Source: an uncultured Caulobacterales bacterium
GTDB lineage: Bacteria > Pseudomonadota > Alphaproteobacteria > Caulobacterales > Maricaulaceae
Direction of reading: 5' to 3'
DNA length: 64,000 nucleotides
Assembly: GCA_938003545.1 (NCBI GenBank)
Contig: CALKXY010000017.1
Coordinates: forward strand, 1-64,000
The notes beneath the pieces are model-generated. The model saw only the letters and a program-made list of their open reading frames with translations. It did not search any database and was not told where the DNA came from. The position numbers and the translations under genes are program-made. This document shows positions 1 through 64,000 of the stretch, in pieces; position 1 is the first letter of the stretch; each line of letters starts with the position of its first letter.

Positions 1-408
1 GGAGAAAGGCGTCGTCGCGTGGGGCTTTCTGACAAATTGCGTCGGGAGGGCTCGAAAACTATTCTATTTACTCGTTTCCACGAGAGCCTGACCACCCACG
101 CGAACATCCCCGTACTAACGGAACATTTTTCCAACGAAGACAACAAAAACTAAGACATACAAGAGGCAGACGCCTTTGAGGAAAATAAGGCGTTCACTAA
201 TCATAATCGTCATTCGCTCGTAGGTGAGTCCTAAGGTGTGAGATAACATTAGAGTGTGGTGATGGGTATTTTTGCCTGCGCCAGATTCCCATCCAACGAC
301 TTGACACATTCCTCCTATCGGCTACTCCGCGCGGACATTAACTTGGCGCTGCGGACCGTTTATCCGTTTGCGCCTCAAGAGCCCGAAATCGGGTTAAAGG
401 AACGTATC
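1..408. other. Left-edge region upstream of aspS without a confident gene
   Basis: No recognisable gene lies here. The forward frame beginning at base 1 is open until a TAA at 151-153 and could be the 3' end of a truncated gene, but its Arg-rich translation matches nothing I know. A TTGACA at 301-306 might be a -35 element for aspS, but no good -10 follows at the right distance. A small hydrophobic ORF on the minus strand is listed separately. Confidence 0.4.
115..309 (-). CDS. Possible small membrane protein, divergent from aspS
   Basis: The ORF is 64 codons. Its last 30 or so residues form one hydrophobic segment ([15 protein letters not shown]) flanked by charged residues and ending KMFR, the layout of a single-span membrane peptide. 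A shorter version starting at the ATG at 211-213 would be 32 residues. On the minus strand AGGAGG lies only one base before the ATG at 309, too close for normal initiation, and the short version has no clear ribosome binding site. No homology is recognised. It overlaps the presumed aspS promoter region and may be a chance ORF. Confidence 0.2.
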
Positions 409-2244
409 ATGCACGCTTTTCGTAGCCATACTTGCGGCGAACTTCGCTCATCCGATGTTGGGTCAACTGTCAAATTATCTGGCTGGGTCCACCGCAAACG
501 TGAACATGCCAATGCGTTGTTCATCGATCTGCGCGATCATTACGGCATCAGCCAAGTCGTTGTTTATCCAACTGCCGAATTTTACGAAGCCGCAAAACGT
601 TGCCCCTCCGAATCCGTCATTACGGTCACAGGCGAAGTACTGGCCCGCGATGCGGAAGCCGTGAACAAAGAATTGGATACAGGCGACGTGGAAATGCGCG
701 CCGAAACATTCCTGATCGAGAGCCAAGCCGATCCATTGCCATTGCCTGTCTTTGGCGAGCAAGAATATCCAGAAGAGATTCGCCTCAAGCATCGCTATCT
801 GGATCTACGCCGCGATACGCTGCATAAGAATATCATTATGCGCGGGCAGGTGATTAACTCGCTACGCAGTCGTATGATCGCGCAAGGGTTCACTGAATTT
901 CAAACGCCGATCCTGACAGCTAGCTCACCAGAAGGCGCGCGTGACTTCCTTGTGCCGTCCCGCCAAAATCCTGGTAAATTCTACGCGCTACCGCAAGCGC
1001 CGCAGCAGTTTAAACAGCTTCTCATGGTTGCGGGCTTTGATCGTTATTTCCAAATCGCACCGTGTTTCCGCGATGAAGATGCCCGTGCTGACCGTTCACC
1101 GGGTGAGTTTTATCAGCTCGATATGGAAATGAGCTTTGTCACGCAGGAAGACGTGTTCAACACAATTGAACCTGTCATGGCGGGTGTGTTCGAAGAATTT
1201 GGCGGCGGTAAAGCCGTTACTGCGCCATTCCCGCGCATTCCTTATAAAGAGTCGATGGAAAAATATGGATCGGACAAACCTGACCTTCGTATTCCGTTTG
1301 AACTCTCTGATGTATCAGAGTTTTTCTTGGACGAATCCAAAACAGGATTCGGTATTTTTGCAAAAATCACCAAGGGCGGCGGTAAGGTTATCGCTATTCC
1401 TGCGCCGGGTGCGACGGATAATCAGTCCCGCAAATTCTTCGACTCGCTCGACAAATGGGCGAAGAAGGAAATGCAGGCCCCTGGGCTCGGTTATGCGCGT
1501 CTCAAGGAAGAAGGCGGCGCAGTTGTGTCGCAAGATCCTGCGCTCAAGAATTTCGAGCCAGAGTTGCTTAAGGCGCTTCTCGAGAAAATGGGTCTGAAAG
1601 CGGGCGACGGCGTCTTCTTCTCTGCGGGGAAGAAAAACGACGCTTATAAATTGGCGGGTGCGGCACGGAATAAAGTTGCGGCTGATCTGGACCTGATCGA
1701 CGAGGACGCAGGCTTTAAATTTTGTTGGGTCGTGGATTATCCGATGTATGAGTGGGATGAAGACAATAAGAAAGTCGACTTCTCGCATAACCCATTCTCC
1801 ATGCCGCAAGCACCTGAAGGTAAGTCCGCGATGGATGTTCTTCTTGAGGCAGATACGGACGCTAAGAAACTCGACATCCTCGCCTATCAATATGACATCG
1901 TTTGTAATGGTATCGAGTTATCTTCTGGCGCGATCCGGAACCACAAAGCCGACGTCATGTATAAGGCGTTCGAAATTGCGGGTTACGGCCCAGAGGTCGT
2001 GGACGACAAATTTGCGGGCATGATCAATGCGTTTAAATTTGGCGCACCGCCGCATGGAGGTATCGCGCCGGGTGTTGACCGTATGGTCATGTTGCTCGCA
2101 GGGACAGACACAATCCGCGACGTGATACTCTTCCCAATGAATGGTCAAGCGCAAGATTTGATGATGAATGCGCCAGCAGAAGTCGACGCAAGCGCGTTGA
2201 AAGAACTGAACATTAAGACAGTGCCTGTTGCGCCTAAGGATTAG
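409..2244 (+). CDS. aspS: Aspartyl-tRNA synthetase
   Basis: This class II synthetase charges tRNA with aspartate in the cytoplasm. The 611-residue product has an N-terminal OB fold ([20 protein letters not shown]), motif 2 ([11 protein letters not shown], about residue 219) and motif 3 ([15 protein letters not shown], about residue 550), with a bacterial GAD insertion between them. The ORF track starts at 256, but the family's usual N terminus ([12 protein letters not shown]) begins at the ATG at 409, preceded by AAAGG eight bases upstream, so that start is chosen. Many alphaproteobacterial AspRS are non-discriminating and work with GatCAB to make Asn-tRNA; whether this one does cannot be told from the sequence alone. 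Confidence 0.97.
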
Positions 2245-2271
2245 GGAGCTTTAGGCTTATATTATCTCTTC

Positions 2272-2294
2272 ATTACCGTCTTTTTGGCGGTAAT
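2272..2294. terminator. Stem-loop between convergent aspS and pentapeptide gene
   Basis: ATTACCG and CGGTAAT form a perfect 7-bp inverted repeat around a 9-base T-rich loop, in the gap between two convergent genes. There is no clear T-run after it on either strand, so efficient termination is uncertain. Confidence 0.3.
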
Positions 2295-2304
2295 TTAGGC
2301 GATG

Positions 2305-3150
2305 TTAATGCGACATCGCCGCTTTAGTTTGCACTAAGTCGCTGTGAATGCGCTGCAGGCGGGTGCGCAGGGCGCGGTCTCTGGGGCCTGAGGCTGCCAG
2401 TAAGTTTTCGACGTCGGATATAGCGCGGTCGAGGCGTTCTGCGGCGAGGGTCAATTCTTCGGACATGCCATCATGGCCGTGTTCTGCCATCGTGACAGTC
2501 ACGCCTTCGCAATATCGCAGGGAAAGACCGATCGGGAGGCGTGTTTTGTGATCGCCGCAGGCTCCGTCAAGTTGGGTTTGATTGAGGCCCTGACTTGTGG
2601 AGAGGTCAGCGCCAGAGAAATTTGCGCCGTCGATTTGGGTGTCCAAGAAAATTGCACCAGGGAAGCTGGCGGATTGGAATTGCCCGCCTTGGAGTTGGGC
2701 GCTGCTGAGGTTTGCGTTGTTAAATCGCGCGCCGGTAAAGTCTGAATTTGTGAAGGTGCTGCGTGTCAAATCTGCACGTGATAAATTGGCTTCGGCCATT
2801 TTTGAATTAGGGAGGTTGGCTTCGGTCAAAGTGGCATCTTCAAAGACCGCGCGCGGCATGATGACGCCATTGCCCTGAACGCGGTACATCAAGGTGCTGC
2901 GGAAATGCGCGCCAGTGAGATCGGACCCGTCCAGTGATCCGCCAGAGAGATTGGAGTTATTGAAGATGCTATTGGTTAAATCGGCATTATTCAGGCGTAC
3001 GCCGTTCATGGTTTTATTTGACAGGTCGCAGCCCGCGCAAGAGCCTGCGCTCATCTGGATGCGGGCATCGACGCGCATTTGCGCCGAAGCGGGCGCCGCA
3101 AGGGCGAGGGCTGGGAGGAGGCCAAATATGAGAGCGCGTAGGTGGGTCAC
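2305..3150 (-). CDS. Secreted pentapeptide-repeat protein
   Basis: The product has a cleavable signal peptide (about residues 1-23, ending ASAQ), so it should be periplasmic or outer-membrane associated. Residues from about 40 to 190 are tandem pentapeptide repeats of the A(N/D)LSX type (NNADLTNSIFNNSNLSGG), which fold as a right-handed quadrilateral beta helix. Two Cys pairs flank the repeats (CAGCDL near the N terminus, CGDH and YCEG after them). The last 60 residues look helical. The start is a GTG with no clear Shine-Dalgarno, chosen because it gives a good signal peptide. The biochemical role is unknown. It stands alone between convergent aspS and a divergent complex I gene. Confidence 0.85.
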   Translation of the reverse strand: MTHLRALIFGLLPALALAAPASAQMRVDARIQMSAGSCAGCDLSNKTMNGVRLNNADLTNSIFNNSNLSGGSLDGSDLTGAHFRSTLMYRVQGNGVIMPRAVFEDATLTEANLPNSKMAEANLSRADLTRSTFTNSDFTGARFNNANLSSAQLQGGQFQSASFPGAIFLDTQIDGANFSGADLSTSQGLNQTQLDGACGDHKTRLPIGLSLRYCEGVTVTMAEHGHDGMSEELTLAAERLDRAISDVENLLAASGPRDRALRTRLQRIHSDLVQTKAAMSH

Positions 3151-3357
3151 AGCGATCTTTTACGGAGGCAAATCCGTAGACCCAATTAAATTCATCGTAA
3201 GATTCGAACTCTTTACAGTGAGTGTGGTATTATTGTCGCGCGCAGTCTTGTCCATTTCTCGTCATCTTTGGCACACATTGGCGCTTTACGCTGGCGGAGT
3301 GCGGGCTTAGAACGCCTCAACACTTGCTTGCGAACTGTTCAATCCGGAGTCGAACCT

Positions 3358-3756
3358 TTGTCCTTTTTCAAACGCTTATTCACATGGTGGAATGGCTCTA
3401 CATTGGGCACATCGCTCCAGATCCGCACCAAAGCCGTCAAGGTGGGGGAAGACGAATATGGTAACCAGTATTTCGAGAGCACGAAGCTGGCATATGATGG
3501 CCGAAATCGCCGCTATGTAACCTATTCGAATTATGCCGAAGCGTCGAAAGTCCCGCCCGTTTGGAACGGTTGGCTGCATCATACCTATGATGAGCTACCG
3601 TCTGAAATCGATATTAAGATTCATGGGTGGCAGGAAAGCCACGTTCCGAATATGACCGGCACGCCCTTTGCGTATAAGCCAAAAGGCAGCCTAGACCGCG
3701 GCGGTGTACGCGATGCGGTTACGTCTGATTATGAATCTTGGAAACCGGGTAAATAG
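3358..3756 (+). CDS. NADH:ubiquinone oxidoreductase NDUFA12-family protein
   Basis: The NDUFA12 (B17.2) family is an accessory subunit of respiratory complex I found in alphaproteobacteria and mitochondria. Diagnostic segments are TWWNGSTLGTSLQIRTKA, VGEDEYGNQYFES, RRYVTY and PPVWNGWLHHTYDE. The ORF track begins at 3268, but family members begin just before the FFKRLFTWWNG block; the TTG at 3358 fits, with GGAG about nine bases upstream, and gives 132 residues, close to the family's usual length. The stop overlaps the GTG start of the next gene (TAGTG), which suggests translational coupling. Confidence 0.9.
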   Translation: MSFFKRLFTWWNGSTLGTSLQIRTKAVKVGEDEYGNQYFESTKLAYDGRNRRYVTYSNYAEASKVPPVWNGWLHHTYDELPSEIDIKIHGWQESHVPNMTGTPFAYKPKGSLDRGGVRDAVTSDYESWKPGK

Positions 3757-4178
3757 TGAACTCGCGACGTATAAAATTTGCGTTTGGCACTGCGCTGGCT
3801 TTTCTGTCTGGCGTCTCTGCACATGCGGCCAATATTGACGGATCAGCCGTTATTTTACGCGCATTGGATAAAGTCACAGCGACGACGCAAGATTATACGG
3901 TCGAGGTCGGAGAGACATTGCAATACGGCAGTCTTTCGATTGATGCTGTGCATTGCGAAAAGCGTCCGCCAGAAGAATTGCCAGAGACCTTCGCATTTCT
4001 GAAAATCCGTGACGCCAAGCTGGACGGTAAAGGTGGCCGCGCCGAAGAAGAAACGGTTTTTTCAGGTTGGATGTTTGCCTCGCGTCCCGCGCTCTCGGCA
4101 CTGGATCATGGCGTTTACGACATTTGGGTGATCGGGTGCCGTACCCCAGAAATTGAGCTGCCTGACTTTACGCAGTAA
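3756..4178 (+). CDS. DUF2155 family exported protein
   Basis: The 140-residue protein has a signal peptide (FAFGTALAFLSGVSAHAA) and the DUF2155 domain. Landmarks are AVILRALDKVTATTQDYTVE, an HCEKRPPEE block, FSGWMFASRPALSALDH and VYDIWVIGC, with two Cys that could form a periplasmic disulfide. DUF2155 genes are commonly next to NDUFA12 in alphaproteobacteria; their function is not established. It starts with GTG overlapping the preceding stop by one base, and its 3' end overlaps the convergent punA gene by 11 bases. Confidence 0.85.
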   Translation: MNSRRIKFAFGTALAFLSGVSAHAANIDGSAVILRALDKVTATTQDYTVEVGETLQYGSLSIDAVHCEKRPPEELPETFAFLKIRDAKLDGKGGRAEEETVFSGWMFASRPALSALDHGVYDIWVIGCRTPEIELPDFTQ

Positions 4179-5013
4179 GTGGCGCACTAAGAATTGCGTG
4201 GTCTAGCAACACAGAGAATTTAGTCTGCGCCGCTTTGACGGTTTCCCAAATCTCAAATTCATCGACAACGGGTTGCGTGTCGGAGTCTGTGATCACAGGG
4301 TTTGCAATCAGGCTGAGGCCCAAGACGGTCAGGCCCAAATATCTCGCCATGACGGCCTCGTGGACCGTTGACATGCCAACCATATCCGCACCGAGTAAGC
4401 GCAGCATGCGGCCTTCGGCGGGTGTTTCGAAATGCGGTCCCGCGAGGCACGCATAGATGCCGCGCTGCAAGATGCCCATGTCGCTTTCATCGGCTTTGGC
4501 TAGCCAGCCGTCATCATATGTGCGTGTGAGATTTACGAATGGCGAGCGACCGTGGTCTATCCGGCCCACAAGTGCACCTTGGCCCGTCAGACCAGGTAAG
4601 TAGATGTGGTCCGAAATGCTAACGATATCGCCATCTGCGTAGTCAGGATTTAGGCTGCCTGAGATATTGGTCAAGATTGCGGATGTCGCACCAAGCGCAT
4701 GGGCAACTTCGATAGGGAATGCGGCGTCTTGCGCGGTGTGGCCCTCATAGAGATGCAGACGACCCTGTAGCGCGACAATTTTGCGCCCGTTTAGCGTCCC
4801 GATGTGAAGCACGCCTTTATGAGTCGGCGCGGAGGATTTTGGGAAGCCGTCAATATCGTCATAAGGAATATGCGCGCCGTCGATTTGCTCTGCGTAATCG
4901 CCAAGGCCCGAACCCAAGATGAGGGCAACATCCGCCGTCGCATCTGTGACTTCGCGAATGGACGCTAGGGCGCGCTTCGCACGGTCTGATCGTGCGACGG
5001 TTGCTTGGGTCAA
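4168..5013 (-). CDS. punA: Purine-nucleoside phosphorylase (trimeric type)
   Basis: The enzyme cleaves purine (deoxy)nucleosides with phosphate to base plus (deoxy)ribose-1-phosphate in purine salvage. Class II (trimeric) PNP signatures are the phosphate loop GSGLG near residue 34, GRLHLYEG, ILTNISGSL, GPHFETPAE and MVGMSTVHEAV. The 281-residue length is normal. The start codon is TTG, and its TTGA overlaps the TGA stop of parE by four bases, so the gene is probably translationally coupled to parE. Substrate preference (inosine/guanosine or a broader range) is not decided by what can be seen. Confidence 0.9.
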   Translation of the reverse strand: MTQATVARSDRAKRALASIREVTDATADVALILGSGLGDYAEQIDGAHIPYDDIDGFPKSSAPTHKGVLHIGTLNGRKIVALQGRLHLYEGHTAQDAAFPIEVAHALGATSAILTNISGSLNPDYADGDIVSISDHIYLPGLTGQGALVGRIDHGRSPFVNLTRTYDDGWLAKADESDMGILQRGIYACLAGPHFETPAEGRMLRLLGADMVGMSTVHEAVMARYLGLTVLGLSLIANPVITDSDTQPVVDEFEIWETVKAAQTKFSVLLDHAILSAPLTA

Positions 5014-7013
5014 ATGTCGACCTCTTCGACAAATTTGGCGTGTTCTTGGATATACTCATAGCGAAGCTCTGAGCGTTTCCCCATGAGTGTCTCGACAAGG
5101 CTTTCCGTTGTAGCCATCTCTTCTGCATCCAATGTGATGCGGGCCAATGTCCGTGTTTTAGGATCCATCGTTGTGACTTTGAGTTGGGCTGGATTCATTT
5201 CGCCAAGACCCTTGAAGCGTCCAATTTCAACTTTGCCTTTGCCAGTGAATTCCGTCTTCATCAGCTCCTCGCGATGCAAATCATCAACAGCATAAATTGT
5301 CTTTGTGCCTTGGGTCATTTTGAACAGCGGCGGCATCGCCATATAGAGCCGTCCGGCTTCAATCAGGCCTGGTGTGTAACGGTAGAAGAAGGTGATCAGC
5401 AGGGCCGCGATATGCGCACCATCGACATCCGCATCGGTCATAATCACGACGCGTTCATAGCGAAGGTCATCGACATCGAACTTTTTACCGAGGCCTACGC
5501 CGAGTGCGACGGAGAGGTCATTGATTTCTGCATTGCGTTGGATTTTTTCCATCGTCGCACTTTCGACGTTCAGGATTTTACCTTTCAGCGGCAAGATGGC
5601 TTGTGTTTCGCGGCTTCGTGCTTGTTTGGCGGACCCGCCCGCAGAGTCGCCCTCGACGATGAAAATTTCCGTATCGTCGCTACCTTTACGGGAGCAATCG
5701 GCGAGCTTACCGGGAAGGCGTAGGCGCTTGGTTGCGGACTTCCGTTTGACGTCTCGCGCTTTACGCCGTTTGACACGTTCATCTGCGCGCTCAATCGCCC
5801 ATTCGAGGAGCTTTGTTGCGTCTTTCGGGCTGCTGACCAGCCAATGATCAAAGGGGTCGCGAACTGCCGTTTCAACAAGGCGCGTGGCTTCAGAGTTAGA
5901 GAGGCGATCTTTGGTTTGGCCTTGGAATTCAGGGCTTTTGATGAAAACAGAGACGAGGGCGCCTGCACCGAACATCACGTCATCTGGTGTAACGTGACTG
6001 ACCTTTTTGCCCATACCTGTTAGGTCGGCATAAGCGCGTAAGCCTTTTGTGATCGCTGCGCGAAGCCCCGCTTCATGCGTACCGCCGCCGGGTGTCGGGA
6101 CCGTGTTACAATAAGACCGGACGAAGCTATCCGCTTCGCCAAAGCCTTCTGGGGACCAGCTAACGGCCCATTCGACACGGCCATGTCCTGTGTCTTTTTT
6201 TGATTTCCCAGAGAAAAGTGTCTCTGTAATCGTCGCCTTGGTTCCGAGCGTTTCGGCCAAATAGTCAGCCAAACCCCCTGGGAAGTGGAAGACGGCGGTT
6301 TCTGGAATTTCGGGTGAGTTCTTGAGTTTCTCCGGCGCGCATTTCCAGCGAATTTCAACACCAGGCTGGAGGTAGGCTTTGGCGCGAGACATGTTGAACA
6401 GTTTCAGCGCGCGGAACTGTAGCGATTTCCCGAAGATTTCTGCGTCGGGGTGAAAGCGGAATTTGGTGCCGCGTCGATTATTGATCGCACCCATATTTTT
6501 GATTTTGCCCATCGGTTTACCGCGTTCGAAGCGCATTGCGTGCAATGTCTTGTTTCTCGCAACTTCGACTTCTAGCACGTCGGAGAGTGCGTTTACGACG
6601 GAAACGCCGACGCCGTGAAGGCCGCCTGAAGTTTCATAGGCTTTGTTTGAGAATTTACCGCCAGAATGAAGCTCGGTTAGAATGACTTCGAGTGCAGATT
6701 TTTCTGGGAATTTCGGGTGAGGGCCAATTGGAATACCACGGCCATTATCCGTCACAGAGATATAGCCTTCCGCATCCAATTCGACTTCGATTCGTGTTGC
6801 ATGACCTGCGACGGCTTCGTCCATCGAGTTGTCGATGACTTCTGCAAAGAGGTGATGCAGCGCGCGATCATCCGTGCCGCCAATATACATACCTGGGCGA
6901 AGACGGACGGGTTCCAGACCTTCGAGCACTTCGATGGAACTGGCGGTGTAGTTGTCTTGGGCTGCGTCGCCGCTTTTACCGCCGAACAAATCTTTTTTCT
7001 TGGCAGTGGCCAT
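5010..7013 (-). CDS. parE: DNA topoisomerase IV subunit B
   Basis: This is the ATPase subunit of topoisomerase IV, which decatenates daughter chromosomes with ParC. It has a GHKL ATPase domain with EVIDNSMDEAVAG and DNGRGIPIG, a transducer domain, and a TOPRIM domain with EGDSAGGSAKQAR (about residue 453) and DADVDGAHI (about residue 526). The 667-residue length and the GGTDDRALHHLFAEV segment fit ParE rather than the longer GyrB. It starts with ATG and lies upstream of punA, which it overlaps by four bases; the gap to glnE upstream is 73 bases. Confidence 0.93.
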   Translation of the reverse strand: MATAKKKDLFGGKSGDAAQDNYTASSIEVLEGLEPVRLRPGMYIGGTDDRALHHLFAEVIDNSMDEAVAGHATRIEVELDAEGYISVTDNGRGIPIGPHPKFPEKSALEVILTELHSGGKFSNKAYETSGGLHGVGVSVVNALSDVLEVEVARNKTLHAMRFERGKPMGKIKNMGAINNRRGTKFRFHPDAEIFGKSLQFRALKLFNMSRAKAYLQPGVEIRWKCAPEKLKNSPEIPETAVFHFPGGLADYLAETLGTKATITETLFSGKSKKDTGHGRVEWAVSWSPEGFGEADSFVRSYCNTVPTPGGGTHEAGLRAAITKGLRAYADLTGMGKKVSHVTPDDVMFGAGALVSVFIKSPEFQGQTKDRLSNSEATRLVETAVRDPFDHWLVSSPKDATKLLEWAIERADERVKRRKARDVKRKSATKRLRLPGKLADCSRKGSDDTEIFIVEGDSAGGSAKQARSRETQAILPLKGKILNVESATMEKIQRNAEINDLSVALGVGLGKKFDVDDLRYERVVIMTDADVDGAHIAALLITFFYRYTPGLIEAGRLYMAMPPLFKMTQGTKTIYAVDDLHREELMKTEFTGKGKVEIGRFKGLGEMNPAQLKVTTMDPKTRTLARITLDAEEMATTESLVETLMGKRSELRYEYIQEHAKFVEEVDI

Positions 7014-7086
7014 AATTGTTCTGTCTTCGTTCTGCTTTGCTAGGCTGACAATATGAGGTGATTTGCGCCGCCCGCAAGGCGTTTTG

Positions 7087-9651
7087 TCATTCTTGTCGTG
7101 GGGTTGTCCACAGGACGGGACGCGGGTCGGTCGATGTTGTTTGATCTATGGTCTCGAAAAAGGCGGATCTCGCCGCTTTGACGTGATGTTCTAGCTCCTT
7201 TTGTCGGTCCTCTAGAGTTTGCACATCAATTTGTTTCGAAAACCGAGCTGGCGTTTGGTCTATGGGCAAGCCTTTGAGGCCGAGAAGGCGTTCCCATATT
7301 TGAAGCGTGTTCCAACTCTCAATTGCTGTGTTGAGATCAGGGGGAAGTGCCGTGCCGGTCACGGCCAAACAAGAGCGCATATAATCGGCTTCCATCAGAC
7401 CGCCATGACGCAATTTGCTACGCCAAACATTAGGCGGCGTTGCCTGTAAGCGTTCCTGCGAAAGGCGACTGAACATAGTCCACGCATCTTCTTTAAACGC
7501 GCGAATGTTTCTTGGGCGGGTCAGGACATCCTTCTTTATCGCCATGACCTTCTCGCCCAAGGCTTTGTCGCCCGCAACGATGCGTGCAGGCGCGAGGGCG
7601 ATATGCTCCCAACTATGCGCACGGGTCATATGATGATCTCGAAATGCGGAGAGCTTTACGGCAGGCGGGCCAGATCGACCAGACGGGCGCAGGCGCGTGT
7701 CCAATTCATAGGCGATGCCCTCGCGCAGTTTCGTGGTCAAAGTCGTTCGCATGCGGCGCACAGCTTTTGCTGCAAGGTCAGGGTCGCAGTCATCATCAAA
7801 TAGAAAAATAAGATCTAGATCGCTTTGCGGCGCCATGGCGCCCGTACCCATTTTACCTAATCCCAAAATAGTCATGGGAAGACTGTCCACGCCGAGGTCA
7901 TCCGCGATGATCCGAAGCGACAGATTTAGGGTCTCTTCGGCGAGTTGCGTGAGGTGTGTTTGTAACGTTTCGGCGGTGTTTTGCCCCTCTAGGAACTGGG
8001 TGTAAGCTCGGAATAATTGCTCATTTACGAAGCGGCGGAGGGCTTCTAGCCGTTGCTCATAATCGGGGGAGGTCAACACAAAGGCCGATTGTGCCTGCAG
8101 CTCGGTATCATCGGGCGACAGAAATATATCTATGATATGCGGGGATTGCGCCAAAATTTCAGTCATATGCGGGCTGTGCAAAAGCGGCGTGACCATGATG
8201 TCCAGAAGATGAGGGTTGCGGTTGAGGAGAGCGAAATATTGCTCTGATCGCCCTAGCTGTTTGAGAAAGCCATCCACGCGCTCAAAGGCGTCAGGGCGAT
8301 TGAACTTTTGCATGCGCGCGACGAGGGTTTGCCCTAGCTCTTGGTATTTTTGCCGAGATGATGCTGGGACACCGTGGTCTTGAAAGCCTAGCGTCCAACT
8401 CCGCGCGATTTTAGCTGCTGCCTCGTCTAATGAGGTTAAGTCTGTCTCGGTTGAAGGGTTTGACGTGTCTTGGAAAAGGGTCGAGAAACGCGTGTGAACC
8501 GCTTGCCGCTTAACTGAAACCTCAGCGTCAAACGTATCGGTTCCCCCCAGCATTGCAGACAAAGCCACCCGGTCTTCCCCTTCGGGGATCAGATGTGTCT
8601 GCGCATTGTTCAGCATTTGCACAGTGTTCTCGATCTTGCGAAAATAGGCGTAATGGGCGCGCAAGTCAGTCGCCTCAATCTCAGAGAGCAAGCCCATATG
8701 AGCCAATTCTGACAAGGCGGCGCGCGTATTTGTGACGCGGAGTGCAGGGTGTTTCCCGCCATGGATGAGTTGCTGTGCATTTGCGATAAATTCAATTTCG
8801 CGAATGCCGCCGCGTCCTAACTTTAAATTGAATCCCGCCGCGTTTGGCGTGATGGGATCGGGGGCGGCCCGTTCCGTCTCTAGTCCGGGATGTTCATTAT
8901 TGATCCGCGTTTTCAGAGCTGCGAGCTCGTCCAATGTGGTAAAATCCAAATTGCGACGCCAGATATAGGGCTCTAAGCGATCTAAAAATGCGTGTCCTGC
9001 TTCGGTATCACCCCCAACAACCCGCGCTTTCATAAGCGCAAGGCGGTGCCATGGTAGTGATCTGAAGAAGTAAAATGTTTCAGCTTTCGCCGTACTGATT
9101 GCCAGTCCTGTTCCTGAACTTTCTGGACGCAATCGCCAATCCACACGCCAAACGCATTCTGGCGCATTGCGAGGCTGGAGGATTTGGGTCAGCCGCTTGC
9201 AGACTTCCGACGCGATATAGGCCTGACCTTTATGGGCAGGAACGGGAAGGGCATCCGCATCGTAAAATGCGATGAGGTCAATATCGGACGAAAAGTTCAG
9301 ATCATATCCGCCTAACTTCCCTAAACCTAAGACGAAAAGCCCAGGGACGTCATTTTCAGGAAGTGTAAGGTGGTGACGTTTTCCAACGTGACGCCACGCC
9401 AAAGCCAAGGCTCGGTCGATTGTGGCATCAGCAAATTGTGTCCAGACGCGACCCATCTCGTCGAAGTCAGAAAATGAAGTCAGCGCAAAGTTGAGGGCAA
9501 ATCGCGCTTTTAACTCGGGTAATACATCGGCATCTGCTGCGTTGAGGTGCTCAAGGAGTTTTTCCAGCGGCTCGTGAACCGGGAACCTCTCCGAGAGATC
9601 ATGCAGATAGGCACTGTGACGCAGCTGATCTTGAGAAATCGCTGCGTACAC
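7087..9651 (-). CDS. glnE: Bifunctional glutamine synthetase adenylyltransferase/deadenylase, short N terminus
   Basis: GlnE adds and removes AMP on glutamine synthetase in response to PII and glutamine. Both nucleotidyltransferase domains are present: GLGKLGGYDLNFSSDIDLI near residue 110 and GLGKMGTGAMAPQSDLDLI near residue 594, each followed by an RLRP segment (WRLRPESSG, DTRLRPSGRSG). The product is 854 residues; typical homologues are 930-1000, and the N-terminal region before the first GKLGG motif is about 60 residues shorter than in E. coli GlnE as I remember it. The GTG at 9649-9651 comes directly after an in-frame TAA, so no upstream extension is possible. No good Shine-Dalgarno is seen, and the gene begins seven bases after the autotransporter stop. 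Confidence 0.88.
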   Translation of the reverse strand: MYAAISQDQLRHSAYLHDLSERFPVHEPLEKLLEHLNAADADVLPELKARFALNFALTSFSDFDEMGRVWTQFADATIDRALALAWRHVGKRHHLTLPENDVPGLFVLGLGKLGGYDLNFSSDIDLIAFYDADALPVPAHKGQAYIASEVCKRLTQILQPRNAPECVWRVDWRLRPESSGTGLAISTAKAETFYFFRSLPWHRLALMKARVVGGDTEAGHAFLDRLEPYIWRRNLDFTTLDELAALKTRINNEHPGLETERAAPDPITPNAAGFNLKLGRGGIREIEFIANAQQLIHGGKHPALRVTNTRAALSELAHMGLLSEIEATDLRAHYAYFRKIENTVQMLNNAQTHLIPEGEDRVALSAMLGGTDTFDAEVSVKRQAVHTRFSTLFQDTSNPSTETDLTSLDEAAAKIARSWTLGFQDHGVPASSRQKYQELGQTLVARMQKFNRPDAFERVDGFLKQLGRSEQYFALLNRNPHLLDIMVTPLLHSPHMTEILAQSPHIIDIFLSPDDTELQAQSAFVLTSPDYEQRLEALRRFVNEQLFRAYTQFLEGQNTAETLQTHLTQLAEETLNLSLRIIADDLGVDSLPMTILGLGKMGTGAMAPQSDLDLIFLFDDDCDPDLAAKAVRRMRTTLTTKLREGIAYELDTRLRPSGRSGPPAVKLSAFRDHHMTRAHSWEHIALAPARIVAGDKALGEKVMAIKKDVLTRPRNIRAFKEDAWTMFSRLSQERLQATPPNVWRSKLRHGGLMEADYMRSCLAVTGTALPPDLNTAIESWNTLQIWERLLGLKGLPIDQTPARFSKQIDVQTLEDRQKELEHHVKAARSAFFETIDQTTSTDPRPVLWTTPRQE

Positions 9652-9658
9652 TTAGAGT

Positions 9659-12600
9659 CTAGAAGAGGAGGCGAATGACAATACGGCCTGTATGGCGAAT
9701 AAAGCCGTCGCGAATGTCGCTATCGAAATCAAATCCAATGGATGAATATTGCGAGCCTGCAGCCATTGTGAAGCCGAGAATAATGCCTTCGTCTGGGAAT
9801 GCAAAGGCGCGCAAATTCGCGAGTTCTGAATCAAACAATTCGCCAGTCTCGCTCTGCAACCCTTGAAAACGGAACGCAGTTTCAACAGGGTCTGATAAAA
9901 ACTCATTGCGGTAGCCAACACGAACAGATGGACGAATCCATGTGCGTTTGCCTTGGAATTCGGTGCCGAAGTTTAGCATTGCCGTTGCAGCGGCTGTTTC
10001 CGTTTGGCGTCCGTCAACGCGAAGGCGTAAGCCCTGTGTGCCTGTCTCGGTGCGGCCATATTCATTTAGGTAGAGGTAGTCGAGCGAGAGGGTTGGACGG
10101 GCCCAGAACTTTTTGTTGATCGGAAGCGTGTAACCTGCACGGATCGCGCCATTTGCGTGTAGGCCTGACCATTTACCCTCTGCTGATCCCGTGAAATTAT
10201 CAATGCTGATACGGCGGGTTTGTTCGAATTCACTGACGCCTAGGCCGCCATACGCGTCGACGCTGAAGCCGTTGCTCTCATACCCTGCGTATGTTCCGAG
10301 TTGATATGTTCGCACGTCTAGAGGCTCATCTGAGCCGATGACATCTTCAACTTCTGTACTGGCGAAACTCACATTTGCGCCGACGGCATGGAATGGGCCG
10401 AATGAAGTGTCTAGTCCGCCAGCAAAGCCAAAGCCTTCACCGCGATATTGTTCGGAGAGGCCAGCCTTTTCTCGATCAGCAAAGTAGAAAAATTCCTGTA
10501 TCCAAGCGCCGCCAGATTTATCCGGAGAGCGCCGTGTTGCGTCCAGATGGGAGGACACGGCTCCGACAGCTCCGTCGACATTAGCAAGTACGAATTGATG
10601 GGCGGCGCCAGAAAACTCAGGTAAAACTTGGTTATAGGCTGCAATGAAGTCGTCGGCTTCGGTAATATTTGAGAAGGTATTTCCTAGCGTTGGGGAGCTT
10701 GCGAGGGCTTGGAAAACAGCTCCCTCTTCGAACGTGCCGTCTACAAATTGACCAAAGGCGGCAGCTTGAACTTGGTCCAACCCTAGGCCGCCGTCAGCTA
10801 CGGATATGTTCGGATCACGCAAGTCCAGCGTGACAACCAAAGTGTTGTCGCCCTCCAGTTGGAGTTGTGTGTCATAAAGAAATGGCGATACACCTGCGCT
10901 AAGCGACGCCAAGTCCCCAATTGTTAGATTGCCTGCAGTGGCAAGTTCATACCTGAATGTATCTGTCCCGATAATTGAATTCAGGATCGGGTTAATTGCT
11001 GCACCTGCCTCAAAAGTTATGTCACCTGCAGATGTCAATGTTGACGCTGTGCCGGTTAGGCCGTTGATGACTGGACGGAAGACGGATGTACCATCGACAA
11101 GAGCTTCGCTAACCTGAATGTCTCCTGCGGCCCCGAGGGCCAATGTAGATCCATCCGTAACTGAGAGAGCGAGGCTGTCACTGTTGCGAAGAGCGCCTGT
11201 AAAGGAGGTTCCGCCTGAGAGTGTTAGTGTGTCAGTCCCACCGCCAAAATCAACATCGCCTATAATTGTGCCCGCACTTGCGATGAGACTGTCATTCCCA
11301 GAGCCGAAATTGATGTCGCCAAGGACAACAGGGGCACCCGTACGATCGGAACTTTGTGATTGCGTGAAAGTGGTATCTGCCGTTGCCGCGCTGAGATCAA
11401 TCGCGATGAAGTCCAAATCTACGTTTTCAAGCCCAAGGGAGTCAGAGGATCGTCCCAACGCGTTAATTGAGCCTGTGTTTGAAATCGTGCGTAATGTGCC
11501 GGATGCATCTCGAATAGCGACAGCTTTCCCATCTCGACCAGTAAGCACTGCGGAAATTGATCCCGTGTTGATTAGCTCTGTGACAGACGCTCCGTTGCCA
11601 ATATCAATGCCAACAGCCAGAAGTTCGCGCGGAGCAATGATGTTTGTGCGATCAAAGAAAATTTCTTCGACGTCTTCGCTGGTGGCGGCGACAATCATTC
11701 CGCTGTTATTAATACGGTCTGCAATAGCTTGGTCACCCAGTACCAAGACACGCGCGACGCCGTCACCAGAGGTTAAATCGGTTGCGGTTGGCGATCTGAA
11801 TGTATTTGCCGTCAAATCGCCCGTGTTGCTGATGCCGCCTGCAAATGTAACATTCGAGAGGGAAACCGTTGTTGCGTCGAAATCATTGAATACGCCGGAT
11901 GTGCCTACTGCGCCTTGGTTGATGAAGCCAAATTGAAGGTCTTCATCAAAAGCACTATCCGTCGGATCAGTGATTTCTGCGACGAGGCCGATGGCAATCG
12001 GTGCGCCTTCACCATTGATTAAAACAGCTGGAGCCGACCCAAATTGCGTGATCGAACTTGTACCCGCTAGATTGAATATTGGGTTACCATTGGTATCAAG
12101 ATTGGGAGCCCCATCAGCGTCCAGAGAGGCCACGAACCGTTGATTTAGTAATACGCCCCCAGAAACATTGCCGTTAATACGAAGCGCAGACCCTGCTTGC
12201 CGTAAATCCTCAGCGCCAAGATCTTCACGCCCTTGACTGAATTGCTCGCCACCAAAGCCTAGGCGTTGAGTGAATCTGAAACCTGACGCTTCGAGTGCCC
12301 CATTATTAACAAATCCACCTTGGATGTCTCCGCTTACGGCATAGGCTTCTGCCCCTTCGCCTCGTACAGCAATGCTACCACGATTCTCAACGTTACCTGT
12401 TACGTTGGAGGCAAGATTGATGCCCGTTGATCGGTCACCCGTGATGTTAATATTGCCAGCCGTCAACAGGTTGCCTGTCAGGCCATCTGTCATCATCGGG
12501 GTATTCGCGAGATTGATGCCGAAGCTATCATTGCCTTCGATGATCACACTTGACGTGGCTTCGAGTTCTATGTTGCCGCGGAACGGCGACGCGCCGGAAA

Positions 12601-13054
12601 TCAAAATCCCTGTGCGGCCTTCACCTTCGGCAACACGTCCATCGCTAAAAGGATCTGAATCTGTGTTCTGAGGATCTAAGTCCTCAATCAAATTAATATC
12701 ACCAGATTGAGTATAAGATCGATTGTCACCGCCTTGGAGTTCAACGCCTGTGGACCCATTCTGATTGTTTGATGTGACAGTGCCTGCGAGGTTTAAGGTG
12801 TTATCAGAATCAAGGACGACGCCTGCGCGCTCGCCATCAACGGTCACCATTGTGTTGACCCTAGGCGTTGTACCGTCGGCTTCTGCGCCGATGGTAACGT
12901 CTGAAGGCGTGTTACCCGCCCCAGCTGTAGACGTCTGAATTTGGCCTGAGGTGTCTTCAGTAATAGACACTTGCGCAGCGGCGCTGAAGGAGAGCGCACC
13001 CAGCAGGGCGACTGTGGCCGTACTGCGAAGAGCGAGGGTCTTAAAATGGCGCAT
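9659..13054 (-). CDS. Autotransporter (type Va) with beta-helix passenger
   Basis: The 1131-residue product has a signal peptide (ALLGALSFSAAAQ), a long passenger of about 820 residues rich in Asn/Gly/Ser/Thr, and a C-terminal autotransporter beta-barrel of about 280 residues starting near GGAWIQEFF and ending in Phe (GRIVIRLLF). The passenger contains many short N-x-G turns (NTGSI, NSGMI, NRGSI) typical of right-handed beta helices. Its adhesin or enzyme function is unknown. It begins with ATG, is divergent from lspA and is directly followed by glnE. Upstream DNA contains a small stem (CTACC/GGTAG, 13122-13136). No protease motif was recognised in the passenger. Confidence 0.92.
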   Translation of the reverse strand: MRHFKTLALRSTATVALLGALSFSAAAQVSITEDTSGQIQTSTAGAGNTPSDVTIGAEADGTTPRVNTMVTVDGERAGVVLDSDNTLNLAGTVTSNNQNGSTGVELQGGDNRSYTQSGDINLIEDLDPQNTDSDPFSDGRVAEGEGRTGILISGASPFRGNIELEATSSVIIEGNDSFGINLANTPMMTDGLTGNLLTAGNINITGDRSTGINLASNVTGNVENRGSIAVRGEGAEAYAVSGDIQGGFVNNGALEASGFRFTQRLGFGGEQFSQGREDLGAEDLRQAGSALRINGNVSGGVLLNQRFVASLDADGAPNLDTNGNPIFNLAGTSSITQFGSAPAVLINGEGAPIAIGLVAEITDPTDSAFDEDLQFGFINQGAVGTSGVFNDFDATTVSLSNVTFAGGISNTGDLTANTFRSPTATDLTSGDGVARVLVLGDQAIADRINNSGMIVAATSEDVEEIFFDRTNIIAPRELLAVGIDIGNGASVTELINTGSISAVLTGRDGKAVAIRDASGTLRTISNTGSINALGRSSDSLGLENVDLDFIAIDLSAATADTTFTQSQSSDRTGAPVVLGDINFGSGNDSLIASAGTIIGDVDFGGGTDTLTLSGGTSFTGALRNSDSLALSVTDGSTLALGAAGDIQVSEALVDGTSVFRPVINGLTGTASTLTSAGDITFEAGAAINPILNSIIGTDTFRYELATAGNLTIGDLASLSAGVSPFLYDTQLQLEGDNTLVVTLDLRDPNISVADGGLGLDQVQAAAFGQFVDGTFEEGAVFQALASSPTLGNTFSNITEADDFIAAYNQVLPEFSGAAHQFVLANVDGAVGAVSSHLDATRRSPDKSGGAWIQEFFYFADREKAGLSEQYRGEGFGFAGGLDTSFGPFHAVGANVSFASTEVEDVIGSDEPLDVRTYQLGTYAGYESNGFSVDAYGGLGVSEFEQTRRISIDNFTGSAEGKWSGLHANGAIRAGYTLPINKKFWARPTLSLDYLYLNEYGRTETGTQGLRLRVDGRQTETAAATAMLNFGTEFQGKRTWIRPSVRVGYRNEFLSDPVETAFRFQGLQSETGELFDSELANLRAFAFPDEGIILGFTMAAGSQYSSIGFDFDSDIRDGFIRHTGRIVIRLLF

Positions 13055-13250
13055 CTTTATCTATTCCCGACGACTGTCTTGTGACGCAAAGCGCAATGCG
13101 AGCGTCTGTCTTATGGTTGGTCTACCGAAAAGGTAGCCTAGGGCCAATGAAAACATGGTTATTTTACAGTCAGATTCAGCATCTAACGACATCAGACCTC
13201 TTCTCGCGCTGCAATTGCTTTCGCGCTCGACCTCTGGCAAGGGCGCAATC

Positions 13251-13841
13251 ATGGCAAATATGGTTGAAAATATGCAAGTCGATGCGCAGGAAAACCCTCT
13301 CGGGCGGGGCGGTTTTGCACTGTTAGGTGTCGTTATTCCCGCGATTCTCGTCGCGTTGGACCAGCTTTCGAAATGGGCGACGACTCGATTTTTTGATCTT
13401 CCAATGAGTGTGTGCTCGACATCGGACCCACGGTTGAGCCATGACTTTTCGCCTGTTTTGGACCTCTCTCTACTTTGTAATCGCGGGATTAGCTGGGGGA
13501 TGTTGCAGGGCGATTCGTCGCTCAAACGCTGGGGTCTTACTATTTTCGCGTTCTTGATGACGATTGTATTGCTCTATGTTTTGCGAAAAACCAAAGATCG
13601 TCTCGGACAGTTTTCATTGTGCCTCGTTATTGCGGGGGCCGTTGGCAATGCGATTGATCGCCTGCTTTTTGGGGCCGTTACAGATATGATTGATGTCTCT
13701 GATATTGGGTTTAACTATGTGTTCAACGTGGCGGACAGCTACATCACGGTGGGTGTCATTGGCCTGTTTATTTCGTCTTTCATCAATGACCGGCGTGAAA
13801 AAGCGGCTTTGGATGATAAAACGGATCAGGCTGCAGAATAA
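13251..13841 (+). CDS. lspA: Lipoprotein signal peptidase (signal peptidase II)
   Basis: LspA cleaves signal peptides of diacylglyceryl prolipoproteins in the inner membrane. Four membrane segments can be seen with the catalytic aspartates in GNAIDRLLFG and FNVADSYITVG, plus the family motifs DQLSKWA and NRGISWGML. The ORF track starts at 13155, but the ATG at 13251 (MANMVENMQ) gives the normal N-terminal length and 196 residues; an AAGGG eight bases upstream may serve as ribosome binding site. A lipoprotein gene follows 72 bases downstream, so its product is a likely local substrate. Confidence 0.93.
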   Translation: MANMVENMQVDAQENPLGRGGFALLGVVIPAILVALDQLSKWATTRFFDLPMSVCSTSDPRLSHDFSPVLDLSLLCNRGISWGMLQGDSSLKRWGLTIFAFLMTIVLLYVLRKTKDRLGQFSLCLVIAGAVGNAIDRLLFGAVTDMIDVSDIGFNYVFNVADSYITVGVIGLFISSFINDRREKAALDDKTDQAAE

Positions 13842-13913
13842 CGTTTTGGTCACTTGGCGTGGGCCACGACGCGCGCTAAGTCAATTTTAGTTTAATTTAG
13901 AGGTCTTGCCGAC

Positions 13914-14453
13914 ATGCGCACAACCGGTCTTCTTTTCGCCCTTGCTTCAGCCACGCTGATTGTAACGGGCTGTACATCAACATCACGGGCTCTCGGCTTG
14001 GAGAAATCCGCACCGAATGAGTTTAACATTCTGACGAAAGCCCCTTTGATCGTGCCGCCAGAGTACAACCTGCGCCCGCCCGAGCTTGGTGCGTCTTCGG
14101 CGGAAAACAATTACACTCAAAATTCTGCGCGTCAGGCCTTATTGGGTGATGTTGATTCGGCAGAGCCGAGCCGCGGTGAAGTCGAGCTTATGGCAAAAGC
14201 GGGTGTAAATCGTGCAAATCCTGAGATTCGCTTGGAAATTGACGGAACAAATTCAGTTGAACGAAAATCCGAGGGGTTTGCTAATCGTGTCCTGTTTTGG
14301 AAAGAAGGCCAAACCGTTGATGCGCAAGGTAACCCAGCTCCTATCGATCCAGATGTCGAAGCCCGACGTCTGGAATCTGTGGATTCCGCAACTGGTGGGG
14401 GCAAAGTCGAAATTTCAAAACGTCCCGGCGGGCCAAAGCTTCCTGGTCTGTAA
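13914..14453 (+). CDS. DUF3035 family lipoprotein
   Basis: The 179-residue protein has a lipoprotein signal peptide with lipobox TGC at Cys20 (ATLIVTGCTS). The segment APNEFNILTKAPLIVPPEYN is characteristic of DUF3035 proteins, which commonly follow lspA in alphaproteobacteria. The rest is hydrophilic, with Pro/Gly-rich ends, and probably partly disordered. The role is unknown; placement suggests an outer-membrane or periplasmic lipoprotein. Its transcript ends at the strong terminator just before mutL. Confidence 0.87.
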   Translation: MRTTGLLFALASATLIVTGCTSTSRALGLEKSAPNEFNILTKAPLIVPPEYNLRPPELGASSAENNYTQNSARQALLGDVDSAEPSRGEVELMAKAGVNRANPEIRLEIDGTNSVERKSEGFANRVLFWKEGQTVDAQGNPAPIDPDVEARRLESVDSATGGGKVEISKRPGGPKLPGL

Positions 14454-14482
14454 ACTCAAGCTTTAAAAGCTATGACACCATT

Positions 14483-14519
14483 AGCCCGCACGCCCTAGTA
14501 ATCAGGACGGCGGGCTTTT
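14483..14519 (+). terminator. Rho-independent terminator after the lspA-lipoprotein unit
   Basis: AGCCCGC and GCGGGCT form the base of a stem that continues inside with CGCCCT/AGGACG (one mismatch), followed by TTTT. It ends the lspA transcript immediately before mutL. Confidence 0.85.
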
Positions 14520-14532
14520 ACGTTTGAGGTAT

Positions 14533-16398
14533 ATGACCCTCGCGCCCCACATGATTCGCCGTCTTCCGGCACAGACCGTCAACCGCATTGCCGCAGGTGA
14601 GGTCATTGAACGCCCAGCCAGTGTCATCAAGGAATTGGTCGAAAACGCGCTGGATGCAGGCGCGACCCAAGTTGATATTCGTTATGAAGATGGTGGGCGC
14701 ACGGTCATTACCGTGACCGACGATGGCAAAGGTATGGACCAAGCCAATCTGTCTCTTGCGGTTGAACGTCACGCGACGTCAAAACTCCCTGATGATTCTG
14801 ATCTATTGAATATTGAGACGATGGGCTTTCGTGGTGAAGCTCTGCCGTCCATCGGCTCTATCGCACGCTTAACGCTGACATCTCAAACAGAAGCTGATGA
14901 TAGTGCGTGGGAATTACGTGTTGACGGTGGTGTAAAACAAGATTTGCGTCCTGCTCCGAGGTTTGGCTTACATGGGACTCGTGTCGATGTGCGTGACCTC
15001 TTTTTCGCGACACCCGCTCGATTAAAATTCATGAAGTCTGAACGCTCCGAATCTATGGCGGTGAGTGACGTTGTGAAGCGCCTCGCGATGGCCAATCCGC
15101 ATGTTGGCTTTACGCTGACGAATGGCGCGCGCACGTCCTTGCGCATGAAGGGCACACCCTTGTCCGAAGATGGACGATTGGTGCGACTATCTAAAATTTT
15201 AGGCGATGATTTTGGCGCAAATGCTGTTTCCGTTGATTCGGAACGCGAAGGCATTATCCTGACAGGTTTTGCCGGCCTGCCGACGTTTTCACGCGGGAAT
15301 AGTGCGCATCAATATCTCTTCGTAAATGGTCGCCCTGTGCGCGATAAACTGCTGCACGGCGCGGTGCGTGGGGCCTACCAAGATTTCCTCGCGCGGGACC
15401 GTCATCCCGTCGTGGCGCTTTATGTCGAGTTGCCGCATGAACATGTCGATGTGAACGTGCATCCTGCCAAAACCGAAGTCCGCTTCCGTAATCCGGGCAT
15501 GGTCCGAGGGCTAATCGTGAGTGCCTTGCGTCATGCGTTGGCGGATGCAGGCCATCGGGCGAGCACAACAGTCAGCGACTATGCTCTGGGGCGCATTCAG
15601 ACAGAGCAACCGAATTATGCGCTTCAAGGCCGCTACGGTAGCCCAGGACGCGGCGGACCACCGCCGGGATATACGCCTTATCAAAATGATCCCGCGATGC
15701 AGCCGCTCATCGATGGCATGTCGGCACGTGTGGAAGAAGCCCCTGAAAGTTATATTGCGCATCCTTTTGCGCCATCTGATATTCCGCCAGTGCCGACGCC
15801 GGACTTCCCGCTGGGCACGGCAAGGGCGCAACTTCACGAGACCTATATCGTCGCTCAAACCAAAGATGGCATTGTCATTGTTGACCAACATGCCGCGCAT
15901 GAGCGTCTGGTTTATGAAGAAATGAAAGCCAAAATGGCTCGCGCCAAAGAAGGCGGGCAAGGCATCGCGCGTCAAACGCTGCTGATTCCAGATATCGTAG
16001 ATTTGGGCGAAACTGACTCCGCGCGTGTTCTTTCGCGCCAAGAGGAACTCGCCGATATGGGCTTGATCCTAGAGCCCTTTGGTGTCGGCGCAATTTGTGT
16101 GCGCGAAACACCTGCGTTGCTGGGGGAGATGGATGTGCAAGGTTTGCTGCGCGATCTCGCCGATGATCTCGCCGAATATGACGAAGCCCTCAGTCTGAAA
16201 GAACGCTTTGAACATGTCTGCGGGACAATGGCCTGTCACGGCTCTGTCCGCGCAGGTCGCCGCCTCAACGCCGACGAAATGAACGCGATTTTGAGGCAGA
16301 TGGAAGACACCCCGCACAGCGGCCAATGCAACCACGGTAGGCCGACATATGTGGAGCTGAAACTGGCGGATATTGAACGGCTATTTGGGCGGCGGTGA
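14533..16398 (+). CDS. mutL: DNA mismatch repair protein MutL (endonuclease type)
   Basis: MutL couples MutS mismatch recognition to strand processing. The N-terminal GHKL ATPase shows [15 protein letters not shown] and [12 protein letters not shown]. After a Pro-rich linker (about residues 350-430) the C-terminal domain carries the metal-dependent endonuclease motifs: [12 protein letters not shown] (about residue 450), [16 protein letters not shown] and a terminal LFGRR. So this MutL should nick DNA itself, as in bacteria lacking MutH. The ATG at 14533 has GAGG only three bases upstream; the ATG at 14551 ([10 protein letters not shown]), closest to the family N terminus, is an equally possible start. 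Confidence 0.94.
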
Positions 16399-16408
16399 AG
16401 GTTTGTTA

Positions 16409-16430
16409 ATAAAAAAATTCGTTTTTTTAT
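16409..16430. repeat. A/T-only perfect inverted repeat with TTCG loop after mutL
   Basis: ATAAAAAAA and TTTTTTTAT pair perfectly around TTCG, eleven bases after the mutL stop. The stem has no G or C, so it is weak as an intrinsic terminator, but the UUCG-type loop could stabilise it in RNA. Confidence 0.5.
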
Positions 16431-16530
16431 CAAAGAGTCGTTTTGTGAACATTATTATGTCAGCAAAATAGTTTATCAGTAAAAATACAGGTTTAAATAT
16501 TAGCTAGTGAGTTTGTCTGGATTTTAATAT

Positions 16531-16548
16531 CGACAAATACGTTTGTCG
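16531..16548. promoter_or_regulatory. Candidate operator upstream of fic
   Basis: CGACAAA-TACG-TTTGTCG is a perfect 7-bp dyad. The half site GTTTGTC occurs again alone at 16511, and related GTTTGTT/GTTTATC words occur at 16401 and 16471, as expected for an operator region. It lies 46 bases before the fic start. The bound regulator is unknown; the gene's own C-terminal winged-helix domain is one candidate. Confidence 0.4.
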
Positions 16549-16550
16549 GC

Positions 16551-16571
16551 AGTATTTTCTATAAAAATACT
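16551..16571. promoter_or_regulatory. Second perfect dyad directly before fic
   Basis: AGTATTTT and AAAATACT form a perfect 8-bp inverted repeat with a 5-base spacer, ending 22 bases before the fic ATG. It could be an operator or a leader hairpin covering the weak ribosome binding region. Confidence 0.4.
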
Positions 16572-16593
16572 CATAAATTGATTTGATGATAAT

Positions 16594-17730
16594 ATGGCAA
16601 TTCCAAAGTCCGAACTAAGTTTTGAAAATGCAGTCGATTATCACTATGATAAATTTCCACCGAATGAGCTGGATTATCAAAGATTGATGAAACCTCTTGG
16701 TCGAGCAATTGATGCAATCGCAAGGTTTGATCAGATGTTAACTACATTGCACAACTCTGATATATTGCTAGCGCCATTGCGTAATCAAGAAGCCGTCATT
16801 TCTTCCAGAATGGAAGGAACTATAAGTACGATAGATGAAATACTTAAGTACGAAGCCGACCATGAAGACGGTAATTTGCACAAGGATGACGTCAGGTCTG
16901 AAATAATTGAAACTTTGTTGTATCAAAGAGCTTTGAGAGGGGCAGAGCGAGCGATTAAAGATGGGGCAAAGCTAAGCGAACATATGATTCGAAGTTTGCA
17001 CCAGGTTCTACTCTCATATGGTAGAGGTGCTCGTAAATCTCCAGGCCAACTAAAGAGCGAACAAAATTATCTTGTAGATTCTACAAAAAGAAATGTTCTG
17101 TTCGTTCCTATAAAGCCAGAGTTGTTAGATATGGGATTGAGTAATTTACTTAATTTTATCGAAAATGACGATGGTCAAATTCTAATCAAAACAGCAATAT
17201 CTCATTTGGAATTTGAGGCTTTACATCCATTCAAGGATGGGAATGGACGCGTAGGTAGAATGATTATCACTTTGATGCTTTGGAATGCTAAAGTGATTTC
17301 AGCGCCTCATTTCTATATTAGTGGATATTTAGAAGAGCGTAAGGATGAATACATTCATTTAATGAGAGAGGTCTCTAAGTCAGGAAACTGGACAGATTGG
17401 TGCGAGTTTTTCCTTAATGCAGTGGAAGCGCAAGCGATCCAAAACTTACAAGTTGCTACAGATATTTCCAAACTATATGAAGAAATGAAATCGGTTTTTA
17501 GCGAAGTGTTGTCATCGAAGTACAGTATTAACGCACTGGATTTCATTTTTGCTAATCCTGTATTTCGTAACAGTAAATTTAAATCAAATAGCGGTATCCC
17601 AGCCTCTAGTGCCACGAAATTCACTCCGCTTTTAGCAAATGCTGGATTGCTTGATGTTATTGTTCCCGCCTCTGGAAGTAGGCCTGCAATGTATAGGTTT
17701 GAGCCAATGCTGAGGTTAGTTAGGGTTTAA
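16594..17730 (+). CDS. fic: Fic-family AMP-transferase-like protein, self-inhibited class II type
   Basis: Fic proteins usually transfer AMP from ATP to Ser/Thr/Tyr of target proteins. The canonical active-site loop HPFKDGNGRVGR lies at about residue 211. The N-terminal Fic_N region contains SSRMEG near residue 70, matching the (S/T)xxxE(G/N) inhibitory helix that blocks ATP binding in class II Fics. The C-terminal 80 residues look like a winged helix. At 378 residues it resembles SoFic-type proteins. Its AT-rich composition and codon use (AAA, TTA, ATA) differ from mutL and all other neighbours, and no partner gene is adjacent, so horizontal acquisition is likely. The target is unknown; no clear Shine-Dalgarno precedes the ATG. 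Confidence 0.92.
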   Translation: MAIPKSELSFENAVDYHYDKFPPNELDYQRLMKPLGRAIDAIARFDQMLTTLHNSDILLAPLRNQEAVISSRMEGTISTIDEILKYEADHEDGNLHKDDVRSEIIETLLYQRALRGAERAIKDGAKLSEHMIRSLHQVLLSYGRGARKSPGQLKSEQNYLVDSTKRNVLFVPIKPELLDMGLSNLLNFIENDDGQILIKTAISHLEFEALHPFKDGNGRVGRMIITLMLWNAKVISAPHFYISGYLEERKDEYIHLMREVSKSGNWTDWCEFFLNAVEAQAIQNLQVATDISKLYEEMKSVFSEVLSSKYSINALDFIFANPVFRNSKFKSNSGIPASSATKFTPLLANAGLLDVIVPASGSRPAMYRFEPMLRLVRV

Positions 17731-17749
17731 GCTTATTCGGAGGTATTGG

Positions 17750-18301
17750 TTACTTAGGCCTCACCAAACCCGGTAACCCATCCAAGCTCTCTGGATTCCG
17801 ATCGTACCGATATTCGTGCCAGTCCTCGATAGTCTTAAACTCATGTGAGCGTTTGAGTTGGTCGCGTTCGCCTTTGAATTCGTAGAACGGAATGCTGTAA
17901 CCGCAGCTATCCATGACGCGCGTCAGCTTGACGGTGATGATCGCGCGGGCGCGGTCGAATTCAGGGAACCAGGCTAGTTTTTCGGCAAAGCCTTCGTCGT
18001 GAAACGCGCAGACGGAGCCTTGTCCGTAGAGCCGAACAATATTGGCTTTGCCTTCATAGGCGCAGAACATGATTGTGATGCGGCCATTTTCGACAACATG
18101 GGCGTGGGTTTCGATCCCTGATCCACCGTAATCTAAATAGGCGACTGTCGTTGAGTCGATGATTTTAAAGCTGTCATAGCCCTTGGGCGAGACGTTCACG
18201 TGACCATCAGGCGAGAGCGGGGCGGTGGCGACAAAGAACATCTTTTGCGCCATGATAAAGGCGGTGAGTTTGTCGTTTAGTTCGTCATATGTTTTGCCCA
18301 T
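17750..18301 (-). CDS. Pyridoxamine 5'-phosphate oxidase-like FMN-binding protein
   Basis: The 183-residue product belongs to the PNPOx-like split-barrel family. Features are FFVATAPLSPDGHVNVSPKG and YLDYGGSGIETHAHV near the N terminus, typical of the subfamily that binds FMN or a similar cofactor, and a C-terminal YRYDRNPESLDGLPGL segment. It is not the vitamin B6 enzyme PdxH itself. The substrate is unknown. The gene lies 18 bases after rsmD and is probably the last gene of an rluB-rsmD unit. Confidence 0.85.
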   Translation of the reverse strand: MGKTYDELNDKLTAFIMAQKMFFVATAPLSPDGHVNVSPKGYDSFKIIDSTTVAYLDYGGSGIETHAHVVENGRITIMFCAYEGKANIVRLYGQGSVCAFHDEGFAEKLAWFPEFDRARAIITVKLTRVMDSCGYSIPFYEFKGERDQLKRSHEFKTIEDWHEYRYDRNPESLDGLPGLVRPK

Positions 18302-18319
18302 GCGTAAGGGCTAAGCGTC

Positions 18320-18883
18320 TCAGGCGTTAGGCGCAAGAAACAAAACACGCGCTGCGCCCCATGTTTTATCCGCTAGTATTTCAAACCCGCGCGGTTCGAC
18401 TTCGGCCTCGACGCTTTCTTCGAGAATGATGACGCCATCTTTGGCTAAGAGCCCTTGATCAACCAAACGCCGTAGAACAGGTCGCCACAGGTTTTTATTA
18501 TACGGCGGGTCCATGAAAATATGCGTGAAGGGGCCGCGTAAATTTCCCGGCGCGACTTTTAGTTTTGTCGCGTCATAACGGTGCAAGCGAGCGACGTCGG
18601 ACAAGCCCATTTTATCAATGTTATTGCGAATAGCTGCGCGCGCTTTGGGGTCGGTTTCGACGAAGAGGCAGAAGTCCGCCCCGCGTGAAATCCCCTCAAG
18701 GCCTAAGGCTCCAGAGCCTGCAAAGATATCAGCAATAATGGCGCCTTCGAGCGGCGGTGACCATGTTGCATGGGCGAGTATATTAAAGACAGACTCGCGT
18801 GTTTGGTCGCTTGTCGGGCGGGTTGTTTTGCCCGTTGGCGTGTCAATATTACGGCCGCGAAGAGAGCCAGAAACAATTCTCAT
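18320..18883 (-). CDS. rsmD: 16S rRNA (guanine966-N2)-methyltransferase
   Basis: RsmD methylates G966 of 16S rRNA. The 187-residue protein has the family N terminus MRIVSGSLRGR, TRPTSDQTRESVFNIL, a SAM-binding loop ADIFAGSGALGLEG and the catalytic DPPY (FMDPPYNKN). Its start codon overlaps the rluB stop by one base, so the two rRNA modification genes are probably coupled. Confidence 0.94.
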   Translation of the reverse strand: MRIVSGSLRGRNIDTPTGKTTRPTSDQTRESVFNILAHATWSPPLEGAIIADIFAGSGALGLEGISRGADFCLFVETDPKARAAIRNNIDKMGLSDVARLHRYDATKLKVAPGNLRGPFTHIFMDPPYNKNLWRPVLRRLVDQGLLAKDGVIILEESVEAEVEPRGFEILADKTWGAARVLFLAPNA

Positions 18884-19905
18884 TATCTAGCTTTTCCCTT
18901 GCCTTGGCCACGTGGCGCGTATTTCCCTTGAAACTTACCGCCGGGCTTACCTGTAGATTTGACGCCTTGTTTGCGGTTTGGTTTCGCAAATTTACCACGA
19001 CCTTTGGGTTCGGGTTTCTTCTCTCCAGACGTTTTTGTTTCGTCAGGTTTTTTCTGAAACCGCTTGGCGCTGGCATGGCTACCGCGCTTTGGGCCGCGTG
19101 TTTTTGGGACGGGCAAGTCCGGGAAATCCATCAGATGACCAAGTTGCGTTTGGATTACGCTATATTTCACTTCTTCAATAAGACCTTGGCGCAGATCACC
19201 TAGCATGAATGGACCGTAACTGACGCGAATCAGGCGGTTCACTTTTAGGTCCAAATGCTCCATCGCACGGCGCACTTCGCGGTTCTTACCTTCGCGCAAC
19301 GTCACGGTGATCCAAGAGTTGTCGCCTGTGGTGCTGTCCAGAACGGCTTCAATCGGAGCGGTCATGATGCCGTCAATTTTGATTCCGTTTCTGAGTGTGT
19401 CGAGGTCTTGTTGCGTGACGCGGCCATAGCAGCGCGCGCGGTAGCGGCGGGATAGGCCCGTTGAAGGATGCTCTAGGTGACGCGCCAATTCGCCGTCATT
19501 CGTGATGAGGAGTAGGCCTTCCGAGGTAATATCCAAGCGTCCAACTGAAATCACGCGGCCAATTTCTTTTGGCAGTAGGTCAAATACAGTCGTCCTGCCT
19601 TTTTCATCTTTGTGGGATGTTACAAATCCATCTGGTTTGTGGTATCTCCAGAGGCGTGTGTGCGCCTTCTTGCCAACAGGGGCGTCGTCATATTCAACTT
19701 TGTCTTTGGCACTGACCTTGGTCGCAGGGCTGTCGATGACTTTGCCGTTTACTTTGATGCGGCCAGCAGCAACGAGCTTTTCCGAATCTCGGCGCGACGC
19801 AACACCTGCGCGGGCCAAGAACTTGGCGATCCGTTCAACGGGCAGTTCATCAGCCTTGCTCTCGTCGTGACTTGGCTTTTTCACCGATTTTTTTGACTCA
19901 CTCAT
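18883..19905 (-). CDS. rluB: Ribosomal large-subunit pseudouridine synthase of the RluB/RsuA family
   Basis: An N-terminal S4 RNA-binding domain (RIAKFLARAGVASRRDSEKL) is followed by the RsuA/RluB/E/F catalytic domain with the active-site segment VGRLDITSEGLLLITNDGE, where the Asp forms the covalent intermediate, and EGKNREVRRA. A long Lys/Gly/Arg-rich tail from about residue 265 probably binds rRNA non-specifically. The ORF track begins at 19956, but the ATG at 19905 (MSESKKSVKK) leaves space for the divergent tadA start. RluB is the likely subfamily; the exact target uridine is inferred from family only. Confidence 0.88.
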   Translation of the reverse strand: MSESKKSVKKPSHDESKADELPVERIAKFLARAGVASRRDSEKLVAAGRIKVNGKVIDSPATKVSAKDKVEYDDAPVGKKAHTRLWRYHKPDGFVTSHKDEKGRTTVFDLLPKEIGRVISVGRLDITSEGLLLITNDGELARHLEHPSTGLSRRYRARCYGRVTQQDLDTLRNGIKIDGIMTAPIEAVLDSTTGDNSWITVTLREGKNREVRRAMEHLDLKVNRLIRVSYGPFMLGDLRQGLIEEVKYSVIQTQLGHLMDFPDLPVPKTRGPKRGSHASAKRFQKKPDETKTSGEKKPEPKGRGKFAKPNRKQGVKSTGKPGGKFQGKYAPRGQGKGKAR

Positions 19906-19954
19906 ATCAGGCTTTTCTTGACGATTGCGGCGCAACAGGGGAAAGCCCGCGACC

Positions 19955-20410
19955 ATGGATGATATGCACTATATGCGGCTAGCGTTAGCAGAAGCCAAGG
20001 CCGCAGCCGAGCGAGGCGAAGTGCCCGTGGGCGCTGTGCTTGTCAATGCGGCAGGTGAGGTCGTTGCGCGCACGGGAAATGCGCCGATCTCGATTTGTGA
20101 CCCAACGGCTCATGCCGAAGTGCTAGCCCTGCGCGATGGCGCGTATAAAACGGGGAACTACAGATTGGGCGGGATGTCGCTTTATGTAACGCTAGAGCCT
20201 TGTACCATGTGCGCAGGCGCGATTTCAAATGCACGGATCGCGCGGGTGGTTTACGCCGCGCCTGATCCAAAGGGCGGCGCTGTCGAAAGCGGCGTACGAT
20301 TCTTTGAGCAGCCGAGTTGTCACCATCGTCCTGAGGTCTTGGGCGGCGTGTTGGCGGAGGAATCTTCGCGCATGTTAAAGGATTTCTTCCGTGAAAGACG
20401 CCGAAAATGA
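19955..20410 (+). CDS. tadA: tRNA-specific adenosine deaminase
   Basis: TadA converts A34 to inosine in tRNA-Arg(ACG). The 151-residue cytidine-deaminase fold has the zinc-binding motifs HAEV and PCTMCAGAI, with the catalytic Glu in HAEV. The ATG at 19955 (MDDMHYMRLALAEA) fits the family better than the 19925 start in the track, and leaves 49 bases to the divergent rluB start. Its ATGA overlap with the next gene suggests coupling. Confidence 0.94.
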   Translation: MDDMHYMRLALAEAKAAAERGEVPVGAVLVNAAGEVVARTGNAPISICDPTAHAEVLALRDGAYKTGNYRLGGMSLYVTLEPCTMCAGAISNARIARVVYAAPDPKGGAVESGVRFFEQPSCHHRPEVLGGVLAEESSRMLKDFFRERRRK

Positions 20411-21402
20411 AGCTGAACCTACGTGAAACTCTGTCGGGTCCAACATTGTCGGATGAAACCGAAGCGTCAGGCGCGGCATGGGTCGGGATTATTCTCGGTA
20501 CGCTCGCGGCTGTGCTTTATTCTCTGAAAGCGGTCTTTGTGAAGTTAGCCTATCTGCCGACGGATGCTGTGGTCGAGCAAGTTCCACCGATTACGCTCAT
20601 GATGTTACGCTTGGGGTTCTCATTTCCGATCTATTTGGCGATCTTGATCTGGGCGTGGCGGCGCGCGGCTGTGAAACCTAATTCGCGTCAAGTCAGCTTA
20701 GCGATGTTGGCGGGTGTTTTGTCCTATTATATCTGCACATTGTTGGATTTTTCTGGCCTGCAATATATCACGGCGCAGTTGGAACGGCTGTTGTTATTCA
20801 CCTATCCCGCTTTCGTTATTTTATTTGGAGCCTTATTTTTTGGCGGGCAGCTGACACGGTGGGGTATTGCCTCTGTTGCATTGGCCTATGCAGGACTCGC
20901 TGTTGTTTTTCTGGGCGGCGACATCACAGAAAGCTCAAACCTTTGGCTGGGCAGCGGGTTGGTGCTTGTATCGGCGATGTTATTTGCTTTGTTCCAGCTG
21001 ATCGCCAAAGGGTTCATTGACCGTATAGGCCCGCAGATGTTTACCTGCCTTGCGATGCTGGGGGCAGCGACAGCGATATTCTTACACTTCATCATAAGCG
21101 CGGTTAGGTCGGAAGGCATAGCTGCGGCGTTGGATTTACCGACGCATATTTATTGGATCGGGCTTATCATCGCAGTGTTTTCAACGTTGCTGCCTAGTTT
21201 TTTTATGAATATCGCTATCGGACGCCTTGGCGCGCAGAAAGTCGCAATGCTCGGCATGTTTGGACCATTGGCGACAATTGTGGCGGCCATTATTGTTCTG
21301 GGGGAACCGTTTGGTCTGTGGGATGCTGTTGGTACTGTTGTGACTTTTTCTGGGATCGCGCTCTATATGAAGTCCAGCAAAGCTAAGCCGCGCCAGACGT
21401 AA
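20407..21402 (+). CDS. EamA/DMT-family transporter
   Basis: The 331-residue inner-membrane protein has about ten hydrophobic segments arranged as two EamA repeats, typical of drug/metabolite transporters (e.g. SFPIYLAILIWAW, YITAQLERLLLFTYPAFVIL). The second repeat ends PLATIVAAIIVLGEPFG, a common DMT signature. The substrate is unknown. The start overlaps tadA by four bases (ATGA), and the 3' end overlaps the convergent permease gene by 40 bases. Confidence 0.87.
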   Translation: MKLNLRETLSGPTLSDETEASGAAWVGIILGTLAAVLYSLKAVFVKLAYLPTDAVVEQVPPITLMMLRLGFSFPIYLAILIWAWRRAAVKPNSRQVSLAMLAGVLSYYICTLLDFSGLQYITAQLERLLLFTYPAFVILFGALFFGGQLTRWGIASVALAYAGLAVVFLGGDITESSNLWLGSGLVLVSAMLFALFQLIAKGFIDRIGPQMFTCLAMLGAATAIFLHFIISAVRSEGIAAALDLPTHIYWIGLIIAVFSTLLPSFFMNIAIGRLGAQKVAMLGMFGPLATIVAAIIVLGEPFGLWDAVGTVVTFSGIALYMKSSKAKPRQT

Positions 21403-22112
21403 ATCGTGCCGACGATTGTCACGAGGATGCGGGTGTATTTGCGAAAGCCCACGTCAGAGAACCGTTCCAGCATCATTGTGCCGAGCTTTGTTCCTAAAAT
21501 AACGGCGGGGAGTGCGGCGGCTAATACCCAGAGAGGAGGGAGGTCTCCTAGCCCGTCTGTGCGGAGCAACGAAATGCCAAAATATCCAATTTTAACGAGA
21601 TGGCTTGCGAACATGGTTACGGCTTTGGTCGCCACGATAGCTTTACGCGTTAGCGTCGTTTTGACGTAGAAAAAGTCTAAGGCCGGTCCCGCGACACCTG
21701 CGCTTAGGTTCAGGCTCATAACCATTGCGCCGCAGAGAGCTGCATGAGCAGGCTTTTCCGCATCGCCTGCCAGCCATGATCGAGGTAACCACAGTAAGAG
21801 GGGCAACAGGCCTAGCGCGAGGAAGAGTTGTGCTTTGTCAGGTGTAAATGCAGCCCAAAGCATAAGCGCAATCGCTGGCGCAGCGCCGAGGAGCTGCCAA
21901 CCCAAAATATCCCATCTAATATGACGCCGCAATATTGTTGAGCGCGATCCATTAGATACGGACTGTACAATGCCGTGCACAACCATAGCGGCGTTCACGC
22001 TCATCAGGCTGGCAATGATGCCCATAAAGACAAGGCCGCCCGCCATACCGAATAATCCGGAGATAAAGGCACATACGCCTGCGGCCACAATGATTAACAA
22101 ACCTATCTGCAT
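21363..22112 (-). CDS. TSUP (TauE/SafE) family permease
   Basis: This 249-residue membrane protein has about eight hydrophobic segments and the TSUP features GLFGMAGG near the N terminus and PAVILGTKLGTMM near the C terminus. Family members export sulfite, sulfonates or other anions; the substrate here is unknown. Its start codon directly abuts a TTAA-N7-TTAAC box that more likely serves the divergent coiled-coil gene. Confidence 0.85.
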   Translation of the reverse strand: MQIGLLIIVAAGVCAFISGLFGMAGGLVFMGIIASLMSVNAAMVVHGIVQSVSNGSRSTILRRHIRWDILGWQLLGAAPAIALMLWAAFTPDKAQLFLALGLLPLLLWLPRSWLAGDAEKPAHAALCGAMVMSLNLSAGVAGPALDFFYVKTTLTRKAIVATKAVTMFASHLVKIGYFGISLLRTDGLGDLPPLWVLAAALPAVILGTKLGTMMLERFSDVGFRKYTRILVTIVGTIYVWRGLALLDFI

Positions 22113-22128
22113 TTAAGAGACCGTTAAC
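22113..22128 (+). promoter_or_regulatory. Perfect CtrA-type box (TTAA-N7-TTAAC)
   Basis: TTAAGAGACCGTTAAC matches the full-length binding consensus of the alphaproteobacterial cell-cycle regulator CtrA. It lies 79-94 bases upstream of the coiled-coil gene, in the 94-base gap to the divergent TSUP gene. By chance one TTAA-N7-TTAA is expected in about 65 kb at even base composition, so position rather than sequence alone supports it. Confidence 0.45.
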
Positions 22129-22206
22129 CACGACATAGTTACCAAAACCTTATGTGGAGTCTCCCGGGCTGGGCGATTCGTGAGATCGGGTAAAAGGGTG
22201 GCAAAG

Positions 22207-23361
22207 ATGCGCTTATTCAAAAAAGATGCACCTCAATTTGGCGCGGATGACGTGAAAGCAACACAAGACGTTGTGCAGGCGATCACCGCAGCGTTGAAAA
22301 CGGGGGCAGAGCAGCAGGATATTGCTGCCAAACGTTTAGGGTCTCTGACAAAGGCGATGGGCAAGATGGACGCGAATGTGCGCCAAGCCGCCCGCCTACA
22401 GGTCGAGACAGAGCGTTTGGACGGCGAAGTAAAAACATTACGTGCCGATTTGGATAAAAAACGTGCGTGGGCACAAGAGCAGTCTTCGAAACTCGCAAAC
22501 GTCCAAAAAGAGCGCGATAAGCTGCGCAATGAACTGGAAAGCGCCAAGTCAGAAATCTCCGCACGTACAGAGCGTGAAGCTGGATTGCGTGAGGCGGAAG
22601 TGAAGTTAACACGCGAGGCTGATAGTCTAACCCGCGAATTGAACCAGCGTACAGACCGTTTGGAAGACTTGGTCCTGACGCAACAACGTCTCCAAGACGA
22701 GCTTGCACAAGCCAATGGTCTGGTTTCGTCCAGCACACATAAAACACGCGAGTTGCAAAATGCAGTCGAAGAATTGACGCTGCGTTTAGATGAAAAGGTC
22801 AAGGCTGCTGATGCGTCATTGTCCGCTTTGCGTGATCTACGTTTGGATCATCATGCGGTGAAAGAGCAATTCGTTTCCGCTAGCTCGCGTTTGCAGTCTG
22901 CAGAATATGAGCAGTCTAGTCAAAAATCTCTATTTGAAGATACCCTCAAACGCCGGGCGGATGAAATTCTTGCTCTGAAAACGCAGGTCGAACAGCTCAC
23001 AACTCAACTTCGTATCAAAGATACAATGGGTAGTCATTTTGACGAGGAGACGGCGGGACTACGTCAGGCGCTAGAAACGGAACGTGAGCGCAATTCTGTC
23101 AATGAGCAACGCTTGCGCAATCAAGCCGAGACGGAAGCCCGTCAATCTCGCGCGCTGGGACAATCAAAGTCAGAATTCGACGCGCTAAATGCGAAATTTG
23201 TGGATGCGATGAAGGACTTGGACACGCTGCGTCAGGTCAATCGCGTGCAGTCGCAAAAGCTAGAAAATTATGCGCAACTTAATACTGCCCCCGCGCCGAA
23301 ACGCGATTACTCGCCTGTCATTCGAAATGATGACCCTGGTATTTTGAAGGTTGTGAAGTAG
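22207..23361 (+). CDS. Coiled-coil protein, possibly crescentin-like
   Basis: The 384-residue product is almost entirely predicted coiled coil (about residues 20-365), rich in Glu, Lys, Arg, Gln and Leu with heptad spacing, and no membrane segment or recognised enzymatic domain. It begins with a short basic head, MRLFKKDAP, which recalls the MRLLSKN head of Caulobacter crescentin that is needed for membrane attachment; this is resemblance from memory only. The start at 22207 is preferred over the GTG at 22180 because AAGGG lies about nine bases upstream. A CtrA-type box precedes it and a strong terminator follows. Other coiled-coil families (chromosome segregation, polar scaffold) cannot be excluded. 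Confidence 0.8.
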   Translation: MRLFKKDAPQFGADDVKATQDVVQAITAALKTGAEQQDIAAKRLGSLTKAMGKMDANVRQAARLQVETERLDGEVKTLRADLDKKRAWAQEQSSKLANVQKERDKLRNELESAKSEISARTEREAGLREAEVKLTREADSLTRELNQRTDRLEDLVLTQQRLQDELAQANGLVSSSTHKTRELQNAVEELTLRLDEKVKAADASLSALRDLRLDHHAVKEQFVSASSRLQSAEYEQSSQKSLFEDTLKRRADEILALKTQVEQLTTQLRIKDTMGSHFDEETAGLRQALETERERNSVNEQRLRNQAETEARQSRALGQSKSEFDALNAKFVDAMKDLDTLRQVNRVQSQKLENYAQLNTAPAPKRDYSPVIRNDDPGILKVVK

Positions 23362-23387
23362 TCAATACGACTTTGAAGTGGAAAAGA

Positions 23388-23415
23388 AAAACCCGGCGTA
23401 ATGGCCGGGTTTTTT
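23388..23415 (+). terminator. Terminator after the coiled-coil gene, possibly bidirectional
   Basis: AAAACCCGGC and GCCGGGTTTT form a perfect 10-bp stem with a 6-base loop, followed by more Ts. Because A-runs precede the stem it may also stop the convergent LysM gene transcript. Confidence 0.9.
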
Positions 23416-23420
23416 GTATC

Positions 23421-23978
23421 TTACTTACACTCTACATCGGGTAGTTTTAGCCGCTGGCCGATATCAATGACGTTGCCGCGACCTAAGCCGTTTAAGCGAG
23501 AGATGTCCTTGACTGATGTGCAATGCTCTCGGGCAATGTCCCAGACAGTGTCGCCGCGTTGAACGATGTAAGTGTATCGTGTGTGTCTTGAGCGACGAAT
23601 GATGTCCTGGCTCTTAACTTGTGGTGAAGATGTTCGAACAAGTGATGACGATGAGGGCGAAAGGCTTTTTCTTAAAAAATAGTCTCGGCAATTGATCTCA
23701 ACTTCGGAGAGTAACTGACTGCTGCCCTCTGTGTCTTGAACGACCATGAGGCGGACTAGGTCGTTATTATCATTACCATCGATGACTTTTTTACGCATTG
23801 CGTCGGTCTCGCATATTTTTGCGGTTTCCTCAGGCGATGCCTCCATCTTAAAACTTGCCGTTTGTGTAACGACTTTGGGTTGACGTTTTTCAATTTTGAC
23901 AGTTGGAATAGATTTCGACACGGATGTGCAGCCCGCAAGCAGCGCAACGGTAATCAGCAAAGAAAGGTTCGTTTTCAT
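23421..23978 (-). CDS. LysM-domain lipoprotein
   Basis: The 185-residue protein has a lipoprotein signal peptide (ITVALLAGC, Cys17). The C-terminal 45 residues form a LysM peptidoglycan-binding domain (YIVQRGDTVWDIAREHCTSV, then GLGRGNVIDIGQRLKLP). The middle part, about 110 residues, is Ser-rich and matches nothing I recognise. It is probably anchored in the outer membrane and contacts the cell wall. Confidence 0.87.
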   Translation of the reverse strand: MKTNLSLLITVALLAGCTSVSKSIPTVKIEKRQPKVVTQTASFKMEASPEETAKICETDAMRKKVIDGNDNNDLVRLMVVQDTEGSSQLLSEVEINCRDYFLRKSLSPSSSSLVRTSSPQVKSQDIIRRSRHTRYTYIVQRGDTVWDIAREHCTSVKDISRLNGLGRGNVIDIGQRLKLPDVECK

Positions 23979-24098
23979 AACGGTCAGCCCGACGGAAATA
24001 GAATTATCCGTTAAACTCGCATGATTAAGGTTAGCAAAGGCTTAAATTGTGACATCTCAATGTCTTGAAGATATCGCTGACGCAGTTAAATCGGCGCT

Positions 24099-24812
24099 AT
24101 GTCCCGCACACTCAATAAATTCCTGACCCGCGTTCACAAATGGGCTGGTTTGGTTCTTTCCCTCCAAATCCTGTTCTGGTTCGGGTCAGGGTTTTTCATG
24201 ACCTTGTTTCCGATTGATCAGGTTCGCGGACGTCATTTGGTCGAAAAGCAGACGTTTTCGCTAACAGATGCCGATCTTGTTTCCATTGAAATTGCTATGA
24301 CGACTTATGATGGCGCACTTACGGGGGCGCGCTTGGCGAATATTGCGGGGCGTCCAGCGTATATTCTATTAGGGGATAATGGCACGGTTATGCTGGATGC
24401 GCGTACAGGGCAGAGCTGGGACGGTGTAGGGGAGACGGATATCCGGCAAGTGGCGTTGGATAGTTACAAAGGCGGTGGTGAATTAACCGCAATGAACCGC
24501 TTGGATGTCGCGCCAAAAGATTACCGAGGAACGCTGCCTGTGTGGCAAGCGGTGTTCGATGATCGCGCGAAAACCCGGGTCTATCTCGATCCAGATACAG
24601 CGGAGGTAAGGAGCGTGAGAACGCGTCTTTGGCGTGTCTTTGATCTCGCGTGGAAGTTCCACATTATGGACGTCACAGGCGAAGACAATTTTAATAGTTG
24701 GTGGTTGCGACTCGCGAGCGGCATGGCGCTTTTATTCGCCCTGAGCGGCGTCGGCTTACTCTGGTTTAGAATTGTGGCGCGGCCGCGCAGACGGCGACCG
24801 CGTACTGCTTAG
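24099..24812 (+). CDS. PepSY-associated membrane protein
   Basis: The 237-residue protein has an N-terminal membrane segment after a basic start (HKWAGLVLSLQILFWFGSGFF), a periplasmic part of about 150 residues with a PepSY-like segment (RVYLDPDTAEVRSVRTRLWR) and a second membrane segment near the end, followed by a basic tail (RPRRRRPRT). The layout, with HKW and later KFHIMD, resembles PepSY_TM proteins linked to iron uptake or reductase systems. No iron gene is adjacent, so its role is open. Confidence 0.75.
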   Translation: MSRTLNKFLTRVHKWAGLVLSLQILFWFGSGFFMTLFPIDQVRGRHLVEKQTFSLTDADLVSIEIAMTTYDGALTGARLANIAGRPAYILLGDNGTVMLDARTGQSWDGVGETDIRQVALDSYKGGGELTAMNRLDVAPKDYRGTLPVWQAVFDDRAKTRVYLDPDTAEVRSVRTRLWRVFDLAWKFHIMDVTGEDNFNSWWLRLASGMALLFALSGVGLLWFRIVARPRRRRPRTA

Positions 24813-24822
24813 AGATTAGGTC

Positions 24823-25476
24823 CTAAAGGATAGATTGACCTGTCGCGTTCCAGTCTTTCATGAAGGCTGCGAGGCCTTTGTCTGTGAGGATGTGGTTCGC
24901 GAGTGATTTCACAACAGCTGGCGGTGCCGTCATAACGTCTGCGCCCACAAGTGCGCAGTCTTTGACGTGGTTTACATTACGGATAGACGCGGCAAGAATT
25001 TCTGTCTCGAAGCCGTAGTTGTCGTAGATTGTGCGAATATCTTCGATCAGCTCTAATCCATCTAGAGTGATGTCATCCAATCGCCCGATGAATGGAGAGA
25101 TGTATGTAGCGCCAACTTTCGCAGCCAAGAGAGCTTGGTTCGGCGAGAAGCAGAGCGTGACATTCGTTGGAATTTCTTCTTTGGACATTTGATTACAGGC
25201 TTTTAGGCCTTCCAAGGTCAGTGGGAGCTTTACGCACACATTATCCGCAATCTTGCGAAGTTCGCGGCCTTCGGCGAGCATGTCTTCGGCTGTTGTCGCG
25301 ACGACTTCTGCAGAGACGTGACCTGGTGTCAGCTTACAAATTTCCGCAATGACTTCTTTGAAATCACGGCCTGATTTGGCGATAATTGACGGATTTGTTG
25401 TTACGCCGTCTACAAGGCCAATGTCGGCGAGTTCTGCAATGGCGTCGAGGTCTGCGCTGTCGATAAAGAATTTCAT
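24823..25476 (-). CDS. fsa: TalC/FSA-type transaldolase
   Basis: This small (217 residues) class I aldolase belongs to the transaldolase/fructose-6-phosphate aldolase family: [35 protein letters not shown] with the Schiff-base Lys, and [12 protein letters not shown]. It probably acts as transaldolase in the pentose phosphate pathway; aldolase activity on fructose-6-phosphate is the alternative. The ATG at 25476 is chosen over the track's 25551 since it gives the invariant N terminus and has AGGA nine bases upstream. It is divergent from priA; the two starts are 59 bases apart. Confidence 0.92.
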
Positions 25477-25535
25477 AAGAATATGTCCTGGAGGTCTGTT
25501 CGTTAAGTTCAATCGCCTGCTATCACGCAGGTACT

Positions 25536-27692
25536 GTGAATCAAACTGCACAAATCCTCTTTCCCGTGAATGTTCCCACGGCCTTTGACTATGCTGTACC
25601 AGCGGAGTTGACGCTCACGCGTGGAGATTTCGTTTTTGCGCCGATTGGCAAGCAGATGAAGTTAGGTGTTGTTTGGGGCTTGAGCGAGGCAGAGCCTGTG
25701 CGAGAGTTGAAGTCTATTGTCGATCGTAAGGCCACGCGGCCTTTATCGCCCGACATGCTGGATTTTATTGATTGGACTGCACGCTATAATGGCGCGTCGC
25801 CCGGTAATGTCCTGCGCATGGTTATTCGTAATTATAAGGCGCTGGACCCATCGTCCATTGTTACGCTTTATCGACCCAGCGGCGAGGTACCGAAAAACCT
25901 GACACCCTCGCGTTCTGCGGTTTTGCGAGAAGGCGGCCCGTGGCCAGCCAGAGCATCAGAGGCTGCCGCGCGAGCAGGGGTGTCTTCTGGGGTGGTGAAA
26001 GGCTTGGTGAAGGCGGGGGGATTGATCGCAGAGTCTGGTCCCGTCGACCCGCCATTTCCTGTGCCTAATCCTGAGCTTACGGGGCGAGAGCTCACGCAGG
26101 GGCAAAATGAAGCTGGGCAAGATTTGGTCGCGCAGGTTCAAACAGGGCGCTTCAATGTCTCTCTGCTCGATGGGGTGACGGGTTCTGGTAAGACGGAAGT
26201 TTACTTTGAGGCCGTGGCGGAAGCCTTAAGGTGTGGGAAGCAATGCTTAATTCTCGTGCCGGAGATCGCACTTACGCAGGCAGGTTTACGCAGGTTTAAA
26301 GAACGATTTGGCGCAGAGCCTGCCAGTTGGCATTCTCAAATGGGTGAGGCCGCGCGCCGCCGTGTTTGGCGAGAGGTGGCGCAAGGCCGATGCAAACTTG
26401 TCGTCGGCGCGCGGTCCGCGCTTTACTTGCCGTTCCCGGAATTAGGTTTGATCGTGGTCGATGAAGAACATGATACATCTTATAAGCAGGAAGAGGGCGT
26501 CATATATAACGCTCGGGATATGGCCGTCGTGCGGGCCCATATTAGTGGTCATAGTGTTATATTGGCATCAGCCACTCCAAGTCTTGAGTCGTTGCATAAT
26601 GCGCGCACGGGCAAATTTGCGCATATCATATTGCCTGAGCGCCCTGGTGCAGCGGTTCTGCCTGAGATCGGCTTGGTCGACCTGAAAGATCATGTGCCTG
26701 AAAAGGGCAAGTTTTTGTCCCAACCTTTACTGGATGCGATTGCGGCCGTCACTGATCGCGGCGAGCAGGCCTTATTATATCTCAATCGCCGAGGTTATGC
26801 GCCGCTCATTATCTGTAGAACCTGCGGCGAGAAGTTGAAAAGCCCAGATACAGATAGCTGGTTGGTTCAGCATAAGCGCACGGGGCGCGCCATGTGTCAT
26901 CTGACGGGCTTTTCAATGCCGATGCCAAAGCGATGTCCGGAATGCCAAACAGAAGGCAGTCTGACCGCAGTCGGGCCGGGCGTTGAACGTGTGGCGGAGG
27001 AGGCGCAAGAGGCGTTTCCGAAGGCGCGCGTCGAAGTGCTGTCATCTGATACGGCAGGTAATCCAGCGGAACTCGCCGAACGCATGCGCCGGATGGAACA
27101 AGGTGAGATTGATATTCTCGTGGGTACACAAATGGTCGTAAAAGGGCATAACTTCCCGACTCTCACATTTGTTGGCGTTGTCGATGGTGATTTAGGTCTT
27201 GCGGGCGGTGATCCGCGCGCAGGTGAGCGAACCTATCAGACTCTCGTGCAGGTCGCAGGCCGTGCAGGGCGTGCGGATAAGCCGGGCCATGCGTTAATTC
27301 AAACGCATCAGCCAGAGCATGAGGCCTTAGTGGCATTGGCAGCAGGGGACCGCGAAATGTTCATTGGGGTCGAACTGGCTATGCGCGAGATGCTTGGCCT
27401 GCCGCCTTTTGGTAAAATGGCCGCAGTTATATTTTGGGGGCCTGAGGCCGCGAAAGTGGATGCTTTAGCTAAGAAATTTCTGGGGGCTGCGCCTCGTGCA
27501 GAGGGGGTTGATATTCTTGGGCCGAGTGAAGCACCAATTGGACGGTTGCGCGGTTTGTATAGGCGACGGCTCTTTATTCAGGCCGGGGCGTCAGTGAATT
27601 TGTCAAAATATATGTCGACGTGGCGCGCAAAAGTTCGTCCGCCGTCAAAATACAAAATTCAAGTCGATATCGACCCGCAAAGCTTTATGTAA
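25536..27692 (+). CDS. priA: Primosomal replication restart helicase PriA, zinc motifs partly missing
   Basis: PriA is the 3'-5' helicase that reloads replisomes at stalled forks. The 718-residue protein has an N-terminal DNA-binding domain, Walker [12 protein letters not shown] (about residue 214), the DEEH box [12 protein letters not shown] (about residue 308), and helicase motifs [12 protein letters not shown] and QVAGRAGR. The zinc region (about residues 427-469) holds only five of the usual eight Cys: CRTC, a single Cys in MCHLTG, and CPEC; the second CxxC is replaced by SPDTDSW. The start is GTG with AGG nearby. In alphaproteobacteria priA usually lies directly upstream of atpH; here two genes intervene. 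Confidence 0.94.
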
Positions 27693-27914
27693 TGTCTAGT
27701 GTGAGTTGTGCTAAGATGGGCTACGTTATGTGAAGGTGGTGCAGATTTGACACACCTATACACAAAAACTCACGAAATAGTCATTCATCTGCGGTTTAAA
27801 TTTGATGACATTAAGTTTTTGTCATAGCGGTCATTTCAACTGCATCGTGGGAGAAGCCCGTGGTGTAAAAAACACCTGGGTTGTCCAGGAAACTTAGAGG
27901 GAAGTTTTGAACAC
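27693..27914 (+). promoter_or_regulatory. Leader region of the TonB receptor with dyad and two overlapping hairpins
   Basis: A dyad ATGACA-N9-TGTCAT lies at 27805-27825. Closer to the gene, GGTGT/ACACC (27862-27876, loop AAAAA, with flanking CCC/GGG able to extend it) and CCTGG/CCAGG (27875-27889) form two hairpins that share bases, so they would compete or stack. A purine-rich ribosome binding site (AGAGGGAAG) follows. No convincing -35/-10 pair was found; TTGACA at 27747 has no good -10. Confidence 0.4.
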
Positions 27915-30900
27915 ATGAAAATGTCCACAAAAACTAGATTGCTTTTATCGGCACTCACAGCAGCGTCATTCGCTGCAACCGCTGCACCGACTTTTGCGCA
28001 GGACGCAGATGAAGATACGGTGATCGTTACGGGTTCGCGAATTAAGAAGAAAGATTTCGTTTCAAACTCACCTATCGCAACCGTTGATGCAGCTCAGTTT
28101 GACAGAACATTCTCTATCAATACTGAGAATCTTCTGAACACATTGCCTCAGACCGTTCCAGGTCTTGATCGTACATCAAACAACCCGGGTAACGGTTCTG
28201 CAACTGTCGACCTTCGCGGTCTTGGTTCAAACCGTACACTCGTTCTTGTAAACGGCACGCGCATGGTTCCATTTGGGCAAAATGGCGTTGTGGATTTGAA
28301 TACAATCCCAACCAGCCTTATCGAGAACGTTGAAGTTCTTACCGGTGGCGCTTCATCCGTTTATGGTGCTGATGCGGTTGCTGGTGTTGTTAACTTCATT
28401 CTTAAAGATGATTTTGAAGGTGTTGAAGCAAATCTCGGTTACTCTTTGACTGGTGAGGGTGATTCAGCTCTCCTTAATGCTGATGTCACGCTTGGTGCGA
28501 ATATTGATGATGGTCGTGGTAACGTTGTTGTTAACCTTTCATATGCGAATCGTGAATCACTACAGCAAGGTGATCGTAGTTTCTCTCAAACGGCATTGTT
28601 CAACGATGGCAATGGTGGTCTTGAGCCAGGTGGTTCTTCTGGTGTTCCAGGAACGTCGATTTTTAACGGTGGATTGAACAATTCAACTTCATGTGCTGTT
28701 CAACTCGGTGCTCGCGATGCTGATGGAGTTCTAATTCCATGTGAGGATGATCAATTAACGACAAATGCAGGCGCTTTCGCAAGTGGTGCAAGTATTTTCA
28801 ATGTTGACGGTTCTGCTAGAGACTTTGTTCTCGGTGGTGACGTAAATGATTTCTACAACTACGCACCAGTTAACTTCCTGCAATTACCGCAGGAGCGTTT
28901 CACGATTACAGCTTTGGGTAGTTATGAGATTAACGACAAGGTTGAAGTATATGCTCGTGGATCATTCGCGCAAAACCGCGTTGATAGCCAATTAGCACCT
29001 ACGCCAATCTTCGAAAATTCAACATTCTCACTAGATGGCAACCCATTTATCTCCAGTGCTGCACAGGCGCAGTTCTCTGGCAATAACACGAACCAAGTTG
29101 GTATTGGTGGCCGTGTGGATCGTGTCTTAGCTGACGCTGACAGCGCGTTTAACCCAACTCCAAGAAATTTGGACGAAAATCTTAATCCTATTCTTCCGGG
29201 GACAGACGGATTTGTCGCACAGAACTTATGTCTTAACTGCGTGTTTGACAGTAATGGCGATGGCTTCTTCGACGTTGCTCCACTGATAGATACTGATGGA
29301 GATGGTATTGCCGACACCGCGACAGCACTTGTTCGCCGCCGCCTTGAAGAGGTCGGACCTCGTCAAACAGTTGATATCAACGATGCGTTCCAAATCACAT
29401 TGGGTGCACGCGGTGACTTCAATGACACTTGGTCCTACGATGTGTACCTCCAAGAAGGACGTACTGTTCGTTCGCAAACGCAGAATGGTAACGTCAATCG
29501 TGGACGCTTCAATCAAGCTCTATTGCTAGCTGATGCTGAACTTGATGCAGCCGGTAACCCTGTTGGGGACGGAAACGTTGATCTGGATGCTGATGGTAAC
29601 CCATCTTGTAGTGATCCATCCGTAAACGGTGGTACTGATTCTGGTTGTACGCCTCTGAACATCTTTGGTGAAGGCAACATCTCTGCTGACTCTGCCGCTT
29701 TTATTAACACTGCAGCTGCTGCGACAGCCGAGTTTGAGCAAACTGTCCTTCAGGGTAATATTTCTGGTGACTTGGGTGGATTTAGCCTTACTGACCAACC
29801 TATTGGTGTTGCTTTCGGTGCAGAGTATATCGAAACTGAGGCTGACTTCCGTCCATCACAAGATATTGCTGTGAGCAGCATTGCTGGTTTCAATGGTTCT
29901 CCGCCATCTGGTGGTTCCTTTGATGTTTACTCCGTCTATGGCGAAGCATCCATTCCTCTTTTGTCTGGCCTACCATTTGCAGAACGTGTTGTTCTTGATG
30001 TTGCCGGTCGTTATTCCGACTACTCAACATCTGGTGGTGTGGAGGCTTATAAAATTGGTGGTGAATGGGCCGTCAACGACCAAGTTCGTTTCCGTGGTAA
30101 CTACAACCGTGCGGTACGTGCGCCAAACATTGGTGAATTATTCGCGCCTATTGGTGAAAACTTTCCTGGTGCAGTAGACCCTTGTTCTGCGGCCGGCGAA
30201 CCAACGAGTGCAGTCGCTGCAATTTGTACAGCCACAGGTGTTCCTTCTGCACAAGTCGGTTCTGCTGCGATTAACACAATCTCAGGCCAAGTTCGCACTT
30301 TGGCTGGTGGTAACGAAAACCTTGCCCCAGAAACAGCCGATACTTACACAATTGGTGTAGTTATTGAGCCGACCTTAGTAGAGGGCTTGTCTCTTTCAGT
30401 TGATTATTATGATATTAATATCACTGAAGCGATCGCGGCATTTGGTGGTGGTGCTAACAATGTGTTAAATACATGTTATAACAATGCTGAGTTCGGCGGT
30501 GCAGGATCAGATTTCTGTAATGTAATTACGCGCCGTCCTGATGGATCAATTGACTTCATCTCTCTGCAAGCACGTAACGTTGCTTCTACTAATGTTTCAG
30601 GTATCGATCTTTCGGCTCAGTATGGTTTTGAAGCAGGTGATTTTGGTAGTGTAGGTCTTAGCTACCTTGGTACTTATAACCTTGAGAACGAATTTACAGC
30701 ATTCTTGGGTGATGATGTAATTACTTGTGATGGTGAATTCGGTACGACATGTGGCGAACCTGATCCAAAATATCGTCATCGTTTTGTTGCTTCCGTAGAT
30801 AAAGATAGCTGGTCTTTCCAGACTGTATGGCGTCTTGTCGGTGGTGTTGACGATGATGCGGGTGAAGGCGTTAACTCCGTTGATTCAATCAGCGCGCGTA

Positions 30901-31085
30901 ACTACTTCGACTCATCCGTTTCGAAAAGCTTTGGTGAAAGCCTGACGCTGACATTTGGTGCGAATAACGTGTTTGATAAAAACCCACCAATTATTGGCGA
31001 CAACGACGAACAGGCAAATACATTCCCTGCGACATACGATGTCTTTGGACGTACATTCTTCGCGAATGCGAGAGTTAAGTTCTAA
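27915..31085 (+). CDS. TonB-dependent outer-membrane receptor
   Basis: The 1056-residue protein has a signal peptide (about residues 1-29, ending TFAQ), a TonB-box-like DTVIVTGSRI, a plug domain (TVDLRGLGSNRTLVLVNGTR, GGASSVYGADAVAGVVNFI) and a large C-terminal barrel ending in Phe (FANARVKF). Within an early barrel loop are Asp-rich stretches DSNGDGFFD and DTDGDGIAD, like calcium-binding loops, and several Cys pairs that may form loop disulfides. Codons are strongly biased to GGT, GTT, CTT and CGT, similar to the atp genes, suggesting high expression. The ligand is unknown. Its location between priA and atpH is not the usual order for this group. Confidence 0.94.
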   Translation: MKMSTKTRLLLSALTAASFAATAAPTFAQDADEDTVIVTGSRIKKKDFVSNSPIATVDAAQFDRTFSINTENLLNTLPQTVPGLDRTSNNPGNGSATVDLRGLGSNRTLVLVNGTRMVPFGQNGVVDLNTIPTSLIENVEVLTGGASSVYGADAVAGVVNFILKDDFEGVEANLGYSLTGEGDSALLNADVTLGANIDDGRGNVVVNLSYANRESLQQGDRSFSQTALFNDGNGGLEPGGSSGVPGTSIFNGGLNNSTSCAVQLGARDADGVLIPCEDDQLTTNAGAFASGASIFNVDGSARDFVLGGDVNDFYNYAPVNFLQLPQERFTITALGSYEINDKVEVYARGSFAQNRVDSQLAPTPIFENSTFSLDGNPFISSAAQAQFSGNNTNQVGIGGRVDRVLADADSAFNPTPRNLDENLNPILPGTDGFVAQNLCLNCVFDSNGDGFFDVAPLIDTDGDGIADTATALVRRRLEEVGPRQTVDINDAFQITLGARGDFNDTWSYDVYLQEGRTVRSQTQNGNVNRGRFNQALLLADAELDAAGNPVGDGNVDLDADGNPSCSDPSVNGGTDSGCTPLNIFGEGNISADSAAFINTAAAATAEFEQTVLQGNISGDLGGFSLTDQPIGVAFGAEYIETEADFRPSQDIAVSSIAGFNGSPPSGGSFDVYSVYGEASIPLLSGLPFAERVVLDVAGRYSDYSTSGGVEAYKIGGEWAVNDQVRFRGNYNRAVRAPNIGELFAPIGENFPGAVDPCSAAGEPTSAVAAICTATGVPSAQVGSAAINTISGQVRTLAGGNENLAPETADTYTIGVVIEPTLVEGLSLSVDYYDINITEAIAAFGGGANNVLNTCYNNAEFGGAGSDFCNVITRRPDGSIDFISLQARNVASTNVSGIDLSAQYGFEAGDFGSVGLSYLGTYNLENEFTAFLGDDVITCDGEFGTTCGEPDPKYRHRFVASVDKDSWSFQTVWRLVGGVDDDAGEGVNSVDSISARNYFDSSVSKSFGESLTLTFGANNVFDKNPPIIGDNDEQANTFPATYDVFGRTFFANARVKF

Positions 31086-31119
31086 GGATAGCCTCTAGGC
31101 TAAATATTTAATGATTTTT

Positions 31120-31144
31120 AACCGGCCTAAGGGCCGGTTTTTTT
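31120..31144 (+). terminator. Terminator after the TonB receptor
   Basis: AACCGGCC-TAAG-GGCCGGTT is a perfect 8-bp stem with a tetraloop followed by a run of seven Ts. The 170 bases between it and the next gene hold nothing recognisable beyond a weak GTCGC/GCGAC dyad near 31180. Confidence 0.93.
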
Positions 31145-31316
31145 ATGTGGTAGGCTTGCTTGGGGAGGTCTGGACGTCAGTCGCGAAAGCATTTAAACGC
31201 TGCGACTACGGCTTACTAAAAAGCGCCGACATGATTTTGATTGTGCATAAATTAGGCTGGGATTGATTGAAATATGAAGAGAGCTTGTCTAAAGGTTGAT
31301 TTTAAGTGTAGAGAAA

Positions 31317-32294
31317 TCAGCGTTTTTTAGCTTTTATTATCCACGCAGCCTGTTTTGTATCAGTCGACAGGTTGAAACTTTGGTTCGGTGTGAAATCTAA
31401 ACCTACTTGCCCTTTAGCTAATGTTTCTACAAGTTCCATAATTTCAACTTTGTTTAAAGCCGCTTGCGTCATGCTTAGCATCCGGCCTTTATAGGCTTTA
31501 AGCTCAGCTTCCATGCCTTTGAACCAGCCGAGTGACTCTTCCCTGGGGTATCGTTCATGATTCACGATAAGCTTATGTGATGACTCGAGAAGATAATATG
31601 TGAACCTGGCGAATTCATTATGGGAGCGATCAGATGTACGAAGCCATTCCACGATAGGTTCTGCGGACTGGTTTAAACGACGTGTTAAGTTTTTAAAATC
31701 GGTGCTTTTACCCTGTGTCTGACTTCCGCTTAGGGCAAGTATAAGCTTTTTTGCAGTCTTAATGAATTGGCTTTTTTCAACGTTATTGATTTGGTCGAGT
31801 GACCGTTTGCATCCCTCGTAAATCACGCTGTTTTCGGCGTGAGCGAGAACAATAATTCTACCGTTCGGTTTTAAAATGCGATGCATTTCAAGAAAGGCTT
31901 CATGGAGTTTTTTTCGGCTGCCAGCATATTCGACTCCGAATTGACTTGTAATTATGTCGACGCTATTATTTTTAAGTGGTGTCTTGTCGACTTGGGTGCG
32001 TACGCTAGACGCCGAGGGTATTTTTTCTACCATTACGTCTAAGGCTTTTTGCGAGACGTCTAAACCTGTTAAATTTGAGAGCCCCACTTTGTGAGCATGT
32101 TCTAAGACTGATCCAGCACCGCATGCAAAATCAACGATGTGAGCTGATTTTTCTATATTTCTAAATGCAGTAAGCCAAAAATCTTTTAAAGCATGATTTT
32201 TTTCAATACCGACTTCAACAAGCGCATTGCCACTCAGTTGAGAGGCTCGCCCTTGCCAGTAGTTATCCCAATTAGCAGTATTTGTGTCTGTCAT
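31317..32294 (-). CDS. SAM-dependent methyltransferase, class I
   Basis: The 325-residue protein has a Rossmann methyltransferase domain in its first half: motif I VDFACGAGSVLEHA near residue 54, LTGLDVSQKALDVM, then DIITSQFGVEYAG and a HRILKPNGRIIVLAHAENS segment typical of Methyltransf_11. The second half is a helical region without recognised family. AT-richer codon use than the neighbouring atp genes hints at a different origin. It points away from atpH and has no partner gene, so its substrate cannot be guessed. Confidence 0.82.
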   Translation of the reverse strand: MTDTNTANWDNYWQGRASQLSGNALVEVGIEKNHALKDFWLTAFRNIEKSAHIVDFACGAGSVLEHAHKVGLSNLTGLDVSQKALDVMVEKIPSASSVRTQVDKTPLKNNSVDIITSQFGVEYAGSRKKLHEAFLEMHRILKPNGRIIVLAHAENSVIYEGCKRSLDQINNVEKSQFIKTAKKLILALSGSQTQGKSTDFKNLTRRLNQSAEPIVEWLRTSDRSHNEFARFTYYLLESSHKLIVNHERYPREESLGWFKGMEAELKAYKGRMLSMTQAALNKVEIMELVETLAKGQVGLDFTPNQSFNLSTDTKQAAWIIKAKKR

Positions 32295-32686
32295 GAGGAA
32301 TCGAATTCAGTCTGAAAGTTGTAGTAACGCCGAGAAATTTATTTCTCTATTGTGCACTCTAATCAGCTTAATTGCGAGCAGGAAACATCGCAGTAATCTA
32401 ATATTCCACTAAATATACACGGGCGAGATAAGAGGGAAGTGTTCTTGTGGTCTTATGAGTTGATTGATTTTTGAACTTTTGTAAAAAACTTTCTTACCCA
32501 CACTTTCGCTATCCAAAACGCGAAGCTTGAGGTTTCACTGCACCCCATTGGGATTCAAACCTTGGCATGTGGTTTTTTCCCTGCTAAGGCCCGCGCGATT
32601 GAGGGGAAGGTCTATTTCTGACCCTTTTGAAACCACTTTTAAACGGCCCTTTTTTGGTGCCATTCGCAGCTCAGGATTGACCCGTC
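32295..32686. promoter_or_regulatory. Gap between methyltransferase and atpH
   Basis: No gene was found in these 392 bases; the 62-codon ORF in the track has no supporting features. A 16-bp palindrome, GAGAAAT-TT-ATTTCTC (32332-32347), lies 38 bases before the methyltransferase start and could be its operator. The atp operon promoter should be here, but no clear -35/-10 pair was recognised. AGGA at about 32672 precedes the TTG start of atpH. Confidence 0.45.
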
Positions 32687-33244
32687 TTGTCCGATACCGA
32701 CGTCATCACAGGTGAAGCGCCAAGGCGCTATGCTCTCGCGCTTCTCGATCTTGCGGAACAGGCGAAATCCCTGCCGCGTGTTGAGAAAGATCTTAAGTCT
32801 TTCAAGAAGATGTACGATTCTAGTGTGGAATTGAAGAGACTGGCTGAAAGCCCAGTTTTTGCGACAGAGGACAAGGTCTCGGCCCTCACAGCTGTCGCTA
32901 AGGCGGCTAAGCTCTCGCCACTGACACAACAGTTCATCGGAACTGTTGCTGGAAACCGCCGTGCGGCTGATCTGCCGGGAATCATTTCTTCCTTTAATGA
33001 AATGCTGGCGCGCCGCCGGGGTACACAAGTTGCCAAAGTAACATCCGCAGCCAAATTAACGGCCGCGCAAATGACTGCGATCAAATCGCAACTCAAAAAG
33101 ACACTCGGCCGTCCGGTCGATGTTGAAACATCGGTTGATCCGGACCTGCTCGGCGGTTTCGTCGTGCGGATCGGCTCTCGACTTTACGACAGCTCCCTCA
33201 AGACAAAACTTGAGGACCTCCGTCTCGCCCTCAAAGAAGCATAA
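32687..33244 (+). CDS. atpH: ATP synthase F1 subunit delta
   Basis: The delta subunit is part of the stator that joins F1 to the peripheral stalk. The 185-residue sequence shows RRYALALLDLAEQ near the N terminus and the conserved C-terminal DPDLLGGFVVRIGSRLYDSS. The start is TTG, with AGGA about ten bases upstream. It is the first gene of an F1-only operon atpHAGDC, as usual in alphaproteobacteria where F0 genes are elsewhere. Confidence 0.95.
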   Translation: MSDTDVITGEAPRRYALALLDLAEQAKSLPRVEKDLKSFKKMYDSSVELKRLAESPVFATEDKVSALTAVAKAAKLSPLTQQFIGTVAGNRRAADLPGIISSFNEMLARRRGTQVAKVTSAAKLTAAQMTAIKSQLKKTLGRPVDVETSVDPDLLGGFVVRIGSRLYDSSLKTKLEDLRLALKEA

Positions 33245-33259
33245 GAGGACACGCCAGTT

Positions 33260-34792
<1,533 letters not shown>

Positions 34793-34803
34793 AGGTAGTT
34801 TCG

Positions 34804-35709
34804 ATGGCGTCTCTTAAAGAGCTAAAAACACGAATCGGAAGCGTAAAAAATACGCAGAAGATTACGAAGGCCATGCAGATGGTTGCCGCAGCTAAGTTGC
34901 GTAAAGCGCAGCAGGCTGCAGAAGCCTCACGTCCGTATTCTGATCGTTTGAATTCCATTATTGTCAATCTTGCAGGGTCGATGTCGGACACTGCAGGTGG
35001 TCCTGAACTGCTTGTCGGTAATGGCAAGTCGGATACAGTCCTTTTGGTTGTCGCTACGGCGGATCGCGGCCTTTGTGGTGGTTTCAATACAAATATAGTC
35101 CGTAAGGCGCGCGAAGAAATCGTCGCGCTTGAGCGCGCTGGCAAAACAGTGAAGCTCTATTTGATTGGTAAAAAGGGCTACGACCAATTGAACCGTCTTT
35201 ATGGTGATCAAATTGTTGAATATGTATCTTTGAAAGAAGAGCGTAAACTTCATGCGGGCATCGCACAGGGTATTGGTGAGAAAATCACAGCTATGTTTGA
35301 GGCGGGTGAATTCGATGTTTGCAAACTGATCTATTCGCAATTCGTCAATGTCATGCAGCAAGATGCTGTTTCTACGACATTAATTCCTGCAATCGCAGCT
35401 CTCGAAGCTGACAATGACGCAGCGAGCAACGTTGTAGCTCCTGATCTTGAAGGTGCCATATATACATATGAACCGGACGAGTCGGGTATCCTACGCGTTT
35501 TACTGCCGCGTAATATCAACACCCAAATTTTCTCGGCACTCTTGGAAAACCAAGCCGGCGAAATGGGCTCTAAGATGACGGCTATGGATAATGCTACGCG
35601 CAATGCGGGCGACATGATCGATAACCTGACGATGAAGTTTAACCGCACACGTCAGGCTCAGATTACATCCGAATTGATTGAGATTATTTCAGGCGCTGAG
35701 GCGCTGTAA
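34804..35709 (+). CDS. atpG: ATP synthase F1 subunit gamma
   Basis: The rotor shaft subunit of F1. The N terminus MASLKELKTRIGSVKNTQKI and the C-terminal ITSELIEIISGAEAL are diagnostic; the length of 301 residues is normal. It follows atpA by 11 bases. Confidence 0.97.
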   Translation: MASLKELKTRIGSVKNTQKITKAMQMVAAAKLRKAQQAAEASRPYSDRLNSIIVNLAGSMSDTAGGPELLVGNGKSDTVLLVVATADRGLCGGFNTNIVRKAREEIVALERAGKTVKLYLIGKKGYDQLNRLYGDQIVEYVSLKEERKLHAGIAQGIGEKITAMFEAGEFDVCKLIYSQFVNVMQQDAVSTTLIPAIAALEADNDAASNVVAPDLEGAIYTYEPDESGILRVLLPRNINTQIFSALLENQAGEMGSKMTAMDNATRNAGDMIDNLTMKFNRTRQAQITSELIEIISGAEAL

Positions 35710-35750
35710 GACTACACCTGCGTTCACGCGCAAACGATTTTAGAGGCTAG

Positions 35751-37283
<1,533 letters not shown>

Positions 37284-37324
37284 CTTCTTAACTTCTCCTC
37301 CAAAGGAGAAGACGGAGACCTCAT

Positions 37325-37714
37325 ATGGCTGATAAACTGAACTTTTCACTCGTCTCTCCTGAGCGCGAACTTTATTCTGGCGATGTTGACCAAGTCGATA
37401 TTCCTGGGACAGAGGGCGATCTTGGTGTGCTTCCGAACCATAGCCCACTTATGGCGGCTATTCGGACGGGAACAATTACGGTCTATGAAAATGGAGTGGA
37501 AATTAAGTTTTTCGTTCAAGGCGGATTTGCAGATGTCACGCCAACTGGTTTGATTGTTCTGGCTGAACGTGCCGTTGGATTAGATTCACTTGATAAGTCA
37601 GAAATTGAAGCACAGGTCACATCAGTCGAAGCTAGTCTCGAAGGTTTGACAGGTGAAGCTGCATTGGCTGCGCGTCAAAATCTGGACGGTTTACGCGCGG
37701 TTCTCGACGCATAA
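37325..37714 (+). CDS. atpC: ATP synthase F1 subunit epsilon
   Basis: The epsilon subunit links gamma to the c ring and inhibits ATP hydrolysis. The 129-residue sequence has FSLVSPERELYSGDVDQVDI and the conserved GDLGVLPNHSPLMAAIRTG. It is the last gene of the operon and is followed by a strong terminator. Confidence 0.96.
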   Translation: MADKLNFSLVSPERELYSGDVDQVDIPGTEGDLGVLPNHSPLMAAIRTGTITVYENGVEIKFFVQGGFADVTPTGLIVLAERAVGLDSLDKSEIEAQVTSVEASLEGLTGEAALAARQNLDGLRAVLDA

Positions 37715-37735
37715 ATTCAAATATATATTGTATTT

Positions 37736-37773
37736 AACGGCTTCTCACCACGCGTGAGGGGCCGTTTTTTTTT
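37736..37773 (+). terminator. Terminator of the atpHAGDC operon
   Basis: AACGGC/GCCGTT and CTCAC/GTGAG form a 13-bp stem joined by two T-G wobble positions, with a 5-base loop and a run of nine Ts. Confidence 0.95.
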
Positions 37774-37805
37774 GACGTTTAAGTCCTGCGCGCTAGACGC
37801 AATGT

Positions 37806-38348
37806 ATGATAAAACCCGTAGTTCTTGCCGTTGCATCCGACCAACACCATAATATCGTCAAACCCGTTCAATCGAGCATTACGCTTGTCAAACAATGGGG
37901 TGTTGAAGGCGATGCCCATGCGGGGACAACAATCCAGCATAGATATGACAAACGACGCAATCCTGATGCGCCAAACCTTCGCCAAATCCATCTCATGCAT
38001 GCCGAGCTGTTTGATCAAGTGCAGGCGCAGGGGCTCGTCGTTAAACCAGGTGAAATGGGCGAAAACATCACGACACGAGGTCTGGATATTTTGAATTTAC
38101 CCCGAGGAACGCATCTGAAAATTGGGAAGGCCGTCATAGAAGTGACTGGTTTGCGGAACCCGTGCAAATACCTCAACCAAATTGTAGTGGGATTGATGAC
38201 GGCTTGCCTCGCCAAGTATGATGACGGGACGTTGTTTCCACAGTCTGGCGTCATGGGCATCATTATCGAAGGGGGCGAAGTGAGGGCAGGTGATAAGATT
38301 GAGGTTATTCTGCCGCCTGAACCCTATCAACGACTTGTTGCGGTCTAG
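37806..38348 (+). CDS. MOSC-domain protein
   Basis: MOSC domains are found in molybdenum cofactor sulfurases and related proteins such as YiiM. The 180-residue protein shows the typical WGVEGDAHAG, QIHLMHAELFD, PGEMGENITT, a TGLRNPCKYLN segment with the conserved Cys, and GVMGIIIEGGEVRAGD. The reaction and partner are not known. The next gene begins six bases after its stop. Confidence 0.88.
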   Translation: MIKPVVLAVASDQHHNIVKPVQSSITLVKQWGVEGDAHAGTTIQHRYDKRRNPDAPNLRQIHLMHAELFDQVQAQGLVVKPGEMGENITTRGLDILNLPRGTHLKIGKAVIEVTGLRNPCKYLNQIVVGLMTACLAKYDDGTLFPQSGVMGIIIEGGEVRAGDKIEVILPPEPYQRLVAV

Positions 38349-38354
38349 CGTCTT

Positions 38355-39185
38355 TTGTTTCGGCGTCACATTAGTTTTTGTCTTTGGGCCTCCGCGACGG
38401 CTTTATTTTGCCTGGCCTATGGGTTTTTAATCGAACCAAGGCAGTTGAAAATTCGCCAAGTCGAGTTTTTATCTGATGCCTATATTGGACCCGATCTGAA
38501 AATAGGTTTGATAACCGATATTCATATTGGCGGGATACATGTGCCTGCGGAGCGGGTGTCGGTTTTGGTGGAGCGTATGAATAGACTGACACCCGATGTT
38601 GTTCTTCTCCCTGGGGACTTTGTGAATGGACATGCCAGTTCTGCTCAAAAAACGGATGTTTTCAATGCGTCTATTGCAAGGGGCGTAACCAAGTTAGGCG
38701 GGTTTGATGCCCCTACATATGCGACGCTCGGGAATCATGACGTTTGGTATGATCGCGAGAGAATGACGCAATTGATCGGTGCAGCGGGGATTACACTCCT
38801 TGAAAATAAATCCGAGACATTTGGCCGTCTGTGTCTTGTCGGTTTGGAAGATCATTTGACGTCTCATCCAGATCGAAAGGCCTATGACAATTGTAAAGAG
38901 GCCACGTTTCCGCTTGTTCTCACCCACTCACCAGAGGCTTGGCGAACCTTCCGCAGTGATACAGTTTTGGTTGTGGCTGGACATACGCATGGCGGGCAAA
39001 TCAACCTCCCTATTTTGGGACGGAGGGTGAATTCAACATCATTGGGGCCGGAGTATAGCTATGGGTTCTCAAAACTCGGCGGTGTGAATGTTTTTGTGAG
39101 TGCCGGTATCGGCACCTCTATTCTACCTGCTCGCTTTCGCGCACCACCAGAAATCGTACTGATTACACTTCGGGGCCGAGAGTGA
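38355..39185 (+). CDS. Membrane-anchored metallophosphoesterase
   Basis: The 276-residue protein begins with one hydrophobic segment (FCLWASATALFCLAYGFLI) and continues with a calcineurin-like phosphoesterase domain: DIHIGG (about residue 55), GDFVNG, GNHDVW (about 126) and GHTHGGQINLP, the metal ligands of the YkuE/YaeI type. Such enzymes hydrolyse phosphodiesters near the membrane, for example UDP-diacylglucosamine in some groups. The start is TTG with a poor ribosome binding site, supported by its six-base gap to the MOSC gene. The 3' end overlaps the convergent MFS gene by 23 bases. Confidence 0.85.
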   Translation: MFRRHISFCLWASATALFCLAYGFLIEPRQLKIRQVEFLSDAYIGPDLKIGLITDIHIGGIHVPAERVSVLVERMNRLTPDVVLLPGDFVNGHASSAQKTDVFNASIARGVTKLGGFDAPTYATLGNHDVWYDRERMTQLIGAAGITLLENKSETFGRLCLVGLEDHLTSHPDRKAYDNCKEATFPLVLTHSPEAWRTFRSDTVLVVAGHTHGGQINLPILGRRVNSTSLGPEYSYGFSKLGGVNVFVSAGIGTSILPARFRAPPEIVLITLRGRE

Positions 39186-40545
39186 TTGGCGGTTGCTCTA
39201 ATGCATCTGGATCGGTGGACAGTGCTGTGTCGGGTGAATAACGCGCATCGCGATCCGCTTTATTTGTAACCAGCAAGAAGGTGATCAGCGCAAGAAGTGA
39301 TAAGCCACCTGCCAGCAAGAAAGGAGATCCAGGCACATAGGGCACCCCTAGGTTTCCTGTTAAATATTGCCCAATACCAATGAGGTTCTCGGGAAAACCT
39401 TGCATCTGACGTAACGCACGATTGGCTGTATCGCCAAAGGCCGCAAAAACGCCTGTCATCGCGAGAGGGCCAGCCATTAACGCAAGTCCCTGTGCCGCAC
39501 CAATGGCGCCCTGTAGCTCGCCCTGTTCGCTCTCAGAGACACGGCTGCTCATCATATTTGTCAGGGCAGGGCCGTATAACCCAGCCAAGGCTGCAAACGG
39601 CCCCGCTGCATATATGACCCAACCTGCATCTGCGCTGCCCAGCATCGTGTAGCCAATTACGGCAGACGCCATCCCAATGAACCCTGCCCAAAACAATCCA
39701 ATCTTGGGAATGATGATGCGGATTAATCCGCCTTGGACGACCATAGAGGCAACCGCAAATGCGCCGAGAGAGAAGCCTACGTCTCCGGATGTCCAACCTA
39801 AACCTTCCATTGCTGAGAAGGTATAGGTCGTTGGGTAGACTGTATGGGCGGTGGCCAGAACAAACATCACGAAAATTAGGCCTTTGACACCGCGAATACG
39901 GCTCAGTGAAATGAGTGACCCAATAGGGTTAGAGCGTTTCATTGAGAATGCTCGGCGTTTCGATTTACTCAGAGTTTCAGGGAGGAAAAAGAAGCCGTAG
40001 ATTACATTAATGACGGATATGAACCCAGCCGCGTAGAATGGAACGCGCGTACCATATTCACCCAAGACGCCACCAATCACAGGGCCAAGCAGAAAGCCGA
40101 CGCCGAAACTTGCGCCGATTAAGCCGAAATTTTGCGCACGCTTTTCAGGTGGGCTAACATCGGCAACATAGGCATTTGCCGTGGAAAATGTTGCGCCGAA
40201 CATACCTGAAAATGCACGTCCAAAGTAAAGCCATATGATTGTCGGTGCGAGGGCGATCAGGAAGTAATCCATCGCCAACCCAGCAAGCGAGATCAACATG
40301 ATAGGGCGACGTCCAAAGCGGTCTGATAAGCCGCCTACGATTGGCATGCAGATGAATTGAAGGAAGGCGAACGTAAGCGTGAGATAGCCACTGTGCCAAA
40401 CCGCCTCACTGTTTTCTAATCCTGTCAATTCTTTGATGAGGTTGGGGAGAACGGGCACCATGATCCCAAATCCAATCGAATTGATCATCACTGTGATCAA
40501 CACAAACATCAATGCGTTCTTTGAAGTGTTATCGGTCCCCGTCAT
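39163..40545 (-). CDS. MFS transporter, TetA-like family
   Basis: The 460-residue inner-membrane protein has 12 hydrophobic segments. The loop 2-3 motif [11 protein letters not shown] and the N-terminal [13 protein letters not shown] resemble TetA/Bcr-type drug:H+ antiporters. The substrate is unknown; the name does not imply resistance. It is the last gene of the long leftward block and lies 14 bases after rppH. Confidence 0.87.
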
Positions 40546-40559
40546 TTTATGGGCCTAAT

Positions 40560-41054
40560 CTATTCCACTGGTTTTGCGAAGTCTGCAAATTCGATGACCA
40601 GCTGTTCATAGACCTCACGTTTAAACGGCACGATGGTCTGCGGTATTGTGTCGAGATCAGCCCAGCGCCATTCCGAAAACTCTTGCGGGCCATGGGCCTT
40701 TAGATCGATGTCAGATCCATCCCCATTATATCGAAAGGCAAACCATTTCTGGCGTTGTCCAATATTTGAAAATCGAGTTTGTTTCTTAGCGCGTAATTCA
40801 GCTGGAAAATCGTAATAGAGCCAGCCTTTAATGCGACCCAGATATTCCATGTTTTTGGCCTTTAAACCTGTCTCTTCGAAGAGTTCACGGCGCGCGGCGG
40901 CCTTCGGTTTTTCGCCTGCGTCTATCCCGCCTTGAGGGCACTGCCAGCAATATGGGCCGTCTTCGCCAAACCGTTTGCCTAGCCAAATTTGTCCGCGCGG
41001 GTTGAAAACCGCAACCCCAACATTACGGCGATATTCTTTCTTATTGCGTGTCAT
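40560..41054 (-). CDS. rppH: RNA pyrophosphohydrolase (Nudix)
   Basis: RppH removes pyrophosphate from the 5' end of mRNAs and so starts their decay. The Nudix box GGIDAGEKPKAAARRELFEE is complete and the N-terminal YRRNVGVAVFNPRGQIWLGK and CWQCPQGG segments are RppH-like. The length is 164 residues. It follows a divergent polysaccharide deacetylase gene by four bases. Confidence 0.93.
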   Translation of the reverse strand: MTRNKKEYRRNVGVAVFNPRGQIWLGKRFGEDGPYCWQCPQGGIDAGEKPKAAARRELFEETGLKAKNMEYLGRIKGWLYYDFPAELRAKKQTRFSNIGQRQKWFAFRYNGDGSDIDLKAHGPQEFSEWRWADLDTIPQTIVPFKREVYEQLVIEFADFAKPVE

Positions 41055-41058
41055 GGGC

Positions 41059-42219
41059 TTACTTTAGGGCTGCTGTCGCCGGCGCGAGTTGAAGATTTTG
41101 CGTGTCTAAACGGGCAACCCAGTCTTGGACTTCTGTGAGCGTTTCAGGATAGCCAAAGCCGACGCCAACTGGATGTTCACCGGATTTGGCAGAGGTGGCA
41201 AGGCCTACAAGTCTGGCAGCGATAACGCGCGAAATCGGGTCTGGATCAATCAATCCATGGCCCGCTTTGAAAGGTTGACGCGTTGACTTTGAAAGCGCCA
41301 TTAAAGAGGGCGTTTCAAACGACCCGTCTGTAAGAAAACCAAGTCCTGTTTGGGATAAGCGATCCATAAAGGGCGCAGCAACATCTGTGCGCTGTAGGAA
41401 TAAGTCGCCATTGAAATTGATGACGCCTGCATAACCTTGGGCGCGCGACAATATCCAATCTAGATTTCGCCCCGTTTCATTGACGGATTCAGAGATGCGC
41501 AGCGCATGGTCGGCCCCAGGTTCGGATGGATCAAAGCCTTCAGACTCCATCGGAATTTCGATCAAGACTTCATGTCCATCTGCGCGGGCTTTATCAATCC
41601 ATCCCTGCAAATCTGAGCTATGTGCGGCGAAAGATAACGTGACATCCGCAGGCAAAGTTCGAATGGCATCTTGTGTCAAACGGCCGTTGATCCCTAAACC
41701 GCCGATTATGATTGATACAGGTTGTTTGCCAGATTGCGGTTGAAACGGACGGCGGTAGGCGATTAGCGCATTGCCTGCGGTCTTGCTCGGCACAGGACCA
41801 AATGCACTTTGGCGCGTTAGGCCCGCAATCGGCGCTTTTGGCAGGGCGCGTGATTGTCCTGTTGGAATATTTATAGTCTTAGGTTTAGGCGCGGATGGAG
41901 CTGGGTTTCCGAGCGCATCCGTCACGAGTTTTGACGCCGCGAGCGCGTCCGTCGGATTAACACCCTCTGGCACATCTCCCGCTAGGAGGTCAGGTGTGTC
42001 CAAGGTTTCGTCATTGAGAGGGGCTAGGGGTTCAATTTCGGGCAGAGGCGCCAAAGCCAGACGGCCTTCTGCGCTGGCATCCACTGGGTTTCCGAATATA
42101 GCGGTCACTGCAACGGGAAGGGTCAAACCGCCCAATAAAACGGCTGCCGCCAGCATACCATGCTTGCGGCGCGACGGGAGTTTAATGGCGGACCGCCGAG
42201 TCGGATTTTGCATGGACAT
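41059..42219 (-). CDS. YibQ-type divergent polysaccharide deacetylase
   Basis: The 386-residue protein has an N-terminal membrane anchor (GMLAAAVLLGGLTLPVAVTA), a Pro-rich linker to about residue 165, and a divergent polysaccharide deacetylase fold (SIIIGGLGINGRLTQDAI, VTLSFAAHSSDLQGWI, EVLIEIPMESEGFDPSEPG). The family regularly lies next to ctpA and envC and is thought to act in the envelope; its chemistry is unproven. Its position directly downstream of the peptidase genes agrees with that. Confidence 0.87.
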   Translation of the reverse strand: MSMQNPTRRSAIKLPSRRKHGMLAAAVLLGGLTLPVAVTAIFGNPVDASAEGRLALAPLPEIEPLAPLNDETLDTPDLLAGDVPEGVNPTDALAASKLVTDALGNPAPSAPKPKTINIPTGQSRALPKAPIAGLTRQSAFGPVPSKTAGNALIAYRRPFQPQSGKQPVSIIIGGLGINGRLTQDAIRTLPADVTLSFAAHSSDLQGWIDKARADGHEVLIEIPMESEGFDPSEPGADHALRISESVNETGRNLDWILSRAQGYAGVINFNGDLFLQRTDVAAPFMDRLSQTGLGFLTDGSFETPSLMALSKSTRQPFKAGHGLIDPDPISRVIAARLVGLATSAKSGEHPVGVGFGYPETLTEVQDWVARLDTQNLQLAPATAALK

Positions 42220-42293
42220 GTAACTGTCCTAATTGGATTTACGGTGCACGACAATGCGCGTGATAAATCCAGTTTAGCAGATAAGTGCCGAGC

Positions 42294-43613
42294 TTAGAAA
42301 CGTGCGTCTTGAGCGTCCAATAGGCGTTCATATTGCGATGTTTTTAAGACCTCGACGGCCTTACGGAGTTGAAAATCTTCGTCATCAGGGAAGGTCTCAT
42401 CCGGATAGACAATGTCCTCATACTGCTCTTCATAATTCGTTTCGTCAGGATTGATCAGGAAATTACGCAAGGAGTCTTCGCGGAAGCGTTTGCGAATTTC
42501 ACCTGTGTCTTTAAGGCTGGATACCAAGAGGTCAGGCATGATCCCGCGGCCTTGGATAGATTGTCCTGATGGTGTGTAATACCGCTGTGTTGTCAGTCGC
42601 AATGCGCCGTCTTCCGGGCCTAGCGGGATAACAGATTGCACCGACCCTTTACCGAAACTACGGCGGCCTAATACGACGCCGCGCCCACGGTCTTGCAATG
42701 CGCCTGCGACAATCTCTGCAGCAGAGGCTGAGCCAGGGCTCATCAGTACGACAATTTTTGTATCAGGGTAAAGCTCGCCAGCGGGGGCGTTATAACGCTC
42801 ATTATCGCTCGCATCGCGGCCGCGCGCGGATAAAACTTCGCCGCCATCCAAAAATAGTCCTGATATATTCACAGACTCCGTCAGAAGACCGCCACGATTT
42901 CCGCGCAAATCAATAATCAACTTATCCAATTTACCCATACGCGTATTCAGGTCAGCCAAGGCGCGCGTTGTGTCGTCGGTTAGTTTGTCATTGTTGAATG
43001 TTTCAATCTGGATGTAGCCCACGCCTTGTTCGACGCGGTGCCGGATGGCCCGCCCGCGTACTGTATCGCGTACGACAACAACGTCGCGCGATGTTTCACC
43101 AGGGGAGAGAACTGTCACTGTGACGGCTTCGCCTTTTAGGCCGCGCATACCGCTAACAGCATCATCTAAAGTTTTGCCGCGTATGTCTGTTCCATCAACC
43201 GCAGTGATCATATCACCGCCTCGAATGCCGGCCTCATATGCCGGACCGTCTTCAATGGCGTGATTGACGCGAACCAATCCGCCAACGGATTGAATTTCAA
43301 TGCCTAATCCGCCATATTCGCGGCGCACAGCTTCACGTTGTTCCGTGAATTTTACTGGCGCGACATAGGAAGAATGCGGGTCCAGCGAATGAAGTGCGCC
43401 GTTTAACGCGTTTTCGATCAAGCTCGGTGTATCGACCTCTTCGACATATTGGTCTTGCACAATTGAGAGAACGTCTGCGAAAAGTTCCATCTGTTCATAG
43501 ACAGCTTTGGGGTTTTTCTCGTCAGCAATAGCCGCGAGCGGGGCAGATAGGGAGAGAGCTGCCGCTAATGCGACACTCGTCCATTTTAAACCCGTCAAAA
43601 CATCGGCCCGCAT
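42294..43613 (-). CDS. ctpA: S41 C-terminal processing peptidase, second copy
   Basis: A periplasmic Ser/Lys protease with PDZ domain. After a signal peptide, the order is an N-terminal helical region (LFADVLSIVQDQYVEEVD, SLDPHSSYVAP), a PDZ domain (YGGLGIEI to about GMRGLKGE), and the S41 core with SPGSASAAEIVAGALQD (catalytic Ser) and FGKGSVQSVIPLG (catalytic Lys). The ATG at 43613 is used; the track's longer start overlaps the previous gene. It begins five bases after the stop of a paralogous S41 gene. Confidence 0.9.
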   Translation of the reverse strand: MRADVLTGLKWTSVALAAALSLSAPLAAIADEKNPKAVYEQMELFADVLSIVQDQYVEEVDTPSLIENALNGALHSLDPHSSYVAPVKFTEQREAVRREYGGLGIEIQSVGGLVRVNHAIEDGPAYEAGIRGGDMITAVDGTDIRGKTLDDAVSGMRGLKGEAVTVTVLSPGETSRDVVVVRDTVRGRAIRHRVEQGVGYIQIETFNNDKLTDDTTRALADLNTRMGKLDKLIIDLRGNRGGLLTESVNISGLFLDGGEVLSARGRDASDNERYNAPAGELYPDTKIVVLMSPGSASAAEIVAGALQDRGRGVVLGRRSFGKGSVQSVIPLGPEDGALRLTTQRYYTPSGQSIQGRGIMPDLLVSSLKDTGEIRKRFREDSLRNFLINPDETNYEEQYEDIVYPDETFPDDEDFQLRKAVEVLKTSQYERLLDAQDARF

Positions 43614-43617
43614 CGTG

Positions 43618-44943
43618 CTATTCCTGCACCTCAGCCAGTTTCTCCGCATATGTTCCAGACTTCAGTAATGCGATGGCCTGCTGTAGCTGATAATCATCAG
43701 AGATTTCATACTCTTCCGGCGGATAATCAATCTTCACTTCAACCTTAGTTTCGTCTTTTGAGACCTCAGTTTCATCTTCATTCGCAATTGAATTGGGGAG
43801 GCTCGCTTCCGAGAAGCGTTTGCGGTCTTTCCCATCATCAGGAATGGCAGAAATAGAAATGTCAGGGTTAATACCGCTGGCTTGAATGCTGCGGCCATTG
43901 GGCGTGTAATAACGTTGAGTCGTGATTTTCAATGCACCATCACGTCCGCCGCGAAGCGGGATCACGTCTTGGACAGAGCCTTTGCCGAATGTCGTCATAC
44001 CAACCACCAGACCGCGTCCCTTATCTTGCAACGCTCCAGCTACAATTTCAGAGGCCGATGCAGATGCGCCGTCCACAAGTACGACAAGTGGTACATTCTT
44101 AGCCATTTGCCCTTTTTCAGCATTATAGACATTCACATCATCGGCGCGACGTCCACGTGTTGAGACAACTTCGCCGCCGTTTAAAAAGACGGAGGAAACT
44201 TCGATGGATTGGGTCAACAAACCGCCTGGATTTCCGCGTAGATCGAGGATTAAACCTGGCAAGCGCCCGCCGTTTTCTTTTTGTAGCTTGGCGACTGCGT
44301 CTTTGAGGCCATTTGCAGCTTTTTCATTGAATTGTGCGATCCGGACATATCCGATGCCGTCTTTGATTTCTGATTTCACGGTTTGCCGTTTGATGACTTC
44401 GCGCGTGATGTCGAGGTAAAGCGGATCTTCGCCCTCGCGGACAATTGTGATGTTGATAGCTTCGCCTGGCTTGCCGCGCATTTGTGTAACGGCTTCGTTT
44501 AGCGTTGCGCCAAGTAGGGATTTCCCTTCAATCTCTGTGATGAAGTCACCAGCTTTCACGCCTGCGCGTTTGGCAGGGGTGTCATCGATCGGAGAAATGA
44601 CTTTGACAAATCCGTCTTCCATCGTGACTTCCATGCCTAATCCGCCATATTCACCTTTGGTATCCATGCGCATTTCGCGAAAGGCTTCTGGGCTTATGTA
44701 GGAAGAATGTGGATCGAGGGACTGCAACATGCCGTTCATGGCGTCTTCGATCAGTGCGCTGTCATCAACTTCGACGACATATTGGCTACGCACTCGTGCA
44801 AGAACGTCTGCGAAGAGTTCGAGCTGTTCAAAGGTTTCATCATAGGCAGGTCGTTCAACGGCAACAGCGGACTGATGGGTTGTCGAAAAAGCGAATAAAG
44901 CAACTGCGGCAACACTTCCGAGGGCAGGCAGGACAAATTTCAC
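43618..44943 (-). CDS. ctpA: S41 C-terminal processing peptidase, first copy
   Basis: A paralogue of the gene downstream with the same domain order: signal peptide, helical part with SLDPHSSYISPEAFREM, PDZ domain (GEYGGLGMEV), and the catalytic GASASASEIVAGALQDKGRG plus TFGKGSVQDVIPL. The 441-residue product has an acidic insert near the end (NEDETEVSKDETKVE) that the second copy lacks. GTG start. It lies downstream of an EnvC-like gene, the usual context of CtpA in alphaproteobacteria, where the protease trims envelope proteins involved in wall growth. Confidence 0.92.
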   Translation of the reverse strand: MKFVLPALGSVAAVALFAFSTTHQSAVAVERPAYDETFEQLELFADVLARVRSQYVVEVDDSALIEDAMNGMLQSLDPHSSYISPEAFREMRMDTKGEYGGLGMEVTMEDGFVKVISPIDDTPAKRAGVKAGDFITEIEGKSLLGATLNEAVTQMRGKPGEAINITIVREGEDPLYLDITREVIKRQTVKSEIKDGIGYVRIAQFNEKAANGLKDAVAKLQKENGGRLPGLILDLRGNPGGLLTQSIEVSSVFLNGGEVVSTRGRRADDVNVYNAEKGQMAKNVPLVVLVDGASASASEIVAGALQDKGRGLVVGMTTFGKGSVQDVIPLRGGRDGALKITTQRYYTPNGRSIQASGINPDISISAIPDDGKDRKRFSEASLPNSIANEDETEVSKDETKVEVKIDYPPEEYEISDDYQLQQAIALLKSGTYAEKLAEVQE

Positions 44944-45025
44944 GTAGCGTCTCCAGAGTTAGACATAATACTTAGACAGCCATGATGCGCTTTGCCAGTC
45001 AAATTGCTGCGATCAAGCGTGTTAC

Positions 45026-46174
45026 TTACCCTGATTTAACGTCAACAGGCGCCAACCATGGGGCTGGATCGACGGGAGAGCCGTCACGTCGCAGTTCGAT
45101 ATAGAGTTCAACGCCTGATCGTCCAGGCAGAGCGCCAACAGGTTCGCCGCGCCGAACGGTGTCTCCTGCGCCGATATATAGGGCGTCTAGTCCCGTCAAA
45201 AGCACGAAATAACCGTCCCCGACGTTCAAAATAACGACTTGATCGTAGTTCTTGAAAGGACCTGAAAATTCGACGCGGCCAGCATATGGGGCCAAAACTT
45301 GACCGCTTGGGCGACCCGTAAAGGTTAGGCCTTTTTCACCCCGTCCAAATGTCTTTAGAATATTTCCCGAAACAGGGCGCAGCATGCCTCCTTTGGCGTC
45401 TGCAAACCGTTTTGTCCCTTTTGGGAGTACAAGTTTTGGCGTGGATTTCCGTCCGGGTTTTGTGCGTGGCACGACTTTGGCGGCTTCTGATTCAAGTTTC
45501 GCAATAAGATCGAGGAGGCTTTTTGATTCCGCGGCAAGGCGATCCGCTTCGGCGGCAGCGGCCTTGCGTTCATCGGAAAGTTTAGCCTCCAATTTGGATT
45601 TCTCACCTAAGCCCGCAGTTATTTGTGACGTTTCACGGTCCAGTTTGTCTCTGGCTTGTTCTAACTCATCTTGCTTGAGCACAATTTGCGATTTTGTGAC
45701 GTCCAGCGCCGTTAGATTAAGGGACAGGGCTTCTGCGCGTTGTTTCAGCTGCTCCGAGAGCGTGGCCATCATAAGGCCAGCATCTGCCGCGCGTTTCGCA
45801 TTCTTTGGAGACAGTGCGAGAGTAGGCGGGGGAGTAGCCTCTAGGCGCTGTAGAGCTGCTAATAGATCAATATATTGCGCGCGGTCTTCCGTTATTTGTG
45901 TCGTTAGTGTCGCTGCGCGCATATTCAATTCTGCGGTTTCGCGTTCCAGAGCGGTCAGATTAGCTTCAATAGATTGCGTATCTTGAGCGGCTTTGGCGAG
46001 TTTCTTTTTGAGGGCAGAGACATCTTTGCGAACGGATTTGCGTTCGTCTTCCAATTTTTCAGACTTATCCCGCGCCGCTTGCTCCTTTTTCGTCAAAGCC
46101 TCGACATCGCCTGATGTCTGCGCGGCGGCAGGCAAGGCGAAGATCAGGAAAGCTATGGCAAGAATGGCACGCAT
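45026..46174 (-). CDS. EnvC-like murein hydrolase activator
   Basis: The 382-residue protein has a signal peptide (AFLIFALPAAAQ), a long periplasmic coiled coil (about residues 20-235) and a C-terminal LytM/M23 domain. The metal-binding His/Asp residues of active M23 enzymes are missing: GLTFTGRPSGQVLAP stands where HxGxD is expected and VELYIELRRDG where HLHFE is expected. That is the EnvC pattern, in which the domain activates amidases instead of cutting wall itself. It likely helps daughter cell separation. Confidence 0.9.
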   Translation of the reverse strand: MRAILAIAFLIFALPAAAQTSGDVEALTKKEQAARDKSEKLEDERKSVRKDVSALKKKLAKAAQDTQSIEANLTALERETAELNMRAATLTTQITEDRAQYIDLLAALQRLEATPPPTLALSPKNAKRAADAGLMMATLSEQLKQRAEALSLNLTALDVTKSQIVLKQDELEQARDKLDRETSQITAGLGEKSKLEAKLSDERKAAAAEADRLAAESKSLLDLIAKLESEAAKVVPRTKPGRKSTPKLVLPKGTKRFADAKGGMLRPVSGNILKTFGRGEKGLTFTGRPSGQVLAPYAGRVEFSGPFKNYDQVVILNVGDGYFVLLTGLDALYIGAGDTVRRGEPVGALPGRSGVELYIELRRDGSPVDPAPWLAPVDVKSG

Positions 46175-46259
46175 AAATATGTATATGGCCGCAAACGCAT
46201 TTACTGTGCGTTAATTATACATCTCATTCTCAGATATTTGCGCGTTCGTAGATCGCAGG

Positions 46260-46742
46260 TTAATCTCTGTGATATGGCGTTTTTGCCAAAATGCTCAGTG
46301 CGCGGTAAATTTGCTCTGCGGCCATGACTCGCACCATTTTATGCGGCCAAGTTTGTGCGCCGAAGCTCCATTTCGTTATCCTGCCCGGGCGAAGCTCTTT
46401 AACGGTCGCAGGATCAAATCCGTCTGCGCCTCCGATGAGGATATAGGTCGCTCCTACACCTTCATCGCGACGCCGTGCAAAATGGGTTGCGATTTCGCGG
46501 GATGTTGGGCTTTTGCCGCGCTCATCTAGTAGGATAAGTTCGTCAGAGGCATTAATGCCAGAGAGAAGTTTTGCGGTTTCAGCGGCACGGTCATTTTGAC
46601 CTTTTAGTTCAACACCCTGTTCTTCGACAGAAAGGAACCCTGTCCCGCGCGCAAGGCCTTTGGCACGGGTGATGTAGTCGTCAATCAGGATTCTTTCCGG
46701 GCCTTTGCGCAAAATATTGCCAGCCCGAAGAATGATTTTCAC
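46260..46742 (-). CDS. rlmH: 23S rRNA (pseudouridine1915-N3)-methyltransferase
   Basis: A small SPOUT-fold methyltransferase acting on helix 69 of 23S rRNA. The 160-residue protein shows ELILLDERGKSPTSREIA, ILIGGADGFD and the C-terminal TWPHKMVRVMAAEQIYRALS with PYHR. The start is GTG, nine bases after the rsfS stop. Confidence 0.95.
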   Translation of the reverse strand: MKIILRAGNILRKGPERILIDDYITRAKGLARGTGFLSVEEQGVELKGQNDRAAETAKLLSGINASDELILLDERGKSPTSREIATHFARRRDEGVGATYILIGGADGFDPATVKELRPGRITKWSFGAQTWPHKMVRVMAAEQIYRALSILAKTPYHRD

Positions 46743-46751
46743 GTGAGGGCC

Positions 46752-47201
46752 CTATCGCTCCGCGACAGGTGTGTCGTCTGGTGCCTTTTGTGCAACGGTT
46801 TGCAGGCTTTCTGGCAATGGCACAGACCAGATTTTTTCAAGATTATAGAATACGCGAACTTCTGGGCGGAAGATGTGCAAGATAACATCACCCGCATCGA
46901 TCAAAACCCAATCGGCAGCGGTTTGGCCTTCAATGCCTAAATCTTTCATGCCGCGTTCTTTTAGGCCGCGTTGGATGTAATCTGCGAGCGCGCTGACGTG
47001 GCGGTTGGAGCGCCCAGAGGCAACGAGGAGAAAGTCTGCGATGGAGGACTTCCCGCGAATATCAATTTCGATGACATCCTGAGCGGAGTTTTCTTCGAGC
47101 AAATGCTGGATGAAGTCTGACAACGCTTTAGCTTCAGGTCCGTCATGAACGGAAACTGTAGCGGGGGTTTCTTGGTGTGCGGCGGACAGAAGTCTCTCCA
47201 T
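46752..47201 (-). CDS. rsfS: Ribosome silencing factor
   Basis: RsfS binds ribosomal protein L14 and blocks subunit joining when nutrients are low. The 149-residue protein has AQDVIEIDIRGKSSIADFLL, ASGRSNRHVSALADYI and DWVLIDAGDVILHIF, diagnostic for the family. It lies between nadD and rlmH in the conserved order. Confidence 0.95.
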   Translation of the reverse strand: MERLLSAAHQETPATVSVHDGPEAKALSDFIQHLLEENSAQDVIEIDIRGKSSIADFLLVASGRSNRHVSALADYIQRGLKERGMKDLGIEGQTAADWVLIDAGDVILHIFRPEVRVFYNLEKIWSVPLPESLQTVAQKAPDDTPVAER

Positions 47202-47269
47202 AAATACTTTAATGCGATACCCGTATCACACTCAAATCCGTTCGACTACTGCTGTAACCAGCCGAAGGT

Positions 47270-47848
47270 TCATTTGGATTGGGCCGCCCGAAGGGCAGAC
47301 GAGCTACGCGTATCAAGAGGGAGAGTGAGATAGGTCCAAGCGGGCGCGGCATGGTGTTGAAGGATGTGGGCGTGATCTTCACCAATTCGAGCCTGGTTAT
47401 ATTGGCGAGCGGCTTGGCCCAACCGCGCTTTAATCGGGGAGCCTGGCCGTGCGATGACGGCAATAGGAACCGTTTCAACAATTGTTTCCCAGTCACGCCA
47501 TTTAGGAAGCTGGAGCAGATTATCTGCGCCCATCATAAATATAAAATTTATGTCAGGATGACGTGTTTTCAGTCGTTCCAATAGATCGACTGTATAGTGT
47601 GTCCCGTATCGAAACTCGACGTCGGAGACCTGCATGTTTGGCGGCAAGGGAAGATTGCGTACGGTCTGGGCGCGGCTTTCCCAAGAGGGCTGTGTCGGTT
47701 TGAGGGGGTTTTGAGGGCTTACTAACCACCAGATTTCATTGAGTCGCAATTGGCGCAACCCAGCTTTAGCCACATGAAGGTGTCCGCCATGCGCTGGATT
47801 AAACGACCCGCCAAAGAGGCCAACAGATCTGCGTCGACTGACCGTCAA
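47270..47848 (-). CDS. nadD: Nicotinate-nucleotide adenylyltransferase
   Basis: NadD makes deamido-NAD from nicotinate mononucleotide and ATP. The 192-residue protein has GLFGGSFNPAHGGHLHVAK, WWLVSPQNPLKP, FMMGADNL and the C-terminal TRSSSALR in place of the (S/T)xxR motif. The start is TTG, and its TTGA overlaps the proA stop by four bases. Confidence 0.94.
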   Translation of the reverse strand: MTVSRRRSVGLFGGSFNPAHGGHLHVAKAGLRQLRLNEIWWLVSPQNPLKPTQPSWESRAQTVRNLPLPPNMQVSDVEFRYGTHYTVDLLERLKTRHPDINFIFMMGADNLLQLPKWRDWETIVETVPIAVIARPGSPIKARLGQAARQYNQARIGEDHAHILQHHAAPAWTYLTLPLDTRSSSALRAAQSK

Positions 47849-49101
47849 GGGCGCGCCTGTCCCGTGCCACGCACTTGATATTTATATGTCGTCAAATGTT
47901 GCGCCCCGACAGGGCCACGTGCGTGAAGACGTCCGGTCGCAATGCCAATTTCTGCGCCAAATCCAAACTCGCCGCCATCTGCATATTGTGTTGAAGCATT
48001 GTGCAGAACGATGGCGCTATCCACGCTATCGAGAAAAGTCTGCGCAGCATCGGCGCTTTCTGTTAGGATCGCATCAGTGTGACCGCTGCCGTAATGCGCG
48101 ATATGGGCGAGGGCGGCCTCCATCCCATCAACTACGGCGATGTTCAGGATGGGGGCAAGATGCTCTGTCGCGAAATCCGTGTCTGTCGCTGGTGTTATGT
48201 TCGGTATGATTGACTGCGCACGGGCGTCACCGCGTAATTCGCAGCGATCTTTAATTTGCGTGGCTAGCTCAGGTAAAAACGTACCCGCAACTTCTGTGTC
48301 GACTAAAATAGTTTCCGTTGATCCGCAAACACCTGTGCGCCGAAGTTTTGCATTTTCAATAACTTGCACGGCCATATTAATGTCGGCGTCAGCATGAACA
48401 TAGCTGTGATTTAAACCTTCAAGATGTGCCAAAACAGGTACGCGAGCGTCTTCTTGCACGCGCGCTACTAATCCTTTGCCGCCGCGTGGTATGATGATGT
48501 CGATGGTACCATCCAACCCGCGGAGCATATCACCAACGGCGGCGCGGTCCGTTGTGTTGACCAAAGAGATTGCAGCCTCGGGTAAGTCACTGGCGCGCAA
48601 TCCGGTTTGCAGCGCCGTGTGTATGGCGCGGTTCGAGCGCACACTTTCTGATCCACCGCGCAAGACGCAAGCGTTCCCAGATTTTACGCAAAGTCCGCCA
48701 GCATCAGCCGTCACATTTGGTCGGCTTTCATAAATCATACCAATGACGCCAATTGGCACGCGGACTTGGGAGAAGTGCAACCCATTAGGTTGGGTCCAAG
48801 CCTTCTCAATTGCGCCAACAGGATCAGGTAAATCTGCGATCGCATCGAGACCATTGGCGATACTTGCGACGCGCGCTGTATCGAGTTTCAACCTGTCCAG
48901 CATGGCTGCGGATATACCTTTTGCGGAGGCTGCAGTCATATCTTCTGCATTGGCGGCGAGTATTGTCTCTACAGATTTTCGGATTTCTGAGGCCATCGCG
49001 CGTAGGGCCGCATTGCGCTGGTCGCCGCTGGCGAGGCGTAGGGATGCAGATGCCGCTTTTGCGGCATGACCTAGAGCGTTCATGTCTGTGTTATTCGTCA
49101 T
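47845..49101 (-). CDS. proA: Glutamate-5-semialdehyde dehydrogenase
   Basis: ProA reduces glutamyl-5-phosphate in proline synthesis. The 418-residue protein has IGVIGMIYESRPNVTADAGG, NACVLRGGSE, DIIIPRGGKGLV and the catalytic Cys in LRRTGVCGSTETILVD. It overlaps the proB stop by one base. Confidence 0.96.
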   Translation of the reverse strand: MTNNTDMNALGHAAKAASASLRLASGDQRNAALRAMASEIRKSVETILAANAEDMTAASAKGISAAMLDRLKLDTARVASIANGLDAIADLPDPVGAIEKAWTQPNGLHFSQVRVPIGVIGMIYESRPNVTADAGGLCVKSGNACVLRGGSESVRSNRAIHTALQTGLRASDLPEAAISLVNTTDRAAVGDMLRGLDGTIDIIIPRGGKGLVARVQEDARVPVLAHLEGLNHSYVHADADINMAVQVIENAKLRRTGVCGSTETILVDTEVAGTFLPELATQIKDRCELRGDARAQSIIPNITPATDTDFATEHLAPILNIAVVDGMEAALAHIAHYGSGHTDAILTESADAAQTFLDSVDSAIVLHNASTQYADGGEFGFGAEIGIATGRLHARGPVGAQHLTTYKYQVRGTGQARP

Positions 49102-50204
49102 TATAGCATTACCAAATTATCGCGATGTATGAGGGCCGCACCATTATCAAAGCCAAGTACAGTTTCGATTTCACCTGACTTCAGGCCTTTGATCCGCTGT
49201 GCGTCCATAAGGTCATAAGATATGAGGCCGCGTGCGATTTCAACGCCCTCGATTTGGATGGCAACAGGGTCACCTTTTTCGAACTCACCTGAAACCGAGG
49301 TCACGCCTGCAGCGAGAAGACTGCTGCCGCTTTTGAGAGCTTTGAGCGCGCCAGCATCGATTTCAAGACAGCCCCGTGGTTTTAACGCCCCGCCAATCCA
49401 TTGCGCGCGGGCATTGCGGGGATTGCTGATGGCTTTGAAGATAGTGTGTTTTGCACCTGCGTTCAACGCAGCAATAATCCCTGGCTTACGGCCATCACAA
49501 ATAACCATGTTACAGCCTGCATGTGTTGCAATTTGTGCGGCGGCTAGTTTCGTTGCCATTCCGCCCGTTCCCATGCCTGCGGCTTCATTTGGCGCTCCGC
49601 CCATAGACATGATGTCATCCGTGAGTGTCGCCACGACGGGGATATGACGCGCCGATTCATCATTTCTTGGGTCAGCCGTATAAAGGCCGTCGATGTCAGA
49701 TAGAAGCACCAGAAGGTCCGCACCGATCATTTGCGCGGTGCGGGCGGCCAATCTGTCGTTATCGCCATATCTGATTTCGTCCGTCGCAACGGTATCATTT
49801 TCATTGATGATAGGAATGGCGCCTAAATCCAAAAGCGTTTCGAGCGTAGACCGTGCATTGAGCCAGCGGCGACGATCTTCGGTGTCATTTAACGTCAGCA
49901 AAGCCTGTGCCGTCACAATTCCGCGGCGTCCCAATGCCTCTTCATAGGCACCTGTTAGGCTCGATTGACCCGCAGCGGCGCAGGCTTGTTTCTGTGCCAA
50001 TGTTAGCGTTAGGTCCGTTAGGCCTAAACGCTCTCGCCCCAACGCAATCGCGCCAGAGCTAACCAAAACAATACGTGTGTTTTTCAACGCAGCGAGGTTG
50101 TCTGCTAATGTGTCCAGCCAGCCTTCGCGTAAGGCATGCGTTTTGTTATCGACAAGAATCGCCGACCCAATTTTGATGACGAGTGTTTTGACGTCATCAA
50201 ACAT
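49101..50204 (-). CDS. proB: Glutamate 5-kinase with PUA domain
   Basis: ProB phosphorylates glutamate, the first step of proline synthesis. The 367-residue protein has the kinase segments VIKIGSAILVD, VLVSSGAIALGRERLGL, INENDTVATDEIRYGDNDRL and GTGGMATKLAAAQIA, and a C-terminal PUA domain from about residue 275. It starts three bases after obgE. Confidence 0.96.
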   Translation of the reverse strand: MFDDVKTLVIKIGSAILVDNKTHALREGWLDTLADNLAALKNTRIVLVSSGAIALGRERLGLTDLTLTLAQKQACAAAGQSSLTGAYEEALGRRGIVTAQALLTLNDTEDRRRWLNARSTLETLLDLGAIPIINENDTVATDEIRYGDNDRLAARTAQMIGADLLVLLSDIDGLYTADPRNDESARHIPVVATLTDDIMSMGGAPNEAAGMGTGGMATKLAAAQIATHAGCNMVICDGRKPGIIAALNAGAKHTIFKAISNPRNARAQWIGGALKPRGCLEIDAGALKALKSGSSLLAAGVTSVSGEFEKGDPVAIQIEGVEIARGLISYDLMDAQRIKGLKSGEIETVLGFDNGAALIHRDNLVML

Positions 50205-50207
50205 GGA

Positions 50208-51290
50208 TTAAGGTGTCCATCCTTTGACATCTTCTATCTCTCCGACAGCAATTTTTTGCTGACGCAGTTTTTCCTCGCGCTCGGCTTCTTCGCCTGCACG
50301 GCGGATTTCGACGTGACGATAAAGGGCCGACAGAACAGGTTTTAACCCCTGCTGCGCAACCGAACTGATTGGGAAGGGGCGATGCCCACAAACGGCCTCT
50401 AAGGCGTCCTGAAGCTCTGCAATGCGATCTGCATCCAAAGCGTCACATTTGGAAATGGCGACGACTTCTGGCTTGTCTTCAAAGCTCTCGTCATAATCTT
50501 CCAGCTCTTTGCGAATGGAGAGATATTCTGCCACAGGATCCTCTGATGTACCGGGAACAAGATGCAGGATCGCAGCACAGCGTTCAGCGTGACCCAAGAA
50601 TCGATGTCCTAAGCCTGCACCTTCGGCTGCGCCTTCAATGAGGCCAGGTAGGTCGGCGATAATAAAGCGATCAGCTATGCTCATGCTGACAACGCCCAAA
50701 TGCGGATGAAGCGTTGTGAAGGGATAATCGGCTGTTTTTGGTTTCGCCGCACTGACGGTCGAAAGGAAGGTTGATTTCCCAGCATTTGGGAGGCCGATTA
50801 GACCTGCGTCAGCGATAAGTTTTAGGCGTAGCCAGACCCATTTTTCTTCGCCCTCTTCGCCAGGATTCGCTTTGCGCGGGGCTTGGTTTGTTGAGCTTTT
50901 AAAACGTGCATTGCCCCAGCCGCCATTGCCGCCTTGGGCGACGAGGACACGTTCGTTATCTTCTGTCATATCCGCGAGAACTTCGTCCGTTTCGGCATCA
51001 ATAACTTGCGTGCCGACGGGGACTTTCAAAACGATATCGTCTGCTGCGGCCCCGTGACGATCAAGGCCCATGCCATGCATACCGGTCTTGGCTTTGAAAT
51101 GCTGCTGATAGCGATAATCTATGAGTGTATTGAGGCTGCGCGTGGCTTCCAGATAGATATTGCCACCTCTGCCTCCATCACCGCCGTTTGGTCCGCCAAA
51201 GGCAATGTTCTTTTCACGCCGAAAAGACACACTCCCACCGCCGCCAGAACCGGACAACACATAAATTTTAGCTTCATCGAGAAATTTCAT
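50208..51290 (-). CDS. obgE: Obg family GTPase
   Basis: ObgE is a large-subunit assembly GTPase linked to stress and the cell cycle. The glycine-rich Obg fold covers about residues 1-158 ([33 protein letters not shown]) and the G domain follows with [27 protein letters not shown] and an SKCD in the G4 position. A C-terminal acidic/helical tail completes 360 residues. It normally sits beside rpmA and rplU; here two acetyltransferase genes lie between. Confidence 0.96.
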
Positions 51291-51299
51291 GAGGCGTCC

Positions 51300-51755
51300 T
51301 TACGCCGCGTTGTGCGGTTTGGCTAGGTCAGGCTGTGCCAGATTTGACAGTGTTGCATGCATACCTGGGCCAAAACCAATGCCTGGCCGCGCGATGAAGC
51401 CAAAGCGTTCGTAAAAGTTGCCTTGGCCCTCTGCCGCGAAGAGTCCAATCATGCAGGCGGGCGGATAGGTAGCCATCAAATGCGTGATGAAGGTTTGAAC
51501 AAGGGCGTGGCCAATACCTTGTGATCTTGCGGGTTTGGCGACAATGACGTCCTGAATGTAAACCTTAAGTACGCCGTCACCTACTGCGCGAACCATTGCC
51601 ACAGTTTGACCGTCTTGAATGGCAACCGCGCCGCATAAACTGGCCGTAAGGGCGGCTTTGGTGGCATGGACAGTCGGAACACCCCAATCCGTATGAGAGC
51701 GTAGAGCTCTAAACGTTTCGACGTTCGGCAAGCGATGTTCAATGGAAAGTGTCAC
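51300..51755 (-). CDS. GNAT N-acetyltransferase
   Basis: The 151-residue protein has a GNAT fold with the acetyl-CoA loop ARSQGIGHALV near residue 88 and FYERFGFIARPG near the C terminus. The substrate is unknown. It begins with GTG, whose GTGA overlaps the stop of the next GNAT gene upstream by four bases, so both are probably made together. Confidence 0.88.
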   Translation of the reverse strand: MTLSIEHRLPNVETFRALRSHTDWGVPTVHATKAALTASLCGAVAIQDGQTVAMVRAVGDGVLKVYIQDVIVAKPARSQGIGHALVQTFITHLMATYPPACMIGLFAAEGQGNFYERFGFIARPGIGFGPGMHATLSNLAQPDLAKPHNAA

Positions 51756-52285
51756 GATCTTGCCTTTAGAACGAAATCTTGGCTCGTGGCATTTTCTAGT
51801 CTGGCCATAGAAAAATAGTTGTTTAGTTCTCCATGCCGTTCAAAGCCGAGCTTTTCCAATACGCGTGCGCTGTTCGGATTGTCGATGAACGCGCCTGCAA
51901 CACGGTCTCCTGCGCCAAGCGTTTTGTCAGCTTCGACCAAGAGTGCCGAGCAGGCCTCCGTCACATATCCATTTCCCCAATAGGGGCGTCCAACCCAGTA
52001 TCCAATTTCCCACAAACTCTCAGCGTCACGTTTAAACAAGTCTGCAACGCCAATTAATGTGTCTTCGCCTTTGCGTGTTATCGCATAGGGATGGGCAAGA
52101 CCGCGCCGTTTTTGTGCGCGCAAGTCCATGATTTTGAATTCTGCGGAGAGCAGGGGAAAAGGATGCGGGAAGCTGCCTGTCATGCGCGCAACATCGATGT
52201 CGGTACCATATTCAGAAAAGTGCGCAGCATCGCGGTCTTCGAGCTGACGGAGAACAAGTCGCTCTGTTTCTATGTGGTCATGCAT
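51752..52285 (-). CDS. RimJ/RimL-type GNAT acetyltransferase
   Basis: The 177-residue protein begins IETERLVLRQLEDRDA and contains WEIGYWVGRPYWGNGYVTEA and NSARVLEKLGFER, typical of the RimJ/RimL group that acetylates protein N termini or small molecules. Its place between ribosomal protein genes and obgE makes a ribosomal or assembly target plausible but not shown. It starts 42 bases after the rpmA terminator, so it needs its own promoter or readthrough. Confidence 0.88.
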   Translation of the reverse strand: MHDHIETERLVLRQLEDRDAAHFSEYGTDIDVARMTGSFPHPFPLLSAEFKIMDLRAQKRRGLAHPYAITRKGEDTLIGVADLFKRDAESLWEIGYWVGRPYWGNGYVTEACSALLVEADKTLGAGDRVAGAFIDNPNSARVLEKLGFERHGELNNYFSMARLENATSQDFVLKARS

Positions 52286-52327
52286 GACAATCTCCTTGAT
52301 CGTCAGCAGGTCCTCAAAATCGAGGTA

Positions 52328-52362
52328 ATAAAAAAGGGAGACCGGGCGGACCCGATCTCCCT
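52328..52362 (-). terminator. Terminator of rplU-rpmA (leftward)
   Basis: On the minus strand AGGGAGA-T-CGGG and CCCG-G-TCTCCCT form a stem of about 12 bp (one T-G pair) around TCCG, followed by a T-run. Confidence 0.9.
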
Positions 52363-52412
52363 GCTATTTCGATACGGGTCGCCTGAAGCGGTGACCCGGA
52401 TAATTCAGGTCT

Positions 52413-52679
52413 CTATTCTGCGGCCTCTGGAAGGTCGACAGAGACATATGTGCGCGCGTTGCGTTTTGTTTGGAAAGATACACGACCACCAGTAAGCGCG
52501 AAAAGCGTATGATCTTTACCCATACCAACATTGGCGCCCGGGTAATATTTCGTACCGCGTTGACGAATGATAATATTGCCTGGAATGACCGCTTGGCCAC
52601 CAGATTTCTTTACACCAAGACGACGGCCGGCACTATCGCGACCGTTATTGGATGAACCACCAGCTTTTTTATGTGCCAT
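52413..52679 (-). CDS. rpmA: 50S ribosomal protein L27
   Basis: L27 reaches toward the peptidyl-transferase centre. The 88-residue protein has the family N terminus [16 protein letters not shown] and [20 protein letters not shown]. There is no N-terminal cleavage extension of the Firmicutes kind. It follows rplU by 58 bases. Confidence 0.98.
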
Positions 52680-52737
52680 GACGCACTCCTAAGAAATAAG
52701 TATCGGGGCCGAACCCCAAAATAAAAAGGCCTTAGCC

Positions 52738-53049
52738 TTAACCCTTGATGCCTGTAATACGAACAACTGTCTCAAACTGACGATGTCCCTGCTTACGACG
52801 ATAGTTTTGGCGACGCTTCTTTTTGAACACGATGACTTTGTCACCTTTGCGTTGCTCAAGAACTTCACCCGTAACAGATGCGCCTTGGACGAGGGGAGCG
52901 CCGACTTTAACGTCGCCGTTTGCGCCGTGCATGAGGACATCTCCGAAGGTGATGTTTCCACCTGCTTCGCCGTCGAGCTTCTCGACGATGATGATGTCGT
53001 CTTTTGCGACTTTGTATTGCTTACCACCGGTTTGGATGACTGCGAACAT
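52738..53049 (-). CDS. rplU: 50S ribosomal protein L21
   Basis: The 103-residue protein starts [18 protein letters not shown] and ends with [16 protein letters not shown] and a TVVRITGI segment, diagnostic of bacterial L21. It is first in the rplU-rpmA unit, with its own promoter and a structured leader of about 85 bases. Confidence 0.98.
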
Positions 53050-53100
53050 GGTCTTGTCCTATAAGTCTCGGCGGGGATTAACCCTGCCATTTAAATACAT

Positions 53101-53132
53101 AAAAGCCGCGCTGGGCGAATCCCGCGGCGGCC
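53101..53132 (-). promoter_or_regulatory. Terminator-like hairpin in the rplU leader
   Basis: On the minus strand GCCGCGGG-ATTCG-CCC(AGC)GCGGC is followed by TTTT, between the promoter and the rplU start. It looks like an intrinsic terminator or protein-binding hairpin, so attenuation or autogenous control of L21/L27 is possible. A second small hairpin (GGCAGGG/CCCCGCC) follows just before the ribosome binding site. Confidence 0.45.
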
Positions 53133-53143
53133 AATTCGACGCT

Positions 53144-53171
53144 CTTATAAGCCCTGTCATCAGCCTGTCAA
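53144..53171 (-). promoter_or_regulatory. Sigma-70-type promoter of rplU-rpmA
   Basis: On the minus strand TTGACA is followed after 16 bases by TATAAG, the best housekeeping promoter match seen in the window. Transcription should begin near 53137. Confidence 0.75.
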
Positions 53172-53274
53172 TCCGAATGCACCCTGATTTTACCAATGAT
53201 GTCAGAGAACATCAAAGGCGCGATAGGGAGGACGGACAAGACTGTTACAGGACCAAAAGCATGATACTGGCACC

Positions 53275-53307
53275 AAAAAACCCCGCCAGCGCATTGCGCT
53301 AGCGAGG
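53275..53307 (-). terminator. Terminator of the giant repeat-protein gene
   Basis: On the minus strand CCTCGCTAGCGC-AAT-GCGCTGGCGGGG pairs over 12 bp (two T-G pairs) and is followed by six Ts. It lies 43 bases after the stop codon and separates the giant gene from rplU. Confidence 0.93.
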
Positions 53308-53349
53308 TCTTAACGTCTTAGTCTGGCGCAGTGTGCGCCAGTTTAAAGC

Positions 53350-56300
53350 CTAGTTACTTGGGCGAACCCGGCCGATGACTTGGCCGTTGGCGATGATTTC
53401 GCCGTTCGCATTGACGCGTCCGATAACAGCACCGGATTGGTTCACAACGGAGCCATCGGCGCGGACTGTGAAGTCACCCGCTGAAAGGGATCCACCAGAT
53501 GCAGCGCCAGTTGTTGTCGTCGCTGTACCGTTATTGAGGATCGTACCGCCAGAGCGTCCGATGGTTGAACGATTGTTCAATCCGCCAGCTGCGCCTGTTA
53601 CTGAACCAGTTGTGATCGAACCACCTGTTGCGGATAGACCGCGAACGATGACTTGACCTGTGCTGTTCACAACGTCGCCATTTGCACGGAGTGTTCCGAT
53701 AACAACACCTGCACTGTTACGGACAGAGCCGTCAGAGCCGATGGTGTAACCTGCAGCCGCGCCGCCAGTAGATCCGCCAGTCGTTGTGACTGTTGTACCT
53801 GTGGTGAAGCCGCCTGTTGTACCTGTCGTCGTTCCACCTGTGGTGAAGCCGCCTGTGGCCAACTGGTTGCCGGAGACCATTGAGCGCCAATCGACACCCA
53901 AAGCATCAACCGTACGGAGCGTTAGGCCGCCTGTGGACAAGCCACGAGCTGTCTGGAAACGCTCGACAGATGCGTAAGTCTGGCGACCTAGCTGTCCGTC
54001 AAGTGCGCCGGAGTAGAAGCCTTGTGTCTGAAGTGCGCGCTGGATGGCGCGGATCACAGTGACGTTAGAGTTCGCTTCACAGAGAACCTGACGCCATTCG
54101 GCTTTTTCCGGAGACGTTTGTGTCCGACGTTCGATCGTTCCGAACTGAGCCGGGATAACGACTGACTCTGTCCGTGCAGGTTGAACTACGCGCTGGACTT
54201 GAACCGTGTCGTAACGAGCAGGGATCACACGACGTTCGATACGTGGTGCACCATCAACCACGCGGCGCGTGACTTGCTTGGTGACGGCCGGGATCGTCCG
54301 CTCTTGTGTTGTCGCCGGTGTTTTGACGACGCGACGTGTAACCTGCTTCGTAACAGCCGGGATACGACGCTCTTGCGTCGACGCCGGTGTCTTAACGCGA
54401 CGACGGGTTTCCGTCTTCGTTACAGCTGGGATCGTCCGCTCAACAGTCGAAGCTGGTGTCCGCATAACGCGGCGTGCAACCTGTTTGGTCACAGCCGGGA
54501 TTGTGCGCTCACTGACGCTTGCCGGTGTCTTGACGACACGGCGAGAGACTTGCTTCGTCACAGCCGGGATTGTCCGCTCAACCGTACGCGCTGGCGTCTT
54601 GACGACGCGGCGTGTGAGGGCCTGCATTTTGGCTGGGATTGTACGTTCCACTGTCCGCGCTGGCGTTTTCACGACCTGACGGCTGACCTGCTTCGTAACA
54701 GCTGGGATTGTACGTTCTTGAGTAGAGGCCGGTGTCCGCATGACGCGACGTGCGACTTGCTTCGTCACAGCTGGGATACCGCGCTCTGTCACGCGCGCTG
54801 GTGTCTTAACGACACGGCGGGAGACTTGCTTGGTAACCGCTGGGATAGACCGTTCGATTGTCGACGCTGGCGTTTTCACGACACGACGTGTTTCCGTCTT
54901 GGTCACAGCCGGGATAGCCCGTTCTGTTGTCCGAGCCGGTGTCTTCACGACGCGGCGCGTTTCCGTCTTTGTCACAGCTGGGACACGACGCTCAACAACC
55001 GAAGCCGGTGTTTTCACGATACGACGCGTAACAGGCTTATTGACTGCAGGAACCGTACGCTCAGTGACCTGAGCCGGTGTCTTTACGACACGGCGGGAGA
55101 CTGACTTCGTAACAGCCGGGATCGTACGTTCGACTGTACGAGATGGCGTTTTGATACGACGACGTGTTTCCGTTTTCGTGATCGCTGGCACCGAACGCTC
55201 TTGTGTAGAGGCTGGTGTCTTGACGACGCGGCGGGAGACTTGCTTCGTCACAGCCGGGATTGTGCGCTCAACAGTCCGCGCCGGTGTCTTCACGACACGA
55301 CGTGTTTCTGTCTTCGTAACAGCTGGGATAGCCCGCTCAGTTGTCCGTGCCGGTGTCTTAACGACGCGGCGGGAAACTTGCTTGGTTACCGCTGGAACAG
55401 TGCGCTCAACAGTTGCTGCTGGTGTCTTGACGACGCGGCGAGTTTCCAACTTCGTGATCGCTGGAACCGTACGCTCTGTGACGCTTGCCGGTGTCTTAAC
55501 GACGCGGCGAGAGACCTGCTTCGTAACAGCCGGAGTTGCACGTTCGATTGTGCGAGCCGGTGTTTTGATGCGGCGACGTGTTTCCGTCTTCGTGATCGCC
55601 GGAACTGCACGCTCTTGCGTGGAGGCCGGTGTCTTGACGACGCGGCGGGAAACCAACTTAGTTACAGCGGGGATTGTCCGCTCAACAGTTGCAGCCGGTG
55701 TCTTGACGACGCGGCGTGTTTCCAACTTGGTCACTGCTGGGATAGCCCGCTCAGTTGTCCGTGCCGGTGTCTTGACGACGCGGCGGGACACTTGCTTCGT
55801 CACAGCCGGGATAGCCCGTTCGATAGTCGACGCTGGTGTCTTAACGACGCGGCGTGTTTCCATCTTTGTGACAGCTGGGATAGCCCGCTCAGTTACTCGT
55901 GACGGCGTTTTCACGACGCGGCGGGAGACTTGCTTGGTTACAGCAGGGATTGTCCGCTCAACGGTACGAGCCGGTGTCTTAATGACGCGGCGCGCTTCCA
56001 TTTTTGTGACGGCTGGGACGACACGCTCAACAGTCGACGCTGGCGTTTTCACGACGCGGCGGCTGATTTGCTTCGTTACAGCTGGGACACGACGCTCAAC
56101 CGTTGCGGCTGGCGTAGCGACACGACGACGTGTTTCCTGCTTTGTGATGGCCGGTACCGCACGTTGGATTGTGCTGGCCGGTGTCTTCACGACGCGGCGG
56201 GAGATTTGCTTTGTTACAGCAGGGATCGCCCGTTCGACAGTTGACGCTGGTGTCTTAACAACACGGCGCGTTTCCTGCTTTGTCACAGCTGGGATTGTAC

Positions 56301-59300
56301 GTTCTTGCGTACGAGCTGGTGTTTTGACGACGCGGCGGGAGACTTGCTTCGTTACAGCCGGAACAGTCCGCTCGATAGTCGACGCTGGTGTCTTAACGAC
56401 GCGGCGTGTTTCCATCTTAGTGACCGCAGGGATGCTGCGCTCTTGCGTACGAGCTGGTGTTTTGACGACGCGGCGAGAAACTTGCTTCGTGACGGCGGGG
56501 ATAGCCCGTTCGACAGTCCGTGCCGGTGTCTTAACGACGCGACGTGTTTCTTGCTTTGTAACAGCCGGGATGCCGCGCTCTGCGACAGTGGCTGGTGTCT
56601 TAACGACGCGGCGTGTGACCTGCTTGGTTACAGCTGGGATCGTGCGCTCAACAGTCCGTGCCGGTGTCTTAACGACGCGGCGTGTTTCTGTCTTCGTTAC
56701 GGCTGGAACCGTACGCTCTTGCGTCCGTGCCGGTGTCTTAACGACGCGGCGGCTGATCTGCTTCGTAACAGCTGGGATTGAACGCTCAACAGTTGACGCT
56801 GGTGTTTTAACAACACGGCGCGTTTCCTGTTTTGTGACCGCTGGGATTGTACGCTCTTGCGTAGATGCCGGACGATCAACAACGCGGCGTGTGACAGTCT
56901 GTGTCACGGCCGGGATTGTACGCTCTTGTGTACGAGCCGGTGTCTTAACAACACGGCGTGTGCGGGTCTTTGTGACCGCAGGGACAGCACGTTCAACCGT
57001 AGAGGCTGGTGTCTTAACAACACGACGGGAAACCTGCTTCGTTACCGCTGGAACGCGGCGCTCAACAGTTGCTGCCGGTGTCTTAACGCGACGGCGTGTT
57101 TCAGTCTTCGTGACGGCTGGGATCGTACGCTCAACAGTTGACGCTGGTGTCTTAACGACGCGGCGTGTGACGGTTGATGTCTTAGCTGGGATCGTACGCT
57201 CTTGTGTACGAGCCGGAGTTTTGACAACGCGGCGTGTTTCAACCTTCGTAACAGCTGGGATCGTACGTTCCGTAGTGGATGCCGGACGATCAACAACGCG
57301 ACGGGTCACTTGCTTCGTCACAGCAGGGATAGCCCGCTCGACTGTGCGTGCCGGTGTCTTAACGCGGCGACGTGTTTCCGTCTTTGTTACAGCTGGGATA
57401 GCCCGCTCAACGGTTGCCGCTGGGCGGTCAACAACGCGGCGTGTAACCGTCGATGTTTTGGCCGGGACAGTGCGCTCGATTGTGCGTGCTGGTGTTTTGA
57501 CAACGCGCTTGCTGAGTGTCTTCGTAACCGCAGGGATGCGGCGTTCGACGACTTTAGCTTCCTCAGACATGACACGTGTGGAGACCGAACCAACCTGCTG
57601 ACCAAATTGGCCGCCGGAGTTACGGGCACCGACGAGGCGAGAGCCGCCTGCAGTACGGTCAGCTGTTGCAGCATCAGCTTTGGATAAACCATCGCGGTCA
57701 TCACGACCATCACGGTTTGCATCGTTGAAGCCGTTGATACGTGTGCCGCCTGCGAAGTTGGAGCCAGAAGCATCCACAACGCGAGCTGGTGTCTTAACAA
57801 TACGACGTGTCAGCGTGCTTGTGACAGCTGGGACAGCGATTTCGCGTGTCGTCGCTTCACGGTCAACAACGCGCTTGCTGATCGCACGCGTTACAGCAGG
57901 AATGCTGCGCTCGATTGAACGGGCAGGCTCAACAACCACTTGTTTCGTGATTGTTTTGTACTTGGCCGGGATCAAGACGCGGCAAAGGATTTCGCCAGTC
58001 TGGTTCACGATAGTCTCAGTCGATTCGACGACTTGGTTCGATACGCCGTTAAAGACGGTGAACTGTCCGCGAGTGGCTGTGTTTACACGGCCACCTTGGA
58101 ACGCGCCAGAGTTGAGGGCCTGTGAACCAGGCTTCCACTCTTCACGAGCCGGCTCGATCAAGACGCGTTCTGAACGTGTCTCATATTTCGCCGGGATCAC
58201 GTCGATTTCGGTGCGTGTCGGTGTGACAACGATTGTTTCAGTGACAGACTTATATGTCGCTGGAACAACTTCGATACGTGTAGAGGCTTCCTGCGTGACG
58301 ATTGTCTCCGTCACTGTCTCATAGACAGCTGGGATAATTGTCAGCGTGTTGGCAGCTTCTTGTTGGATGTACTGCTGGTTTTCCGTGCGGAATTTAGCTG
58401 GAACAGAGACATACTCAACTGTTTCAGGCTGCACGATAACAGTCTCAGTGACAGTTTCATATTCAGCCGGAATAGAGACGAGCTCTGTAGAGGCTTCCTG
58501 AACAACGATAGTTTCAGTCACATTGCGATATGTTGCAGGTGTCACAACCAATTCTGTCGACGCTTCCTGAACAACGAGTGTTTCGTTGTATGTCTCATAG
58601 ACAGCTGGGACTGTTTCATATGTGACACTAGCAGGTTGAACGACAACAGTTTCGTTCACATTGCGGTATGTCGCAGGGACAGACAGCAACTCTGTTGTGG
58701 CTTCCTTGACAACAACAGTCTGAGACACAGTCTCGAATGTTGCTGGGATAACGACGAGTTCTGTTGCCGCTTCCTGAACAACCACTGTTTCAGTCACAGT
58801 GCCGTAAGTCGCTGGGACAGTCACAAGGTCTGTCGATGCTTCCTGAACAACCACTGTTTCAGTGAATGTTTCGTAGACGGCTGGGACAGAGACATACTCA
58901 ACTGTTTCAGGCTGAACAACGACTGTCTCAGTGACCGTTTCGAATGTTGCAGGGACCGAAACGAGATTTGTTGTCGCTTCTTGTACAACAACCGTTTCTG
59001 ACACTGTTTCGTAAGTCGCTGGGATAGAGACAAGCTCTGTAGAGGCTTCTTGAACAACAACAGTTTCTGTTACGTCTTTGAAAGATGCTGGAATGACAAC
59101 AAGCTCTGATGACGCTTCTTGAACAACCATTGTTTCTGAGACTGTCTCGTAAACAGCTGGAACAGCTGCGTATGTAACAGAGGCTGGCGTGACGACGACA
59201 GTTTCTGTGACAGTTTCGAACGTTGCTGGGATTGTAACGAGGTCAGTTGACGCTTCTTGAACAACAATTGTCTCGGAGACTGTTTCGAACACAGCAGGCA

Positions 59301-62300
59301 CCGTTTCATATGTAACGGAGGCAGGCTGAACAACGACTGTTTCAGTGACTGTCTCAAAGACAGGCGGGACAGTGACGAGTTGAGTGGAGGCTTCCTGAAC
59401 AACAACAGTTTCTGAGACTGTTTCGAACACAGCTGGAACAGATACATATTCGACGCCAGCAGGCTGGACGACGATTGTTTCAGTTACGGTTTCGAATGTT
59501 GCTGGGATAGAAACCAGCTCGCTGGACGCTTCCTGAACAATGACTGGCTCTGAAACTGTCTCATAGACAGCTGGAACGGAGACATACTCAACAGAGGCTG
59601 GCGTGACGACGACAGTTTCTGTGACAGTTTCGAACGTTGCTGGGATTGTGACGAGTTCAGTCGAGGCTTCCTGAACAACAACAGTCTCAGAGACTGTCTC
59701 GAATGTTGCCGGAACTGATACATACTCAACGCCAGCCGGCTGAACAACAATCGTTTCCGCGACTGTTTCATAGACGGCCGGGACAGAGACGAGTTCTGTA
59801 GAGGCTTCCTGAACGACGACTGTTTCAGTGAAGGTTTCGTATTTGGCTGGAACGGACGCATATTCAACCGTTGCAGGCTGAACGACAACTGTTTCAGTCA
59901 CTGTTTCGTAGGTCGCAGGGATAGTTACGAGGTTCGTGGACGCTTCCTGAACAATGATTGGCTCTTGGATCGTCTCATAGACGGCTGGAACGACTTCATA
60001 TGTGACAGAGGCTGGCGTGACGACGACAGTTTCTGTGACAGTTTCGAACGTTGCCGGGATTGTGACGAGGTCAGTTGACGCTTCTTGAACGACAACCGCT
60101 TCAGACACAGTTTCGAAGACAGCGGGTACAGTTACATATTCAACGCCAGCAGGCTGGACGACGACAGTTTCTGAGACTGTTTCGAAGACAGCAGGGATGG
60201 TGACCATCTCGCTGGACGCTTCTTGAACAACAACTGTTTCCGATACTGTTTCATAAACAGCTGGGACGGAGACATATTCTGCCGTTGCAGGTTGAACGAC
60301 GACTGTTTCTGACACTGTTTCATATGTTGCAGGGATCGTGATCAAGTCAGTGGACGCTTCCTGAACAACGAGTGTTTCAGTGTAAGTTTCATACTCAGCC
60401 GGAACGGACACATATTCGACGCCAGCAGGCTGAACGACGACAGTTTCTGTTACAGTTTCGAATGAAGCTGGGATCGTGACAAGCTGTGTTGAGGCCTCTT
60501 GAACGACAACAGTTTCTGACACTGTTTCGTAAACAGCTGGAACAGAGACATATTCAACCGTTGCAGGTTGAACGACGACTGTTTCTGACACCGTTTCGAA
60601 TGTCGCAGGGATAGAGACCAGCTCGCTAGACGCTTCCTGAACAACGATTGTCTCGGAAACTGTGTCATAGACAGGCGGTACGACTTGGTACTCAACTGTT
60701 GCAGGCTGAACGACGACTGTCTCGGAGACAGTTTCGAATGTCGCAGGGATTGTGACCAATTCGGAACTAGCTTCCTGAACGACAACAACGTCTGTGTAGT
60801 TTTCATACTCAGCTGGAAGAACAGCATATTCGACGCCAGCAGGCTGGACAACGACGGTTTCTGTCACAGTTTCGAATGTCGCAGGGATTGTGACCAACTG
60901 TGTGCTGGCGGCTTGGACCTGAACGTTTTCTGTTACTGTTTCAAAGACAGGCGGGACAGTGACGAGCTCTGTGCTCGCTTCCTGAACGACGACTGTTTCG
61001 GAGACGGTTTCGAATGTTGCAGGGATTGTGACCAGCTCGCTGGATGCTTCCTGAACAACGATCGTTTCGCTGACAGTTTCAAAGACAGCTGGGACAGTTA
61101 CATATTCGACGCCAGCAGGCTGAACGACGACTGTTTCTGTGACGGTTTCGAATACCGCTGGGATCGTGATCAGTTCAGAAGAGGCTTCTTGTGCAACAAC
61201 TGTTTCCTGCACTGTCTCGAAGACAGGCGGGACAGTGACGAGTTGTGTAGAGGCTTCCTGAACAACGACTGTCTCTGTGACAGTTTCATATGTTGCTGGA
61301 ACCGTAACAAGCTCAGTTGCGGCTTCTTGCGCAACAACAGACTCTGTTACGTTTTCGAACTGTGCTGGAAGCACTGTGTACTCAACACTTGCAGGCTGGA
61401 CGACGACTGTCTCTGTGACAGTTTCATATGTAGCCGGGATTGTGACGAGCTGTGTTGCAGCTTCTTGAGAGACCATTGTCTCTTGAACTGTTTCAAAGAC
61501 GGCAGGAACAGTAACGAGCTCTGTGCTGGCTTCCTGAACAACAACCGTTTCTGTGTAATTTTCATAAACAGCAGGGATAGTTGAATATTCAACTGACTCT
61601 GGCTGAACAACGACTGTTTCGCTGACTGTTTCATAAACAGGCGGAATAGCGACGAGTTCTGTGGAGGCTTCTTGAACAACCACTGTTTCCGTTACTGTGC
61701 GGAATGTTGGCTGACCAGATGTTGCGCCGCCGCGATAAGCGTTAACCGCAGAGCGGGAAACAATATTGCCGCCAGAGGCAACGATGTTGCCTGATCCATC
61801 AAGTGACCCAACACGGGAGCCTGATGCGTTGAAGACTGTTCCGTCGGAAGAGACGGCGTAAGTCGTGCCGCCAATGACGAGACGTGTACGTGAAGACCCA
61901 GTGCCGATGAGTGTAAGGGGGTTAACAGCATTTGCAGCCAGGACGCTGCCGTTTGAAGCAACAAGGTTACCAGAGGCGTCTACAGTGCCGATGCGGGCGC
62001 CGGATGCGTTCGTAACAGTTCTGGAGGAATCGATATTATAAGCTGTGCCGTTGATTGTAACGGTAACGCGGCCACGGCCAGGAACAACAGAACCACCGCC
62101 AGCGACGAAGAGCTCATAGCTTTCTTCTTGAACGAGAATACGTTCAGTTACTGTTTCGAGCTGAGCAGGGATCTTTTTGATCTCTTCTCCGGCCTGACGC
62201 AGAACAACCTGCTCAGTCGATGTTTGGTACTGCGCAGGTACGATAACCCGAGCAAAACATTCACCTGGAAGCGGATTACCTGGCGGTAGCTCCTGAGCGA

Positions 62301-62355
62301 GTGTTGGTGCGGCTAAGACCGCGGCCGATGCGGCCAGTAAAAGAGTGCGTTTCAT
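53350..62355 (-). CDS. Giant secreted 23-residue-repeat protein with acidic and basic halves and a peptidoglycan-binding domain
   Basis: The ATG at 62355 gives 3001 residues with a signal peptide (LLLAASAAVLAAPTLAQ); the track's start at 62400 adds 15 residues before it. Order: signal peptide; Cys-containing founder segment (ECFARVIVPAQYQT); two copies of an SDGTVxNASG module; 51 acidic 23-residue repeats (VVVQEASTELVTIPATYE type); cap and second founder (LCRVLIPAKYKTITKQ); an EF-hand-like linker; about 48 basic repeats (RRVVKTPARTVERTIPAV type); EW cap and CEAN; a PG_binding_1 domain; a Gly/Thr-rich linker; two more SDG modules. Only three Cys are present. From memory, shorter wall-binding proteins with a handful of the same repeats exist in Proteobacteria; this looks like an extreme expansion. 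It is probably an envelope or surface structural protein; no enzymatic motif is seen. It is transcribed alone, with a CtrA-type box upstream and a strong terminator downstream. Confidence 0.93.
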   Translation of the reverse strand: MKRTLLLAASAAVLAAPTLAQELPPGNPLPGECFARVIVPAQYQTSTEQVVLRQAGEEIKKIPAQLETVTERILVQEESYELFVAGGGSVVPGRGRVTVTINGTAYNIDSSRTVTNASGARIGTVDASGNLVASNGSVLAANAVNPLTLIGTGSSRTRLVIGGTTYAVSSDGTVFNASGSRVGSLDGSGNIVASGGNIVSRSAVNAYRGGATSGQPTFRTVTETVVVQEASTELVAIPPVYETVSETVVVQPESVEYSTIPAVYENYTETVVVQEASTELVTVPAVFETVQETMVSQEAATQLVTIPATYETVTETVVVQPASVEYTVLPAQFENVTESVVAQEAATELVTVPATYETVTETVVVQEASTQLVTVPPVFETVQETVVAQEASSELITIPAVFETVTETVVVQPAGVEYVTVPAVFETVSETIVVQEASSELVTIPATFETVSETVVVQEASTELVTVPPVFETVTENVQVQAASTQLVTIPATFETVTETVVVQPAGVEYAVLPAEYENYTDVVVVQEASSELVTIPATFETVSETVVVQPATVEYQVVPPVYDTVSETIVVQEASSELVSIPATFETVSETVVVQPATVEYVSVPAVYETVSETVVVQEASTQLVTIPASFETVTETVVVQPAGVEYVSVPAEYETYTETLVVQEASTDLITIPATYETVSETVVVQPATAEYVSVPAVYETVSETVVVQEASSEMVTIPAVFETVSETVVVQPAGVEYVTVPAVFETVSEAVVVQEASTDLVTIPATFETVTETVVVTPASVTYEVVPAVYETIQEPIIVQEASTNLVTIPATYETVTETVVVQPATVEYASVPAKYETFTETVVVQEASTELVSVPAVYETVAETIVVQPAGVEYVSVPATFETVSETVVVQEASTELVTIPATFETVTETVVVTPASVEYVSVPAVYETVSEPVIVQEASSELVSIPATFETVTETIVVQPAGVEYVSVPAVFETVSETVVVQEASTQLVTVPPVFETVTETVVVQPASVTYETVPAVFETVSETIVVQEASTDLVTIPATFETVTETVVVTPASVTYAAVPAVYETVSETMVVQEASSELVVIPASFKDVTETVVVQEASTELVSIPATYETVSETVVVQEATTNLVSVPATFETVTETVVVQPETVEYVSVPAVYETFTETVVVQEASTDLVTVPATYGTVTETVVVQEAATELVVIPATFETVSQTVVVKEATTELLSVPATYRNVNETVVVQPASVTYETVPAVYETYNETLVVQEASTELVVTPATYRNVTETIVVQEASTELVSIPAEYETVTETVIVQPETVEYVSVPAKFRTENQQYIQQEAANTLTIIPAVYETVTETIVTQEASTRIEVVPATYKSVTETIVVTPTRTEIDVIPAKYETRSERVLIEPAREEWKPGSQALNSGAFQGGRVNTATRGQFTVFNGVSNQVVESTETIVNQTGEILCRVLIPAKYKTITKQVVVEPARSIERSIPAVTRAISKRVVDREATTREIAVPAVTSTLTRRIVKTPARVVDASGSNFAGGTRINGFNDANRDGRDDRDGLSKADAATADRTAGGSRLVGARNSGGQFGQQVGSVSTRVMSEEAKVVERRIPAVTKTLSKRVVKTPARTIERTVPAKTSTVTRRVVDRPAATVERAIPAVTKTETRRRVKTPARTVERAIPAVTKQVTRRVVDRPASTTERTIPAVTKVETRRVVKTPARTQERTIPAKTSTVTRRVVKTPASTVERTIPAVTKTETRRRVKTPAATVERRVPAVTKQVSRRVVKTPASTVERAVPAVTKTRTRRVVKTPARTQERTIPAVTQTVTRRVVDRPASTQERTIPAVTKQETRRVVKTPASTVERSIPAVTKQISRRVVKTPARTQERTVPAVTKTETRRVVKTPARTVERTIPAVTKQVTRRVVKTPATVAERGIPAVTKQETRRVVKTPARTVERAIPAVTKQVSRRVVKTPARTQERSIPAVTKMETRRVVKTPASTIERTVPAVTKQVSRRVVKTPARTQERTIPAVTKQETRRVVKTPASTVERAIPAVTKQISRRVVKTPASTIQRAVPAITKQETRRRVATPAATVERRVPAVTKQISRRVVKTPASTVERVVPAVTKMEARRVIKTPARTVERTIPAVTKQVSRRVVKTPSRVTERAIPAVTKMETRRVVKTPASTIERAIPAVTKQVSRRVVKTPARTTERAIPAVTKLETRRVVKTPAATVERTIPAVTKLVSRRVVKTPASTQERAVPAITKTETRRRIKTPARTIERATPAVTKQVSRRVVKTPASVTERTVPAITKLETRRVVKTPAATVERTVPAVTKQVSRRVVKTPARTTERAIPAVTKTETRRVVKTPARTVERTIPAVTKQVSRRVVKTPASTQERSVPAITKTETRRRIKTPSRTVERTIPAVTKSVSRRVVKTPAQVTERTVPAVNKPVTRRIVKTPASVVERRVPAVTKTETRRVVKTPARTTERAIPAVTKTETRRVVKTPASTIERSIPAVTKQVSRRVVKTPARVTERGIPAVTKQVARRVMRTPASTQERTIPAVTKQVSRQVVKTPARTVERTIPAKMQALTRRVVKTPARTVERTIPAVTKQVSRRVVKTPASVSERTIPAVTKQVARRVMRTPASTVERTIPAVTKTETRRRVKTPASTQERRIPAVTKQVTRRVVKTPATTQERTIPAVTKQVTRRVVDGAPRIERRVIPARYDTVQVQRVVQPARTESVVIPAQFGTIERRTQTSPEKAEWRQVLCEANSNVTVIRAIQRALQTQGFYSGALDGQLGRQTYASVERFQTARGLSTGGLTLRTVDALGVDWRSMVSGNQLATGGFTTGGTTTGTTGGFTTGTTVTTTGGSTGGAAAGYTIGSDGSVRNSAGVVIGTLRANGDVVNSTGQVIVRGLSATGGSITTGSVTGAAGGLNNRSTIGRSGGTILNNGTATTTTGAASGGSLSAGDFTVRADGSVVNQSGAVIGRVNANGEIIANGQVIGRVRPSN
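53353..53476 (-). repeat. SDG-type module, fourth copy (C terminus of giant protein)
   Basis: Encodes FTVRADGSVVNQSGAVIGRV followed by NANGEIIANGQVIG. It matches the pattern xDGxVxNxxGxxIGxxxxxGxIxxxGxVI seen near the N terminus, and ends the protein. Confidence 0.7.
53641..53749 (-). repeat. SDG-type module, third copy
   Basis: Encodes YTIGSDGSVRNSAGVVIGTL followed by RANGDVVNSTGQVIV, the same pattern as the other three copies. It follows a Gly/Thr-rich stretch (53755-53875) that acts as a linker after the wall-binding domain. Confidence 0.7.
53893..54085 (-). other. PG_binding_1 domain within the giant protein
   Basis: The segment AIQRALQTQGFYSGALDGQL, then GRQTYASVERFQTARGL and GGLTLRTVDALGV, is a three-helix peptidoglycan-binding domain 1. 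It directly follows the cap WRQVLCEANS and is the only part of the protein with a predictable ligand. Confidence 0.85.
54268..57579 (-). repeat. Basic 23-residue repeat array (about 48 units of 69 bp)
   Basis: Forty-seven regular units (54268-57510) and one divergent leading unit encode repeats of the form RRVVKTPA(R/S)T(V/I)ERTIPAV with alternating ends TKQVS and TKTET. A typical unit has five or six Arg/Lys and one or two Glu, a net charge of about +4. Two further divergent units (57960-57888 and on) plus a cap unit follow the same 23-residue spacing. Synonymous codons vary between units, so protein sequence rather than DNA identity is being kept. Confidence 0.95.
57689..57727 (-). other. 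EF-hand/dockerin-like Asp-rich linker in the giant protein
   Basis: Encodes NDANRDGRDDRDG, close to the DxNxDGxxD calcium-binding loop. It lies in the spacer (about 57580-57780) between the second founder units and the main basic array. A single loop may bind calcium weakly or only fold with a partner. Confidence 0.5.
58168..61686 (-). repeat. Acidic 23-residue repeat array (51 units of 69 bp)
   Basis: Fifty-one consecutive units encode repeats with three or four Glu and almost no Lys/Arg. Two unit types alternate for much of the array: QEAST(E/D)LVTIPAT(Y/F)E and QPA(G/T)VEYVSVPAVYE, giving a 46-residue (138-bp) double repeat. Three near-identical stretches at 59181, 59595 and 60009 are exactly 414 bp apart (six units), showing recent segmental duplication. 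The array keeps perfect 69-bp phase from end to end. Confidence 0.96.
61756..62058 (-). repeat. Two N-terminal SDG-type modules in the giant protein
   Basis: Copy one encodes YNIDSSRTVTNASGARIGTV with DASGNLVASNG; copy two encodes YAVSSDGTVFNASGSRVGSL with DGSGNIVASGG. They interrupt the founder repeat unit and the acidic array, and mirror the two modules at the C terminus. Confidence 0.7.
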
Positions 62356-62411
62356 ATTACGAAAACCCCCAAAGTCTTCCAGTGTCGTTACCCGCGACAT
62401 GCGGATATCTC

Positions 62412-62449
62412 AAAAAAGCCCAAATCACCCGCATGCGCGGACCTAGGGC
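62412..62449 (-). terminator. Imperfect hairpin with T-run between the HAD gene and giant gene
   Basis: On the minus strand GCCC...CCGC-GCAT-GCGG...GGGC is followed by six Ts, 33 or more bases after the HAD stop. It may terminate the HAD transcript, or, if transcription starts at the adjacent CtrA-type box, act as a leader hairpin of the giant gene. Confidence 0.35.
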
Positions 62450-62465
62450 GTTAACTTCCTCTTAA
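62450..62465 (-). promoter_or_regulatory. Perfect CtrA-type box upstream of the giant gene
   Basis: On the minus strand TTAAGAGGAAGTTAAC matches TTAA-N7-TTAAC. It lies about 95 bases upstream of the giant gene's start, a distance similar to the box before the coiled-coil gene. CtrA activates or represses cell-cycle and surface-structure genes in Caulobacter relatives. No clear -10 follows, so the call rests on the box alone. Confidence 0.5.
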
Positions 62466-62482
62466 ACTCTAAGGAAAGCAAT

Positions 62483-63163
62483 TCAATGACTAATTGGCGT
62501 TAAGCGAAAAGGTCGGAAGAAAGACGCCTCAGCGGCGTGTAACATCTCCTGATCTCCCCTCGTATCACCATAAGCCTCAAGTATTCTCACAGATTGTGGT
62601 GCAAATTGGTCCAAAATACGGCGAACTTTGTTTGCACCCCAAACGTTATAGCCTGACAATTCGCCAGTGATTCTGTCTTCATCGACGGCTAATTCTGTCG
62701 CCATGACGTGATTTGCCTGAATGCCGCATGAACTCGCCCAATGGCGCAAATAAGGGCCTATCGACGCGCTGCATATATATAATGACTCAGGTGTATATGT
62801 TTTGTCCTTCAATCGCGATTGGATATGTTCCATCGCGGCAGGGCGGACGAGGTCAGGAATAACGTCCCGCGCAAATTCAGCGGCGCGGGCATCAACGGCT
62901 TCGGCGGACTCCCCCGTGAAAAATTGTTTAATCACGGCCTTTTTGACGGCGTGGCGGTCAATGCGCCCGAATTTATATGACGCGAATGTAGGGAGTAGCC
63001 GTAGAATATTCGCAGCCCATCGCGGCGTTCCGGCGTAGTAGCGCAAAAACAGCGCAAATGTGTCGCGCGTCGTGATTGTACCGTCGAAGTCAAACACGAA
63101 AATCTCGTGTTGTAGTGACGATTCGCGTGCAGCTATAGCGTGTGTCGTGGACGGGTTAATCAT
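62483..63163 (-). CDS. HAD-IB family phosphatase
   Basis: The 226-residue protein has the HAD nucleophile motif FDFDGTITTRD near residue 24, the IB-type continuation LFLRYYAGTPRW, a motif II region (LYICSASIGPYLRHWA) and the acidic motif III AYGDTRGDQEML. It resembles phosphoserine phosphatase-like or phospholipid-phosphate HAD-IB enzymes such as PgpC; the substrate is not decided. It is in the same direction as the giant gene, 127 bases upstream, but a likely promoter and hairpin lie between. Confidence 0.87.
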   Translation of the reverse strand: MINPSTTHAIAARESSLQHEIFVFDFDGTITTRDTFALFLRYYAGTPRWAANILRLLPTFASYKFGRIDRHAVKKAVIKQFFTGESAEAVDARAAEFARDVIPDLVRPAAMEHIQSRLKDKTYTPESLYICSASIGPYLRHWASSCGIQANHVMATELAVDEDRITGELSGYNVWGANKVRRILDQFAPQSVRILEAYGDTRGDQEMLHAAEASFFRPFRLTPISH

Positions 63164-63344
63164 TGCGTGCGTATTACGACGAAAATCAAATCTTGCAAGT
63201 CTGTAATCTTGGTGTGATTGCCAAAGTACTAATCGCGCAAAAGCTGTGGAAAACTCGACCTGTGAATCGGGTCTTGCCCTGCATTACCTCGCATCCCAAA
63301 TATGTAACTAACGAATCCTCTGTTTCCTCGTGTCAGGATGTCAC

Positions 63345-64000
63345 ATGCACTCTAAGTTCATAACACAAGCCTCTGTAATCACACTTATTTTTCTGTCTGG
63401 TTGCAGTGTCTCAACGCAGGGCAATGATACAAAGTCTGATGTTCCGTTTGCACATATGAACTCGGATTTACCTGTAGACACGGCCATCACTTACGGCGAA
63501 CTGTCAAATGGTTTGCGGTATGGGGTTCGCCAAAATGCAACGCCGACAAAGACTGCTACACTTTTGATGCGCATTGATACTGGATCGCTCAATGAAACGG
63601 ACGAGACACGCGGGTTAGCACATTTCCTAGAGCATATGGCCTTTAACGGGTCCGAAAACATCCCTGAAGGCGAGATGACAAAGCGGTTGGAACGTTTTGG
63701 GTTGGCCTTTGGGGCGGACACGAATGCGTCGACAGGTTTTACGGAAACAACTTATCAGCTCGAACTGCCTGATGTGACCGAAGAGATGTTGGACGAGACG
63801 CTGGGGATAATGCGGGAAACCGCTCAACGGCTCCTCCTCGCGCCTGATGCTATAGATAAAGAACGCGGCGTCATTCAAGCGGAACGGCGGGCGCGGTCAA
63901 ACCCTGCATTTCGAGCGTTTTTGGATCAACTCGACTTCTATGCTGGGCATACGGTTTTGCCTGCGCGCTTACCAATTGGGACTGAGGAGACAATTCAAAC
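63345..64000 (+). CDS. M16 (pitrilysin-like) peptidase lipoprotein, cut by window end
   Basis: The ORF track missed this gene because it runs off the end; 218 codons are visible. The ATG at 63345 has AGGA about six bases upstream and gives a lipoprotein signal peptide with lipobox LSGC (Cys20). The inverted zinc motif HFLEH (residues 93-97) and the downstream KERGVIQAERRAR with the third ligand Glu are those of active M16 peptidases. Typical homologues exceed 900 residues, so most of the gene lies outside. The 181 bases between it and the divergent HAD gene show no clear promoter. Confidence 0.92.
   Translation, partial: MHSKFITQASVITLIFLSGCSVSTQGNDTKSDVPFAHMNSDLPVDTAITYGELSNGLRYGVRQNATPTKTATLLMRIDTGSLNETDETRGLAHFLEHMAFNGSENIPEGEMTKRLERFGLAFGADTNASTGFTETTYQLELPDVTEEMLDETLGIMRETAQRLLLAPDAIDKERGVIQAERRARSNPAFRAFLDQLDFYAGHTVLPARLPIGTEETIQ

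Follow-up and report, generated by a model that had tools for sequence, protein, structure and literature searches.

Does a gene that encodes little besides a short basic head and a long coiled coil belong to the crescentin family, or does its product merely share crescentin's design? The gene lies in the 64,000-nucleotide stretch of Caulobacterales DNA analysed here (hereafter the window), where the initial annotation had described its product as nearly all coiled coil, crescentin-like, and standing behind a perfect CtrA-type box. Its coding region (22207-23361, forward strand) specifies 384 residues beginning MRLFKKDAPQF, in which a short basic head (MRLFKKDAP) leads into one long helix, with a brief disordered tail behind it; we refer to gene and product as the rod gene and the rod protein. 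The start was placed at ATG 22207, since orthologues do not conserve the in-frame extension to GTG 22180 and two of them carry a stop codon a few codons 5' of the ATG.

A rod gene at a fixed chromosomal place

A 14-member profile (alignment A1) recovered the rod family in 39 of the 137 genomes of the window's GTDB family, distributed over 7 of its 19 genera and including Litorimonas cladophorae and Fretibacter rubidus. A scan of GTDB genomes gave L. cladophorae and uncultured 'Caulobacterales' MAGs as the close relatives of the rod protein. In a sample of 337 genomes from the class Alphaproteobacteria, searched with one genome per species so that rare distant relatives may be missed, the family was essentially absent, the sole other match being weak (E 6e-7), confined to the rod, and located in a 1.3-Mb genome of a distant family of the class (L083). 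For the rod protein, Pfam gave nothing significant, and the matches in NCBIfam were limited to weak ones to SMC, far under cut-off; the family is previously unnamed and has no name in either database.

The order mutL-rsmD-rluB-tadA-eamA-(tauE)-rod gene-(lysM)-fsa-priA is kept across genera, even where the rod proteins are only ~30% identical, and the rod genes are therefore orthologues of one ancestral gene. Where the rod gene is lacking this order is usually broken, and in one such genome (G022) eamA adjoins a pepSY-fsa-priA block. Within part of a single family of stalked marine bacteria, the rod gene keeps the same position on the chromosome. It is missing from several species of the same genus, and the stalked life style therefore does not depend on it. 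The gene is present in Fretibacter rubidus, which reportedly buds, and absent from Algimonas porphyrae, for which binary fission is reported; the comparison involves two species only and is a lead.

Downstream in the window, a small LysM lipoprotein-like gene (23421-23978, reverse strand) lies convergently with the rod gene, beside which it is often retained, and is a possible envelope partner of the rod protein. Between the two, an inverted repeat read from the sequence, AACCCGGC-N6-GCCGGGTT followed by a T run (23390-23415), is likely a terminator common to both genes; it was missing from the output of a consensus scanner. Farther upstream, between mutL and rsmD, an ORF named by eye as Fic-like and its neighbour (16594-18301) look like a local insertion, since they are without a match at the same place in any related locus.

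Rod, head and promoter

The description of the protein as nearly all coiled coil held up well. AlphaFold2 returned a single helix over residues 13-342 (mean pLDDT 82) with disordered ends, and a heptad model predicted coil from residue 14 to residue 356, broken at 62 and 253. On this basis and on a comparison of 32 members we delimit a membrane-targeting-like head (residues 1-13, 22207-22245, forward strand), an uninterrupted coiled-coil rod (residues 14-356, 22246-23274, forward strand) and a tail of pLDDT <50 that ends in LKVVK (residues 357-384, with the stop codon 23275-23361, forward strand). Foldseek against the PDB gave nothing usable for the single helix, and a clear tape-measure match was absent from PHROGs.

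The rod measures exactly 343 residues in 31 of the 32 members, the remaining one being shorter by exactly 7, one heptad. Their alignment has 343 columns, and its only gap is this seven-residue one, at a median rod identity of 38% and a minimum of ~16%; head (13-55 residues) and tail (25-50 residues) vary freely in length. The most conserved stretches, residues 241-288 and the rod end at 337-360, lie as would be expected of assembly contacts. The fixed length proves a coiled-coil constraint only, the mark of a strict coiled coil, and is suggestive of filament assembly rather than proof of it, because the SMC arms of related genomes, which do not form filaments, are likewise near-constant (330-337 residues).

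The annotated basic head is present. Among 32 members, 30 have F at position 4 and 31 have K or R at position 6; position 3 is hydrophobic, and the first 8 residues carry a net charge of +1 to +3. This pattern resembles the bactofilin membrane-targeting peptide, experimentally proven and of consensus MFSKKKK (PMC12448750), and suggests an anchor-like function at the membrane.

Upstream of the rod gene, a CtrA-type box of the form TTAA-N7-TTAAC (TTAAGAGACCGTTAAC, 22113-22128, forward strand) ends 78 nt before the ATG and occurs once in the 2.3-Mb assembly. Its presence alone is unremarkable, because 0.62 instances of TTAAN7TTAA are expected by chance in the window, where 2 were found; TTAAN7TTAAC is not over-represented genome-wide either (27 versus 35 for the reversed control), and the case for the box therefore rests on its conservation, which is what stands out. 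The other perfect TTAAN7TTAAC box of the window lies at 62450-62465 on the reverse strand. As the initial annotation had it, the box is a perfect one, and a perfect TTAAN7TTAA recurs in 8 of 8 same-genus orthologues at -89 to -94 from the start codon, with differing 7-nt spacers. A promoter box kept in this way between species is a mark of the CtrA regulon, to which the rod gene would putatively belong. The g22 and g2 group carries a TTTATGNNTCGTTAA variant (-75 to -79); versions of the TTAAGGAAGAATTAG type are seen in the g21 clade.

Two CcrM-type methylation sites (GANTC) follow the box on the same strand, GAGTC at -50 (22157-22161), kept in 3 of 8 same-genus orthologues, and GATTC at -32 (22175-22179), kept in 7 of 8. 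Counted over related members, which are not independent but between whose clades the site distances differ, the box within 130 nt upstream was perfect in 12 of 31 members and within one mismatch in 24 of 31 (1.6% and 12.6%, respectively, of 310 other upstream regions), and GANTC occurred within the same distance in 27 of 31 versus 23% of other genes. From these sites we infer a cell-cycle timing of rod gene expression. The box directly touches the ATG of a divergent tauE-like gene (21363-22112), and could for that reason serve both genes. A sigma-70 promoter scan found nothing at the right place for the rod gene. In the same genome, a perfect box also precedes ORFs that read, by eye from their translations, as ftsZ, mraZ, a cpaB-like gene and a pilus gene.

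Crescentin and other possible affinities

Of the crescentin likeness proposed in the initial annotation, the design stands (a basic hydrophobic head, an uninterrupted rod of similar length, a short tail and a cell-cycle-type promoter) and membership of the family does not. Crescentin has a positively charged N-terminal segment for membrane attachment, to which the conserved basic head would correspond, and a linker-free rod of ~364 residues with short ends, similar but not identical to the 343 residues found here. Its gene is under GcrA and methylation control in C. crescentus (PMC8959179; PMC3973325), with a conserved GANTC (PMC3708114), and the GANTC sites of the rod gene would suit a promoter of this GcrA/CcrM-dependent kind. 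The profiles PF19220 (Rod_CreS) and PF25217 (CreS_N), on the other hand, did not match the rod protein at E 1. The rod gene was not among the PF19220 matches in its own genome (G000), even at E 1, or in G013, and PF19220 passed its cut-off in none of the rod family's genomes. Genuine CreS was picked up by the same profile in 16 genomes that belong to a different family of the order (by content, Caulobacteraceae), in agreement with a 2025 survey in which crescentin is restricted to Caulobacteraceae and Hyphomicrobiales and, within Caulobacterales, is absent outside Caulobacteraceae (PMC12700997). No crescentin entry was among the phmmer matches of the rod protein in the PDB, and the creS loci of Caulobacter have none of the rod gene's neighbours in common. 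The heptad comparison that had been suggested as a check went against crescentin: applied to CreS as a control, the model placed breaks at 266 and at 397, of which the latter lies close to the stutter published for residues 406-409, and in the same model the rod protein, with predicted breaks at 62 and 253, showed no such C-terminal stutter.

Could the rod protein nevertheless be a genuine crescentin, strongly diverged, with a role in bending the cell? HHalign of 33 rod members versus 16 CreS sequences gave 75% probability over 284 columns, higher than either profile versus SMC (14% for the rod family, 13% for CreS), and some g25 members match the CreS HMM at E 8e-8; head, linker-free rod and GANTC promoter also speak for this reading. 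The rod subfamilies, however, align with CreS in many different registers, apart by up to hundreds of residues. In block-shuffle tests, none of 240 shuffles scored as high as the rod family versus CreS, but unrelated natural coiled coils also exceed shuffled nulls, and we therefore dropped this score as proof of homology; the z-score of 5.5 is hardly above that of the rod family versus SMC (4.7), and two SMC arms reach 8.9. From their sequences, the profiles of the rod family and of CreS are indistinguishable from those of two independent coiled coils. With the failure of the crescentin profiles, the lack of common gene order, the displaced predicted breaks and a similarity barely above that to SMC arms, crescentin orthology was rejected as unproven, and we consider a diverged crescentin improbable. 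The rod protein is most likely an analogue, not a demonstrated member, of crescentin, and its function may still resemble crescentin's.

A different protein fits crescentin better than the rod protein does. Encoded in two genomes (L010, 1291-2625, forward strand; and L126) from a different family within the order, it is a 445-aa coiled-coil protein with the head MNIFSRL that matches PF19220 at E 3.7e-5, collinearly over 43-353 and with a trace of CreS_N, and reaches a z-score of 10 against shuffled CreS; a perfect CtrA box lies at -97 and GANTC at -18. It is possibly a diverged crescentin outside Caulobacteraceae.

The initial annotation had itself named a best match to SMC-like families as counting against it, and formally this is what a single-sequence scan returned (NCBIfam SMC, E 1.8e-7, 29 bits), a match that is also one of generic coiled-coil similarity. 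A generic SMC- or RecN-type protein acting on the chromosome is nonetheless highly implausible: the score is far under the cut-offs of 567-729 bits, the 384-aa coiled coil has neither ATPase head domains nor a hinge, the cell's real SMC is located elsewhere (G000 contig 4), and the rod protein conserves a membrane-targeting-like head. A more serious, though still doubtful, alternative is an organiser of the pole or division site, in which a membrane-tethered coiled-coil dimer would recruit partners at pole or septum, as TipN, PodJ and DivIVA-type proteins do, without forming long filaments. The same anatomy and promoter would fit; CtrA boxes of the same genome precede division and pilus genes, and partners could bind at the LKxVK tail and the conserved end of the rod. 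Against it, the rod protein has no homology to any polar protein of Pfam or NCBIfam, and a simple recruiter needs no exact rod length.

A putative membrane-tethered scaffold and its counterparts

We favour, with a probability of about 0.5, a lineage-specific, cell-cycle-timed structural scaffold, membrane-tethered, probably filament-forming and analogous to crescentin. Two rod chains would wind into a dimeric coiled coil, whose heads (M1, L/F3 and F4 with K/R5-6) would insert into the inner membrane at its inner leaflet, in the manner of bactofilin. The constant length of the rod would fix by how much dimers overlap, such that they could pack laterally beneath the inner membrane as a filament or a sheet. 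Under the control of CtrA and GcrA/CcrM, the rod gene would be turned on in a given window of the cell cycle, and the scaffold would then direct local envelope growth at a cell curvature, a stalk or bud, or a pole. It would work like crescentin, as a probable analogue. The role in shape or polarity that had been suggested for the protein is plausible, and we regard the protein as probably filament-forming, with a putative morphogenetic role in curvature, stalk, bud or pole.

A second coiled-coil family, of 500-700 aa, occurs in the same genera (L033, 1339-3174, reverse strand; L034, 1207-2682, forward strand). It resembles the rod family in its head (MNFFKK or MRFFKK), in a rod that is alignable almost without gaps and in a CtrA-type box and GANTC upstream, and differs in a long extra head region, a C-terminus reading DYKLGLRKNIF or similar, and another locus (rplI-fabD); in Fretibacter its gene lies between rplI and fabD. 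A wider proposal, which we put forward as speculative and rather unlikely, is that Robiginitomaculaceae, which are budding and stalked marine bacteria, possess a second, independently evolved bacterial intermediate-filament-like cytoskeleton, built from two paralogous families of rods that CtrA and GcrA/CcrM would control jointly, and shaping the stalk or bud. If true, a crescentin-like rod that arose by convergence in a further stalked lineage with the same cell-cycle circuit would mean that membrane-anchored coiled-coil cytoskeletons arise repeatedly, and the rod gene would give a handle on the differences between budding and binary fission within Robiginitomaculaceae.

Among known systems, the rod of eukaryotic intermediate filaments is likewise of conserved length, set between variable head and tail and conserved at its end; PF00038 scored weakly and under cut-off in one rod member (E 5.7e-4), and the likeness is limited by the lack of linkers in the rod family and of significant homology. 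With bactofilin BacA, whose N-terminal hydrophobic peptide with two lysines reads MFSKQAKS (PMC12448750), the likeness is confined to the anchor, bactofilin being a beta-helix. Crescentin is longer (457 aa, versus 384 aa), without significant sequence homology to the rod protein and in a different gene neighbourhood; its predicted heptad break lies ~45 residues before the rod end, that of the rod protein ~103, and the CtrA box, strong at the rod gene, is at best a one-mismatch version at creS. The two proteins are alike in their short basic head, long linker-free coiled coil, short tail and GANTC promoter sites, and in having hosts within Caulobacterales in the wide sense.

Follow-up and report, generated by a model that had tools for sequence, protein, structure and literature searches.

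Two chain segments zipped together by complementary charges are the idea behind the 'charge zipper' hairpins of TatA and Erns. Both are membrane-associated segments, that of Erns is described as an amphipathic helix, and the TatA model was not supported in vivo (PMC5601993, PMC8002126). In short β-hairpin model peptides, lateral and diagonal carboxylate-ammonium pairs form across antiparallel strands at positions that can be swapped (PMC7961788, PMC9268152). In MpAFP, which a marine bacterium exports, a Ca-dependent Ig-like domain of 104 residues is repeated about 120 times, so that the protein is very long and repetitive (PMC4083281). Charge zippers and ion-paired hairpins are already known as ideas, at far smaller scale than the case described here.

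The window, a 64,000-nucleotide stretch from an uncultured Caulobacterales bacterium, encodes a protein of 3001 residues, here called the giant, that is like MpAFP in being very long, repetitive, exported and from a marine bacterium. It has no Ig-like domain, and no Pfam match of the Ig-like or RTX kind was found in it; instead, two complementary arms lie in one chain. With TatA and Erns the giant shares the idea of a charge zipper and no homology, as it is predicted to be a β structure, is exported and would bring together about 1240 residue pairs. The ion-paired hairpin peptides resemble the proposed hairpin in their lateral and diagonal pairs at swappable positions. They are short models, whereas the giant is natural, with more than 1000 facing residues and a register code. 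Pfam/NCBIfam curated models for repeats gave only sub-threshold matches in the arrays, and a search of the open-licence literature returned no description. We know of no self-complementary β-hairpin near this length, and if our reading is true the giant is far longer. As far as can be told, a natural hairpin with more than 1000 facing residues and an evolving register code is new. Our reading, to which we assign a probability of about 0.87 from sequence comparisons across the family, is that the protein would form one giant antiparallel β-hairpin with its acidic arm on its basic arm.

Layout of the gene and its two arrays

An open reading frame spans positions 53350-62400 on the minus strand, with an ATG at 62355 (Table 1). 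As read from its sequence, the protein is intact and Sec-exported. No lipobox Cys follows the signal peptide, the first Cys being residue 33, after TLAQELPPGNPLPGE. The PG_binding_1 domain (PF01471) scores 34.5 bits, above the gathering cut-off of 23. Two insertions interrupt the arrays. That of the N arm gives a weak, sub-threshold match to Pfam Bflower_2, and in orthologues its length varies from 0 to 147 aa at a constant position. The tip-proximal insertion of the C arm, which adjoins the degenerate C-arm unit 4, carries a motif (DANRDGRDDRDG) that resembles calcium-binding DxNxDG motifs and occurs in 19 of 27 giant sequences.

Table 1. Predicted features of the giant gene, in window positions
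Feature	Residues	Position	Strand	Basis
Whole gene, predicted secreted giant hairpin protein, 3001 aa		53350..62355	-	sequence
Sec-type signal peptide, MKRTLLLAASAAVLAAPTLAQ, without lipobox	1-21	62293..62355	-	read from sequence
Cys33, conserved first Cys, N-arm base (x = -5)	33	62257..62259	-	
N-arm units 1-2	39-84	62104..62241	-	unit segmentation
Insertion rich in Gly that separates N units 2 and 3, 129 aa	85-213	61717..62103	-	
N-arm (acidic) units 3-54, last residue Trp1407	214-1407	58135..61716	-	segmentation
Tip loop, 50 residues, KPGSQALN...QFTVFNG...TGEIL, conserved among giants	1408-1457	57985..58134	-	
Cys1458, conserved, first residue of C arm at tip	1458	57982..57984	-	
C-arm units 1-3	1462-1530	57766..57972	-	unit segmentation
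Insertion of 53 aa that separates C units 3 and 4; calcium-binding-like motif DANRDGRDDRDG		57607..57765	-	
C-arm (basic) units 4-54, last residue Trp2754	1584-2754	54094..57606	-	
Cys2759 (WRQVLC), conserved third Cys at base	2759	54079..54081	-	
PG_binding_1	2768-2819	53899..54054	-	Pfam, E 2.4e-8
Gly/Thr C-terminal tail, DG.V.N..G.VIG repeats, weak DUF3659 match		53353..53718	-	

Profile-based segmentation yields 54 acidic units followed by 54 basic units, all of 23 residues (consensus IPATFETVTETVVVQEASTELVT and IPAVTKQVTRRVVKTPASTVERV). This count takes in every in-register unit, including the Trp-ended terminal units and the degenerate unit beside the insertion. The preliminary description, made from the DNA letters, had the order of the two halves and the constant unit length right, and its counts of 51 acidic and about 48 basic units were too low. 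The arrays carry net charges of -168 and +209; along the chain, cumulative charge falls to a minimum of -162 near residue 1406 and then climbs by 218. Both arrays show a strong 2-unit (46-residue) superperiod, and unit counts are nearly all even. Antisense to the basic array lies an 816-aa open frame (window 55151-57601, plus strand), which probably reflects codon usage in the repeats, not a gene.

Giants and short relatives have a common frame: Cys, n units, Trp, a loop, Cys, n units, Trp..Cys and a wall-binding domain. We read 26 full-length giants (2429-3043 aa, the window protein included), and the two arms have equal unit counts in 23 of them, with 54/54 in 18 species (5 genera) and 46/46 in 5 species (2 genera); the exceptions are 52/48, 54/50 and 42/41. 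Short relatives with a few such repeats, mentioned in the preliminary description, do exist as 4/4 proteins with PG_binding_1 and the same frame. Short relatives as a whole are about 190-540 aa long; of 40 examined for four units per module 39 fit, and the middle Cys is replaced by another residue in two 4/4 proteins. Other equal counts are 3/3, in a rhizobial-type form, and 6/6, in one family member (the counts 3/3, 6/6, 14/14 and 3+3+3+3 come from visual inspection). That arm counts match over independent sizes (3/3, 4/4, 6/6, 14/14, 46/46 and 54/54) suggested one-to-one pairing of the arms. In L035, compared with L037, losses of eight units (N 23-30 and C 25-32) are exact mirrors; these favour an antiparallel arrangement only suggestively, as their positions lie mid-array and move with the reference used.

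The charge split is retained by close orthologues, being present in 26 of the 26 full-length giants. Elsewhere it is weak at n = 4 (mean net -4.5/+2.9), absent from the 6/6 relative (-3/-11) and only partial in the n = 14 proteins, whereas in the giants it is extreme. The split is thus not a defining feature of the family and seems to go along with great length.

Charge covariation between the arms

For the 18 proteins of 54/54 units, each charge was expressed as its departure from the column mean, and the N and C arms were then set against each other at every register. Pairing N residue x with C residue 1239-x gave the strongest negative covariation (z = -14.7), the lowest of 3230 registers and antiparallel. 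Register 1239 stayed at rank 1 after removal of any clade, and also inside single clades. The neighbouring registers 1237, 1238 and 1241 were negative too; signals at 1237 and 1241 would be expected from diagonal neighbours in an antiparallel sheet. On the diagonal x+y = 1237, some fixed residues count against pairing, with 1095 like-charged and 298 opposite pairs. At the level of whole units, i and 55-i were anticorrelated (mean r -0.36, z -5.2), and in independent contrasts between sister species none of the 102 registers fell below i+j = 55 (z -4.1). The irregular end units are likewise mirrored, with a profile correlation of 0.88 at i+j = 55. The earlier suggestion of pairing between the two halves is strongly supported by these alignments, which define an antiparallel, residue-by-residue arrangement with N unit i opposite C unit 55-i. 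Hydropathy and volume covariation had no strong peak at 1239. Two other geometries were rejected: parallel pairing of N unit i with C unit i gave a weak signal that was not at a residue register, and for a double-wound solenoid the expected second peak at 1239 +/- 23 was absent.

Among residue pairs, the strongest signal comes from position 6 of the N unit and position 14 of the C unit (z -12). At i+j = 55, the 972 such pairs include 607 acid-base, 110 base-acid and no like-charged combinations, compared with 109-180 like-charged pairs in the control registers tested. Key pairs are mostly Glu in the N arm with Lys in the C arm, and swapped ones are Arg/Lys with Asp/Glu. Sixteen unit positions carry both polarities across species; at 13 of them the C-arm residue is more often acidic where N6 is basic, and at none of the 16 does an acidic N6 stand against an acidic C14. 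In every 54/54 and 46/46 species the polarity strings of the two arms are complementary with zero clashes, and a slip by 1 to 6 units gives 5.4-10 clashes per molecule, about 10 for a one-unit slip. Swapped base-acid pairs are dense near the tip, at N units 47, 49, 51 and 53 in many species.

A family register of x+y = 23n-3 is predicted and is matched exactly by the 54/54 proteins. In the register set by their own length, none of the five 46/46 proteins shows a clash. Their signal is strongest at 1054 and 1056, on either side of the predicted 1055, which itself reaches only z -2.1. In 39 very divergent short 4/4 relatives, registers 88 and 89 are the lowest of 242, with 89 predicted, and no N6/C14 pair is like-charged. 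A single N-arm bulge removes every clash from the 52/48, 54/50 and 42/41 giants and keeps both ends in register; that unequal counts need a bulge in 3 of 26 giants counts against a simple hairpin. The register puts Cys33 opposite Cys2759 to about one residue, which suggests that a disulfide may join them at the base.

The proposed hairpin and competing arrangements

AlphaFold2 was given the window junction (23 sequences) and the Rubricella 4/4 protein. In both arrays it predicts a 12-residue and a 7-residue strand per unit with two-residue corners between them; pLDDT is about 80 and 90-96 where coverage is best, and pTM is low (0.23 and 0.32). Because the units are periodic, most of the strand mirroring is trivial and only irregular strands are informative. 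Shortened strands are placed at facing positions (67-70/254-257 in the junction, 36-41/205-210 in the short relative), and the strand sum changes by the exact length of the 53-residue insertion. Pairing of the N and C arms is thus compatible with the models. A PDB sequence search gave only weak matches, to other repetitive proteins, Foldseek against the PDB (top TM-score 0.13) and against viral models gave no meaningful match, and no solved precedent for a bare two-stranded ribbon this long was found. An extended strand measures 0.33 nm per residue. If fully extended, the modelled ribbon would be about 0.4 micrometre long in the giant and about 30 nm in the 4/4 form; coiling would shorten it.

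In the hairpin that we propose, the chain would ascend the 54-unit acidic arm, turn in the 50-residue tip loop and descend the 54-unit basic arm. N residue x would lie opposite C residue 1239-x, long strand on long and short on short, and cross-strand ion pairs would hold the arms together. Folding would start with the turn at the tip loop and then zip toward the base. With the charge split, neither repetitive arm would pair with itself; on its own, the split would let the arms meet but leave the correct register undefined. The scattered swapped pairs, concentrated near the tip, would penalise slips, and the correct register alone would be free of like-charge clash. The charge pattern would in this way be a lock-and-key code for fit, with both arms altered in matching ways between species. 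The base, where Cys33 and Cys2759 would come together, possibly as a disulfide, carries PG_binding_1, whose putative binding to peptidoglycan would fix the ribbon to the wall. The tip would display the conserved loop and, in most species, the calcium-binding-like insertion.

Zipping is likely to take place inside one chain. Were the N arm of one molecule instead to zip antiparallel onto the C arm of its neighbour, into a swapped dimer or into a fibre or sheet with open ends, the register and the covariation would be identical, and tip Cys1458, which has no obvious partner, could link molecules. We consider pairing between chains unlikely. Equal counts, mirrored end units and the 3/3 and 4/4 frame best fit a local fold-back, single-chain AlphaFold2 models put the irregular strands at facing places, and the swapped pairs cluster near the tip, where zipping of a hairpin would begin. 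It is far less probable still that each array folds alone, as a β-solenoid or a string of hairpins, with arms that never meet and charges that serve other partners (for instance, cations in the case of the acidic half and anionic polymers of wall or lipid type in that of the basic half). Such folding would suit the AlphaFold2 strand pattern, which is the same in both arrays, the low global confidence of the models and the strong 2-unit periodicity inside each array. However, it does not predict 0 of 972 like-charged pairs in exactly one register, swaps coordinated between the arms or equal unit numbers; scans within the arrays found no comparable negative long-range signal, and the covariation already contradicts it.

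Assembled in full, the hairpin reading would describe a new envelope filament: one 3000-residue chain, self-zipped into a peptidoglycan-anchored, two-stranded β-ribbon of ~0.4 micrometre, with an evolving ion-pair polarity code, a functional tip and, as ancestor, a hairpin with four units per arm. We lean towards this composite picture. Its role is more tentative: in prosthecate cells it might serve as an envelope cable anchored to the wall or as a fibre on the surface. Either a structural cable, in the envelope or the stalk, or a surface fibre that displays the tip would fit. PG_binding_1 and OmpA are peptidoglycan-binding domains of the periplasm, and because both of these alternative end domains bind peptidoglycan there, we prefer a periplasmic wall-anchored cable, as a doubtful first choice. 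If true, the hairpin would be a natural answer to how a highly repetitive zipper finds its single correct register among many, and a code rewritten jointly in both arms would be a readable record of coordinated evolution. It would also offer a ready template for protein engineering and raise the testable question of how stalked bacteria use so large a cable anchored to their wall.

Distribution, authenticity and relatives

Giant-type matches occur in 38 of 137 genomes of the family Robiginitomaculaceae, across 8 genera, with named records from Litorimonas, Robiginitomaculum, Hellea and Algimonas. The family comprises prosthecate marine bacteria (PMC11556061). In nearly all cases the locus is conserved, the giant gene lying between rplU-obg-proB and the HAD phosphatase/M16 peptidase. 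The gene is also present in one single-contig genome of 3,169,281 bp, exactly as long as the Algimonas porphyrae genome that was closed with Nanopore reads (PMC11556061). Because it sits in this closed genome, and in a conserved locus, the gene is no assembly artefact, a doubt that the preliminary description had raised. That the repeats are recent slippage products or assembly errors without functional design, as superperiods of 2, 4 and 6 units among the tandem repeats might hint, deserves next to no credence and is already contradicted by strong purifying selection over orthologous arrays (dN/dS 0.05-0.12), DNA identity of only about 58-72% between units inside one array, 54 units that are one-to-one positional orthologues with exactly 54/54 in 18 species, the conserved locus and the closed Nanopore genome.

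Among the relatives, the short PG_binding_1 proteins with two modules (L046, and L125 of Rubricella aquisinus) have the same frame and antiparallel register signal as the giant; they differ in having n = 4 per module against its 54 and a weak charge split. No characterised member was found among them. Two Flavobacteriaceae MAGs encode OmpA-ended relatives of 831 and 832 aa (L129 8529-11024 and L131 115-2613, both plus strand), with the frame and units of the giant, 14 units per arm and a basic C arm (+43 and +41). Unlike the giant, they carry an OmpA domain in place of PG_binding_1, a nearly neutral N arm and 22 residues in every third C unit, where the giant has a constant 23.

Smaller variants were seen elsewhere. 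A genome of the same class (G172) encodes an exported relative of 192 aa that has 3 + 3 units and lacks a peptidoglycan-binding domain (L141 1384-1959, plus strand), and a genome of the same phylum (G196) encodes a gammaproteobacterial-type relative with four modules of three units (3+3+3+3) and PG_binding_1 (L140 286-1917, plus strand). In a Hellea sp. MAG, a YfbK-like VWA protein (L130 1523-3901, plus strand) has an insert of the same units in the order acidic units, short PNG turn, basic units, which, from its sequence, looks like a small hairpin of the giants' kind. Genomes of genus g7 often have two 4/4 paralogues and no giant, and the window's own genome also has a 4/4 paralogue without PG_binding_1 (L045 1091-2359, plus strand; G000:C40).
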